A DNA stretch of 39,244 nt, taken from an uncultured Gammaproteobacteria bacterium. Its GTDB lineage: Bacteria; Pseudomonadota; Gammaproteobacteria; Pseudomonadales; Pseudohongiellaceae. Under the pieces are notes generated by a model that did no database searches, was not told the origin of the DNA, and was given only the letters and a program-made list of their open reading frames with translations. The translations under genes and the position numbers were made by a program. This document shows, in pieces, positions 1 to 39,244 of the stretch (position 1 is its first letter; each line of letters begins with the position of its first letter). Location: positions 1-39,244 of the forward strand of contig CAJXPR010000022.1 in assembly GCA_913058135.1 (NCBI GenBank), in the 5' to 3' direction.

Positions 1-39
1 AGTAGATCGTCGGCAGCGTCAGATGTGTATAAGAGACAG
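1..39. other. Nextera sequencing adapter (artefact)
   Basis: The first 39 bases are not genomic. They contain the Nextera Read-1 adapter (TCGTCGGCAGCGTC) followed directly by the 19-bp Tn5 mosaic end, AGATGTGTATAAGAGACAG. The six bases before it, AGTAGA, match the end of the Nextera i5 index AGAGTAGA as I recall it. The biological sequence begins at base 40. Confidence 0.98.
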
Positions 40-292
40 CTTCGGCTTCGGTTTGTGAAGGCGTCAGTTCCTGAACCGGCTCGGGCTGAAGCTCCCGGAC
101 GTCGATCGGTTCTGCTTCCACCGGATCTGTGGGTGCAGGTGAAGTGGCAGGCGTGACCGGCCGCGGCACCGGTCGCTCAATTTCGACGGTCCGGGTGGTT
201 TCCGGGGGCTCAAAGGTCAGGCCAAGATAGACCAGAAACAGAACCCCGATCAGGGACAGGACTGCAATTATCGCCAGCGTTTTGTGTGCCAT
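40..292 (-). CDS. Membrane-anchored Pro/Glu-rich protein, 3' end missing
   Basis: Partial gene: only the first 84 codons are present before the adapter. It begins MAHKTLAIIAVLSLIG, which reads as a short basic start and one membrane helix of about 17 residues, with the rest probably periplasmic. From about residue 30 it becomes a low-complexity tail rich in Pro, Glu, Thr and Val. Such tails are common spacers in TonB-like and SPOR-domain proteins, but the folded C-terminal domain that would decide the family is absent. An in-frame ATG at 304 would add MDDT; neither start has a strong ribosome-binding site. The function is not known. Confidence 0.6.
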
Positions 293-424
293 AGTGTCGT
301 CCATTCTTGCACAGCCCGGATGACAGGAGCAAGACGTACACCCCCAACATCAGGGTCTTGCCCGCAATCATCATGATTTCGCCATGACTTTCGACTATCC
401 CGGCAACGCAGACCGGTGCTGCGC

Positions 425-976
425 TCAGCGCGCAGCTGTCTGTTGCCGCTGGGGAAAGCCCAGTTCCGCCATGCTTCTGGCCAGATCACGGCCAGCAGAG
501 CTGGGATTGGTGGATTTGTCTATCTGCACAACAACCCCCTGCTCATCAATATAATAGGTCCAGCGATTGGCATAACCACTGGCGCCCAACACGCCATAAT
601 CGGCGGTCATGGTCTTGTCAGGATCAGCCAGTACTGGGAAGTCTAGCTCATACTCGGCGGCAAAGTCGGTGTTTTTGGCCACACTGTCGACGCTGGCCAT
701 GAAGTAGGCTACATCGAAACGCTTGATCTCGTCGCTGCTGTCGCGAATCGCCTTGCACTGTATGGTGCAGCCACCGGTGAATGCAGCCGGGAAAAACGCC
801 ACCACAACCGGCTGCCTGCCGACAAAATCAGACAGCCGATAGGTGTTGCCATCCGAGGCCTGAAGTTCAAAATCCGGCGCTTTGTCACCCACTTCCAGCG
901 CACCGGCCAGTGAGGTCAATGCCAGTGTGCCTACCGCCAGTACTGCGGCCAAACCCTGTCTGAATGCTGCTTTCAT
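425..976 (-). CDS. Exported peroxiredoxin (AhpC/TSA, Bcp-like)
   Basis: A 183-residue thiol peroxidase expected to reduce hydroperoxides in the periplasm. Residues 1-26 form a signal peptide ending SLAGA before [10 protein letters not shown]. The thioredoxin-fold core follows, with [14 protein letters not shown] at about 61-74. Cys70 is the likely peroxidatic cysteine. Cys74 is the likely resolving one, four residues on rather than the five seen in standard Bcp. AAGGGG stands just upstream of the ATG at 976. Upstream on the same strand is a TPR-like exported protein, separated by the tandem repeats at 1047-1126. The peroxiredoxin fold is certain; the physiological reductant is unknown. Confidence 0.88.
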
Positions 977-1046
977 GTCATTACCCCTTGTTCTGATTGA
1001 TATATTTTCCCGTTCCGCCGGCGCTGCCCTGTTGCCAGTACCGCTC

Positions 1047-1126
1047 TCCTTACCAGAGTTGCTCTTTATCAGCGATACTCTTTACCAGCGTTGCTCTTTA
1101 CCAGCGTTGCTCTTTACCAGCGTTGC
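1047..1126. repeat. Five tandem copies of a 16-bp unit
   Basis: Five head-to-tail 16-bp units run 1047-1062, 1063-1078, 1079-1094, 1095-1110 and 1111-1126. The last three are identical (TCTTTACCAGCGTTGC on the plus strand) and the first two are diverged. On the minus strand the unit reads GCAACGCTGGTAAAGA, and the copy at 1111-1126 supplies the final codons and TAA stop of the gene that ends at 1114. The other copies lie downstream of that stop. This looks like repeated slippage duplication of a gene's 3' end. Confidence 0.95.
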
Positions 1127-2193
1127 AATGAGGACCGGCGGGCGTCCCGTTGCAGGTTCTTGAGCGCGTCCTCTATGTTCTGCAGTCCCTGGCCGGTCTC
1201 TGCCGCGTGGGACTCGGCAAACGCCGGATTTTCTGCCAGCAGCGTTTCCATCTCACGCACCGTGGCCTGCAGACCCATGCGGGCGCGCTCGGTCTGGGTG
1301 CGTCGCTGACTGCTGGCCGAATACAGATAGTCCGGATTGCTCACCCTCTCCTGCCAGCACACACGCTGAAAACCACCGTTGCCGTTCGGCACCGTCCGGC
1401 ATACAGTCTGACTGACATAACGCGGCGCAGGCGAATCAAAATCAGACAAGCTCTGATAGTTGAACTGTCTCGCCACCTCAATCTCTGTCGCGGCCATGGC
1501 ATACAGCAGCGACCACTGTTGCTCAACGTCCTGACGATCACGCGCCAGGCTCAACACATGCTCGTGCTGCTTCTGCAGATCCTGCAAGGCCTGAACGGCC
1601 TGCGGAGAACCCGGCCGGCTCAGCAGATTGTAACGTGATGCCTGCAGCCGCCAGTCACTGAAGGTTATCAGCGCCTCCGCGTATGCACGGCTGTCGCGCT
1701 CGTGCAGGCGGGACTGCAGGTCGAACAGCAAATGCGCGTAGATGTCGACCTGTTCCCAGGCCTGCAAGCCCAGATTAGCCTGCACCAGCGACTTCAACAG
1801 TTCCACCTGCCGCTCGCCGTACAGGCCATCATTGACCCGGACCAGCTGCATGGCCTGCTCAAGCACGCCGTGTGCCGGTTCGAATTGCTCAAGCTCAAGA
1901 TAGGTCCGGCCCAGATCCTGCTGCAACTCGATCAATGCCGGATCATACGAACCCAGATCAATACTCAGATCATCAATCTGCGCCTGCAGCGCCTGCGCTC
2001 TTGCCACGCGCTCCTGGCGCCGGGCGGCCTCTGCCGGGTCCTGTGGCTGCGCCTGGACATCGCCCGGTTCGGTCTGGTCCGGTGTTGGCTCTTGCACCTC
2101 AGGCACTTCCTGCGCAGCAGCAAAGGACACAGGAAGCAACGCCAGCCACAGGCAGGCAACGGTCCCAGCAATGATCAGACTCTTCAAACGCAT
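1114..2193 (-). CDS. Exported TPR-like protein of unknown function
   Basis: A 359-residue protein starting MRLKSLIIAGTVACLW, with a signal peptide ending FAAA before QEVPEVQEP. A Pro/Glu/Gln-rich linker follows to about residue 50. Then comes a helical region with tetratricopeptide character (LGRTYLELEQFEPAHGVLEQ, and a second segment near NLGLQAWEQVDIYAHLL). Near residue 270 a cysteine pair, CRTVPNGNGGFQRVC, could form a disulfide in the periplasm. The ATG at 2193 is preferred over a longer in-frame extension because it starts the signal peptide and follows GGGGGGAAATT. No enzymatic motif is visible; a role as a periplasmic scaffold is only a guess. Confidence 0.75.
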   Translation of the reverse strand: MRLKSLIIAGTVACLWLALLPVSFAAAQEVPEVQEPTPDQTEPGDVQAQPQDPAEAARRQERVARAQALQAQIDDLSIDLGSYDPALIELQQDLGRTYLELEQFEPAHGVLEQAMQLVRVNDGLYGERQVELLKSLVQANLGLQAWEQVDIYAHLLFDLQSRLHERDSRAYAEALITFSDWRLQASRYNLLSRPGSPQAVQALQDLQKQHEHVLSLARDRQDVEQQWSLLYAMAATEIEVARQFNYQSLSDFDSPAPRYVSQTVCRTVPNGNGGFQRVCWQERVSNPDYLYSASSQRRTQTERARMGLQATVREMETLLAENPAFAESHAAETGQGLQNIEDALKNLQRDARRSSLQRW

Positions 2194-2349
2194 AATTTCC
2201 CCCCGGTTTGCAACTACAGGACCGCGATCCCCGGCAACACCGTTCACATGATTGAGTATACGCCATCTGACCGGTGCACTGGCAACGCCAGCAGCACACC
2301 CCTTGTCGCCGTATAAAATAGCTTATCAAACAACATGATAGGCGTTCTT

Positions 2350-2389
2350 TTGTCACATAAATTTCACAAATGCTTTACACACTCGTCAT
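2350..2389 (+). promoter_or_regulatory. Candidate tandem Pho box
   Basis: Four 7-base units with an exact 11-bp period start at 2350 (TTGTCAC), 2361 (ATTTCAC), 2372 (GCTTTAC) and 2383 (TCGTCAT). PhoB binds direct repeats of a CTGTCAT-like heptamer spaced 11 bp apart. Units 1 and 4 fit best and unit 3 is weak. The array ends 48 bases before the ATG of the phosphoesterase gene. The pattern is visible; PhoB binding is an inference. Confidence 0.45.
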
Positions 2390-2437
2390 ATCACCCCGTT
2401 AAGGTAGGCGCAACTCAGCCCAAGCGAGGTGACTACC

Positions 2438-3256
2438 ATGACCACTGTTACAACACTGCAGAACAAATCGGTGACCAGGTATCGCGCTATTTTCATCTCC
2501 GACCTGCACCTGGGTTTTCGAGGCTGCCAGGCCGACAGGTTGCTTGATTTTCTGCGCAGTACCGAGTCCGAATTCCTCTATCTGGCCGGTGATATCTTCG
2601 ACGGCTGGGAAATGAAAAAACGTCCCTACTGGCCGCCGGAGCATCAGGAAGTAGTCAAACTGATCCTGCACAAGGCAGCCAATGGCACGCAGGTAATCTA
2701 CACACCAGGCAACCATGATGAGTGTGCCCGCGATTTTTGTGGCCACAGCTTTGACAACATTCTGGTGCGTGATACTGCGATTCACACCACCGCCAATGAC
2801 AAAAAGCTGCTGGTGCTGCACGGAGACCAGTTCGACACAGTGGTCAAGATCAGTCCGTGGCTTGCCCATATCGGCGCCAGCATGTACGGCAAACTGCTGC
2901 TGCTAAACCGCCTCGTCAATGCGGCCCGCAAGCTCCTGGGCAAGCCCTACTGGTCACTGGCGGCACACCTCAAAAACAGGGTGAAGAATGTAGTCAGCTA
3001 TATTGGCCGGTTTGAAGAAGCGGTGATTAACTCGACGCGGTCACAGAACCTGGACGGCGTGGTGTGCGGACACATCCATCACGCGGAGATCACCCATTTT
3101 GGTGATACGCTGTACTGCAATACCGGTGACTGGGTGGAAAGTTGTACAGCACTGATCGAAAAACCGAACGGTGAGCTGGCGATTCTGCGCTGGGCCGACG
3201 CGCTGCAGGGTCACGATACCCGGAGCGACCAGGCAGCGCTGCCCAAAGCAGCCTGA
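2438..3256 (+). CDS. Metallophosphoesterase, PlcP/LpxH-like
   Basis: A 272-residue calcineurin-like phosphoesterase with the full two-metal motif series: SDLHLG, AGDIFDGW, PGNHDE, HGDQFD and GHIHHAE. It is usually annotated as UDP-2,3-diacylglucosamine diphosphatase. From memory, the segments RGCQADRLLDFLR, VSYIGRFEEA and NTGDWVESCTA resemble the PlcP group, which removes phospholipid head groups during phosphate starvation, more than classical LpxH, which has GNRD instead of GNHD. The ATG at 2438 is chosen because AGGTGA lies five bases upstream; an in-frame GTG at 2429 sits inside that ribosome-binding site. The candidate Pho-box array upstream fits a PlcP role but does not prove it. Confidence 0.8.
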   Translation: MTTVTTLQNKSVTRYRAIFISDLHLGFRGCQADRLLDFLRSTESEFLYLAGDIFDGWEMKKRPYWPPEHQEVVKLILHKAANGTQVIYTPGNHDECARDFCGHSFDNILVRDTAIHTTANDKKLLVLHGDQFDTVVKISPWLAHIGASMYGKLLLLNRLVNAARKLLGKPYWSLAAHLKNRVKNVVSYIGRFEEAVINSTRSQNLDGVVCGHIHHAEITHFGDTLYCNTGDWVESCTALIEKPNGELAILRWADALQGHDTRSDQAALPKAA

Positions 3257-3394
3257 CCAGAGAGGTGCCCAGCGCCGTTTCAGGCTTTGGCCGGGCGCCG
3301 GGCGCCATGACTGGCAGTCTGTGCGGTTTTACCTGATAATCGGTCCCCTGACTTTATTGAGTTCTATTCGCAATTGCCCCGGGGGGAGCCAGTT

Positions 3395-4822
3395 ATGCAA
3401 GATCATTTATCCTTTTATATCAACGGCCAGTGGATCAGGGAAACCGACCGGGAAACGCTTGAGGTGATCAACCCGGCCACCGAGCAGGCGTTTGCCAAAA
3501 TCGCCATGGGCACGGCCAAAGACGTTGATGTTGCTGCCAAAGCCGCACGTGCCGCGTTCCCGGCATGGTCGCAGTCTACCAAAGAGGAACGCCTGGCCGT
3601 GCTGGACAAAATCATTGCCGGCATCAAGGCGCGCAGCGAAGAACTGGCACAGGCCATCTCGCAGGAAATGGGCGCGCCCATCAGCTTTGCGCGCACGGCC
3701 CAGGTCGGCACCGGCATCGGCCACTTTGCCACGGCCCGCGCCATCCTGGAAAATTTCCAGTTCGAGGAAACCCGCGGCAAGACCCTGGTCAGCAAGGAAC
3801 CGGTAGGCGTGTGCGGATTCATCACCCCGTGGAACTGGCCGTTGAATCAGGTCACCTGCAAAATCGCACCCGCCCTGGCCACCGGCTGCACCATTGTCAT
3901 CAAACCCAGTGAGCTGTCGCCGGTCAGTGCCATCATTCTTGCCGAGATCATCGCCGATTCGGGCCTGCCCGACGGCGTATTTAACCTGGTTAACGGCGAC
4001 GGACCGACGGTTGGCGCTGCCATCGCCTCGCACCCGGAAATCGACATGGTGTCCTTCACCGGCTCGACCCGTGCCGGCCGCGAGGTTGCCAAGGCCGCCG
4101 CCGACGGTATTAAACGCGTATGCCAGGAACTGGGTGGCAAGTCCGCCAACATCATTCTTGACGATGCAGCCGATTTTGCCAAAGCGGTCGCCGGCGGCGT
4201 CATGGGCTGTTTTGGCAATTGCGGTCAATCGTGCAATGCGCCCACGCGCATGCTGGTACCCCAGAGCCGTATGGCCGAAGCCATTGAAATAGCCAAAGCC
4301 ACTGCCGCCAAAGCCATTCCGGGCGATACCCAGGACGAGAACACCCGCATCGGCCCGGTCGTCAGCCAGGCACAGTCCGACAAGATCCAGACGCTGATTA
4401 AGACCGGTATCGACGAGGGTGCCACACTGGTGGCTGGCGGCCTCGGCAAACCCGATGGCCTGAGTACCGGTTACTACGTCAAACCGACCGTATTTGCCAA
4501 TGTCACCAACAACATGACCATCGCGCGGGAAGAGATTTTCGGGCCGGTGCTCAGTATTCTCGGCTACAAGGACGAAGATGACGCTGTGGCCATCGCCAAC
4601 GACACTGATTACGGCCTGTCGGGTTATGTGTCTGGTGAACCGGAGCACGCACGCGCCGTGGCCCGCCGCCTGCGCACCGGCATGGTGCATATCAACGGCG
4701 CCGGCCCTGATTTTGCTGCCCCGTTCGGCGGCTACAAGCAATCAGGTAACGGCCGCGAATGGGGTATTGAGGGCTTTCACGAGTTTCTGGAGATCAAGGC
4801 CATGATGGGCTACAACGCATGA
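3395..4822 (+). CDS. NAD(P)-dependent aldehyde dehydrogenase
   Basis: A 475-residue cytosolic aldehyde dehydrogenase of normal length, oxidising an aldehyde to the acid. The NAD-binding segment is clear (GFITPWNWPLNQ at 141-152, FTGSTRAGRE at 221-230). The catalytic residues are Glu245 in ELGGKS and Cys280 in GNCGQSCNAPTR. The ATG at 3395 has GGGGGGAG upstream, whereas an in-frame TTG at 3374 lies within poor context. The stop overlaps the start of the next gene as ATGA, so the two products are probably translationally coupled. The substrate cannot be read from the sequence; betaine-aldehyde-like and aromatic aldehydes are both possible. Confidence 0.9.
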   Translation: MQDHLSFYINGQWIRETDRETLEVINPATEQAFAKIAMGTAKDVDVAAKAARAAFPAWSQSTKEERLAVLDKIIAGIKARSEELAQAISQEMGAPISFARTAQVGTGIGHFATARAILENFQFEETRGKTLVSKEPVGVCGFITPWNWPLNQVTCKIAPALATGCTIVIKPSELSPVSAIILAEIIADSGLPDGVFNLVNGDGPTVGAAIASHPEIDMVSFTGSTRAGREVAKAAADGIKRVCQELGGKSANIILDDAADFAKAVAGGVMGCFGNCGQSCNAPTRMLVPQSRMAEAIEIAKATAAKAIPGDTQDENTRIGPVVSQAQSDKIQTLIKTGIDEGATLVAGGLGKPDGLSTGYYVKPTVFANVTNNMTIAREEIFGPVLSILGYKDEDDAVAIANDTDYGLSGYVSGEPEHARAVARRLRTGMVHINGAGPDFAAPFGGYKQSGNGREWGIEGFHEFLEIKAMMGYNA

Positions 4823-5223
4823 GCCTGATGATCAACAAACCCGCCATTGATCTGGGCATCATTACCCGCGACGCAGAGCCCATGCTGGCGTTCTATCGGG
4901 ACCTGCTGGGGCTTGAGCTTGAGGGCGTGATTCCCATGCCCTCGGGCGGCACCATGCACCGGCTGAGAGTGGGTGAAAGTGTCGTGAAGATTGTACAGCT
5001 GGAGCGCGCTCCGCCGGCGGATGCGCCACCGGGCGGCATTCCCGGCGCCACCGGCTATCGTTACTGGACCATTCATATCAGCAACCTGGCGGCGGTGGTC
5101 GAGATTTGCGAACGGGCGGGGCACAAGGTGATCGTGCCGCCCAAGGTGATCCGGCCGGGGGTCACGATTGCCATGATTGTGGATCCGGATGGCAACTGGG
5201 TTGAGTTGTTGCAGGCCGATTGA
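4819..5223 (+). CDS. Glyoxalase/VOC-fold protein
   Basis: A 134-residue single-module protein of the vicinal oxygen chelate superfamily. Both beta-alpha-beta-beta-beta halves can be traced: PAIDLGIITRD...MLAFYRDLLGLELEG at the N-terminus and YWTIHISNLAAVVEICERAG...VDPDGNWVELLQ at the C-terminus. His and Glu residues in TIHIS and NWVELL are candidate metal ligands. The family includes glyoxalase I, extradiol dioxygenases and epimerases. The four-base overlap with the aldehyde dehydrogenase suggests a shared pathway, perhaps handling a reactive carbonyl or a degradation intermediate, but the reaction is unknown. Confidence 0.82.
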   Translation: MSLMINKPAIDLGIITRDAEPMLAFYRDLLGLELEGVIPMPSGGTMHRLRVGESVVKIVQLERAPPADAPPGGIPGATGYRYWTIHISNLAAVVEICERAGHKVIVPPKVIRPGVTIAMIVDPDGNWVELLQAD

Positions 5224-5548
5224 CGGTCATTTCGCTGTAATTGTTTTCGTTACGTTCTGGACCGCGTCCCAGCGCTGGAGGTGGGGGCTGGCAAGCAGCC
5301 GCCACCCCGCAGCCCTGTGCCGCTGTGTGCAAAGTTCCGGCTGCAACTTCCGCATCGGAAATCCCCGCCAATTGGCTGACTTGGCGCGGCGACGGGCTTC
5401 GACGGAGCTTGGGGTATTCGGGAGGGCGCGCCGTTGGCTGTTGAGGGAGCATGAACAGGCAGGGGCGAGGCGGCTACTTGCTAGCCCCCTTGCCCTGGCT
5501 GTTGGTGCGCTGAGCGCAGGCCCGGCCCGCGCCCGTTAGATCACTTAC
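5224..5548. other. 325-base gap between convergent genes
   Basis: GC-rich sequence between the ends of the VOC gene (plus) and the slyD-like gene (minus). I could not assign any protein: the open frames here look like no family I know and lack good starts. The only clear structure is the long hairpin at 5460-5497, listed separately. Confidence 0.7.
5460..5497. terminator. Long stem-loop between convergent genes
   Basis: The left arm (5460-5476) and right arm (5482-5497) pair over 16 positions: 14 Watson-Crick pairs, one wobble, one C-C mismatch and one bulged G, around the loop CTTGC. No T-run follows on either strand, so it is not a classical intrinsic terminator. It could still stop or stabilise the two converging transcripts. 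Confidence 0.4.
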
Positions 5549-6034
5549 TCAGTGATCGTGGCTGCCGTCGTGGACGTGGCCGTGCTCGATCTCTTCTTCA
5601 CTGGCATCACGTACATTGACGATTTCAACCGCGAAATGCAGGGTCTTGCCCGCCATCGGGTGGTTGGCATCAATGGTGACCTGGTCGCCGTCTACTGCGG
5701 TAACCACAATGTGCTGCTCGCCCTGCGGGCCCTGTGCCGTGAAACCCATGCCTGGCTCGACCTTGTCGACGCCCTTGAACATGTCTTTGGACAGCGTCTG
5801 CACCAGTTCCGGGTTGCTCTCGCCGTAGGCTTCCGACGGTGGAATGGTGACTTTGAAGCTCTGACCTGACGTCTTGCCTTCCATTTCTTTTTCGAGGCCC
5901 GGTATCAGATTATTCGCGCCGTGCAAATACGTCAGCGGCTCGCGGCCCTCGGAAGTATCCATGACTTCGCCCGCATCATTGGTCAGGGTGTAGTTGATAC
6001 TTACTACCGCATTCTTGCCGATCATTAAACTCAT
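5549..6034 (-). CDS. FKBP-type peptidyl-prolyl isomerase, SlyD-like
   Basis: A 161-residue cytosolic prolyl isomerase and chaperone. The FKBP halves flank an inserted chaperone flap: NAVVSINYTLTNDAGEVMDT, then PLTYLHGANNLIPGLEKEMEG, then IPPSEAYGE, with the flap at about 70-125 and the closing strand LHFAVEIVNVRDAS. The C-terminus, HGHVHDGSHDH, has five His in the last 11 residues. It is a short version of the metal-binding tail that in E. coli SlyD is longer, Cys-containing and nickel-binding. AGGA lies eight bases upstream of the chosen ATG. The SDR gene upstream is on the same strand, 120 bases away. Confidence 0.9.
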   Translation of the reverse strand: MSLMIGKNAVVSINYTLTNDAGEVMDTSEGREPLTYLHGANNLIPGLEKEMEGKTSGQSFKVTIPPSEAYGESNPELVQTLSKDMFKGVDKVEPGMGFTAQGPQGEQHIVVTAVDGDQVTIDANHPMAGKTLHFAVEIVNVRDASEEEIEHGHVHDGSHDH

Positions 6035-6154
6035 TGTTCAGTTCCTGTATTAAGACTTTAACGGGCGACACCCTAACATTTATCACCCCCGATGTCTTGG
6101 CGGAAGCCCGAACATCGCCCTTTTCCCTGTACTTTTCTGGTTATGTGCCCCTGA

Positions 6155-6961
6155 TCACCGATCTTTATACTGGTCAGCGAAGCGATCCTGCAGCCGTCGC
6201 ATGCCGCCGAGCCAGCGGTCATAGTCGCCCGCCTTGCGTTGCACATAGGTCAGCACTTCCGGGTGCGGCAGACACAGGAAACGCTCCTCGGCCAGCGTTT
6301 CCACGACCGTCTGCGCCAGCGCATCGGGTTCGAGCATGCCATCCACGCCGGCGACGCCGCCGCCACGGGTATTGGCGGTCATGTCGGTCCTGACCGCTTG
6401 CGGACACAGCACGGACACCTTGATACCGCGATTGCCATAGGTAATGGATAACCACTCGGCAAATCCGACGGCAGCATGTTTGGTGACCGCGTACGGGGCG
6501 GAGCCGATCTGGCTGAGCAGGCCGGCGGCCGATGCAGTATTGAGCAGATATCCTTCTCCACGCGCCAGCATACCGGGCAGGACGGCGCGCGCCGCGTAGA
6601 TATGACCCATCACATTGATGTCCCAGATCCGTTGCCAGGCCTCATCGTCGACATTCTCGTCGCCGGCCGTGAAAATCCCGGCGTTGGCACAGAACAGATC
6701 AATGTGGCCGAAAGCGTCGGTGGTTTTATTTACCAGCGCCTGCACGTCGCTTTCCCTGCTGACATCAGTGATCATTCCCAGCGCCTGGGTCTGGGTATTG
6801 GCCTGGTCGCTGATCAGAGCTACCACCTCATCGATGCCAGCCTGCTGGATATCGGCGACCACCACCGCTTTGGCACCTTCGGCAGCAAAGCGCACGCACA
6901 AGGCACGACCAATGCCCCGCGCACCGCCTGTGACCACCACGACTTTATCTTTCACCTGCAT
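6155..6961 (-). CDS. Short-chain dehydrogenase/reductase
   Basis: A 268-residue classical SDR with an N-terminal Rossmann fold. The cofactor motif is TGGARGIG near residue 12 and the NNAG-type motif is CANAG near 91. The catalytic Ser lies in NTASAAG, with Tyr and Lys in YAVTKHA. An acidic residue after the second strand (VVVADIQQ) suggests NAD(H) rather than NADP(H). The ATG at 6961 is taken because AGGGGA stands nine bases upstream; a TTG two codons earlier is less likely. The substrate is unknown. The C-terminal segment YDRWLGGMRRLQDRF is typical of SDRs of unassigned function. A divergent TonB receptor gene lies upstream. Confidence 0.88.
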   Translation of the reverse strand: MQVKDKVVVVTGGARGIGRALCVRFAAEGAKAVVVADIQQAGIDEVVALISDQANTQTQALGMITDVSRESDVQALVNKTTDAFGHIDLFCANAGIFTAGDENVDDEAWQRIWDINVMGHIYAARAVLPGMLARGEGYLLNTASAAGLLSQIGSAPYAVTKHAAVGFAEWLSITYGNRGIKVSVLCPQAVRTDMTANTRGGGVAGVDGMLEPDALAQTVVETLAEERFLCLPHPEVLTYVQRKAGDYDRWLGGMRRLQDRFADQYKDR

Positions 6962-7168
6962 GGGCAATTTCCCCTGTTTTTCCGGTTTATTAGGTTATTA
7001 TCCGTCTCGTCATCAAGCATAGCCATCGGATCGGCCAGGCCGCAAGCAGAAAACGCGCTTTATCTGTGCTATCGTTTGCACCGGCCGAAACAGGCCCACC
7101 GCCAATGACTCTAGGGGAGAGCCTACGTGGAATACCATACAATCAAGCCTGACACAGGACTTACAACC

Positions 7169-9268
7169 ATGACACCAGAACCACTGCGCGGGCGTCGACT
7201 GCTGGCGGCCTCGTGCGCGGCCGTCATTGCTGCCGCGATGATGCCGGCACATGCCCAGGACACTACACCCGCGATTGAGGAAATCCAGGTCATCTCCTCA
7301 TCGCGTCGCCCGGAAGATTTGAGCAATGTGAATGCCAGCATTGCCATTCTGTCTGAAGACGAACTGCGACTGACCTCCCACACTCACATTCAGGAAGCCG
7401 CTAACCGTCTGCCCGGCGTTAATATCAATCGCAACAATGGCCAGGAAAGCTTGATCTCCATCCGCTCGCCGGTACTCAGCGGCGGCGGTGCCTGCGGCGC
7501 ATTCCTGCTGGCCGAAGAAGGTATCCCGCTGCGCGCAGCCGGTTTCTGCAACGTCAACGAACTGTTTGATTCGCACTCGGAAAATGCCGAGCGCATCGAA
7601 GTGATTCGTGGCCCGGGCAGCGCCTTTTATGGCTCCAATGCCGTCCACGGCATGATTAACGTGGTGCTGCCCGATCCTGATGACCGGCGAGTACTGTCGG
7701 TGGAGGCCGGCCCCCGTGGTACGCTGCGCGGCAATGCCCGCATCGGCTTTGAAAACGACAATTTCAGCCACACCTTTCTGGTCAACGGTATCAGCGAAGA
7801 AGGCTTCCGGCCCCAAAGCGGTTTTGACCAGCAGAAATTATCGTGGCTTTACCAGACTGAACTGGCCAATGGCGTGACGCTGGACGGTGGTATTACCACG
7901 ACCAATCTTAACCAGGAAACAGCTGGCTATGTGGTTGGTAATGAAGCCTATAAGGACGACGATCTGCGCCGCACCAACGACAATCCGGAAGCGTACCGCG
8001 ACAATCGCAGCATGCGCGCCTGGACGCGGATCAGCTACGCGCTGGATTCGGGCTGGGATGTGGTGATGACACCGTATTACCGCAAGGCCGATCTGGATTT
8101 CAAACAGCACTTTCTGCCCGGCACACCCACTGAAACCAATGAGCACAGCAGCGTTGGTGTGCAGTTTGCGACTTATCGGGACCTGAGCGAAAACACACTG
8201 CTGTCCGCCGGTCTGGATCTGGAATTTACCGAAGGCGCCCTGACCCAGCGTCAGGATGGCCCGACCCAGGGTTCACCCTTCCTGGTGGCAACGGTGCCGG
8301 CAGGCAAGCATTACGACTATGACGTCGATGCCACTCAGATCGCACCGTTTGTCCAGCTACAGCACTACTGGGACAATGGATTTGATGTCACCCTGGGCAT
8401 GCGCTTTGAACGCATGAACTACGATTACGACAACAACATGATCAGCGGTCGTACCCGCGACAATGGCGTTCCTTGCGGCTTCGGCGGTTGCCGTTACAAC
8501 CGTCCGGCAGATCGCTCTGACACGTTTGCCAATGTCGCACCGAAACTGGGTGTTCGCTACCAGATAAACGATCTGCACAATGTGCAGTTCCGTCTTACCC
8601 GGGGCTATCGCGCGCCGCAGGCTACCGAACTGTATCGTCTGCAAAATGACCAGAATGTGGCCGACCTGGATCCGGTAGAAATCGACAGCGTCGAACTGGC
8701 GCTGCAGGGATCAAGCGGCAACTGGTCGTATGAAGCCGTAGCGTTTTATATGGACAAGGACAATGAGATCATCACTGACGGTGATCGCATCAACCTCAAT
8801 GGCATCCATACCCGCCACAAAGGCATTGAACTCAGCGGCGCCTATGAAATGAGTGACGACTGGCGCCTGAGCGCAGCCTACAACCATGCACGCCACACCT
8901 ATCAGAACGACCAGCTGTCCGGCGGTGTCAACCTGAAGGGTAACGACGTGGAGTCGGCGCCGCGTAATTTTGGTACCGTCCAGCTGCGATGGTCACCGGT
9001 CAGCTCACTGACGACCGAACTGCAATGGGTGGCGATGGGTGAGTACTATACCAACCCGACCAACCTGGACAGCTACGAAGGTCACGATGTGCTCAATCTG
9101 CGCACCCGATGGCAGGCCAGCGACGCGCTTACGCTGTCGGTCAACATACTGAACCTGACCGATCGCAAGTATGCCGAACGCGCTGACTGGACCACCTTTG
9201 GTGGTGACCGCTACTTCCCCGGCGAACCGCTGCGGGCGTTTGTGGGGCTGGACTGGCGCTTCAATTGA
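7169..9268 (+). CDS. TonB-dependent outer-membrane receptor
   Basis: A 699-residue outer-membrane receptor. It has a signal peptide ending AHAQ, a likely TonB box in IEEIQVISS, then the plug domain (ILSEDELR, LPGVNINRNNG, RIEVIRGPGSAFYGSNAVHG, INVVLP) to about residue 185. The 22-strand barrel ends in an aromatic-rich strand, GLDWRFN. Two plug cysteines, in GGACGAF and GFCNVNE, could form a disulfide. The ATG at 7169 gives a normal signal peptide and has AGGA nine bases upstream; an in-frame GTG at 7127 also has a good GGGGAGA site, so the start is open. The ligand is unknown; no riboswitch was recognised upstream. Confidence 0.9.
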   Translation: MTPEPLRGRRLLAASCAAVIAAAMMPAHAQDTTPAIEEIQVISSSRRPEDLSNVNASIAILSEDELRLTSHTHIQEAANRLPGVNINRNNGQESLISIRSPVLSGGGACGAFLLAEEGIPLRAAGFCNVNELFDSHSENAERIEVIRGPGSAFYGSNAVHGMINVVLPDPDDRRVLSVEAGPRGTLRGNARIGFENDNFSHTFLVNGISEEGFRPQSGFDQQKLSWLYQTELANGVTLDGGITTTNLNQETAGYVVGNEAYKDDDLRRTNDNPEAYRDNRSMRAWTRISYALDSGWDVVMTPYYRKADLDFKQHFLPGTPTETNEHSSVGVQFATYRDLSENTLLSAGLDLEFTEGALTQRQDGPTQGSPFLVATVPAGKHYDYDVDATQIAPFVQLQHYWDNGFDVTLGMRFERMNYDYDNNMISGRTRDNGVPCGFGGCRYNRPADRSDTFANVAPKLGVRYQINDLHNVQFRLTRGYRAPQATELYRLQNDQNVADLDPVEIDSVELALQGSSGNWSYEAVAFYMDKDNEIITDGDRINLNGIHTRHKGIELSGAYEMSDDWRLSAAYNHARHTYQNDQLSGGVNLKGNDVESAPRNFGTVQLRWSPVSSLTTELQWVAMGEYYTNPTNLDSYEGHDVLNLRTRWQASDALTLSVNILNLTDRKYAERADWTTFGGDRYFPGEPLRAFVGLDWRFN

Positions 9269-9314
9269 TCACCCGGAGCTAAGGCTTTGGGACAGGACAG
9301 GATGAGACACCGAC

Positions 9315-9956
9315 ATGAATGACGGATTGATAGCGCGACTGGAAAGATTTTTCCAGCTGTCACCGTCTTCATCGGGTCTCATCCTGCCGCCTGATCCTGC
9401 CGAACACGACTATCGACCGGATCAGCAGATCGATGGCAGGGACATGCGCCGGGCCGGTGTGCTGATACCTGTCATTCAGGCCGGTGGCGGCGGCGAGAGC
9501 CACATCATGCTGACCTTGCGCACCAAGCATCTGCGCAGTCATGCCGGACAGGTAAGCCTGCCTGGCGGCAGCGCCGAACCCCAGGATGCCGATATCATCC
9601 GCGCCGCCTTAAGAGAAGCCGAAGAGGAAACCTGCCTGCCCTCACATGCGGTTCAGGTCATCGGCACATTGCCGGCACTGATCATGCCATCGGCATTTCA
9701 CGTCACGCCGGTTGTAGGCCTGGTCAAGGCCGAAGTGCAGCTGCAGGCATGTCCTGTGGAAGTGGCGGAAATTTTTTATGTGCCGACTGCGTTTCTGCTG
9801 AATCCGAAGAACTACCGCGTAGCCAGCATGGAATTTCAGAACCGCGAACGCCGGTTTATGGAAACGCATTTTGACGGCTACCGTATATGGGGAGCCACGG
9901 CGGCCATCCTGCACCATCTGGCAAAACAGATTCACGCACTGGAAGACCACGACTGA
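9315..9956 (+). CDS. nudL: Nudix hydrolase, CoA pyrophosphatase-like
   Basis: A 213-residue Nudix hydrolase matching the NudL/CoAse group, which cleaves CoA and its thioesters to 3',5'-ADP and phosphopantetheine. The group's signature around the Nudix box is visible: LRTKHLRSHAGQVSLPGG near residue 70, followed by the box helix LREAEEET. The family's usual GLU end of the box is ETCL here. It follows the TonB receptor by 46 bases on the same strand, so it may be co-transcribed, although no functional link is obvious. The cytosolic location fits the absence of a signal peptide. The start ATG at 9315 has the purine-rich stretch GGACAGGATG about ten bases upstream. Confidence 0.85.
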   Translation: MNDGLIARLERFFQLSPSSSGLILPPDPAEHDYRPDQQIDGRDMRRAGVLIPVIQAGGGGESHIMLTLRTKHLRSHAGQVSLPGGSAEPQDADIIRAALREAEEETCLPSHAVQVIGTLPALIMPSAFHVTPVVGLVKAEVQLQACPVEVAEIFYVPTAFLLNPKNYRVASMEFQNRERRFMETHFDGYRIWGATAAILHHLAKQIHALEDHD

Positions 9957-10002
9957 GGAATGAGCAGGCTTCAGGCTGCGTACTTCGGACTGTGTGTTCC
10001 GA

Positions 10003-10674
10003 CTAGGGGCTACGATCCTGATCAAAACCATCCATCAGGGCGCTGCGCTCGTCCGATGACATACCGTTTGCCGTATCTGCCATGCGCGGATAATGCACGC
10101 GATTTTTGCCTGCCTGCTTTGCCTGCAACAGATACTGATCGGCCCTGTCCAGGAATACTTCCGGAGGGATGCGGTCGCTTGCGCGATACACATCTACGCC
10201 CATGCTGACCGACAGCGGCACTTGCCGGCCATTGGCCTGCAGCTGTATTCGTGTGACCCCTTCACGAATGCGCTCTGCCAGCAGGACAGCGTCACGCAGC
10301 TCGGTGGAAGGCAGCACCACAACAAACTCCTCACCTCCGAAGCGGCACGGTATATCGAGTTTGCGCAAGGAACGCTGGAAGAAGGTGCCGGCTGTCTTTA
10401 ATACCTGGTTGCCAAACTCATGCCCGTACTGGTCATTGATTGCCTTGAAGTCGTCAAAATCCAGCACGATCAGCGAAAATGCACCACCGCTGCGATGCAC
10501 CCGCTCCATCTCCTGATGCATGGCCCAGAGCAGGTGCCGGTAGTTGTACAGTCCGGTCAGGGCATCGGTGAGCACCTGCTCACTGAGTTCATCAATTTTC
10601 TGCCGCAGCTCGCAAAGTTCACCGAGATACTGGCAGTTGTCTTCACAGTTGGGACAGCGCGAAGGCTTGCTCAT
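10003..10674 (-). CDS. Diguanylate cyclase with N-terminal Cys4 motif
   Basis: A 223-residue GGDEF protein that should make cyclic di-GMP from two GTP. The active site is GGEEF at 113-117 and an inhibitory RxxD site is present at 104-107 (RKLD). The entry motif is LTDALTGLYNYRH. There is no membrane segment or PAS domain. The N-terminus instead holds Cys7, Cys10, Cys14 and Cys21 (CxxC-x3-C-x6-C), followed by a short coiled-coil-like helix (LRQKIDELSEQV). The cysteines could bind zinc or an iron-sulfur cluster, or act as a redox switch. Its start overlaps the hydrolase stop as TGATG, so it is probably the last gene of the peroxiredoxin-hydrolase cluster. Confidence 0.92.
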   Translation of the reverse strand: MSKPSRCPNCEDNCQYLGELCELRQKIDELSEQVLTDALTGLYNYRHLLWAMHQEMERVHRSGGAFSLIVLDFDDFKAINDQYGHEFGNQVLKTAGTFFQRSLRKLDIPCRFGGEEFVVVLPSTELRDAVLLAERIREGVTRIQLQANGRQVPLSVSMGVDVYRASDRIPPEVFLDRADQYLLQAKQAGKNRVHYPRMADTANGMSSDERSALMDGFDQDRSP

Positions 10675-11420
10675 CAGGGGGCAACATCCAGTGGTGGTGT
10701 GTCTTCGAACAGTTCCCGGAAAAAGTTTGCCAGTGCCTGCTCCGCCCTGATGTTGGCAGTCTGACTGTACAAAGTACCAAAATCCGGGTTGTTGGCGGCC
10801 GGATTGGTGAAGGCGTGCATGGTTCTTCCGTACACATGGACTTGCCAGTCGACCTGCGCCGCCGTCATTTCGGTTTCAAACGCCAGCACCTGTTCGGGCG
10901 GCACCATCGGGTCTTCATGGCCGTGCAGACAAAGAACACTGGCCTGAATATCGTGACTGGGCGCATCTCCCTGCCCCAGCAGACCATGAACACTGGCTAC
11001 GCCTTTAACGTCAGCACCGGATCTGGCCAGTTCCAGCACGGCCATACCACCAAAACAATAACCGATCGCTCCGATATTGCTGTCATCCACCTGAGACAGC
11101 GTGCGTGCCGCCACCAGTGCTGCCTGCATCCGGCGCCGCAATAAATTACGGTCGTTTACGAAAGGCATCATCAGTGCGGCGTTGCCTTCGGCGTCACCAT
11201 CCTTGCCGAATACACCTTTACCGTAAACGTCAGCAGCAAATCCGACGTAACCCAGATCAGCCATGCGTTCGGCTGCCGCACAGGCATATTCGCGTCGACC
11301 GGACCAGTCATGGCCGATGAGTACGCAGGGTTTTTTCTCGGTGGCATCTTCGTCGTAGGCGATATAGGCTTCGAGCACCGTATCGCCATCCAGATATTCG
11401 ATGTATTCGGTCTTCAGCAT
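10674..11420 (-). CDS. Dienelactone hydrolase family protein
   Basis: A 248-residue alpha/beta hydrolase of the dienelactone hydrolase family. The triad is Cys122 in GYCFGG, Asp170 in HGHEDPMVP and His202 in GRTMHAFTNP, nearly the same positions as in Pseudomonas DLH (Cys123, Asp171, His202). GHDWSG near residue 36 supplies the oxyanion region. Many family members are general esterases or lactonases rather than chlorocatechol-pathway enzymes, and no aromatic degradation genes are nearby. The gene lies 26 bases after the peroxiredoxin gene and overlaps the diguanylate cyclase start by one base, so the three are likely one operon. Confidence 0.9.
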   Translation of the reverse strand: MLKTEYIEYLDGDTVLEAYIAYDEDATEKKPCVLIGHDWSGRREYACAAAERMADLGYVGFAADVYGKGVFGKDGDAEGNAALMMPFVNDRNLLRRRMQAALVAARTLSQVDDSNIGAIGYCFGGMAVLELARSGADVKGVASVHGLLGQGDAPSHDIQASVLCLHGHEDPMVPPEQVLAFETEMTAAQVDWQVHVYGRTMHAFTNPAANNPDFGTLYSQTANIRAEQALANFFRELFEDTPPLDVAP

Positions 11421-11446
11421 CTGGCTTCTCCTACTGGGCTGTCGCC

Positions 11447-11926
11447 TTACAGCTGCTCGAGAATATTGTCAGCCGAGCTGACCCCGATGCCGCCGGCCGG
11501 TTCCACGCCCAGGTAACTGACCTTGCCATTGTCAACGATCATCGCAAAGCGCCTGCTGCGCTTGCCCATGCCAAACCCGCTGGCGTCCATGGTCAGGCCC
11601 AGCGCCTCGGCGAACTCGGCGTTGCCGTCAGCCAGCATCAGCAGCTCGTCGGCGTTCTGTGCCTTGCCCCAGGCAGACATCACAAATGCATCGTTGACCG
11701 CCATGCAGGCAATGGTGTCCACACCTTTGGCCTTGATCTTGTCCGCGTTCACGACAAATCCGGGCAGATGGGTCACGGAACAGCCCGGCGTAAAGGCGCC
11801 CGGCACCGCAAACAGCACGACTTTCTTGCCGGTAAAAATATCGTCAGTGGTGATATTCTCCGGCCCCTCTTTGCCCATGATCTTGAATGTCGCTGCTGGT
11901 ATGGTATCGCCGACCTGAATTGCCAT
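11447..11926 (-). CDS. Peroxiredoxin, Prx5 type
   Basis: A 159-residue cytosolic peroxiredoxin of the Prx5 subfamily, which reduces hydrogen peroxide and organic hydroperoxides. The active-site loop is VPGAFTPGCS with peroxidatic Cys49. The typical downstream segments are present: HLPGFVVNADKIKAKGVD, CMAVNDAFVMSAWGK and FGMGKRSRRFAMIVDNGKV. There is no glutaredoxin fusion. Cys74 in IACMAVND could resolve, but the family often works with glutathione or thioredoxin. AAGG lies upstream of the ATG. The 112 bases before it are AT-rich and probably hold the promoter, but I could not fix boxes with confidence. Confidence 0.93.
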   Translation of the reverse strand: MAIQVGDTIPAATFKIMGKEGPENITTDDIFTGKKVVLFAVPGAFTPGCSVTHLPGFVVNADKIKAKGVDTIACMAVNDAFVMSAWGKAQNADELLMLADGNAEFAEALGLTMDASGFGMGKRSRRFAMIVDNGKVSYLGVEPAGGIGVSSADNILEQL

Positions 11927-12038
11927 AAAATTGCCTTTGAAGTTGTCTTGTGGATTGCTACTACAGGGTTATTAACAGGATAGTATCAAAATTGTACGAA
12001 TATACATCTGCCGTATACGATGTGATGCGCTAAATCGC

Positions 12039-12902
12039 TCAATTTCCGGTCAAATCACCGCTTTCAGCACCCGGCATTTCCCTGCTGACCAGCGATTCGA
12101 TCCAGTGCAGATGCCGACTGACACGCTCGTACACGACCACGGCACCGTAACGGCCGGCGCTGCCTGCGTCATTGGCCAGTTCACCGACCGCAATGCCCGC
12201 CAGTTGCAGGGTGTCGTTTGCCCGAATCAGGGCAGGACCACCACTGTCGCCCAGACCGGGAATACCTTCAAATTCCAGCGCCAGCGCTGCTTTGTCTCGC
12301 GGGTCGTCAAAATGGAAGCGTAAGCGCTCGTCGGCGCTGACCACGGTATTGTGAGCAAAGCGCAGGCGTCCGTCACTGACAGCGGTCCCGGTGGTGCCGA
12401 TACCGGTAAACCCCCAACCCAGGAACGTCATGGTCTGCGCAAGCTCCTGGTCACCGCGATACAGCTCCATGACGGCTGAGGCGCTGGCCGGTTTCGCCAG
12501 GTGCAACAGTGCCAGATCTGTCTGTTGCGGCAGCAACTGTGCGTTCGCCCCGCCCGACCAGCCCGGGTGTTGGTGCACGGCGTCAATGGCATGGGTCTGC
12601 CGGCCGATTTCAACCGGGTAGACAGCACCGTCAGCCAGCGCGGCCAGTATCGGGGTTTCCGCCACACAGTGCGCTGCCGTCAGCGCCCATTGCGGCGCTA
12701 TCAGGGTCGCCACGCAGACGGTGCGCTGCCCCTGTCTGGACAGTGGAAATACGCCCGGGTAATCGGCTTCGCTGGCGATGTAGCGCGTGTATCCGGTATC
12801 ATGTCTGATCACGATAGCGTCTGCGGGCATCAGGACCAGACACAGCAACGCAAGCCAGCCGCGGGGCGGTCTGCTCGCACCAGATTTGTTAATCCAATGC
12901 AT
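12039..12902 (-). CDS. Secreted trypsin-like serine protease (S1)
   Basis: A 287-residue chymotrypsin-fold protease. From the ATG at 12902 the signal peptide ends PADA, so the mature chain would begin IVIRHD, a variant of the IVGG N-terminus of active trypsins. The triad is His78 in TAAHC, Asp129 in TDLALLHL and Ser220 in GDSGGP. Cys63 and Cys79 can form the usual disulfide beside the active-site His. If signal peptidase cuts at residue 29, the enzyme may need no further propeptide removal. A longer start at 12923 would overlap the ATG of the divergent small gene; neither start has a clear ribosome-binding site. The substrate is unknown. Confidence 0.87.
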   Translation of the reverse strand: MHWINKSGASRPPRGWLALLCLVLMPADAIVIRHDTGYTRYIASEADYPGVFPLSRQGQRTVCVATLIAPQWALTAAHCVAETPILAALADGAVYPVEIGRQTHAIDAVHQHPGWSGGANAQLLPQQTDLALLHLAKPASASAVMELYRGDQELAQTMTFLGWGFTGIGTTGTAVSDGRLRFAHNTVVSADERLRFHFDDPRDKAALALEFEGIPGLGDSGGPALIRANDTLQLAGIAVGELANDAGSAGRYGAVVVYERVSRHLHWIESLVSREMPGAESGDLTGN

Positions 12903-12921
12903 CAGGCGGGAGGAGTTTGTC

Positions 12922-13101
12922 ATGAGTGATACCAACCCATCAAAGCCGACATCGGGCGCGGAAGAGCGCGAATACGAAAAATCCGGTTTGTACCCGGAGA
13001 ACGACAAACCGTTCCGGATTCTGGCTCTGCTCGGCTGGCTCGGCGGAATCGTGGTATGCCTGGCAGCTGCCGCGGCAATTCTGGATATCGTACTGTTATA
13101 G
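12922..13101 (+). CDS. Small single-pass membrane protein (59 aa)
   Basis: A 59-residue protein. Its charged N-terminus of about 35 residues (MSDTNPSKPTSGAEEREYEK) is followed by one hydrophobic helix ending LAAAAAILDIVLL. GGGAGGAG at 12907-12914 is a near-perfect ribosome-binding site seven bases before the ATG, which is why I take this start rather than a longer frame. The sequence resembles no family I can name. It is divergent from the serine protease and convergent with another tiny membrane protein 13 bases downstream. Topology is probably N-in, with almost nothing after the helix. Confidence 0.75.
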   Translation: MSDTNPSKPTSGAEEREYEKSGLYPENDKPFRILALLGWLGGIVVCLAAAAAILDIVLL

Positions 13102-13114
13102 TGCCGGCAATAAC

Positions 13115-13297
13115 CTACCGTCGGGGACGTCTGCCGGGACGCAGGTTGGGCAGCTCTCGCTTGGTGTTAACACTACGCAGAATTTTGGCCAGCCGAATAG
13201 CGACAACCACCACCGCCAGCACAATGAAGCCGAGGATGCTCGCCACCAGCCACTGCTCATGAGTCCAGGTCCCGGGGTTTGACCATACTTCCGACAT
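13115..13297 (-). CDS. Small single-pass membrane protein (60 aa)
   Basis: A 60-residue protein with a short polar N-terminus (MSEVWSNPGTWTHEQW), a single helix (LVASILGFIVLAVVVVAIRLA) and a strongly basic C-terminal tail ending GRRPRR. The basic tail after the helix predicts an N-out, C-in arrangement. AGGAGG lies seven bases before the ATG at 13297; a GTG one codon earlier is less well spaced. I recognise no family. The very good ribosome-binding site and clean membrane segment argue that it is a real gene. Confidence 0.72.
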   Translation of the reverse strand: MSEVWSNPGTWTHEQWLVASILGFIVLAVVVVAIRLAKILRSVNTKRELPNLRPGRRPRR

Positions 13298-13396
13298 CAC
13301 CCTACCTCCTGTAATTGCAAATTTGCTCGGTTCGTTACCCCCGTATTATGCGGGAAGCCCGAAACGTTGGCCAGTGTACTCCCGATGAAGTCACCC

Positions 13397-13423
13397 TCAA
13401 TTTTTGTCCAAACCTGCCGCTAG
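13397..13423 (+). promoter_or_regulatory. Candidate sigma-28 (FliA) promoter
   Basis: TCAA at 13397-13400 and GCCGCTAG at 13416-13423 are separated by exactly 15 bases, matching the flagellar sigma-28 pattern TAAA-N15-GCCGATAA with two or three mismatches. It lies 71 bases upstream of cheW, a gene class often driven by FliA. Confidence 0.5.
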
Positions 13424-13494
13424 AGCATACAGACCAGCAATATCGGGTTTAAGCGGCAATAACCAGGCAGGCATGCAAGGCAGGAAACCACGTT

Positions 13495-13983
13495 ATGACC
13501 AATGCACTCGTTGCAGAGCACAACCACCACGCTGGCGCGGAAGACATGTCCGCGCATCTGATCAAACACGTCAGCTTTACCCTGGGTGGGGAAACCTATG
13601 CCATCAATGCCGCCCGTGTGAACGAAGTGCTGCGCTACACGGAAGTCACCCCGGTACCAGGCGCCCCATCGTTCATTCTGGGCATCATCAACCTGCGCGG
13701 CAATGTGGTCACGGTCATCAACGGCCGGGGCGTATTCGGTTTGCCGAATCAGGCTGTCTCGGAACAGTCCCGCATCATCGTGGTGGAGATCGAGGATTTT
13801 GCCCTCGGGATTGTGGTTGATAAAGTCTCGGCCATTGTGGATCTGAATGCCCAGGAAATTGAAACACCACCAGCCACCGGGGATGAAACCGGGGCCCGTT
13901 TTATCCAGGGCGTGTACAACGAGGATGAGCAATTGTTGATACTGGTTGATTTCAGCCGTGTCGTCGAGCTGCTGCCCCGCTAG
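13495..13983 (+). CDS. cheW: CheW-like chemotaxis coupling protein
   Basis: A 162-residue CheW-domain protein that links chemoreceptors to the histidine kinase CheA. The fold runs from HVSFTLGGETYAINAARVNEVLR through VPGAPSFILGIINLRGNVVTVING to DFALGIVVDKVSAIVDLNAQEIE and ends LLILVDFSRVVELL. All core motifs of a free-standing CheW are present, with an extra N-terminal tail of about 20 residues containing HNHHAG. No other chemotaxis gene is in the window, so it is an isolated copy. AGGAAA lies upstream of the ATG, and the candidate sigma-28 promoter above would tie it to motility. Confidence 0.93.
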   Translation: MTNALVAEHNHHAGAEDMSAHLIKHVSFTLGGETYAINAARVNEVLRYTEVTPVPGAPSFILGIINLRGNVVTVINGRGVFGLPNQAVSEQSRIIVVEIEDFALGIVVDKVSAIVDLNAQEIETPPATGDETGARFIQGVYNEDEQLLILVDFSRVVELLPR

Positions 13984-14021
13984 GCTGCGCCTGGGAACCT
14001 GCCCTTGAGAAAGCTGACGGC

Positions 14022-14648
14022 TCAGCCCTGATGCATCACAGAGGCGACCAGGTTCTCGATCTCCCGAACCCGCTCCTCGGTGTCATCCAGCGTCAACAGC
14101 TGCTGTTTCTGGCGCATGGGCACCGGCAGCAACTCGCTCAGGCGCCATGCCAGCTGCCGCAGGTCATCAAAATCAATGGCCAGGTCCAGACTCTCGATCA
14201 GGGGATGGGCTGCCAGGTCCCGCAGCAGATCCACCAGCGTCTGATGTTCATCGGTCAGAGGCAGGGGCGGTTGCCCTAGAAAGTCCTCTTGGGCAAATTG
14301 CACTGTCGCCATCAACAGCCTGTCGTCGCGTGCCCAGCAGTCCTGTACCGTAAATTTGTGCTGCCCCTCGACCGTAATGCCCAGCAAACCGCTGGGCAGC
14401 TGGTCCCAGTCCACGATGCGGGCGTACATGCCCACCCGCTCCACCTGTTGACGAACGCCCGGACGGGCGATCTCAGCGCCCTCGCTGATCAGGCAGATCC
14501 CAAAGCCGGTATCGGTTTTCATGCAGTGACTGACCAGGTCAATGTACCGCTGTTCGAAGATCTGCAGCGGCAGCCGCCCTCCCGGAAAAAGTACCGAACG
14601 AAGCGGGAACAGCGGTATCAGTTCTGGCTCCTTGAGCGTGGTCGTCAT
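14022..14648 (-). CDS. LON substrate-binding-domain protein
   Basis: A 208-residue protein made only of the N-terminal LON domain (PUA-like beta barrel plus helical bundle), with no AAA+ or protease part. The diagnostic opening is ELIPLFPLRSVLFPGGRLPLQIFEQRY, split here as LIPLFPLRSVLFPGG then LPLQIFEQRY. It continues with GFGICLI and GLLGITVEGQHKF. Stand-alone LON-domain proteins are widespread in gammaproteobacteria and probably bind proteins, but their role is unsettled. AGGAG precedes the ATG. It lies 14 bases downstream of mpl on the same strand, so the two are probably co-transcribed. Confidence 0.88.
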   Translation of the reverse strand: MTTTLKEPELIPLFPLRSVLFPGGRLPLQIFEQRYIDLVSHCMKTDTGFGICLISEGAEIARPGVRQQVERVGMYARIVDWDQLPSGLLGITVEGQHKFTVQDCWARDDRLLMATVQFAQEDFLGQPPLPLTDEHQTLVDLLRDLAAHPLIESLDLAIDFDDLRQLAWRLSELLPVPMRQKQQLLTLDDTEERVREIENLVASVMHQG

Positions 14649-14662
14649 GTCTGCTCCTCAAT

Positions 14663-16066
14663 TCAGGCCAGTGCCGCCAGCAACTTGCCATGGATGCCGC
14701 CAAAGCCACCATTGCTCATAATCACGATATGGTCCCCGGCACGGCAGTGTCGGCTGAGATAGGCGACGATGTCATCTACACTGTTGAAATTCAGTGCCGG
14801 CACCGGACTTTCCGCGATGATCCCGTCAATATCCAGACCGTTGCCGGCGCCGGACATCCACAAACACAGATCAGCTGCGCGGCAGGAAGCCGCCAGACAG
14901 CTTTGGTGTACACCCATTTTCATCGTAGCCGAACGTGGTTCAATCACCGCAATCAGCCGGCTGCCGGGAATGTCATTGAGGCGCTGACGGATGCCGTCCA
15001 GGGTAGTCTCGATGGCCGTGGGATGATGGGCAAAATCGTCATACACGCGGATGCCTCTGACTTCCCCCAGCAACTCCATGCGCCGTTTGACACTGGCAAA
15101 CTTGCCCAGCGCCTCGCAGGCCACCTGCAGGTCGACGCCGACGTGGTGGGCGGCGGCGATCGCTGCCACTGCATTGCAGACATTATGGCGGCCACTCAGA
15201 GACCATGCCAGCCTGGCACTCACCGTTTTACCCTGATGGCTGGTTTTACTGATGTCACACACGCCGCCATCGGCCTGCAACAGGCGCACGCCCCAGCCAC
15301 TGGGTTCCGGCCGCGCATCGTCACGGGCATCATCAAGCAGGGCAAAACTCTGGGTCGGCGTCCAGCAGCCCTGCTCCAGCACCTGGGCCAGCGCCTCGTC
15401 AAAGCGCGGCCGGATGATCAACCCTTCACCCGGGACGATCCTGATCAGGTGATGAAACTGCCGTTGTATGGATGCCAGATCCGGGAAAATATCCGCGTGG
15501 TCGTACTCCAGATTATTCAGGATCAGCGTTCGCGGCCGGTAGTGGACAAACTTGGAGCGTTTGTCAAAAAAGGCGCTGTCATATTCATCGGCTTCCACAA
15601 CAAAAAAGTCGCTACCGCCGAGCCGGGCCGATACCGGAAAGTTTTTCAGTACACCACCAATCAGGTAACCGGGGTTCATGCCGGCATATTCCAGGATCCA
15701 CGCCAACATGGCACTGGTCGTGGTTTTGCCATGGGTACCGGCGACCGCCAGCACCCACCTGCCCTGCAGGACAAACCGCGACAGCCATTCCGGTCCGGAG
15801 CAATACGGCAAGCCCTGATTGAGCACATATTCCACCGCCGGGTTGCCTCGGGACATGGCGTTGCCTACCACTACCAGATCCGGGTGTGGCTGCAGGTGCC
15901 CAGGATCAAACCCTTCGCAGAGCTGGATGCCCTGCTCCTCCAGCTGCGTGCTCATGGGCGGGTAAACATTGGCGTCGGAACCGCTGACCGTGTGCCCGAG
16001 CTCCTTAGCCAGTACCGCCAGGCTGCCCATGAAGGTGCCGCAAATACCAAGGATATGAATGTGCAT
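14663..16066 (-). CDS. mpl: UDP-MurNAc:tripeptide ligase Mpl
   Basis: A 467-residue Mur-family ligase that joins recycled L-Ala-gamma-D-Glu-meso-DAP tripeptide to UDP-N-acetylmuramate, feeding murein fragments back to wall synthesis. The N-terminal Rossmann part reads MHIHILGICGTFMGSLA. The ATP loop AGTHGKTTTSAML starts at 109, NLEYDHADIF is central, and the C-terminal domain has RRMELLGE and DDFAHHPTAI. The start at 16066 is chosen because the family begins exactly there and AGGAAG lies just upstream; a longer in-frame start at 16168 would run into the divergent gene. The divergent TIGR02444 gene starts 78 bases away. Confidence 0.96.
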   Translation of the reverse strand: MHIHILGICGTFMGSLAVLAKELGHTVSGSDANVYPPMSTQLEEQGIQLCEGFDPGHLQPHPDLVVVGNAMSRGNPAVEYVLNQGLPYCSGPEWLSRFVLQGRWVLAVAGTHGKTTTSAMLAWILEYAGMNPGYLIGGVLKNFPVSARLGGSDFFVVEADEYDSAFFDKRSKFVHYRPRTLILNNLEYDHADIFPDLASIQRQFHHLIRIVPGEGLIIRPRFDEALAQVLEQGCWTPTQSFALLDDARDDARPEPSGWGVRLLQADGGVCDISKTSHQGKTVSARLAWSLSGRHNVCNAVAAIAAAHHVGVDLQVACEALGKFASVKRRMELLGEVRGIRVYDDFAHHPTAIETTLDGIRQRLNDIPGSRLIAVIEPRSATMKMGVHQSCLAASCRAADLCLWMSGAGNGLDIDGIIAESPVPALNFNSVDDIVAYLSRHCRAGDHIVIMSNGGFGGIHGKLLAALA

Positions 16067-16144
16067 ATTACTTCCTGTAAGCTGTTTAGCCTGTGAACTG
16101 TAGCAAATCTGTGCCCGGCAAACACAAAAATATGGCGAATCACC

Positions 16145-16696
16145 ATGACCCAGACTGATTCTGAGCATTCATCCAACCTGTTGCATTTCGCGCGCGCTGT
16201 CTACGCTGAGGCCGGCATCCAGCCGATCTGCCTGCATCTGCAGGACGAATACGACATGGATGTAGTTTTACTGCTGACCTGCTGCTGGCATGGTTGTTTT
16301 TTCGGCGAACTGAGCGAGTCGCAGCTGGCCCGGGCCATGGCATTCTCCGAACCATGGCGAATGCATCTGGTGACGCCGCTGCGCCATAGCCGGCGCTGGC
16401 TCAAAGCGCACCCGGCTGAGGCGACCGGCATTCCCGCCAGCGAGCAGGAGGCACTGCGACAACGCATCAAGGCTCTGGAGCTGGACGCGGAATTCATGCA
16501 ACTGCGGGCGCTGGCGGCGCTGTTTGCCGAGCCTGCCGCAGCTCCGGACACCCGCGAGGCGGAAGCGGCAGCCAGTATCCGGATCAACCTGGAGCGGTAC
16601 CGGGATTACGGCTCCCCGCCCGGCACGCACCGCGCTGCTGGCCTCAACGAAGCGGTTGTTGCCACGCTGGTACGGGCCAGCCTGCGCTATCGTTAA
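16145..16696 (+). CDS. TIGR02444 (DUF2390) family protein
   Basis: A 183-residue protein of a gammaproteobacterial family of unknown function. The recognisable opening is FARAVYAEAGIQPICLHLQDEYDMDVVLLL, followed by TCCWHG, a cysteine-rich helix end. The remainder is helical, with an Ala/Glu-rich region at about 120-145. No catalytic motif or signal peptide is visible. Its stop (16694-16696) overlaps the stop of the convergent ubiX gene (16693-16695) by two bases in a shared TTAA. No strong ribosome-binding site precedes the ATG. Confidence 0.82.
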   Translation: MTQTDSEHSSNLLHFARAVYAEAGIQPICLHLQDEYDMDVVLLLTCCWHGCFFGELSESQLARAMAFSEPWRMHLVTPLRHSRRWLKAHPAEATGIPASEQEALRQRIKALELDAEFMQLRALAALFAEPAAAPDTREAEAAASIRINLERYRDYGSPPGTHRAAGLNEAVVATLVRASLRYR

Positions 16697-17271
16697 ACCG
16701 CGCCGCTGGCGGCTCCCTGCCAGCGCTTGACCAGTCCCGACTCGATATCGAACAGGTCCAGCGCCCGCCCGACACTGTGATTGATGATGTCATCAACCGT
16801 TTGCGGCCTGGTGTACAGGGCCGGCATCGGCGGCGCCACGATGGCGCCCAGCTGGCAGGCCTTCAGCAGCAGTTCACAATGTCCGGCATGCAGCGGTGTT
16901 TCACGGGGCATCAACACCAGCCGGCGCCGCTCCTTGAGCACCACATCCGCCGCGCGGGTCAGCAGGTTGTCGGCGTAGGAATGCACGATCGCGGACAGGG
17001 TTTTCATGGAACAGGGCGCGACAATCATGCCATCGGTGCGGAAGGAGCCACTGGCGATGCTGGCGGCCAGGTCTTTGACTGAATGCACTTCGTCGGCCAT
17101 CGCCATGACCGAGTCAGCCTGCCAGTCAGTCTCCAGGCTGATATTAAGGCGCGCCGCGCCCGTCAATACCAGGTGGGTTTCAATGTCAGGGGCCGCCTTC
17201 AGCACCTCCAGCATGCGTATGCCGTATATCAGCCCGCTGGCGCCGGACATCCCGATAATGAGTCGTTTCAT
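16693..17271 (-). CDS. ubiX: Flavin prenyltransferase UbiX
   Basis: A 192-residue enzyme that attaches dimethylallyl to FMN, making the prenylated flavin used by UbiD decarboxylases in ubiquinone synthesis. The FMN-binding start MKRLIIGMSGASGLIYG is exact for the family. Downstream are APCSMKTLSAI, the dimethylallyl-phosphate site segment RRRLVLMPRETPLHAGH, and PALYTRPQTVDDIINHSVGRALDLF. The ATG at 17271 follows AGGATG and matches the family start; a longer frame upstream has no support. The downstream gene is convergent, so ubiX appears monocistronic here, and no ubiD lies in the window. Confidence 0.96.
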   Translation of the reverse strand: MKRLIIGMSGASGLIYGIRMLEVLKAAPDIETHLVLTGAARLNISLETDWQADSVMAMADEVHSVKDLAASIASGSFRTDGMIVAPCSMKTLSAIVHSYADNLLTRAADVVLKERRRLVLMPRETPLHAGHCELLLKACQLGAIVAPPMPALYTRPQTVDDIINHSVGRALDLFDIESGLVKRWQGAASGAV

Positions 17272-17326
17272 TGTGCATCCTGTGTAGTGTAATGGTCGGC
17301 CGGCCACCGCAATTTAGCGTCTCTGA

Positions 17327-17355
17327 TTGCCAAGCCTGCAGGCACTTTGTAACAT
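17327..17355 (+). promoter_or_regulatory. Candidate sigma-70 promoter for pfk
   Basis: TTGCCA at 17327-17332 (five of six consensus bases) and TAACAT at 17350-17355 (four of six) are separated by 17 bases, the optimal spacing. The start point would be near 17362, giving a leader of about 105 bases. The leader contains the 12-bp palindrome GGGACCGGTCCC at 17397-17408. Confidence 0.5.
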
Positions 17356-17467
17356 TATGCCCGACACAGCCCACATTGCACTACCTGCGAGGGCCAGGGA
17401 CCGGTCCCCGATACCGGATTGGCAGCGCAGAGAGCACTCAGACATTTACCACGCAGGCAGCAAACAC

Positions 17468-18727
17468 ATGGCAAAAGCTAATCTTTTCTACGCCCAGTCC
17501 GGGGGCGTCACCGCAGTCATCAACGCCAGCGCCTGCGGAGTGATCGAGACCGCACGACAACACAAATCAGAGATTGGCAAGGTTTATGCCGGCAAAAACG
17601 GCATCATCGGAGCGTTAACCGAGGACCTGATTGACACCAGCAAGGAAACTGCGGCGACAATCGCGGCGCTGCGTCATACGCCGGCAGGCGCGTTTGGTTC
17701 GTGCCGCTACAAACTGAAAAGCCTGGATGACAATCGCGCAGAATACCAGCGCCTGATGGATGTATTTCGGGCCCATAACATCCGTTACTTTCTCTACAAC
17801 GGCGGGGGAGACTCGCAGGACACGGCCAACAAGGTCTCCATGCTGAGCCAGAAAGAAGGTTTTCCGATCACCTGTATCGGCATTCCCAAAACCGTCGATA
17901 ACGACTTGCCCATCACCGACAACTGCCCGGGCTTTGGCTCGGTCGCCAAGTACGTCGCCGTATCGATACGTGAAGCGGGACTGGATGTCGCCTCGATGTG
18001 TGAAAGCTCGACCAAAGTCTTTGTCATGGAAGTCATGGGCCGTCATGCCGGCTGGATTGCCGGTGCCGCGGGCCTGGCTGCCGAACAGGAAGGCGATGCA
18101 CCTCACATTATCATTTTCCCGGAAATAGCCTTCAACAAAACGGCGTTCATGGGCAAGGTCAAAGCCTGCGTCAAGCGCTTCGGTTATTGCGCCATCGTGG
18201 TGTCGGAAGGTGCACATTACAAAAATGGCCAGTTTCTGGCGGACGCGGGCGGAAAGGATGCATTTGGCCACACTCAACTGGGCGGCGTGGCACCCTTCCT
18301 GGCCAACCTGATCAAGCAGGAACTGGGATACAAGTACCATTGGGCGGTTGCTGACTACCTGCAACGCTCGGCCCGTCACATTGCGTCAGCAACTGATGTT
18401 GACCAGGCTTATGCCATGGGCAAGGCGGCAGTGGATTTTGCCCTGGCCGGGAAAAACGCAGTCATGCCCACCATTGTCCGCAAGCCGGGAAAGACCTATC
18501 GCTGGACAATTGGCGAGGCATCCCTGGCCGATGTTGCCAACGTCGAAAAGCCGATGCCACGTGATTTTATCACTGAAGATGGTTTTGGCATCACAGCAAA
18601 AGCGAGAACGTATTTTTCACCGCTGATTCATGGCGAAGACTACCCGCCCTATCGCAATGGTCTGCCGCAGTATGCGCGACTGAAAAATCTGCTGGTGCCG
18701 AAAAAGCTGGCCGCGTGGCAGGGCTGA
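17468..18727 (+). CDS. PPi-type 6-phosphofructokinase
   Basis: A 419-residue phosphofructokinase of the long, PPi-dependent clade, interconverting fructose 6-phosphate and fructose 1,6-bisphosphate. Two sites separate phosphoryl donors. GGGDS at 112-116 has Asp where ATP enzymes have Gly. PKTVDND has Lys141 where ATP enzymes have Gly (PGTIDND). Both point to pyrophosphate and a reversible reaction. Other sites are FGSVAKY, EVMGRHAGWIA for substrate binding, and FPEIAF. The ATG at 17468 is the family start (MAKANLFYAQSGGVTAVIN); a longer frame from 17327 would cover the promoter. Expected in the cytosol, in glycolysis with the pgi product encoded at 32597. Confidence 0.9.
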   Translation: MAKANLFYAQSGGVTAVINASACGVIETARQHKSEIGKVYAGKNGIIGALTEDLIDTSKETAATIAALRHTPAGAFGSCRYKLKSLDDNRAEYQRLMDVFRAHNIRYFLYNGGGDSQDTANKVSMLSQKEGFPITCIGIPKTVDNDLPITDNCPGFGSVAKYVAVSIREAGLDVASMCESSTKVFVMEVMGRHAGWIAGAAGLAAEQEGDAPHIIIFPEIAFNKTAFMGKVKACVKRFGYCAIVVSEGAHYKNGQFLADAGGKDAFGHTQLGGVAPFLANLIKQELGYKYHWAVADYLQRSARHIASATDVDQAYAMGKAAVDFALAGKNAVMPTIVRKPGKTYRWTIGEASLADVANVEKPMPRDFITEDGFGITAKARTYFSPLIHGEDYPPYRNGLPQYARLKNLLVPKKLAAWQG

Positions 18728-18763
18728 CGGCGCTCTGTCTGCCAAGGTTTCACCGGCGGTAGA

Positions 18764-19402
18764 TCAGGGCGCCAGTCGGTCGATCTGCCAGTGCCCTGAC
18801 GACTGTAGTGCGTACTGAAAACGATCATGCAAACGATTGGCACCGCCCTGCCAGAACTCAACGCGTGACGGCCGGACCCGGAACCCGCCCCAGAACTCGG
18901 GCAGTGGTATCTCCTGGTCGGCAAATTTGTCAGAAACCGAATTGAACCTGGCCACTATCTCCTCGCGCGATGCCAGCACCCGGCTCTGAGGTGAGGCCCA
19001 GGCCCCCAACTGGCTTTCGCGGGGGCGGCTGTTGAAGTAGGTTTTCGACTGCTCGGCGCTGACTTTTTCTGCCACGCCACATACCAGCACCTGACGCTCA
19101 ATAGGATACCAGGGGAAATGCAGACTGACCCGGGCGTTGGCGCCAATGTCCTGCGACTTGCGACTGTCATAATTGGTATAGAACACAAAGCCGTGCTCAT
19201 CAAAGCCCTTGAGCAGCACCACACGCTGGCTGGGCTGCCCTTCTGCATTGACGGTCGCCAATACCATCGCCGTGGGGTCGACCAGCTCCATCCTGATGGC
19301 CTGGTCCAGCCACAGCGCAAACTGTGCAACCGGCGACGGGTCCAGCTGCTCGCGCGTTAAACTGCCGGTAAGATACTCGCGGCGAATCGACTGCAAATCC
19401 AT
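18764..19402 (-). CDS. pdxH: Pyridoxamine 5'-phosphate oxidase PdxH
   Basis: A 212-residue FMN enzyme that oxidises pyridoxine or pyridoxamine 5'-phosphate to pyridoxal 5'-phosphate, the last step of vitamin B6 synthesis. The family blocks are all present: SQRVVLLKGFDEHGFVFYTN, SRKSQDIGANARVSLHFPW, SRPRESQLGAWASPQS, LPEFWGGFRVRP and EFWQGGANRLHDRF. The MDLQSIRREYL start at 19402 is chosen because PdxH proteins begin with this helix. A longer in-frame start at 19447 would overlap the MORN gene's stop region. The synthase pdxJ of the same pathway lies at 25668. pdxH may be read through from the MORN gene upstream, 45 bases away. Confidence 0.96.
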   Translation of the reverse strand: MDLQSIRREYLTGSLTREQLDPSPVAQFALWLDQAIRMELVDPTAMVLATVNAEGQPSQRVVLLKGFDEHGFVFYTNYDSRKSQDIGANARVSLHFPWYPIERQVLVCGVAEKVSAEQSKTYFNSRPRESQLGAWASPQSRVLASREEIVARFNSVSDKFADQEIPLPEFWGGFRVRPSRVEFWQGGANRLHDRFQYALQSSGHWQIDRLAP

Positions 19403-19447
19403 GAACTGCGCTCTTTTAGTGAAAGACAATGATAGCAGGCAACACAC

Positions 19448-20119
19448 TCAACGAATGAAACGACCATACTGCCAATACTGTTCCCGGCGGGTTCCGGTGG
19501 AATAATAGAACGTGCCGTTGCCGTGCTTTTCATTGGCGTAAAACTCGCCTTCATAACGCTCGCCGTCAGGCCACCGATAGGTACCGTAGCCCTGATAGAG
19601 GTCATCGACAAATTCGCCGGTGTAATTTTCAACGTTGTTCTGCAACCACTGTTCGGAATGTTTGTTGGGTGTCCAGTCCTGCACACCAAAAAAATAGGCG
19701 CCCTGCCCGTGACGCAGATCGTTGCGCCACTGGCCGATATACAGATTGGAAATACCGTTCCAGTATGTGCCTCGCCCTTCACGCACGCCCATGACCCAAT
19801 CACCTTCGTAGTAGGCCTGTTCACTGCGACTGACCATGATTTCGTAGCGGCCATGCCCGTGGAATTCGCCATCCTGAAAGGTCCCCTCATAACGATTGGT
19901 GCCCAGCTCCGTGCGCACCTCCAGGATGCCAAAGCCGTTCTCGCAGTCACCGTAAACGCACTCACGACTCAGTTCTTCAGGCGGATTCATCAGCCAGCTC
20001 TGTGCCAGCGCCGGGGACGCCAGGACGCCAGCCAGCAGCAGCACTGCTGCCGTAGATGCCACGGATGCCAGGAGTCGGCGCAGTGCCAGTCCTGCTTTGC
20101 CCTTGTGTTGAAAATTCAT
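19448..20119 (-). CDS. Exported MORN-repeat protein
   Basis: A 223-residue protein with a basic start, MNFQHKGKAGLALRRLLA, and a signal peptide ending ASPALA before QSWLMNPPEE. A partial opening repeat (CVYGDCENGFG) is followed by five MORN-like repeats with the Y-x-G-x-(W/F) and G-x-G pattern: YEGTFQDGEFHGHGRY, YYEGDWVMGVREGRGTY, YIGQWRNDLRHGQGAY, YTGEFVDDLYQGYGTY and YEGEFYANEKHGNGTF. AGGAG precedes the ATG at 20119. It starts 17 bases after the YbbP-like permease gene, suggesting co-transcription. MORN repeats often bind lipids or form scaffolds, so a periplasmic partner of the exporter is plausible but unproven. Confidence 0.88.
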   Translation of the reverse strand: MNFQHKGKAGLALRRLLASVASTAAVLLLAGVLASPALAQSWLMNPPEELSRECVYGDCENGFGILEVRTELGTNRYEGTFQDGEFHGHGRYEIMVSRSEQAYYEGDWVMGVREGRGTYWNGISNLYIGQWRNDLRHGQGAYFFGVQDWTPNKHSEQWLQNNVENYTGEFVDDLYQGYGTYRWPDGERYEGEFYANEKHGNGTFYYSTGTRREQYWQYGRFIR

Positions 20120-20136
20120 TTCTGACTCCTTTTGGG

Positions 20137-22755
20137 TCATGCTGACAATTGCCTGAGTACCGACAGCGGACTGCTGCTGACCACCTTGCGTGTCGCCGCA
20201 AAGCCAAGCGCTGCGATAATCACTGTACCTGCCAATGGACCGGCAATCCAGACCCAATAGTGCAGCGAGAAAGTCTGCTGGAATACTTCGGACTGCAAAT
20301 AGTACAGGCTGAGCTCGGCGCCGAGTGTTGCGATAACACCGGCCAGCAAACCGATAAAGGCAAATTCGATTAACAGCGACGTCATGATCAGTTTGCGCCC
20401 GGCACCCAGGGTGCGCAGAATGGCGTTTTCCCGAAAGCGCTCATCGAGTGTGGCGTTAACACAGGACAACAGCACCAGGGCGCCGGCAACCAGCACCAAT
20501 GCCGCGATCAGTTCAATCGCTGAGCTGACCTGGGCAATGATACTCTGAATCTGTTCGATCAGGGCATCCACTTCCAGCACCACAATGGTCGGGAACTGAC
20601 GCAAAAGGTCGTTGAGCAGCAATTTTTCCTCACCCTGCAGCAGCAGTGTGGACAGGTAGGTGGCGCCCAGATGATCCAGTGTGCCCGGCGAGAAGATAAA
20701 AAAGAAGTTGGGCTGCATATTGTCCCAGCGCACGGTCCGCATATTGTCGACTACCGCGGTAATTTCCTGCTCATTAACGCGAAACACCAGTTCATCGCCC
20801 AGGGTGACGCCAATACGCTCAGCATAATCCCGCTCCACCGACACCAGGCCCGGGCGATTGTCCTCGCCCCACCAGTTGCCCGCCACCACCTCGTTGTCCG
20901 GAGGCAACTGTGCGGTCCAGGTCACCTGACGATTCTCCACGCGTTGCGGTCGCTCTGACTCGCCAGTGTCCGAACCGGAGGCTGCGTCGTCAGGCTGCTC
21001 CGCACCTGCACGTTCGGTCATGGTTGTCCGGCCCGATGCATCGTCATCATTGTCCCAGGGATGCGGGGCCGGTGCGCCGTTAACCGTCAGCAGTCCCGCC
21101 GCCACCATGGGATAGAAGGGGTTGGTGTCGACTTCGTTTTCCTGCAGAAAAGACTGCATGCCGGCAATCTGGTTGCTGCTGATATTCATCATGAAGTGAT
21201 TGGGGGTATCCTCCGGCAACTGCGCCTGCCAGTCGTTGATCAGATCCGTGCGCAGCAGCGCCAGCGTCAGCAGCGACATGATGGTCAGCGAAAACACCAG
21301 CACCTGCAGCACGCTTTGCCGGCGTCGGCGACGCACTGCCGACATGGCCAGCATCCAGGCACTGCCCGCGCGCATGCCCGCTGCGGAACCGGTGCGCAAC
21401 AAAAGGTATGACATGGCGCTTAGCACAAGTGCGACGCCCGCTACCGAGCCGACCAGAATAATGCTGATCAGCACATCCTGGCTGTACCAGAGAATCAGCA
21501 CCAGCGCGCCGGCAATGCCGAAAATGTAGGGCAGTGAGGTACTTAAGGGTGCGTCGGCCAGGTCTTTGCGCAATACTCGCAGAGGCGAGGTATGTTTCAG
21601 CGCCAGCAGCGGTGGCATGGCAAATGCAAACAGGCAGATAAATGCGGTCAGCGCGCCCAGCCAGAAGGGCGTGAACGATGCCTCCGGCAGGGCAATCGGG
21701 ATCACTGACTGCAGCAGCAACAGTATACCTTCATGCACCAGCCAGCCCAGCACAGAGCCCACCACCACAGCAATCAGCAGCAGCGACAGCAGAATGCCAA
21801 AGTAGATGGCCGAGATCTGGTTGGACGTGCAGCCCAGCGTCTTGAGAATGGCCGCATAATCAAAATGCCGCTCACTATAGCGCCGTGCCGTCAAAGCAAT
21901 GGCGATTCCGGCCAGCAGCACCGCGAACAGGCTGCCCAGCAACAGGAAACTTTCGCCGCGCGCCAGTGCGTCGCTGACCTCCTGGCTCTCATCGCGCACG
22001 TCGCGCAACCGGAAATCACCGGCTGACTGCTCCCGCACCCAGTCGGCATAAACGTCCAGCTCGGCCAGCTCACCGGCAAACAGATAACGGTAGGTCACCC
22101 GGCTGCCGGGCTGAATAACATTGGTCGATGGCACATCATCCAGGTTCATCAATACCCGGGGACCGGCGTTGTCCATCATGCCGCCCTGCTGCCGGTCCGG
22201 TTCCTGCACGAGAACCCGGCTGACCACAAATTCGCCGTCCCCCAGATACAGCGTATCGCCCATCTCAAGACCCAGGCTGGGCAATACCCGTGACTCGACC
22301 CACACTTCACCGCGGGCCGGGCCGGCGTTGTCCGCATAGGCGGCACCAAATGGCTGATCGGCGACCCGCAGCTCACCACGCAGCGGGTAGGCTTCGCTGA
22401 CCGCCTTGGCCGCTACCAGCAGATTGGCCTGATCGGAAAACACCATGGAGGCGAACGCCTGTACTTCGGCAGTCATCAGTCCACGCTGCGTGGCCTCGTC
22501 CAGCCATTCGCGGGGCGGCATCTGGCGTCCGCTGAGCACCCGGTCTGCGGCCAGCATGGTGGCCGATTCCTGCAACAGGGCGCGCTCCAGACGATCGGTG
22601 AACAGCGCGATGCCACTGACCGAGGTCACCGCCATGACCATGGCCAGCAACAGCAGCCGCAGCTCTCCGCCGCGCCAGTCACGCCACAATAGCCGCAACG
22701 CTACTCGCATCAAGGTGACCGGCGATGCCGTGGTCGCTGGCGAGTAATCAGACAT
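20137..22755 (-). CDS. ybbP: FtsX/MacB-type ABC permease, YbbP-like
   Basis: An 872-residue permease with the YbbP layout. A first helix follows the TLMRVALRLLWRDWRGGELRLLLLAMVMAV start, here LRLLLLAMVMAVTSVSGIAL, with a large periplasmic domain to about 265. Four FtsX-type helices follow, then a middle pair, then a second FtsX helix after AMSAVRRRRRQSVLQVLV. A second periplasmic domain and three C-terminal helices finish the chain. Within the second periplasmic domain, at about 575-620, sits a disordered acidic stretch (DNDDDASGR, EQPDDAASGSDTGESERP). The start overlaps the ATPase stop by eight bases. In E. coli ybbAP is divergent from tesA, as here. Confidence 0.92.
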   Translation of the reverse strand: MSDYSPATTASPVTLMRVALRLLWRDWRGGELRLLLLAMVMAVTSVSGIALFTDRLERALLQESATMLAADRVLSGRQMPPREWLDEATQRGLMTAEVQAFASMVFSDQANLLVAAKAVSEAYPLRGELRVADQPFGAAYADNAGPARGEVWVESRVLPSLGLEMGDTLYLGDGEFVVSRVLVQEPDRQQGGMMDNAGPRVLMNLDDVPSTNVIQPGSRVTYRYLFAGELAELDVYADWVREQSAGDFRLRDVRDESQEVSDALARGESFLLLGSLFAVLLAGIAIALTARRYSERHFDYAAILKTLGCTSNQISAIYFGILLSLLLIAVVVGSVLGWLVHEGILLLLQSVIPIALPEASFTPFWLGALTAFICLFAFAMPPLLALKHTSPLRVLRKDLADAPLSTSLPYIFGIAGALVLILWYSQDVLISIILVGSVAGVALVLSAMSYLLLRTGSAAGMRAGSAWMLAMSAVRRRRRQSVLQVLVFSLTIMSLLTLALLRTDLINDWQAQLPEDTPNHFMMNISSNQIAGMQSFLQENEVDTNPFYPMVAAGLLTVNGAPAPHPWDNDDDASGRTTMTERAGAEQPDDAASGSDTGESERPQRVENRQVTWTAQLPPDNEVVAGNWWGEDNRPGLVSVERDYAERIGVTLGDELVFRVNEQEITAVVDNMRTVRWDNMQPNFFFIFSPGTLDHLGATYLSTLLLQGEEKLLLNDLLRQFPTIVVLEVDALIEQIQSIIAQVSSAIELIAALVLVAGALVLLSCVNATLDERFRENAILRTLGAGRKLIMTSLLIEFAFIGLLAGVIATLGAELSLYYLQSEVFQQTFSLHYWVWIAGPLAGTVIIAALGFAATRKVVSSSPLSVLRQLSA

Positions 22756-23494
22756 GGGCGGCGTCTCCGGCAGTCGAAGCTTCTCCCGCGGTGCCATTCT
22801 CAACCCCACTGGTCTCCACTGCACTGTCTTCGGTAATCTCGCCGGCAACCAGCCGCACCAGGCGACCGCAACGCTGGGCGAGCCTGTCATCATGGGTGAC
22901 CAGCACCAGCGTGGTGCCGAACTCTGCGTTCAGGGAGAACAGCAGATCAATGACCTTGGCACCCGTGGCGGCATCCAGGTTGCCCGTTGGTTCGTCGGCG
23001 AACAGGATTTTGGCTTCCGAGGCAAAGGCGCGGGCAATGGCAACACGCTGTTGCTCGCCACCGGACAGCTGATTGGGGTAGTGTTGCAAACGCGACTCCA
23101 GCCCGACCCGCTGCAACAGCGAGGCGGCCTTGCGGCGGGCGTCTTTGTCATTCTTCAGTTCAATCGGCAGCATGACGTTTTCCAGCGCGGTCAGGCTGGG
23201 CAGCAATTGAAAGGACTGAAACACAAAGCCTACGGAGCGGCCACGCAACTGTGCTCTTTCTTCCTCATCCATGGTGCTGAGGTTCTGGCCGTCGAGAAAC
23301 ATGTCGCCGGCACTGGCGCTGTCCAGTCCCGCCATCAGCCCAAGCAGCGTGGATTTACCGGAGCCGGACACACCGACGATGGCCACCGCTTCGGCGGCCT
23401 CGATACGCAGCGAAATATCATTGAGAATGATCAGCTGGCCTTCGCTGGTTGCCACCTGTTTGGTCAGATGTCGGGCTTCAATCATTGCTGTCAT
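22748..23494 (-). CDS. ybbA: ABC transporter ATPase, YbbA/LolD-like
   Basis: A 248-residue ABC ATPase that would power the YbbP permease. The Walker A motif is GVSGSGKST, the Q-loop is in FVFQSFQLLPSLTALENV, the signature LSGGEQQRVAIARA, the Walker B ILFADEPTGNLD and the switch His lies in VTHDD. This set marks the MacB/LolD subfamily of mechanotransmission ABC proteins, which move substrates from the membrane or periplasm rather than across it. The last 25 residues are an Ala/Glu/Gly-rich extension without known role. The gene overlaps ybbP by eight bases. The divergent tesA start lies 239 bases away across an inverted repeat. Confidence 0.95.
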   Translation of the reverse strand: MTAMIEARHLTKQVATSEGQLIILNDISLRIEAAEAVAIVGVSGSGKSTLLGLMAGLDSASAGDMFLDGQNLSTMDEEERAQLRGRSVGFVFQSFQLLPSLTALENVMLPIELKNDKDARRKAASLLQRVGLESRLQHYPNQLSGGEQQRVAIARAFASEAKILFADEPTGNLDAATGAKVIDLLFSLNAEFGTTLVLVTHDDRLAQRCGRLVRLVAGEITEDSAVETSGVENGTAGEASTAGDAAHV

Positions 23495-23672
23495 ACTGGC
23501 TACCGCCTCGTGGTTAATGCTGACAAGTGATACGCCGTGGCGCAGTGAAACGGTTCATTGTACGGCCGTGACACGCTGGTGGCATTGGACCGGGATTGAA
23601 TCCGCGGCGTATAAACAGTACTTTACCCTGTATTGGCGCCGGGCGAAGACCGCCTGTCGCCGTAAACCACCA

Positions 23673-23713
23673 TTGTGCCGCTAGCGAGGTAGATAGCGCC
23701 GCTAGCGGCACAA
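23673..23713. promoter_or_regulatory. Perfect 14-bp inverted repeat before tesA
   Basis: TTGTGCCGCTAGCG at 23673-23686 is exactly complementary to 23700-23713 across a 13-base spacer. Each arm contains the self-complementary core CGCTAGCG, and the two cores are centred 21 bp apart, two turns of the helix. There is no T-run, and it lies 20 bases upstream of the tesA ATG. An operator for a dimeric regulator, or a 5'-leader hairpin, both fit. Confidence 0.7.
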
Positions 23714-23733
23714 AATACAGATTGTACCGATTT

Positions 23734-24420
23734 ATGGTCTTTAACGCGCTCACATATATATTGCTGGCACCGATCCAGAGCTTTCGCGTCACTGGCAGTC
23801 TGCGCAGCATCCTGCTGTGCCTGCTGGTCAGTGTTGCCACCGTGGGCAGCGCCGAAGAAGACGACGGTGTGCTACTGGTATTCGGTGACAGCCTGAGCGC
23901 TGCCTATCGCATGGACCAGCAGGACGGCTGGGTGGCGCTGTTGCAGCAGCGCCTGGACGAGCAGGATCTTTCCATGCAGGTCGTCAATGGCAGTGTCAGC
24001 GGCGAAACCACCGCCGGCGGCCTGGCCCGGCTGCCGGCCATGCTGGAAGCCCATCAGCCGGACATCGTGATCCTGGAACTGGGCGGCAATGATGGTCTGC
24101 GCGGTCTGCCGGTGACCAGCATCCGGCAGAACCTGGAGCTCATGATACAGATGAGCCAGCAGACCGGTGCCGAGGTGATTCTGGCAGGCATCCAGATTCC
24201 GCCTAACTACGGGCCCCGCTACACAGGGCCCTTCTACGCCCAGTATGAAGAGCTGGCGAATCAATACGACCTGGTACTGATCCCGTTTCTGCTTGATGGC
24301 ATCGCCGAACAACCGGCCCTGATGCAGGACGACGGTATTCATCCGACCGCCGAGGCGCAGCCAATGATCGTGGACATCGTCTGGCCGGTTCTGCAGGATC
24401 TGCTCAGGGCAATGGACTGA
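23734..24420 (+). CDS. tesA: Periplasmic esterase/lysophospholipase TesA
   Basis: A 228-residue SGNH hydrolase, homologous to the E. coli thioesterase I / protease I / lysophospholipase L1. Block I is VFGDSLSAAY with Ser53. Block III is LGGND at about 116-120. Block V is DDGIHP with Asp200 and His203. The substrate-binding segment IQIPPNYGPRY is also present. Residues 1-40 would carry the signal peptide (SILLCLLVSVATVGSA), with an unusually long N-region, so the start is uncertain; no ribosome-binding site precedes the ATG at 23734. It is divergent from ybbAP, the conserved E. coli order. Its last 17 bases overlap the convergent MFS gene. Confidence 0.92.
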   Translation: MVFNALTYILLAPIQSFRVTGSLRSILLCLLVSVATVGSAEEDDGVLLVFGDSLSAAYRMDQQDGWVALLQQRLDEQDLSMQVVNGSVSGETTAGGLARLPAMLEAHQPDIVILELGGNDGLRGLPVTSIRQNLELMIQMSQQTGAEVILAGIQIPPNYGPRYTGPFYAQYEELANQYDLVLIPFLLDGIAEQPALMQDDGIHPTAEAQPMIVDIVWPVLQDLLRAMD

Positions 24421-25696
24421 CCTCGACCGCCGGACGCTGATCGGAAATCAGCATCAGCATGACCGCAGCTCCCAGATTGCAGAATGCCATCAACAAAAAC
24501 GCGTTGTCATAGTTACCGAATCGGTCGTAGTAGGCTGCTGCCATCACCGGCCCCAGCGCTGTCATCGCAAAGGTGAACGGCATGGCAGTGGCACGCACCG
24601 AGCCCAGGTAGCGCCGGCCAAAGAACGTCGCCCAGATAACTTCCTGCAACGGAATCAATCCGCCCCAGCCAATACCCATGATCAGAAAGGCGGCGTACAC
24701 CAGAAAATCATTCTGCGCCTGCACCGCCAGGACAATGATGATCAGCGCAAAACCGGTGATACCAGCGCCAATGGCTGCCAGAGGTTTGGCGCTGTAACGG
24801 TCAATGAATATGCCCCAGAATGGTTTGCTGATAAAGGAGGGAATGGAGCTCAGCGAAATCATGGAGGCGGCAACAACCCTGGAATATCCGGCATCCGTCA
24901 TGAACGGGACGGTCTGCAGCAGCATCACCGTGATGGAAATCTGGAACAGACCAAATGCCACCACCAGGGCATAAAAGCGCCCGGTGCGCATGGCCTGACG
25001 CCGGGTCATCGAGCTGGCGAAATCCAGACGCGCCTTGTCGCCCATTTCCGAGGCCATTTCATCGGCAGTGCGACCGTCTGGATTCATGGCATAGTCCTCC
25101 GGGCTGCGGCGGATGACCAGCGCGGCCGGGAGCACCAGCACCGCCGCTCCGATACCCAGCACATGCCAGGCCTGGCGCCAGCCAAACACGTCAACCAGCC
25201 AGGTGGTCAGCACCGGTAACAATACACCGCTTAGCGATACGCCCATGGCGGCGAGGGCGACGGCCCGACCCCGGCGCTCGACAAACCACTTACCCAGTGT
25301 CACGTTGACCACCAGGTTGCCAATCATGGCAGCGCCAATGGTCAGAATGATGCCATTGATCAGCACCCAATGGGTAAGGCTCTGCACGCTGCCCAGCGAG
25401 AATACGGCGATCGAGAGAATGACCGCACCGACCAGAATAAACGGACGGCCACCGTACTTGTCGACGCCCGCACCGATAAAAAAACCGGTGAAAGCGGCCA
25501 CCATCTGGCCGATGGAGCGGGCCGACGTGAACTCGGCGCGGGTCCAGCCAAAGGTGTCCGTCATCGGGACGGTGAACGGACCGATAATATAGTTCTGTAA
25601 CCCCACTGCAACAAACTGCGTGACAAAAGCCGCTACGATAATCCAGTAGCCGTAAAAAACCGGGCTTCTACGCGCCACGGCTGGCGACACTCGCAT
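24404..25696 (-). CDS. MFS transporter, monocarboxylate/OFA-like
   Basis: A 430-residue 12-helix transporter of the major facilitator superfamily. The N-terminus, FYGYWIIVAAFVTQFVAVGLQNY, and the loop 2-3 motif GAGVDKYGGRPF match the oxalate:formate/monocarboxylate branch. The second six-helix half begins near GRFYALVVAFGLFQI. WGFIFxDRY-type repetition of the loop motif appears as GIFIDRYSAKPL. The substrate is probably a small organic anion but cannot be fixed. The start lies 29 bases inside pdxJ, so it is the last gene of the bcp-ybfF-pdxJ chain; the 3' end overlaps tesA by 17 bases tail to tail. Confidence 0.88.
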   Translation of the reverse strand: MRVSPAVARRSPVFYGYWIIVAAFVTQFVAVGLQNYIIGPFTVPMTDTFGWTRAEFTSARSIGQMVAAFTGFFIGAGVDKYGGRPFILVGAVILSIAVFSLGSVQSLTHWVLINGIILTIGAAMIGNLVVNVTLGKWFVERRGRAVALAAMGVSLSGVLLPVLTTWLVDVFGWRQAWHVLGIGAAVLVLPAALVIRRSPEDYAMNPDGRTADEMASEMGDKARLDFASSMTRRQAMRTGRFYALVVAFGLFQISITVMLLQTVPFMTDAGYSRVVAASMISLSSIPSFISKPFWGIFIDRYSAKPLAAIGAGITGFALIIIVLAVQAQNDFLVYAAFLIMGIGWGGLIPLQEVIWATFFGRRYLGSVRATAMPFTFAMTALGPVMAAAYYDRFGNYDNAFLLMAFCNLGAAVMLMLISDQRPAVEVSPLP

Positions 25697-26444
25697 CAGA
25701 TCGCGGGGCGGCCGTCACGATCGCCTGGTAGCGACGCAGCACCTCATCCATGCCCAGTTCAAGCGATTCCACAATCAGGGCATGGCCGATGGAGACTTCC
25801 AGCACCTGGCCGCCGGACAGGAAGGTGGCCAGATTGTTCAGGTTCAGGTCATGGCCGGCGTTGACACCCAGCCCACAGGCCACGGCCCGGTCCGCGGTGT
25901 CAAAATAGCTTGCCAGAACCGACTGCGTTTTTTGGCCATCGCCGGCGTCAAACGTTCGCGCATAATGCTCGGTGTACAGCTCGACACGATCGGCACCCAC
26001 GTCGGCGGCCAGGTCGGCAGCCGCTGGCTCCGGGCCCAGGAACAGGCTACTGCGCACGCCCCACTGCCGCAGCTGCGGCAACACCTCATTCAGCAGGCTG
26101 CGGCTTTGCGCAATCTGCCAGCCGTGATCGGAGGTCAACTGCCCCGGTTCATCAGGCACCAGCGTGCACTGGGCCGGTCTGAGCTTATCAATCAGAGCCA
26201 TGAAGTCGGCGGAAGGATAACCTTCCACGTTGAACTCCACCTCCGGATATTCCTTCAGCAGCGCCGCAATATCGCGCGCATCCTGCCGGGTAATATGTCG
26301 CTCGTCCGGTCGCGGGTGCACAGTAATACCCTTGATACCATGGCCGATGATCTTGCGCACAAAATGCAGCAGATCAGGATAGTTGGTACCACGCGAGTTG
26401 CGCAGCAGGGCGATCTTGTTAACGTTGACGCTGAGAACGGTCAT
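25668..26444 (-). CDS. pdxJ: Pyridoxine 5'-phosphate synthase PdxJ
   Basis: A 258-residue TIM-barrel enzyme that condenses 3-amino-1-hydroxyacetone 1-phosphate with deoxyxylulose 5-phosphate to give pyridoxine 5'-phosphate. Core sites are LRNSRGTNYPD, GITVHPRPDERHI, FNVEGYP, TLVPDEPGQLTSDHG, VELYTEHYA and VNAGHDLNLNNL, ending VSIGHALI. The N-terminus reads SVNVNKIALLRNSRG where E. coli-type enzymes have GVNIDHVATLRNARG. From memory the NVNKIA form is typical of Bacteroidetes. The ATG overlaps the esterase stop as ATGA, so translation is coupled. pdxH for the final oxidation is at 18764. Confidence 0.95.
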   Translation of the reverse strand: MTVLSVNVNKIALLRNSRGTNYPDLLHFVRKIIGHGIKGITVHPRPDERHITRQDARDIAALLKEYPEVEFNVEGYPSADFMALIDKLRPAQCTLVPDEPGQLTSDHGWQIAQSRSLLNEVLPQLRQWGVRSSLFLGPEPAAADLAADVGADRVELYTEHYARTFDAGDGQKTQSVLASYFDTADRAVACGLGVNAGHDLNLNNLATFLSGGQVLEVSIGHALIVESLELGMDEVLRRYQAIVTAAPRSDASVASRGA

Positions 26445-27259
26445 GAGTCGGCCTGTGGTTTTTGAGAAGATAGATCAGAAGAATTGTCAGTCAGGAAATC
26501 GAAGACCAGCCGGTTGAAGGTTTCAGGCTTTTCCGCGTGCAGCCAGTGGCCGGCCTGCATCAGGGTCTTGATGGATGCCCGAGGGAAATGGCGTAACGTC
26601 TCATCGCGGTGCGATTCGTTGATATAGTCCGACAGGTCACCACGGATAAATAGCACCTCCCGGTCGAACACGCCGTCGCCGGCAGGCTTGTCGCGCAATG
26701 CCGGGTAGCTGTCACGCAGCGCCGGCAGATTGATACGCCAGCTGTAACCGCCTTCGTCATCGCGCACCAGATTACTCAGCAGAAACTGCCGCACCAGTTC
26801 ATCGTCAACCCAGGCCGCCAATTGTTTATCGGCTTCGGTTCTGCTGGTCAGCGCATCCACATCCAGTGCGCACATGCCATCAAATATTTCGTCGTGCTCG
26901 CCACGCTCGCCGCCGTACTGCACCGGCGCAATGTCGGCAATTACCAGACGCTTGATACGCTCGGGATGATCCATGGCCAGCTGCATGGCGACCTTGCCGC
27001 CCATCGAGTGGCCGAGCACATGTGCCGATTCGATGCCCTGGTCATCCATGAAGTCGACGACGTCTTGCGCCATCAGGGGATACGACATGGCGTCGTCATG
27101 TGGCGAACCACCGTGATTTCGCAGATCAAGGCCGTAAACGGTGAAGTGTTCGGCAAGCTTGCGGCTGTGCCACGCCCAGTTGCTCAGGCTGCCGAACAGG
27201 CCATGCAGAATCAACAGCGGTTCACCGGACTCGCCATACTGACGGAAATTCAGTTTCAC
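26441..27259 (-). CDS. Alpha/beta-hydrolase esterase, YbfF-like
   Basis: A 272-residue alpha/beta hydrolase of the YbfF group, which hydrolyses short acyl esters including acyl-CoA. The nucleophile is Ser85 in GHSMGG and the catalytic His is in AGHWLHAEKP. The oxyanion HG motif is LHGLFGSLSNW, and GLDLRNHGGSPH is the family's conserved strand-turn. The start is a GTG overlapping the Bcp stop codon as GTGA. Its own stop overlaps the pdxJ start by four bases. The physiological substrate is unknown. The C-terminal tail (NSSDLSSQKPQADS) extends beyond the fold. Confidence 0.88.
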   Translation of the reverse strand: MKLNFRQYGESGEPLLILHGLFGSLSNWAWHSRKLAEHFTVYGLDLRNHGGSPHDDAMSYPLMAQDVVDFMDDQGIESAHVLGHSMGGKVAMQLAMDHPERIKRLVIADIAPVQYGGERGEHDEIFDGMCALDVDALTSRTEADKQLAAWVDDELVRQFLLSNLVRDDEGGYSWRINLPALRDSYPALRDKPAGDGVFDREVLFIRGDLSDYINESHRDETLRHFPRASIKTLMQAGHWLHAEKPETFNRLVFDFLTDNSSDLSSQKPQADS

Positions 27260-27729
27260 AGATTGTCCCTGATCCAGCCCAGCACATCGTCATGGTGAGT
27301 CTTGGTCTTGACCTTGTCCATGACATGCCGCAGCTTGCCATCCTTGTCGATTATGTAGGTCTGGCGCAGGATGCCGTCATATTCACGGCCCATGAACTTT
27401 TTGGGACCCCAGGCACCGTATTTGTCGGCCACGGCATGGCCTTCATCCGACAGTAGCGTGAAGTTCAGCGATTCCTTGTCGATGAATTTCTGCAGGCGAT
27501 TGACCGGATCGGGGCTGACACCCAGAACCACTGTGTCCTGTGCAGTCAGCTCCTTGGCACTGTCACGCAGACCACAGGCCTGCACCGTACAGCCGGGGGT
27601 CATGGCTTTGGGGTAAAAATACAAAACCACATTTTTCTTGCCCTTGAAATCGGCCAGCGACACGGTCTCTGCGTCCTGATTCTGTAATTTGAATGCTGGC
27701 GCGGGCTTACCCACAGCGGGAATCGACAT
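27256..27729 (-). CDS. bcp: Peroxiredoxin Bcp
   Basis: A 157-residue cytosolic thiol peroxidase (bacterioferritin comigratory protein). Peroxidatic Cys47 and resolving Cys52 lie in PKAMTPGCTVQACGLRD with the usual five-residue spacing, so it is an atypical 2-Cys enzyme. The family C-terminus has GVSPDPVNRLQKFIDK, FTLLSDEGHAVADKYG and ILRQTYIIDKDGKLRHV. The ATG at 27729 is preceded by AAGGAG; a longer start at 27771 would lie beyond this ribosome-binding site. It is the first gene of a four-gene overlapping chain (esterase, pdxJ, MFS). Confidence 0.95.
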   Translation of the reverse strand: MSIPAVGKPAPAFKLQNQDAETVSLADFKGKKNVVLYFYPKAMTPGCTVQACGLRDSAKELTAQDTVVLGVSPDPVNRLQKFIDKESLNFTLLSDEGHAVADKYGAWGPKKFMGREYDGILRQTYIIDKDGKLRHVMDKVKTKTHHDDVLGWIRDNL

Positions 27730-27863
27730 AAACTTGCTCCTTGAATATTGCCGATAGTATAACGCCAGCACCGCTCAGCTTCATCCCCTGCCTTGAGGCC
27801 TGACCGTCTAAAGGTCCATAATGGCAACTGCATTCATGGCAACAGGATGGGCAGCACACAGAT

Positions 27864-28586
27864 ATGGTAGCCGCCAGACGCATTGTGGTGTTAACCGGCG
27901 CCGGCATTTCCGCCGAGTCCGGTATACAGACCTTCAGAGCCAGCGACGGCCTGTGGGAGAACCACCGTATTGAGGATGTCGCCACACCCGAAGGTTTTGC
28001 GGCCAACCCGATAGCCGTGCATCAATTTTACAATGACCGGCGCCGCCTGCTGCTCAGCGACACTATCCGCCCCAACCCCGCCCATACTGCGCTGGCCCGC
28101 CTGGAGCACAGCATTGTTGATCTGCCGGAGCATGAGTTCCTGCTGGTGACCCAGAATATCGACAATCTGCACGAACGTGCCGGCAGTCGGGCACTGGTGC
28201 ACATGCACGGTGAGCTGCTGAAGATGCGTTGTGAACAGAGCGGGCTGAGTTTCGATCTGCGTGAAGACCTGACGCTGGATACCTGCTGCCGCTGCTGCCG
28301 GGTCCCGGGAAACCTTCGTCCTGATGTCGTCTGGTTTGGCGAGATCCCGTTGGCCATGTCCAGAATCACCAAAGCCCTGGAGAACTGCGACCTGTTTATT
28401 GCCATCGGTACCTCGGGCAGTGTCTACCCCGCTGCCGGGTTTTTTGAACTGGCACGCGAGCATGGCGCCCATACCGTCGAACTCAACCTGGATAACACCA
28501 ATGCCACGTTTGACGAGCACATCTGTGGCCCGGCCAGCGAAGTGGTACCCGCTTATGTTGAGAGGCTGCTTAGCTGCGCATCGTAA
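27864..28586 (+). CDS. cobB: NAD-dependent protein deacylase (CobB sirtuin)
   Basis: A 240-residue sirtuin that removes acetyl and succinyl groups from lysine using [13 protein letters not shown] and TFR bind [16 protein letters not shown] is the catalytic segment, and HMHGE carries the catalytic His. Tyr56 and Arg59 in FYNDRR are the class III residues that accept succinyl groups. The zinc region MRCEQSG...[22 protein letters not shown] aligns closely with E. coli CobB as I remember it. It is divergent from bcp and convergent with the TonB receptor, sharing the terminator at 28628. Confidence 0.95.
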
Positions 28587-28627
28587 ATCAGCAGTTACTA
28601 ACTGGCACTACTGGTTCTCGCTGGAAC

Positions 28628-28662
28628 AAAAAAAAAGGCGAACCGGAGTTCGCCTTTTTTTT
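28628..28662. terminator. Bidirectional intrinsic terminator
   Basis: A perfect stem GGCGAAC / GTTCGCC with loop CGGA (28637-28654) is flanked by nine A's (28628-28636) and eight T's (28655-28662). It therefore works as a rho-independent terminator on both strands, ending the cobB transcript and the convergent TonB receptor transcript. Confidence 0.95.
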
Positions 28663-28696
28663 ATCTTCGAGCTGAGTTAAACGCAGCCGGATCCCA

Positions 28697-31642
28697 TTAC
28701 ATGCTGTAACGCAGGGTCAGGGAATAACGACGACCCAATGGATCGTAGGTAGACGGGTAGATATTGCCAGTATTGTACGCTGTGGCGCCAATGTTTGACC
28801 CTACTACGTCAGGCTCGCGATCCGCCAGGTTCAGGATGCCCAGGGTAACTTCGAACTCCTCAGTGATGCTGCCGCGCACTGTCAGGTCAAAGTAGTTGGC
28901 TGCGTCCATTGATCTGAACTGCGGCTGATACGTGCCAGAACCCGGCTCAACTTCCATCTCAGACAGGTATCTCCACAACAGTGACACATCAACATCGCGG
29001 TCCAGTACATTGGTCTGCAATGTAGCTCGCTGATTCGCCATGAACTCAGGCTGGATTGATGCACAGTTGCCACTATAGAAACCAGTACACTCACGGTTCA
29101 GGCCAGTAGGGCTGGCCTGGAACAGAGACTCATCAGTCCAGTTGATGCTGCCGTTGTAGCTAAGTGCACCAATATTGCCGAGATCAAACGTGTAGCTGGC
29201 GGTTGCATCGATACCAGATGTTTCCAGCGTACCCTGGTTACTTAACACCAGCGGCAGACCGGCAGTCGTTGCCACATTGCCGAACAGGTTGCCGGTTTCA
29301 GGGTTACGACGGATACCCGTACAAGCCGGATCCGCAGCCGAAGCACCCGAGATAGCGATGTTACCGGTCGCAAAGTTAGGTCCGAAACAGGCTGAGAATA
29401 CGTCGTCCGGAGTGGGGTCAGTAATCGCCTCTTCAACCAGGATGCTGTAGTAATCCAGCGTCAATGACAAACCGGGGATCGCGGATGGCTGCCAGATTGC
29501 ACCGATAGTCCAGGTTTCCGCATCTTCCGCTTCCAGATTCGGGTTGCCACCGGTGGTAACATTCACCTGACCCGCTGGGTCGACGACGATACCGCCGATA
29601 GTGTTAGAAGGGGCGCCCTGGGCCAGACACACCGCGAGCAGGTCCGGATTGCCGTTAGGTGCAGCGCCGGCACATGGATCAGATGAGAAGTTATCCAGGC
29701 CGGTGACGGCCGGGTCGAACAATTCACTGATGTTAGGTGCACGAGTTACTCGCTGGAAGTTACCACGGAACTGCAGGTCCTCAGTTGGCGACCAGGTGCC
29801 ACCGATCTTCCAGGTGTCTTCTACACCGGTTGTTGAGTAATCAGAAGAGCGGAAACCAAGCTGGAGGGTTAATTCCTCGATCAGCGTCATGCCCTGCAAG
29901 ACCGGAACGTTGGCTTCGAAGAAGAATTCGGATACGTCATACGTACCGAAAGTGTTAGGAGCGGCAGCGCCGTTACCCAGAACTTCACCCGGCGTCTGCG
30001 TCAGCAGGTCGTTGGTCAGGCCGGCAACATACTCACGATACTCGTAACCGAATACGCCGGAAATAGCCGCATCAACAGTCGGCAGGGCCCATGGCAGGTC
30101 ACCACTGACAAAGGCCTGGAACTGTTCCAGTTCGGTGAATTCCGAGCCACCGTTACCCACATCAAGAAACTCACCCACTTCAGGTGTGATGCTGCCCAGC
30201 GGACCCCACAGGTCAATGGGCACACAGCCGCCAGAGGTATCCAGACAGGTGTCCGGGTTAGTGGCCCGGACCGCCTGGGTCAGACGGGAACGGGTACCGT
30301 TACCACCTTGTTGCTGGCGCAGATCAGACTGGCCGGTGGCGTAAAACATGTCCCATGACAAGGTGTCAGTAATATCGCCGCGAACGCCTGTCTTGAACTG
30401 CCAGGCAGTGGTTTTGCGCTCATTGGTACGAGGACCAAGCTCAAGGAAACGACGGGCGTAGTTGACATTCACTTCCTGGTAAGCAGGATCAGTCGGGTCG
30501 GTTGCGCCAGCAGCGGCGGCACATTCTGCAGCGCTAATCTGAAACGCACCACACAACTGACTACGGGTCGTATCTGCGATGAAAGGATTGGACAGAGGCG
30601 TCATTGCAGAAAAACCGAAACTGCCTGATGGCGCAAGATTGGTGATGTTGGTGCTTTGTACGAACAGCATTTCGGAATACCACTCAACTTCATCTGTCAG
30701 TTGGTAGTTGGCGCTGCCGAATGCACGGTACTGCTCAAGTGGAAGCTGGAACAGGTTAAAAGGGTTGAAGTTGAAATCCTGGTAATACGGCTCGAGACTT
30801 GAACCATCCGGGGACGACTGCAAAAAGCCACCAGTATAGCCAGGGACCACTGCAGCGATGTCAGCGGTGCTTGCACCCGGCAGCGTGAAACGAGTGGGAA
30901 TTGTTGTCGATGAACCACCCGCGTTGCCGCTGATAGAGGAAATATTGTCTACGCTGTAATCACGTTCGCCCTGCGTCAGCGCCGTGCGGTCAGTGTAACC
31001 CAGGCTTATAACGGCATTGCCTCGGTTGTCATCGAAGTTACCACCCAGAGTCAGGTCAAAACGATTTGATTCACCGCCACCTTCAAACGTATCGGCTTGC
31101 GAAACACGGATATCCAGGCCTTCAAAATCGGTACGGGTACGGAAGTTGATAACACCGGAAATAGCGTCGGCACCATAAGTGGAACCAGCGCCGCCAGTAA
31201 GCACGTCAACCCGCTCCAGCAGAGCAACTGGAATGATGTCCAGGTTGGTACGACCCTGGAGGTCGGCGGGGACAACGCGTGTACCATTTAACAGTGCGAT
31301 GTTCCGGTTGCTGCCCAGACCACGCAGGTTGATGAAAGTAGAACCACCGTTACCATTGTTTACCGCGGCACCAATGCTGGGGACAACGCCTGGAATTTCT
31401 CGCAGGAATTCCTCAACAACGTTGACCTGACGCATTTCGATTGTTTCTGCATCCACAGAAGCAACCGGGCTGGACAGAGTCAGGTTGGGGCTGCTAATAC
31501 GGGAACCCGTTACAACCACCTCCTCTATCTGGGCCCCGGCATCCTGTGCCTGTGCTGTGGAGAATGCGCCCAACCCTACAGTATAGGCGCTTGACAGCAT
31601 GGCCAACTGAATGGCCCGACTTAATTTAGTATTCTTTATCAT
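28697..31642 (-). CDS. Large TonB-dependent outer-membrane receptor
   Basis: A 981-residue outer-membrane receptor with a signal peptide ending STAQAQ, a TonB box in IEEVVVTGSRI, and a plug domain at about 50-180 (EEFLREIPGVVPSIG, FINLRGLGSNRN, LLNGTRVV, VDVLTGGAGSTYGADAISG). A large barrel follows. Surface loops carry paired cysteines (LCGAF/ECAAA, CLDTSGGC, DPCAG/VCLAQ, CFGPN/ACTG, ECTGFYSGNC), suggesting disulfide-braced loops. The barrel ends RRYSLTLRYSM. The ligand is unknown; similar receptors in aquatic gammaproteobacteria are often linked to carbohydrate or peptide uptake. AAGGTGAG precedes the ATG, and a palindrome lies about 100 bases upstream. Confidence 0.93.
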   Translation of the reverse strand: MIKNTKLSRAIQLAMLSSAYTVGLGAFSTAQAQDAGAQIEEVVVTGSRISSPNLTLSSPVASVDAETIEMRQVNVVEEFLREIPGVVPSIGAAVNNGNGGSTFINLRGLGSNRNIALLNGTRVVPADLQGRTNLDIIPVALLERVDVLTGGAGSTYGADAISGVINFRTRTDFEGLDIRVSQADTFEGGGESNRFDLTLGGNFDDNRGNAVISLGYTDRTALTQGERDYSVDNISSISGNAGGSSTTIPTRFTLPGASTADIAAVVPGYTGGFLQSSPDGSSLEPYYQDFNFNPFNLFQLPLEQYRAFGSANYQLTDEVEWYSEMLFVQSTNITNLAPSGSFGFSAMTPLSNPFIADTTRSQLCGAFQISAAECAAAAGATDPTDPAYQEVNVNYARRFLELGPRTNERKTTAWQFKTGVRGDITDTLSWDMFYATGQSDLRQQQGGNGTRSRLTQAVRATNPDTCLDTSGGCVPIDLWGPLGSITPEVGEFLDVGNGGSEFTELEQFQAFVSGDLPWALPTVDAAISGVFGYEYREYVAGLTNDLLTQTPGEVLGNGAAAPNTFGTYDVSEFFFEANVPVLQGMTLIEELTLQLGFRSSDYSTTGVEDTWKIGGTWSPTEDLQFRGNFQRVTRAPNISELFDPAVTGLDNFSSDPCAGAAPNGNPDLLAVCLAQGAPSNTIGGIVVDPAGQVNVTTGGNPNLEAEDAETWTIGAIWQPSAIPGLSLTLDYYSILVEEAITDPTPDDVFSACFGPNFATGNIAISGASAADPACTGIRRNPETGNLFGNVATTAGLPLVLSNQGTLETSGIDATASYTFDLGNIGALSYNGSINWTDESLFQASPTGLNRECTGFYSGNCASIQPEFMANQRATLQTNVLDRDVDVSLLWRYLSEMEVEPGSGTYQPQFRSMDAANYFDLTVRGSITEEFEVTLGILNLADREPDVVGSNIGATAYNTGNIYPSTYDPLGRRYSLTLRYSM

Positions 31643-31734
31643 CAGTTACTCACCTTTGATTATCAAGGTCTGCGCCATATCCATATGGTTCAAATACGTT
31701 GACAGCACCCTGAGTAGTAGACATTTATTTTAAG

Positions 31735-31767
31735 TGTGACATAACAATTACAATTTGTTACATCACA
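31735..31767. promoter_or_regulatory. Imperfect palindrome upstream of TonB receptor
   Basis: TGTGACATAACAA at 31735-31747 and TTGTTACATCACA at 31755-31767 are complementary at 11 of 13 positions across the 7-base spacer TTACAAT. The outer TGTGA/TCACA halves resemble a CRP or FNR-family site, but their spacing is too wide for one. It lies in an AT-rich region 93 bases upstream of the receptor start; TAAAAT on the minus strand just downstream could be the -10 box. Confidence 0.5.
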
Positions 31768-31922
31768 GTACCGGCCATTTTTAACACAGTGGCGGACACA
31801 TTGGAATATGCTTATCGTCATTAAGACTGGTAATTATGAACAAATTCACATTTTTGTTGTCAAAGGCGGGATTATTGCCGATGTGGGCTTATATATTGCG
31901 CGATGAGACTGACGGCTGCAGG

Positions 31923-32315
31923 TCAGTCCAGCAAAGCCTGCAGAGCAGCCGGCAAATAGGGCCTGCCCAGGGCATTGACCGCCGTGGTAATGATCCGCGC
32001 GCGCAACATCTGCTCACCGGAGTCGGCATGGACAATGCCCTGGTCAAACGCCAGCCGGATTCTCGAGTCCATTACCGGCGCCACCGTGACATCGAAGGCA
32101 TCTCCACTGCGCAGGGAGCGCAGAAAATCGATTTCCGCACGCACCACAACCACAATAATGCCGTCGGCCGTGAGCCGGGCAAAATCGAGACCACGGGATT
32201 TGAGAAATTCGTGTCGGGCGTGTTCGAGGTAATTCTGATAGACGGCGTTGTTGACCACACCCTGCATGTCGCATTCGTAATCGCGGACTGTCATGCGATG
32301 TTTGAACAGGGACAT
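31923..32315 (-). CDS. Acyl-CoA thioesterase, 4HBT/YbgC-like
   Basis: A 130-residue hotdog-fold thioesterase. The opening MTVRDYECDMQGVVNNAVYQNYLEHARHEFL includes the catalytic Asp16 in CDMQGVVNN, the 4-hydroxybenzoyl-CoA thioesterase/YbgC signature. VVVRAEIDFLRSLRSGD supplies the next strands. These enzymes hydrolyse short or aromatic acyl-CoA esters in the cytosol. The start at 32315 is chosen over an in-frame one at 32360 because the longer frame would run into the tRNA gene, which ends at 32349. The tRNA lies immediately upstream on the same strand, so the two may share a transcript. Confidence 0.87.
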   Translation of the reverse strand: MSLFKHRMTVRDYECDMQGVVNNAVYQNYLEHARHEFLKSRGLDFARLTADGIIVVVVRAEIDFLRSLRSGDAFDVTVAPVMDSRIRLAFDQGIVHADSGEQMLRARIITTAVNALGRPYLPAALQALLD

Positions 32316-32348
32316 AGGAGTTCCGCCAGAAATGCCACTCGGGAAAAG

Positions 32349-32426
<78 letters not shown>

Positions 32427-32596
32427 GTCTTCAGGAAGTGTGTAACCGAAGACATTTGGTCAACACTTTCAGGCCGCGCATACTAACAGTGAACAAATCG
32501 TTCGGCAACATTTTTTTAGCAAATCCACGCCACCAGCCCCAAGGATCAATTGAACACCCGGGGATTATAAGATAACTTACTGATTTACCCGCGATC

Positions 32597-34276
32597 ATGG
32601 CAGACAGTAAGATGGCAAGGGCTCACGAAACGGCAGCATGGCGTAAGCTCCAGGCTCATCAGGTTCAGTTATCCTCGTCGGACACCCGCATCACCGATCT
32701 GTTTTCGCGCGACCCGCACCGCTGTTCAGCACTCACCTTTGACTGCGGCCACATTCGGGCTGATTTTTCCAAGCACCTGGCAACGCCGGAAACACTGAGC
32801 CTGTTAACGGAACTTGCTGACGCCCAGTCGCTTCCCCAGGCCATCGCCGATCTGTTTAACGGGACGCTCGTCAACAACACCGAGCAGCGCCCTGCCCTGC
32901 ACATGGCCCTGCGAGGCCTGGACGTAGTGGCCAACCCCGGCATCAGGACAGCGGTCGACGCGGCGCTGGTACAAATGGAAACCCTGGTCAGTGCCGTGCA
33001 TACGGGTGCCTGGCAAGGCTATGCCGGCGAGGCTGTCCGCGATGTGGTCAACATTGGCATCGGCGGTTCCGATCTGGGTCCGGCCATGGCCACCCGGGCG
33101 TTGCGCGCCTACCATCAGGGCAGTGTTCGCTGCCACTTCGTCTCCAATGTCGACCCGGCGCATCTGCACAGCTGCCTGGAGATGCTGCGACCGGAAACCA
33201 CCCTGTTTGTGGTGGCCTCAAAGTCCTTTACCACGCTGGAAACCATGCAGAACGCTGAACAGGCACGCCGCTGGTTTATTGCCCGGGCCGACGACAGGGC
33301 ACTGGCGGAGACCCGGGTGCATCAGCATTTTGTAGCGGTCACCGCGAACAAAGAGGCGGCGCTGGCATTTGGCATCCGGGACAGTCAGATATTTCCGATG
33401 TGGGACTGGGTCGGTGGCCGCTTCTCTCTTTGGTCAGCCATCGGACTGCCGATCGCTTTTGCCGTTGGCATGCCAGCCTTCCGTCAACTGCTGGCCGGCG
33501 CGGCACTGGTGGACCAGCACTTTGCGAGCGCGCCACTGGCCGCCAATGTTCCGGTTCTTATGGGGCTGTTGACCATCTGGTATCGCAACTTCTGGAATGC
33601 CGGCAGCCACGCCGTACTGCCTTATGCCCAGGATCTGGAGCTGTTGCCCGGCTTTTTGCAGCAACTGGAAATGGAAAGTCTGGGCAAGTCGGTCTGTCGC
33701 GACGGTGAAACCACGGAACTTGCTACCGGCCCGGTCATCTGGGGCAGCGCCGGTACCAATGGCCAACACTCTTTTCATCAACTGCTGCATCAGGGCACGG
33801 ACATGATTCCGGCGGACTTTATCGCCGTCGCACGACCCACGGCACCCGACAACCTGGTGCAGCATCAGCACCTGCTGGCCAACTGTTTCAGCCAAAGCCG
33901 GGCCCTGATGACAGGAAAATCCCGACAGCAGGTGCTCGACGAATTACACGCCGAAGGGGTTGATATTGCCCGGGCGGAATCGCTGGCCGCGCACAAAGCC
34001 GTGCCCGGCAACCGACCCAGCACCACCCTGCTGCTGGACGAACTCAATGCATTCAACCTGGGCAGCCTGATTGCCCTGTACGAACATAAGGTTTTTGTGC
34101 AAAGTGTGCTCTGGAATATCAATGCATTTGACCAATGGGGTGTTGAAATCGGCAAACAATTGAGCAAGCCGGCATTTGCCGCGCTGACGGGTGATGACGC
34201 TGCAGCACAATCGCTGGACGCCTCCAGCCAGGCACTGATCCGCCACTGCCTGCATCAGGCCGGGAGTAAAGAATGA
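32597..34276 (+). CDS. pgi: Glucose-6-phosphate isomerase
   Basis: A 559-residue enzyme that interconverts glucose 6-phosphate and fructose 6-phosphate. Family blocks are NIGIGGSDLGP, VSNVDPAHL, ASKSFTTLET, the first Pgi signature in FPMWDWVGGRFSLWSAIGLP and the catalytic GTNGQHSFHQLLHQG. The C-terminal GSLIALYEHKVFVQSVLWNINAFDQWGVEIGK contains the second signature, here in two parts: LIALYEHKVFVQ and NINAFDQWGVE. Its length is normal. The stop overlaps the start of the RimB-RimK fusion gene as ATGA. With the PPi-type phosphofructokinase it covers upper glycolysis, and its substrate pool also feeds manC and galU products downstream. Confidence 0.97.
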   Translation: MADSKMARAHETAAWRKLQAHQVQLSSSDTRITDLFSRDPHRCSALTFDCGHIRADFSKHLATPETLSLLTELADAQSLPQAIADLFNGTLVNNTEQRPALHMALRGLDVVANPGIRTAVDAALVQMETLVSAVHTGAWQGYAGEAVRDVVNIGIGGSDLGPAMATRALRAYHQGSVRCHFVSNVDPAHLHSCLEMLRPETTLFVVASKSFTTLETMQNAEQARRWFIARADDRALAETRVHQHFVAVTANKEAALAFGIRDSQIFPMWDWVGGRFSLWSAIGLPIAFAVGMPAFRQLLAGAALVDQHFASAPLAANVPVLMGLLTIWYRNFWNAGSHAVLPYAQDLELLPGFLQQLEMESLGKSVCRDGETTELATGPVIWGSAGTNGQHSFHQLLHQGTDMIPADFIAVARPTAPDNLVQHQHLLANCFSQSRALMTGKSRQQVLDELHAEGVDIARAESLAAHKAVPGNRPSTTLLLDELNAFNLGSLIALYEHKVFVQSVLWNINAFDQWGVEIGKQLSKPAFAALTGDDAAAQSLDASSQALIRHCLHQAGSKE

Positions 34277-35730
34277 GCACACAGGACAACTACCCTGATA
34301 GCGGGGCACCAGGCGCCGACAGGATCATTGTGGGCAGCGAGGAATGGTGTGCCCTGCCTACCCTGGGCATTCCGGCGGTAAAGGTGCGTGTCGACTCAGG
34401 CGCCAAGACTTCCTCATTACATGCATTTAATATCCGGTCGTTTCTGCGCGCCGGCAGCTCATGGGTCAGCTTCGAAGTTCACCCCCTGCAGAACAACCGG
34501 CGGACCATCATTCGTTGCGAAGCCGAAGTCATCGACAAGCGCGTCATCAAAAGTTCCAGTGGTATCGGCGAAAAACGTTACGTGGTGCGCACCAGCCTGC
34601 AACATCGTGACCGGCAGTGGGACATTGAGCTGACGCTGACCAATCGCGACTCCATGGGTTATCGCATGCTGCTGGGCCGTGAAGCCATGAACGGGCGCGT
34701 TCTGGTAGACCCCGCCGCGAGCTTTCTGGGCGGCGACATCAAACACAAGCAGATCGAGGCCCTGTACAAGGAACACACCCGGGAAACCTCGGGTCTGAGT
34801 ATAGGCCTGCTGGCCAGCAACCCCGAGCTGCCCAGCAACCAGCGCATCATGGAGGCTGGTGAAGAGCGTGGCCACCGCATCCGTTTTTATGACGTACGCC
34901 AGTGCTACATCAAGCTGGATGCTGAACACCCGGAAATTCACTATCGCGGCGGCCGTCTGCTCAATGGCCTGGATGCTGTCATTCCCCGTATCAGGCCGGA
35001 TCTCACATTTTATGGCTGTGCTCTGGTGCGGCAGTTCGAGAACCTGGGGATCTATTCATTGAACAGCGCTGCGGCTATCAGCCATTCGCGCGACAAGCTC
35101 TACTCGTTGCAGCACCTGTTGCAGCAGGGGCTGCCGATTCCTACTACCGGCTTTGCCGACAGCCCTCTGGATTCGGATGATCTGATTGACATGGTCAATG
35201 GTGCGCCGCTGGTCGTCAAACTCCTTGAAGGTCCGCAGCGGCGCGGCGTGGTGCTGGCAGAATCCAAAACCGCTGCGGAAAGCCTGATTAACGCTTTCAA
35301 ATCGCTGCAGGCCAATTTGCTGGTGCAGGAGTATGTCAAAGAGGCCGAGGGCAAATCCCTGCGCCTGCTGGTGGTCGACAACAAGGTGGTTTGTGCCGTT
35401 GAGCGGCAGGCCCTGCCCGGGCAGTTCCGCAGCAACAAGCAGCATGGCACCAGTATCGTAGCGGCACGCATCAGCAGCGAGGAACGGCGCATTGCCATCA
35501 AGGCGGCCAAAAGCATGGGCCTGCGGGTAGCCGGCATTGATATTATCCGGGCCCGAAAAGGTCCGTTGCTACTGGAGGTGAGCAGTTCGCCATCACTGGA
35601 CGACATGGAAGATGTCTGCGGCAAAGACCTGGCCGGCGCCCTGATCAGCGCCATCGAAAAACAGCTGGGCTGGAAGCGCCGGCTGGCCACTCCCATCGGC
35701 AATGGCGATACGTCATCGAACCCGACTTAA
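34273..35730 (+). CDS. RimB-RimK fusion: protease plus ATP-grasp ligase
   Basis: A 485-residue two-domain protein. Residues 17-160 form a retropepsin-like ATP-dependent zinc protease domain (RimB/DUF785), with the active-site motif VDSGAKTSSLHA, Asp41 catalytic, and LLGREAM near its end. Residues 175-470 form a RimK-type ATP-grasp ligase: IPRIRP, SRDKLYSLQHLLQQGLP, VVKLLEG, LVQEYVKEAEG, AGIDIIR. RimK adds glutamate to ribosomal protein S6 in E. coli, and RimB partners it in Pseudomonas. The metal-binding end of ATP-grasp, usually EVNSSP, is EVSSSP here: Ser437 replaces Asn. It overlaps pgi by four bases and the GNAT gene by one. The target is unknown. Confidence 0.88.
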   Translation: MSTQDNYPDSGAPGADRIIVGSEEWCALPTLGIPAVKVRVDSGAKTSSLHAFNIRSFLRAGSSWVSFEVHPLQNNRRTIIRCEAEVIDKRVIKSSSGIGEKRYVVRTSLQHRDRQWDIELTLTNRDSMGYRMLLGREAMNGRVLVDPAASFLGGDIKHKQIEALYKEHTRETSGLSIGLLASNPELPSNQRIMEAGEERGHRIRFYDVRQCYIKLDAEHPEIHYRGGRLLNGLDAVIPRIRPDLTFYGCALVRQFENLGIYSLNSAAAISHSRDKLYSLQHLLQQGLPIPTTGFADSPLDSDDLIDMVNGAPLVVKLLEGPQRRGVVLAESKTAAESLINAFKSLQANLLVQEYVKEAEGKSLRLLVVDNKVVCAVERQALPGQFRSNKQHGTSIVAARISSEERRIAIKAAKSMGLRVAGIDIIRARKGPLLLEVSSSPSLDDMEDVCGKDLAGALISAIEKQLGWKRRLATPIGNGDTSSNPT

Positions 35731-36218
35731 TGACTTCCGCCGGGCCCGCTCATGCCACGATCAGCTTCCGCAAGGCCCGCCCGCGGGATATGGACTGGGC
35801 ATACCAGATTTTCAAGACCGGCATGCAATCGTACATCACGCAAACCTGGGGCTGGGATGAACTTTTCCAGGAACACAGCTTTTTTGCCAACCTGCCGGCC
35901 TCCGGTTTTGTTATTGCCAGTATCGACGCGCCCGCCGGGTCACCCGCAGAAGCCGGTCAGGTCGACATTGGCGGGTACTGTCTGAAACCAAAAGCCGATC
36001 ACCTGTACCTTGAGATGTTGCTGATCGACCCGGCCTGGCAGCGGCGAGGATACGGTTCCGCCATCATGGCGGAGGTCATGCGCGAAGCGCACCGCCGCGA
36101 TATGGCTGTTCGCCTGAGCGTATTAAAAATCAATCCCGCCTACCGGTTCTATCAGCATCTGGGCTTTGTCATCGAGACCGAGGACGATATCCGTTACCGC
36201 ATGATCAGCACAGCCTGA
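35730..36218 (+). CDS. GNAT-family N-acetyltransferase
   Basis: A 162-residue acetyltransferase with the GNAT fold. The acetyl-CoA pyrophosphate loop is QRRGYGS, within LYLEMLLIDPAWQRRGYGSA, and the C-terminal half has RLSVLKINPAYRFYQHLGF, typical of the family. An N-terminal stretch (RPRDMDWAYQIFKTGMQSYI) covers the substrate side. The start codon shares one base with the stop of the RimB-RimK gene (TAATG), so it is coupled to it. Acceptor unknown; a ribosomal protein or amino-sugar substrate would both fit a RimI-type GNAT. Confidence 0.85.
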   Translation: MTSAGPAHATISFRKARPRDMDWAYQIFKTGMQSYITQTWGWDELFQEHSFFANLPASGFVIASIDAPAGSPAEAGQVDIGGYCLKPKADHLYLEMLLIDPAWQRRGYGSAIMAEVMREAHRRDMAVRLSVLKINPAYRFYQHLGFVIETEDDIRYRMISTA

Positions 36219-36239
36219 TCCGCTTTACGGATCAGGGCT
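36212..36239. terminator. Hairpin spanning two convergent stop codons
   Basis: AGCCTGATCCG (36212-36222) pairs with CGGATCAGGGCT (36228-36239), with one bulged G, across loop CTTTA. It covers the TGA of the GNAT gene and that of the convergent phosphomannomutase gene. There is no T-run, so it is a structured convergent end rather than a classic terminator. Confidence 0.5.
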
Positions 36240-37578
36240 GCATCAGCGCCAGCAGTTCGGCGGTTTTAGCCTTCATCAGTGCCCGGTCGCCGCGCGACTC
36301 CACGTTCAGCCTCACGACCGGTTCGGTGTTGGACATGCGCATGTTGAAACGCCACTCGGCAAAATTCATGCTCAATCCATCGGTATGATCAACGGTCTGC
36401 GCCAGCGGCGCATAGGCCTTTTCCACAGCAGCCAGCAGTGCCGCGGGATCCTCAACGGTGCGGTTGATTTCACCGCTGGCCGGGTATGCCGCCATGCGCT
36501 CGGCAACCAGTTGCGACAGGGATTTACCCTTGCGCGAGATCAGCTCACATACCAGCAGCCAGGGAATCATGCCACTGTCGCAATAGGCAAAATCGCGGAA
36601 ATAGTGGTGCGCACTCATTTCGCCGCCGTAGATGGCATCTTCCCGCCGCATACGCTCCTTGATGAAGGCATGGCCGGTTTTGCACTGCACGGCCCTGCCC
36701 CCGAACTGCTCACAGATCTCGATGGTGTTCCAGGTCAAACGCGGGTCATGAATAATGCTGGCCCCAGGCTCTCGCTCCAGAAAACTCTGCGCCAGCAGGC
36801 CGACAATATAATACCCCTCAACAAAGTCACCATTTTCATCAAAAAAGAAGCAGCGATCAAAATCGCCATCCCAGGCAATGCCCAGATCCGCCTTGTTAGC
36901 CTTGATTGCGGCGATGGTCGGGGCGCGGTTTTCTTCCAGCAGGGGGTTGGGTACGCCATTGGGGAAATGGCCATCCGGCTCGTGATGCACACGCACAAAC
37001 TCGAAAGGCAGCTCACAGGCCAGGGCATCGGCGATCGGGCCAGCGCCACCATTCCCGGCATTGATCACCAGCCGCAATGGTTCCAGTGCCTGAACGTCAA
37101 TGTAGGATAGCAGGTGTTCAATATAGGCTTCACGCGTGTCTTCCCGTCGCAGAGACCCGATTTCGGCCGGCACGGCAAACTCACCGGCTTCGGCCAGACG
37201 CCTGATATCGTGCAGGCCTGTATCGCCACTGATCGGACGCGAGCCTTCGCGCACCAGTTTCATACCGTTGTAGTCCATCGGATTGTGGCTGGCCGTGACC
37301 ACGATGCCGCCGGCCGTTTTCAGGTGCGACGTGGCAAAATAGATCTCCTCGGTGCCACACTGGCCGATGTCAATGACATCAACACCACCGTCCATCAAAC
37401 CGCGCGTCAACGCATCACACAGCTCACGGCTGCTCAGGCGGATGTCGTGGCCGACCACCACATCTTTGGGCTGCAGGTAATCGGCGTAGGCGCGGCCGAT
37501 ACGATAGGCGATTTCGGCATTGAGCTGATCGGGCACACGGCCGCGGATGTCGTAAGCTTTAAAACAGGTTATATCCAT
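36232..37578 (-). CDS. manB: Phosphomannomutase/phosphoglucomutase
   Basis: A 448-residue alpha-D-phosphohexomutase converting mannose 6-phosphate to mannose 1-phosphate (and probably the glucose pair). The active-site Ser is in [13 protein letters not shown]. The metal loop is [11 protein letters not shown], the sugar-specificity loop is [13 protein letters not shown] and the phosphate loop is [13 protein letters not shown]. The ATG at 37578 begins [13 protein letters not shown], the normal family start, with GGGG upstream; a longer frame has no support. It lies 20 bases downstream of galU on the same strand, in a manC-galU-manB unit. cpsG and algC are alternative names for the same activity. 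Confidence 0.93.
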
Positions 37579-37598
37579 ATTGAACCCCGGCCAGCGTT

Positions 37599-38429
37599 TC
37601 AGCGGCGTTTGTAAATATGCTGATAGTTGTAGTTGGTCGCTTCCACGAAGCCCTCGACACTGCCGCAATCGAAGCGCCTGCCCTTGAACCGGTAACCCAG
37701 TACCTTGCCCTGCTGAGCCTGTGTCATCAGGGCATCAGTGATCTGCAACTCGCCGTTGCGACCCGGGGGTGTAGTGCGCAGGATGTCAAAAATATCCGGC
37801 GTCAGAATATAGCGTCCGATAATGGCCAGATTCGAAGGTGCATCAGCCGGATCGGGTTTTTCCACCATCTGGTTAATACGGAAGACACCAGGCTCGATCT
37901 CGTCACCGTCAATCACACCATACTTGAATGTTTCTTCGCGCGGCACCTCTTCAATGGCCACGACGCTGCACTGATATTTTTCGTACAACGCCACCATCTG
38001 CGACAGCACACCATCACCGTCAGTGACACAATAGTCATCGGCCAGCACCACACCAAAAGGCTCGTTACCAATCAGGGTTTCGCCCGTCAGAATCGCATGG
38101 CCCAGACCTTTCATCTCCACCTGGCGGGTATAGGAGAACGTACACTCACTCATGATGTGACGCACTTCCTTCAAGGCGTTTTCTTTTGATGTGCCGGCAA
38201 TCTGGGTTTCAAGTTCAAAACTGATGTCAAAATGGTCTTCAATGGCCCGCTTGCCACGCCCGGTAACAATCGCGATGCCCGCCATGCCTGCCGCCAGCGC
38301 CTCTTCCACGCCGTACTGGATCAGCGGCTTGTTAACCAACGGCAACATCTCCTTGGGCATTGCCTTGGTGACGGGCAAAAAACGGGTACCATAGCCGGCC
38401 GCCGGAAACAGACATTTTTTAATCTTCAT
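37599..38429 (-). CDS. galU: UTP-glucose-1-phosphate uridylyltransferase
   Basis: A 276-residue nucleotidyltransferase that makes UDP-glucose from UTP and glucose 1-phosphate. The opening [19 protein letters not shown] holds the nucleotide site, followed by [19 protein letters not shown]. Further blocks are [20 protein letters not shown] and [13 protein letters not shown], ending [19 protein letters not shown] precedes the ATG. It lies 15 bases after manC and 20 before manB, so it is the middle gene of a sugar-nucleotide operon. UDP-glucose serves exopolysaccharide, lipopolysaccharide and trehalose pathways. Confidence 0.97.
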
Positions 38430-38444
38430 TTGACATACTCCTTT

Positions 38445-39195
38445 TCATTTGTCGGCCGGTACTCGACCGTACACATCCTCAAATCTGACAATATCGTCTT
38501 CACCCAGATAATCGCCGGTCTGAACCTCGATCAGTTCAATCCATTCATCACTGTTATTCTGCAGGCGGTGTTTGCAACCCAATGGCAGAAATGTCGACTG
38601 GTTGGCCGTCAGCGTGAAAACCCGCTCATCACAGGTTACCGTTGCCTCGCCGCTGATCACCACCCAGTGCTCTGCCCTGTGATGGTGCATCTGCAATGAC
38701 AGCGCTGCACCAGGACGGACCCTGATATGCTTGACCTGAAAACCCGGCCCATGTGCCAGGCTTTCATAGGACCCCCAGGGCCGATACACCAGGGTATGGT
38801 TGACGGCTTCAGAACGTTTCTGCTGCTCCAGCCACTGCACGACCTGCTTGACGTTCTGCACCTGGTCCTTGTTGGCTACCAGGACGGCATCTGCCGTTTC
38901 CACGATAACTGCATTTTCGATGCCAACCGCAGCCACCAGCCGGGACTCCGAGCGGACATAACTGTTGCTGACGTCCACACAGTGAACATCGCCGATCACC
39001 ACATTATTGTCGCGCGTGCGATGCTCACTGACGTCCCAAAGCGCGCTCCAGGCTCCCATGTCGCTCCAGGCAGCGGCCATGGGAATCACCACCGCGTCGG
39101 CGGTTTTTTCCATCACAGCGTAGTCGATCGAATCGGAGGGGCAGGTGGCGAATATCTCCGCCGACACCCTGACAAAATCGCCGTCCTGCTGAGGC
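38445..39195 (-). CDS. manC: Mannose-1-P guanylyltransferase/M6P isomerase, partial
   Basis: The 3' half of manC (AlgA type): about 249 residues of a protein usually near 480. The 5' half is lost at the adapter, so the GDP-binding N-terminus is missing. What remains is the end of the transferase domain (SIDYAVMEKTADAVVIPMAA, WSDMGAWSALWDV) and the beta-helix-like linker. The complete cupin isomerase domain follows: RPWGSYESL, VRPGAALSLQMHHHRAEHW, VISGEATV, then IPLG-type LPLGCKHRLQN. It makes GDP-mannose and interconverts fructose and mannose 6-phosphates. The frame continues into the adapter but those codons are artefact. Confidence 0.93.
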
Positions 39196-39244
39196 CTGTC
39201 TCTTATACACATCTGACGCTGCCGACGATCTACTCTGTGTAGAT
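39196..39244. other. Nextera sequencing adapter (artefact)
   Basis: From 39196 the sequence is the reverse complement of the Tn5 mosaic end (CTGTCTCTTATACACATCT), then GACGCTGCCGACGA, then TCTACTCT, which is the reverse complement of the i5 index AGAGTAGA, then GTGTAGAT, the start of the reverse-complemented P5 sequence. It is library-derived, and matches the adapter at the other end. Confidence 0.98.

Follow-up and report, generated by a model that had tools for sequence, protein, structure and literature searches.

A gene in the window (the whole stretch of 39,244 nucleotides that was analysed, from an uncultured gammaproteobacterium) joins a RimB-type protease to a RimK-type glutamate ligase. 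An earlier note on this DNA saw in the fusion of a tail-adding with a tail-trimming enzyme a device for tuned modification of one target and, together with an adjoining acetyltransferase gene, a possible ribosome-modification module. The question is whether the fused protein still performs both reactions.

Gene neighbourhood and ribosomal protein S6

The features of the locus are listed in Table 1. The host is a marine bacterium, and its genus, Pseudohongiella, was taken from the nearest named relatives.

Table 1. Features of the rimBK locus, with coordinates in the window.
Feature	Position	Strand	Evidence
pgi, glucose-6-phosphate isomerase, upstream	32597..34276	+	PF00342 E 4.6e-176; NF001211 737 bits
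rimBK hybrid gene, 485 aa	34273..35730	+	single ORF with PF05618, PF18030, PF08443
RimB-type retropepsin domain, residues 19-152 (DSG = residues 41-43)	34327..34728	+	PF05618 and motif
RimK half (pre-ATP-grasp and ATP-grasp), residues 175-461	34795..35655	+	Pfam, NF007764, Foldseek
Ser437 codon (E. coli RimK Asn262)	35581..35583	+	alignment
GNAT acetyltransferase gene, adjoins rimBK, not RimI	35730..36218	+	Pfam PF13508 E 7.3e-12

The order pgi-rimBK-GNAT is conserved in Pseudohongiella and close relatives. Among 80 named fused loci, the 24 from this group all have the GNAT gene and 23 have pgi; the locus without visible pgi (L177) is cut by a contig end. Within flanks of up to 3.5 kb, the remaining 56 loci include one with both neighbours (L188) and one with pgi only (L178). 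The tie to pgi that had been proposed thus holds as conserved gene order, and nothing beyond gene order was found for it. In the window, pgi and rimBK overlap by 4 bases, and the rimBK stop codon overlaps the GNAT ORF by 1 base. The latter overlap is not conserved, as far as the ends of tblastn matches show, since the spacing in relatives ranges from an overlap of about 16 bases to a gap of about 66 bases.

The 1-base overlap had been read as echoing RimI-type ribosomal acetylation. The overlap itself was correctly described, but the GNAT is not RimI: on the rimI model TIGR01575 (S18-alanine acetyltransferase) it scores 22.6 bits, below the cut-off of 86.4, and the RimI of the genome lies elsewhere (contig C23, 110.1 bits). 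Nor was a Glu-tailed S6 found; the S6 of the window genome ends in DSDEDDK, and none of the 14 S6 proteins of the genus ends in Glu. A combined ribosome-modification module is therefore not supported.

The fused protein and its protease half

The 485-aa ORF is open throughout and matches, in order, PF05618 (RimB type, "Zn_protease"; residues 19-152, E 2.2e-33), Rimk_N PF18030 (residues 175-269) and RimK PF08443 (residues 273-461, E 3.7e-51), which bears out the domain identities and the fusion first read from the sequence. The fusion is not a new kind of protein, because RimBK hybrids were published in 2025; the one tested there cut polyglutamate, and S6 glutamylation with it was not observed (PMC11957791). 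A full-length fused ORF is present in 14 of 15 genomes of the genus, the exception being a genome that is 85% complete.

The RimB half keeps the D(T/S)G retropepsin motif as DSG, and D41, S42 and G43 are unvarying across 26 aligned rows. More widely, the motif D[ST]GA[KR]T is present in 131/137 fused proteins. G432, the only row with an eroded ligase site that lacks it, comes from a contig that cuts the sequence. The score on the RimB equivalog NF052261 (132 bits, residues 17-152) is below the cut-off of 200. In the window genome PF05618 was found once, in the fusion, and no second RimB came to light.

The ligase site

The motif of the window protein is EVSSSP, and alignment confirms that Ser437 takes the place of Asn262 of E. 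coli RimK, as had been read from the sequence. The suspicion that the substitution bears on the ligase is supported by free RimKs, in which this residue is Asn in 54/54 and Ser in 0/54, so that Ser is not a common variant of active enzymes. Ser437 alone was rejected as the whole story, because the genus itself switches among Asn, Ser and Thr at this position (6, 4 and 4, respectively, in 14 fusions). It is one of some eleven alterations at or near the ligase site. Six of 19 chosen active-site positions are altered (G148R, D187S, H215Q, G218T, N262S, G266S), as are 28 of the 104 at which free RimKs do not vary. G148, D187, H215, G217, G218, N262 and G266 are kept in all 54 free RimKs and, among the 80 fetched loci, at 56/56 outside the clade of the window. 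Within the genus, 8 of the 19 positions vary in fusions and none in free RimKs (8 sequences); variants include R/H at 148, N/K/H/S at 213, T/N/S/G or a gap at 218, N/S/T at 262 and S/A at 266.

In P. aeruginosa RimK, S7, R8, S68 and N262 touch the glutamate chain (PMC10092738). The window protein has A, S, D and S at these positions. S7A and R8S cannot alone mean loss of activity, because intact relatives have both: S7A or S7G occurs with R8S or R8T at 80/80 loci, including intact ones from records titled Flavobacterium and Prolixibacter. This pattern hints that the S6 tail may go unused even by intact RimBK proteins of this subfamily. The RimK half passes NF007764 (S6--L-glutamate ligase) with 336.3 bits against a cut-off of 331. 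The case warns against taking a passing RimK score as proof that the enzyme ligates.

Other features of this half are retained. The presumed ATP lysines K275 and K316 and the acidic D423 are kept in 14/14 fusions of the genus, and E435 in 13/14 (Asp in G011); thus, nucleotide chemistry may survive. The ATP-grasp part is under purifying selection, with dN/dS of 0.009-0.081 (10 pairs), near the 0.005-0.030 of free RimK (6 pairs). Top-ranked Foldseek matches are RimK structures; among the matches listed there was none for the RimB part. The AlphaFold model, built from 26 sequences, has a mean pLDDT of 76.1 with values below 50 at residues 292-324 of the ATP-grasp part, and for these reasons no active-site geometry is claimed from it.

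Free RimK and erosion of the fused ligase site

A free RimK whose site residues are canonical is encoded on another contig of the window genome. Genome context is known for 120 fused proteins, in 34 of which the ligase site is eroded. A free RimK is present with 32/34 eroded-site fusions versus 15/86 intact-site fusions, where absence is to be read with the reservation that draft genomes can hide a copy, and status in 22 genomes comes from one match each at E 1e-70, with at most four candidates scored per genome. The fused site is intact in 15 of the 47 genomes holding a free RimK. Erosion without a canonical free RimK was seen in two genomes, G424 (2.6 Mb) and G617. In genus g174, four fused-only genomes have 0/19 positions changed, and the three with a free RimK (G310, G406, G831) have 12, 12 and 13, including E260G and N262V.

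On the tree, five changes suffice to account for erosion. There are 4 supported independent pairs, about 3 of them in the expected direction (p of 0.125 or more). Given relatedness, the association between erosion and free RimK is not significant, because five changes are too few. A rerun with seven genomes added and G052 and G545 removed (32/34 versus 15/91) returned 5 changes, 4 independent pairs and a median p of 0.25.

The 19 active-site positions were chosen after the first table had been seen; positions 145 and 147 were removed from the set because they vary in free RimKs. The 104 positions, selected from free RimKs alone, give nearly the same split (22-65 changed in eroded and 11-22 in intact fusions). 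Fusion counts taken straight from search rows were rejected, since many class-level rows bearing stops were adjacent rimB and rimK ORFs. On checking 51 rows, 23 were excluded (22 RimK ORFs of 302-322 aa, and G040 of 416 aa). The set of 137 comprised 28 rows above 440 aa, 67 of 80 fetched loci (13 were left out, their genomes being in the set already) and 42 further rows; 17 with unknown free-RimK status were dropped to give 120. These are 115 different sequences, as five of them occur twice, probably because the same genome was sampled two times; all five are intact fusions lacking a free RimK, and removing the duplicates turns 15/86 into 15/81. Seven genomes with an extra, 46-48% identical protein (ORF 403-481 aa) were scored as without canonical free RimK, as was G617.

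Possible roles of the fused protein

A working adder-trimmer acting on one target is not supported, given the changes at many invariant ligase sites and the intact free RimK. The fused ligase half looks disabled, and with a separate RimK at hand the fusion may by now do nothing but trim. We rank as most likely, and consider somewhat more probable than not, that the window RimBK is a polyglutamate-cutting retropepsin carrying a RimK-derived pseudo-ligase, with ligation left to the free RimK. An ancestral RimBK would have both added and trimmed; once a free RimK was present, the fused ligase might have become less necessary and so have eroded. The free RimK would now add glutamates and the RimB half take them off, and the fused RimK half, instead of ligating, might serve for docking or regulation by binding nucleotide, the free RimK or the glutamate chain.

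It appears unlikely, though worth considering, that the RimK half still ligates but has switched to another acceptor or amino acid, and that it continues to share a target, other than S6, with the protease. The retained lysines and acidic residues, purifying selection and the passing family score all agree with it, and the lack of a Glu-ended S6 in the genus makes another target plausible. However, a new fixed specificity predicts a conserved new site, whereas species of the genus carry different residues at the altered positions, and other eroded lineages lose the acidic residues themselves (E260G in G310, G406 and G831). That the protein is an ordinary bifunctional RimBK on S6, its changes being tolerated, seems improbable: family scores pass and the full-length ORF is conserved, but the altered residues are invariant at the 56 fetched loci outside the clade and in the 54 free RimKs, S6 ends in DDK and a second, intact RimK is present. 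The variable catalytic positions would also suit a decaying passenger without function, a reading that is disfavoured by the dN/dS of the ATP-grasp part and the full-length ORF across the genus, and which we regard as very improbable.

Whether the pseudo-ligase reading extends beyond this genus is a more tentative matter. Possibly, though we would put it at a little under even, RimBK adder-trimmers repeatedly become dedicated trimmers, the fused ligase losing its chemistry where there is a second RimK and staying as a binding or regulating pseudo-ligase. If so, a bacterial ATP-grasp pseudoenzyme would be caught at several stages of decay: partial in the genus of the window, with E260G and N262V in G310, G406 and G831, and further gone in G052 and G375. 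Such a natural series of intact, partly and fully eroded proteins, some within one genus, would offer a handle on roles of RimK besides ligation. It also raises the question of why the published RimBK cut polyglutamate yet was not seen adding it (PMC11957791).

Comparison with known systems

Desulfotalea psychrophila DP2392 (Q6AKK4) likewise has its RimB domain N-terminal to RimK in one polypeptide, and S6 glutamylation was not observed for it (PMC11957791). The likeness is one of architecture; ligase-site erosion is not discussed in the passages of that paper. A further point of difference is the additional, free RimK of the window genome. Genomes with rimBK and an extra rimK form a 0.9% class in the same paper. 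In Pseudomonas, RimB and RimK share the RimB-type protease and the RimK fold with the window protein, but are encoded by separate genes within the rim operon; here they are fused, residues that contact glutamate are altered in the RimK half, and a free RimK is found on another contig. A paper on TTLL12, which has a TTL-like (ATP-grasp) domain, uses the word pseudoenzyme (PMC3520985); TTLL12 is eukaryotic with a different partner domain, an analogy and not a relative. RloA-RloC of P. aeruginosa also pairs a RimB-related retropepsin with an ATP-grasp protein, but as a secreted protease and from separate genes (PMC12239564). On the window protein, RloA models score below the RimB model.

The RimBK fusion and its ligase site

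The earlier note proposed that a RimB-type protease and a RimK-type ligase are fused in one reading frame, and the three domains of the 485-aa protein bear this out (table). Top solved-structure matches of the C-terminal part are the RimK chains 7qyr, 7qys, 4iwx and 5zct, whereas the N-terminal part matches chains 9g58 and 9g59, titled "putative ATP-dependent zinc protease".

Features of the window and of contig C8 of the same genome (G000)
Feature	Location	Strand	Basis or remark
rimBK, 485 aa	34273-35730	+	ORF reading
RimB-type domain PF05618	residues 19-152		Pfam match
RimK pre-ATP-grasp domain	residues 175-269		domain match
RimK ATP-grasp domain	residues 273-461		domain match
19-base exact copy	21-39	+	near contig end
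19-base exact copy	39196-39214	-	near contig end
Free RimK	C8:19485-20378		canonical site residues
ATP-grasp ORF	C8:32509-34306		span shared with a GNAT-matching ORF close by

The fusion is already known, being in print as RimBK. In that study, rim genes occur in 2226 of 5959 accessions and rimBK in 12% of those, mostly in Flavobacteriales and Rhodobacterales; rimBK with an extra rimK is a 0.9% class (PMC11957791, 2025). The Desulfotalea psychrophila RimBK studied there cleaves polyglutamylated S6; no glutamylation of S6 from P. fluorescens was seen, leading the authors to suggest that RimBK "may lack this activity". P. fluorescens RimB increases RimK ATPase activity and suppresses S6 glutamylation (PMC7343187). 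Titles, abstract openings and text excerpts of the RimK, RimB, ATP-grasp fusion and pseudoenzyme literature, in which few subscription papers were covered, gave no account of ligase erosion in RimBK.

Of 104 positions invariant in at least 97% of 54 free (unfused) RimKs, 28 are altered in the window protein, including (E. coli numbering) S7A, R8S, G66R, S68D, T146P, G148R, D187S, H215Q, G218T, N262S and G266S; the alignment also places His at R216. The predicted replacement of Asn by Ser437 holds, EVSSSP aligning Ser437 with Asn262, which we take to be a metal ligand. Residues K100, K141, D248 and E260, which presumably serve ATP and metal, are retained (window K275, K316, D423 and E435). In P. 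aeruginosa RimK the pocket is shaped by R211, H215 and R216, and S7, R8, S68 and N262 are the residues in contact with the glutamate chain (PMC10092738). Position 7 is Ala or Gly and position 8 Ser or Thr in all 80 loci compared; both changes run through the subfamily as sampled, in eroded and intact members alike (eroded: at least 3 of 19 chosen active-site positions changed). The protease motif D[ST]GA[KR]T is present in 131 of 137 fusions. Six lack it (genomes G113, G086, G432, G749, G668 and G545), the only eroded one being G432, whose contig begins inside the gene.

Erosion and a second RimK

The closest named relatives are a gammaproteobacterial MAG (96%) and a Pseudohongiella MAG (92%); NCBI taxonomy places Pseudohongiella in Pseudohongiellaceae, Pseudomonadales. 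The fusion is found in 14 of 15 genomes of the window genus (the exception, G004, is 85% complete) and free RimK in all 15. The only PF05618 domain in the window genome belongs to the fusion.

Altered loops occur in 24 of the 80 named loci (L155-L177, L197); the other 56 retain G148, D187, H215, G217, G218, D248, E260, N262 and G266. Among fused proteins with known context the site is eroded in 34 of 120, and free RimK is present in 32 of 34 eroded genomes versus 15 of 86 intact ones (15 of 81 after removal of five identical rows). Only G424 and G617 are eroded without a canonical free RimK, and G427, a close relative of G424, has one. Eroded rows outside the window clade are G806, G310, G406, G052, G375, G617 and G831. 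G806 carries a pgi-rimBK-GNAT locus and clusters with G433 and G443, which have intact sites and no canonical free RimK. In another genus, g174, four genomes with the fusion alone (G832, G834, G835 and G837) show 0 of 19 positions changed. G310, G406 and G831, which have a free RimK, show 12, 12 and 13, including E260G and N262V, and G827, also with free RimK, shows H215N alone. The free RimKs of eroded genomes fall into at least three groups: G806 with its own genus, G310 with G406, and the window clade.

On a tree built without the 19 active-site columns erosion requires 5 changes, several rows being long and unsure in placement, G052 above all. Of the four independent pairs that lie on supported branches, about 3 fit an association of erosion with free RimK and 0.1 runs counter to it (p at least 0.125). 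The association is suggestive; with shared ancestry taken into account it is not established.

Constraint and function of the RimK half

In 10 genus pairs dN/dS is 0-0.040 for RimB, 0-0.044 for the RimK N-part and 0.009-0.081 for the ATP-grasp part, and in 6 pairs 0.005-0.030 for free RimK; dS is above 1 in many comparisons, and three values were not computable. Among the 14 fusions of the genus, variation affects 8 of the 19 active-site positions, 20 of 85 elsewhere in the core and 78 of 182 in the rest of the protein. The free RimKs of the genus (8 sequences) vary at none of the 19, and 100 intact fusions vary at 2 of 19 versus 59 of 85 other core positions; this contrast is somewhat favoured because the 19 were chosen after a first look. 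The RimK half has been kept, with constraint on its catalytic face looking relaxed.

The reading we favour, with moderate confidence, is that the RimB half cuts polyglutamate, the RimK half has become a pseudo-ligase, and the free RimK performs the glutamate ligation. The main rival is that the RimK half is a ligase of changed specificity, given that this genus retains the residues presumed to bind nucleotide; we consider this rather unlikely. S6 is a doubtful though possible target here. The earlier note took the lack of a Glu-tailed S6 and RimA-like partner as refuting its reading; S6 of the window genome ends DSDEDDK after many aspartates, and the final residue is K, N or R in the 14 S6 proteins of the genus. 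This end is not decisive, since S6 of fusion-free relatives ends in Glu in some and not in others. A P. fluorescens S6 with a penultimate Lys was not glutamylated (PMC4741518). The S6 tail of the genus is genome-encoded and Asp-rich, with 16 Asp among the final 30 residues of the window genome's S6 (L006, G000:C50), as if the acidity were built in.

Neighbouring genes and other copies

rimBK shares one base with the GNAT ORF and four bases with pgi. The order pgi-rimBK-GNAT is stable in the window clade and recurs in an intact relative (L188, G443). The suggested ribosome-modification module with GNAT and pgi is not supported: scoring with a rimI model and a separate genomic RimI rule out the GNAT as RimI, and the tie to the neighbours is one of gene order. 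Solved relatives of the GNAT are assorted acetyltransferases with weak scores. On C8 the ATP-grasp ORF and a GNAT-matching ORF, which scores 81 bits on rimI, sit near one another at about 12 kb from the free RimK. The 19-base copies, which we take to be the transposase (Nextera) mosaic end, are probably adapter remains, making ORFs there unreliable.

Some intact RimBK genomes hold a further RimK-like protein (ORF about 400-480 aa, 45-48% identical to E. coli RimK); it was noted in G433, G441, G456, G459, G460, G466 and G467, and in G485, G573, G617 and G545. In each of G441, G446 and G467, two ORFs as long as a fusion (482-522 aa) match RimK, the second copy being a candidate RimBK. The titles of L167, L179 and L197 (Klebsiella pneumoniae, Chloroflexi, Rhodoferax) misfit their Pseudohongiella-type or other gammaproteobacterial genes, and these are probably mislabelled MAGs.
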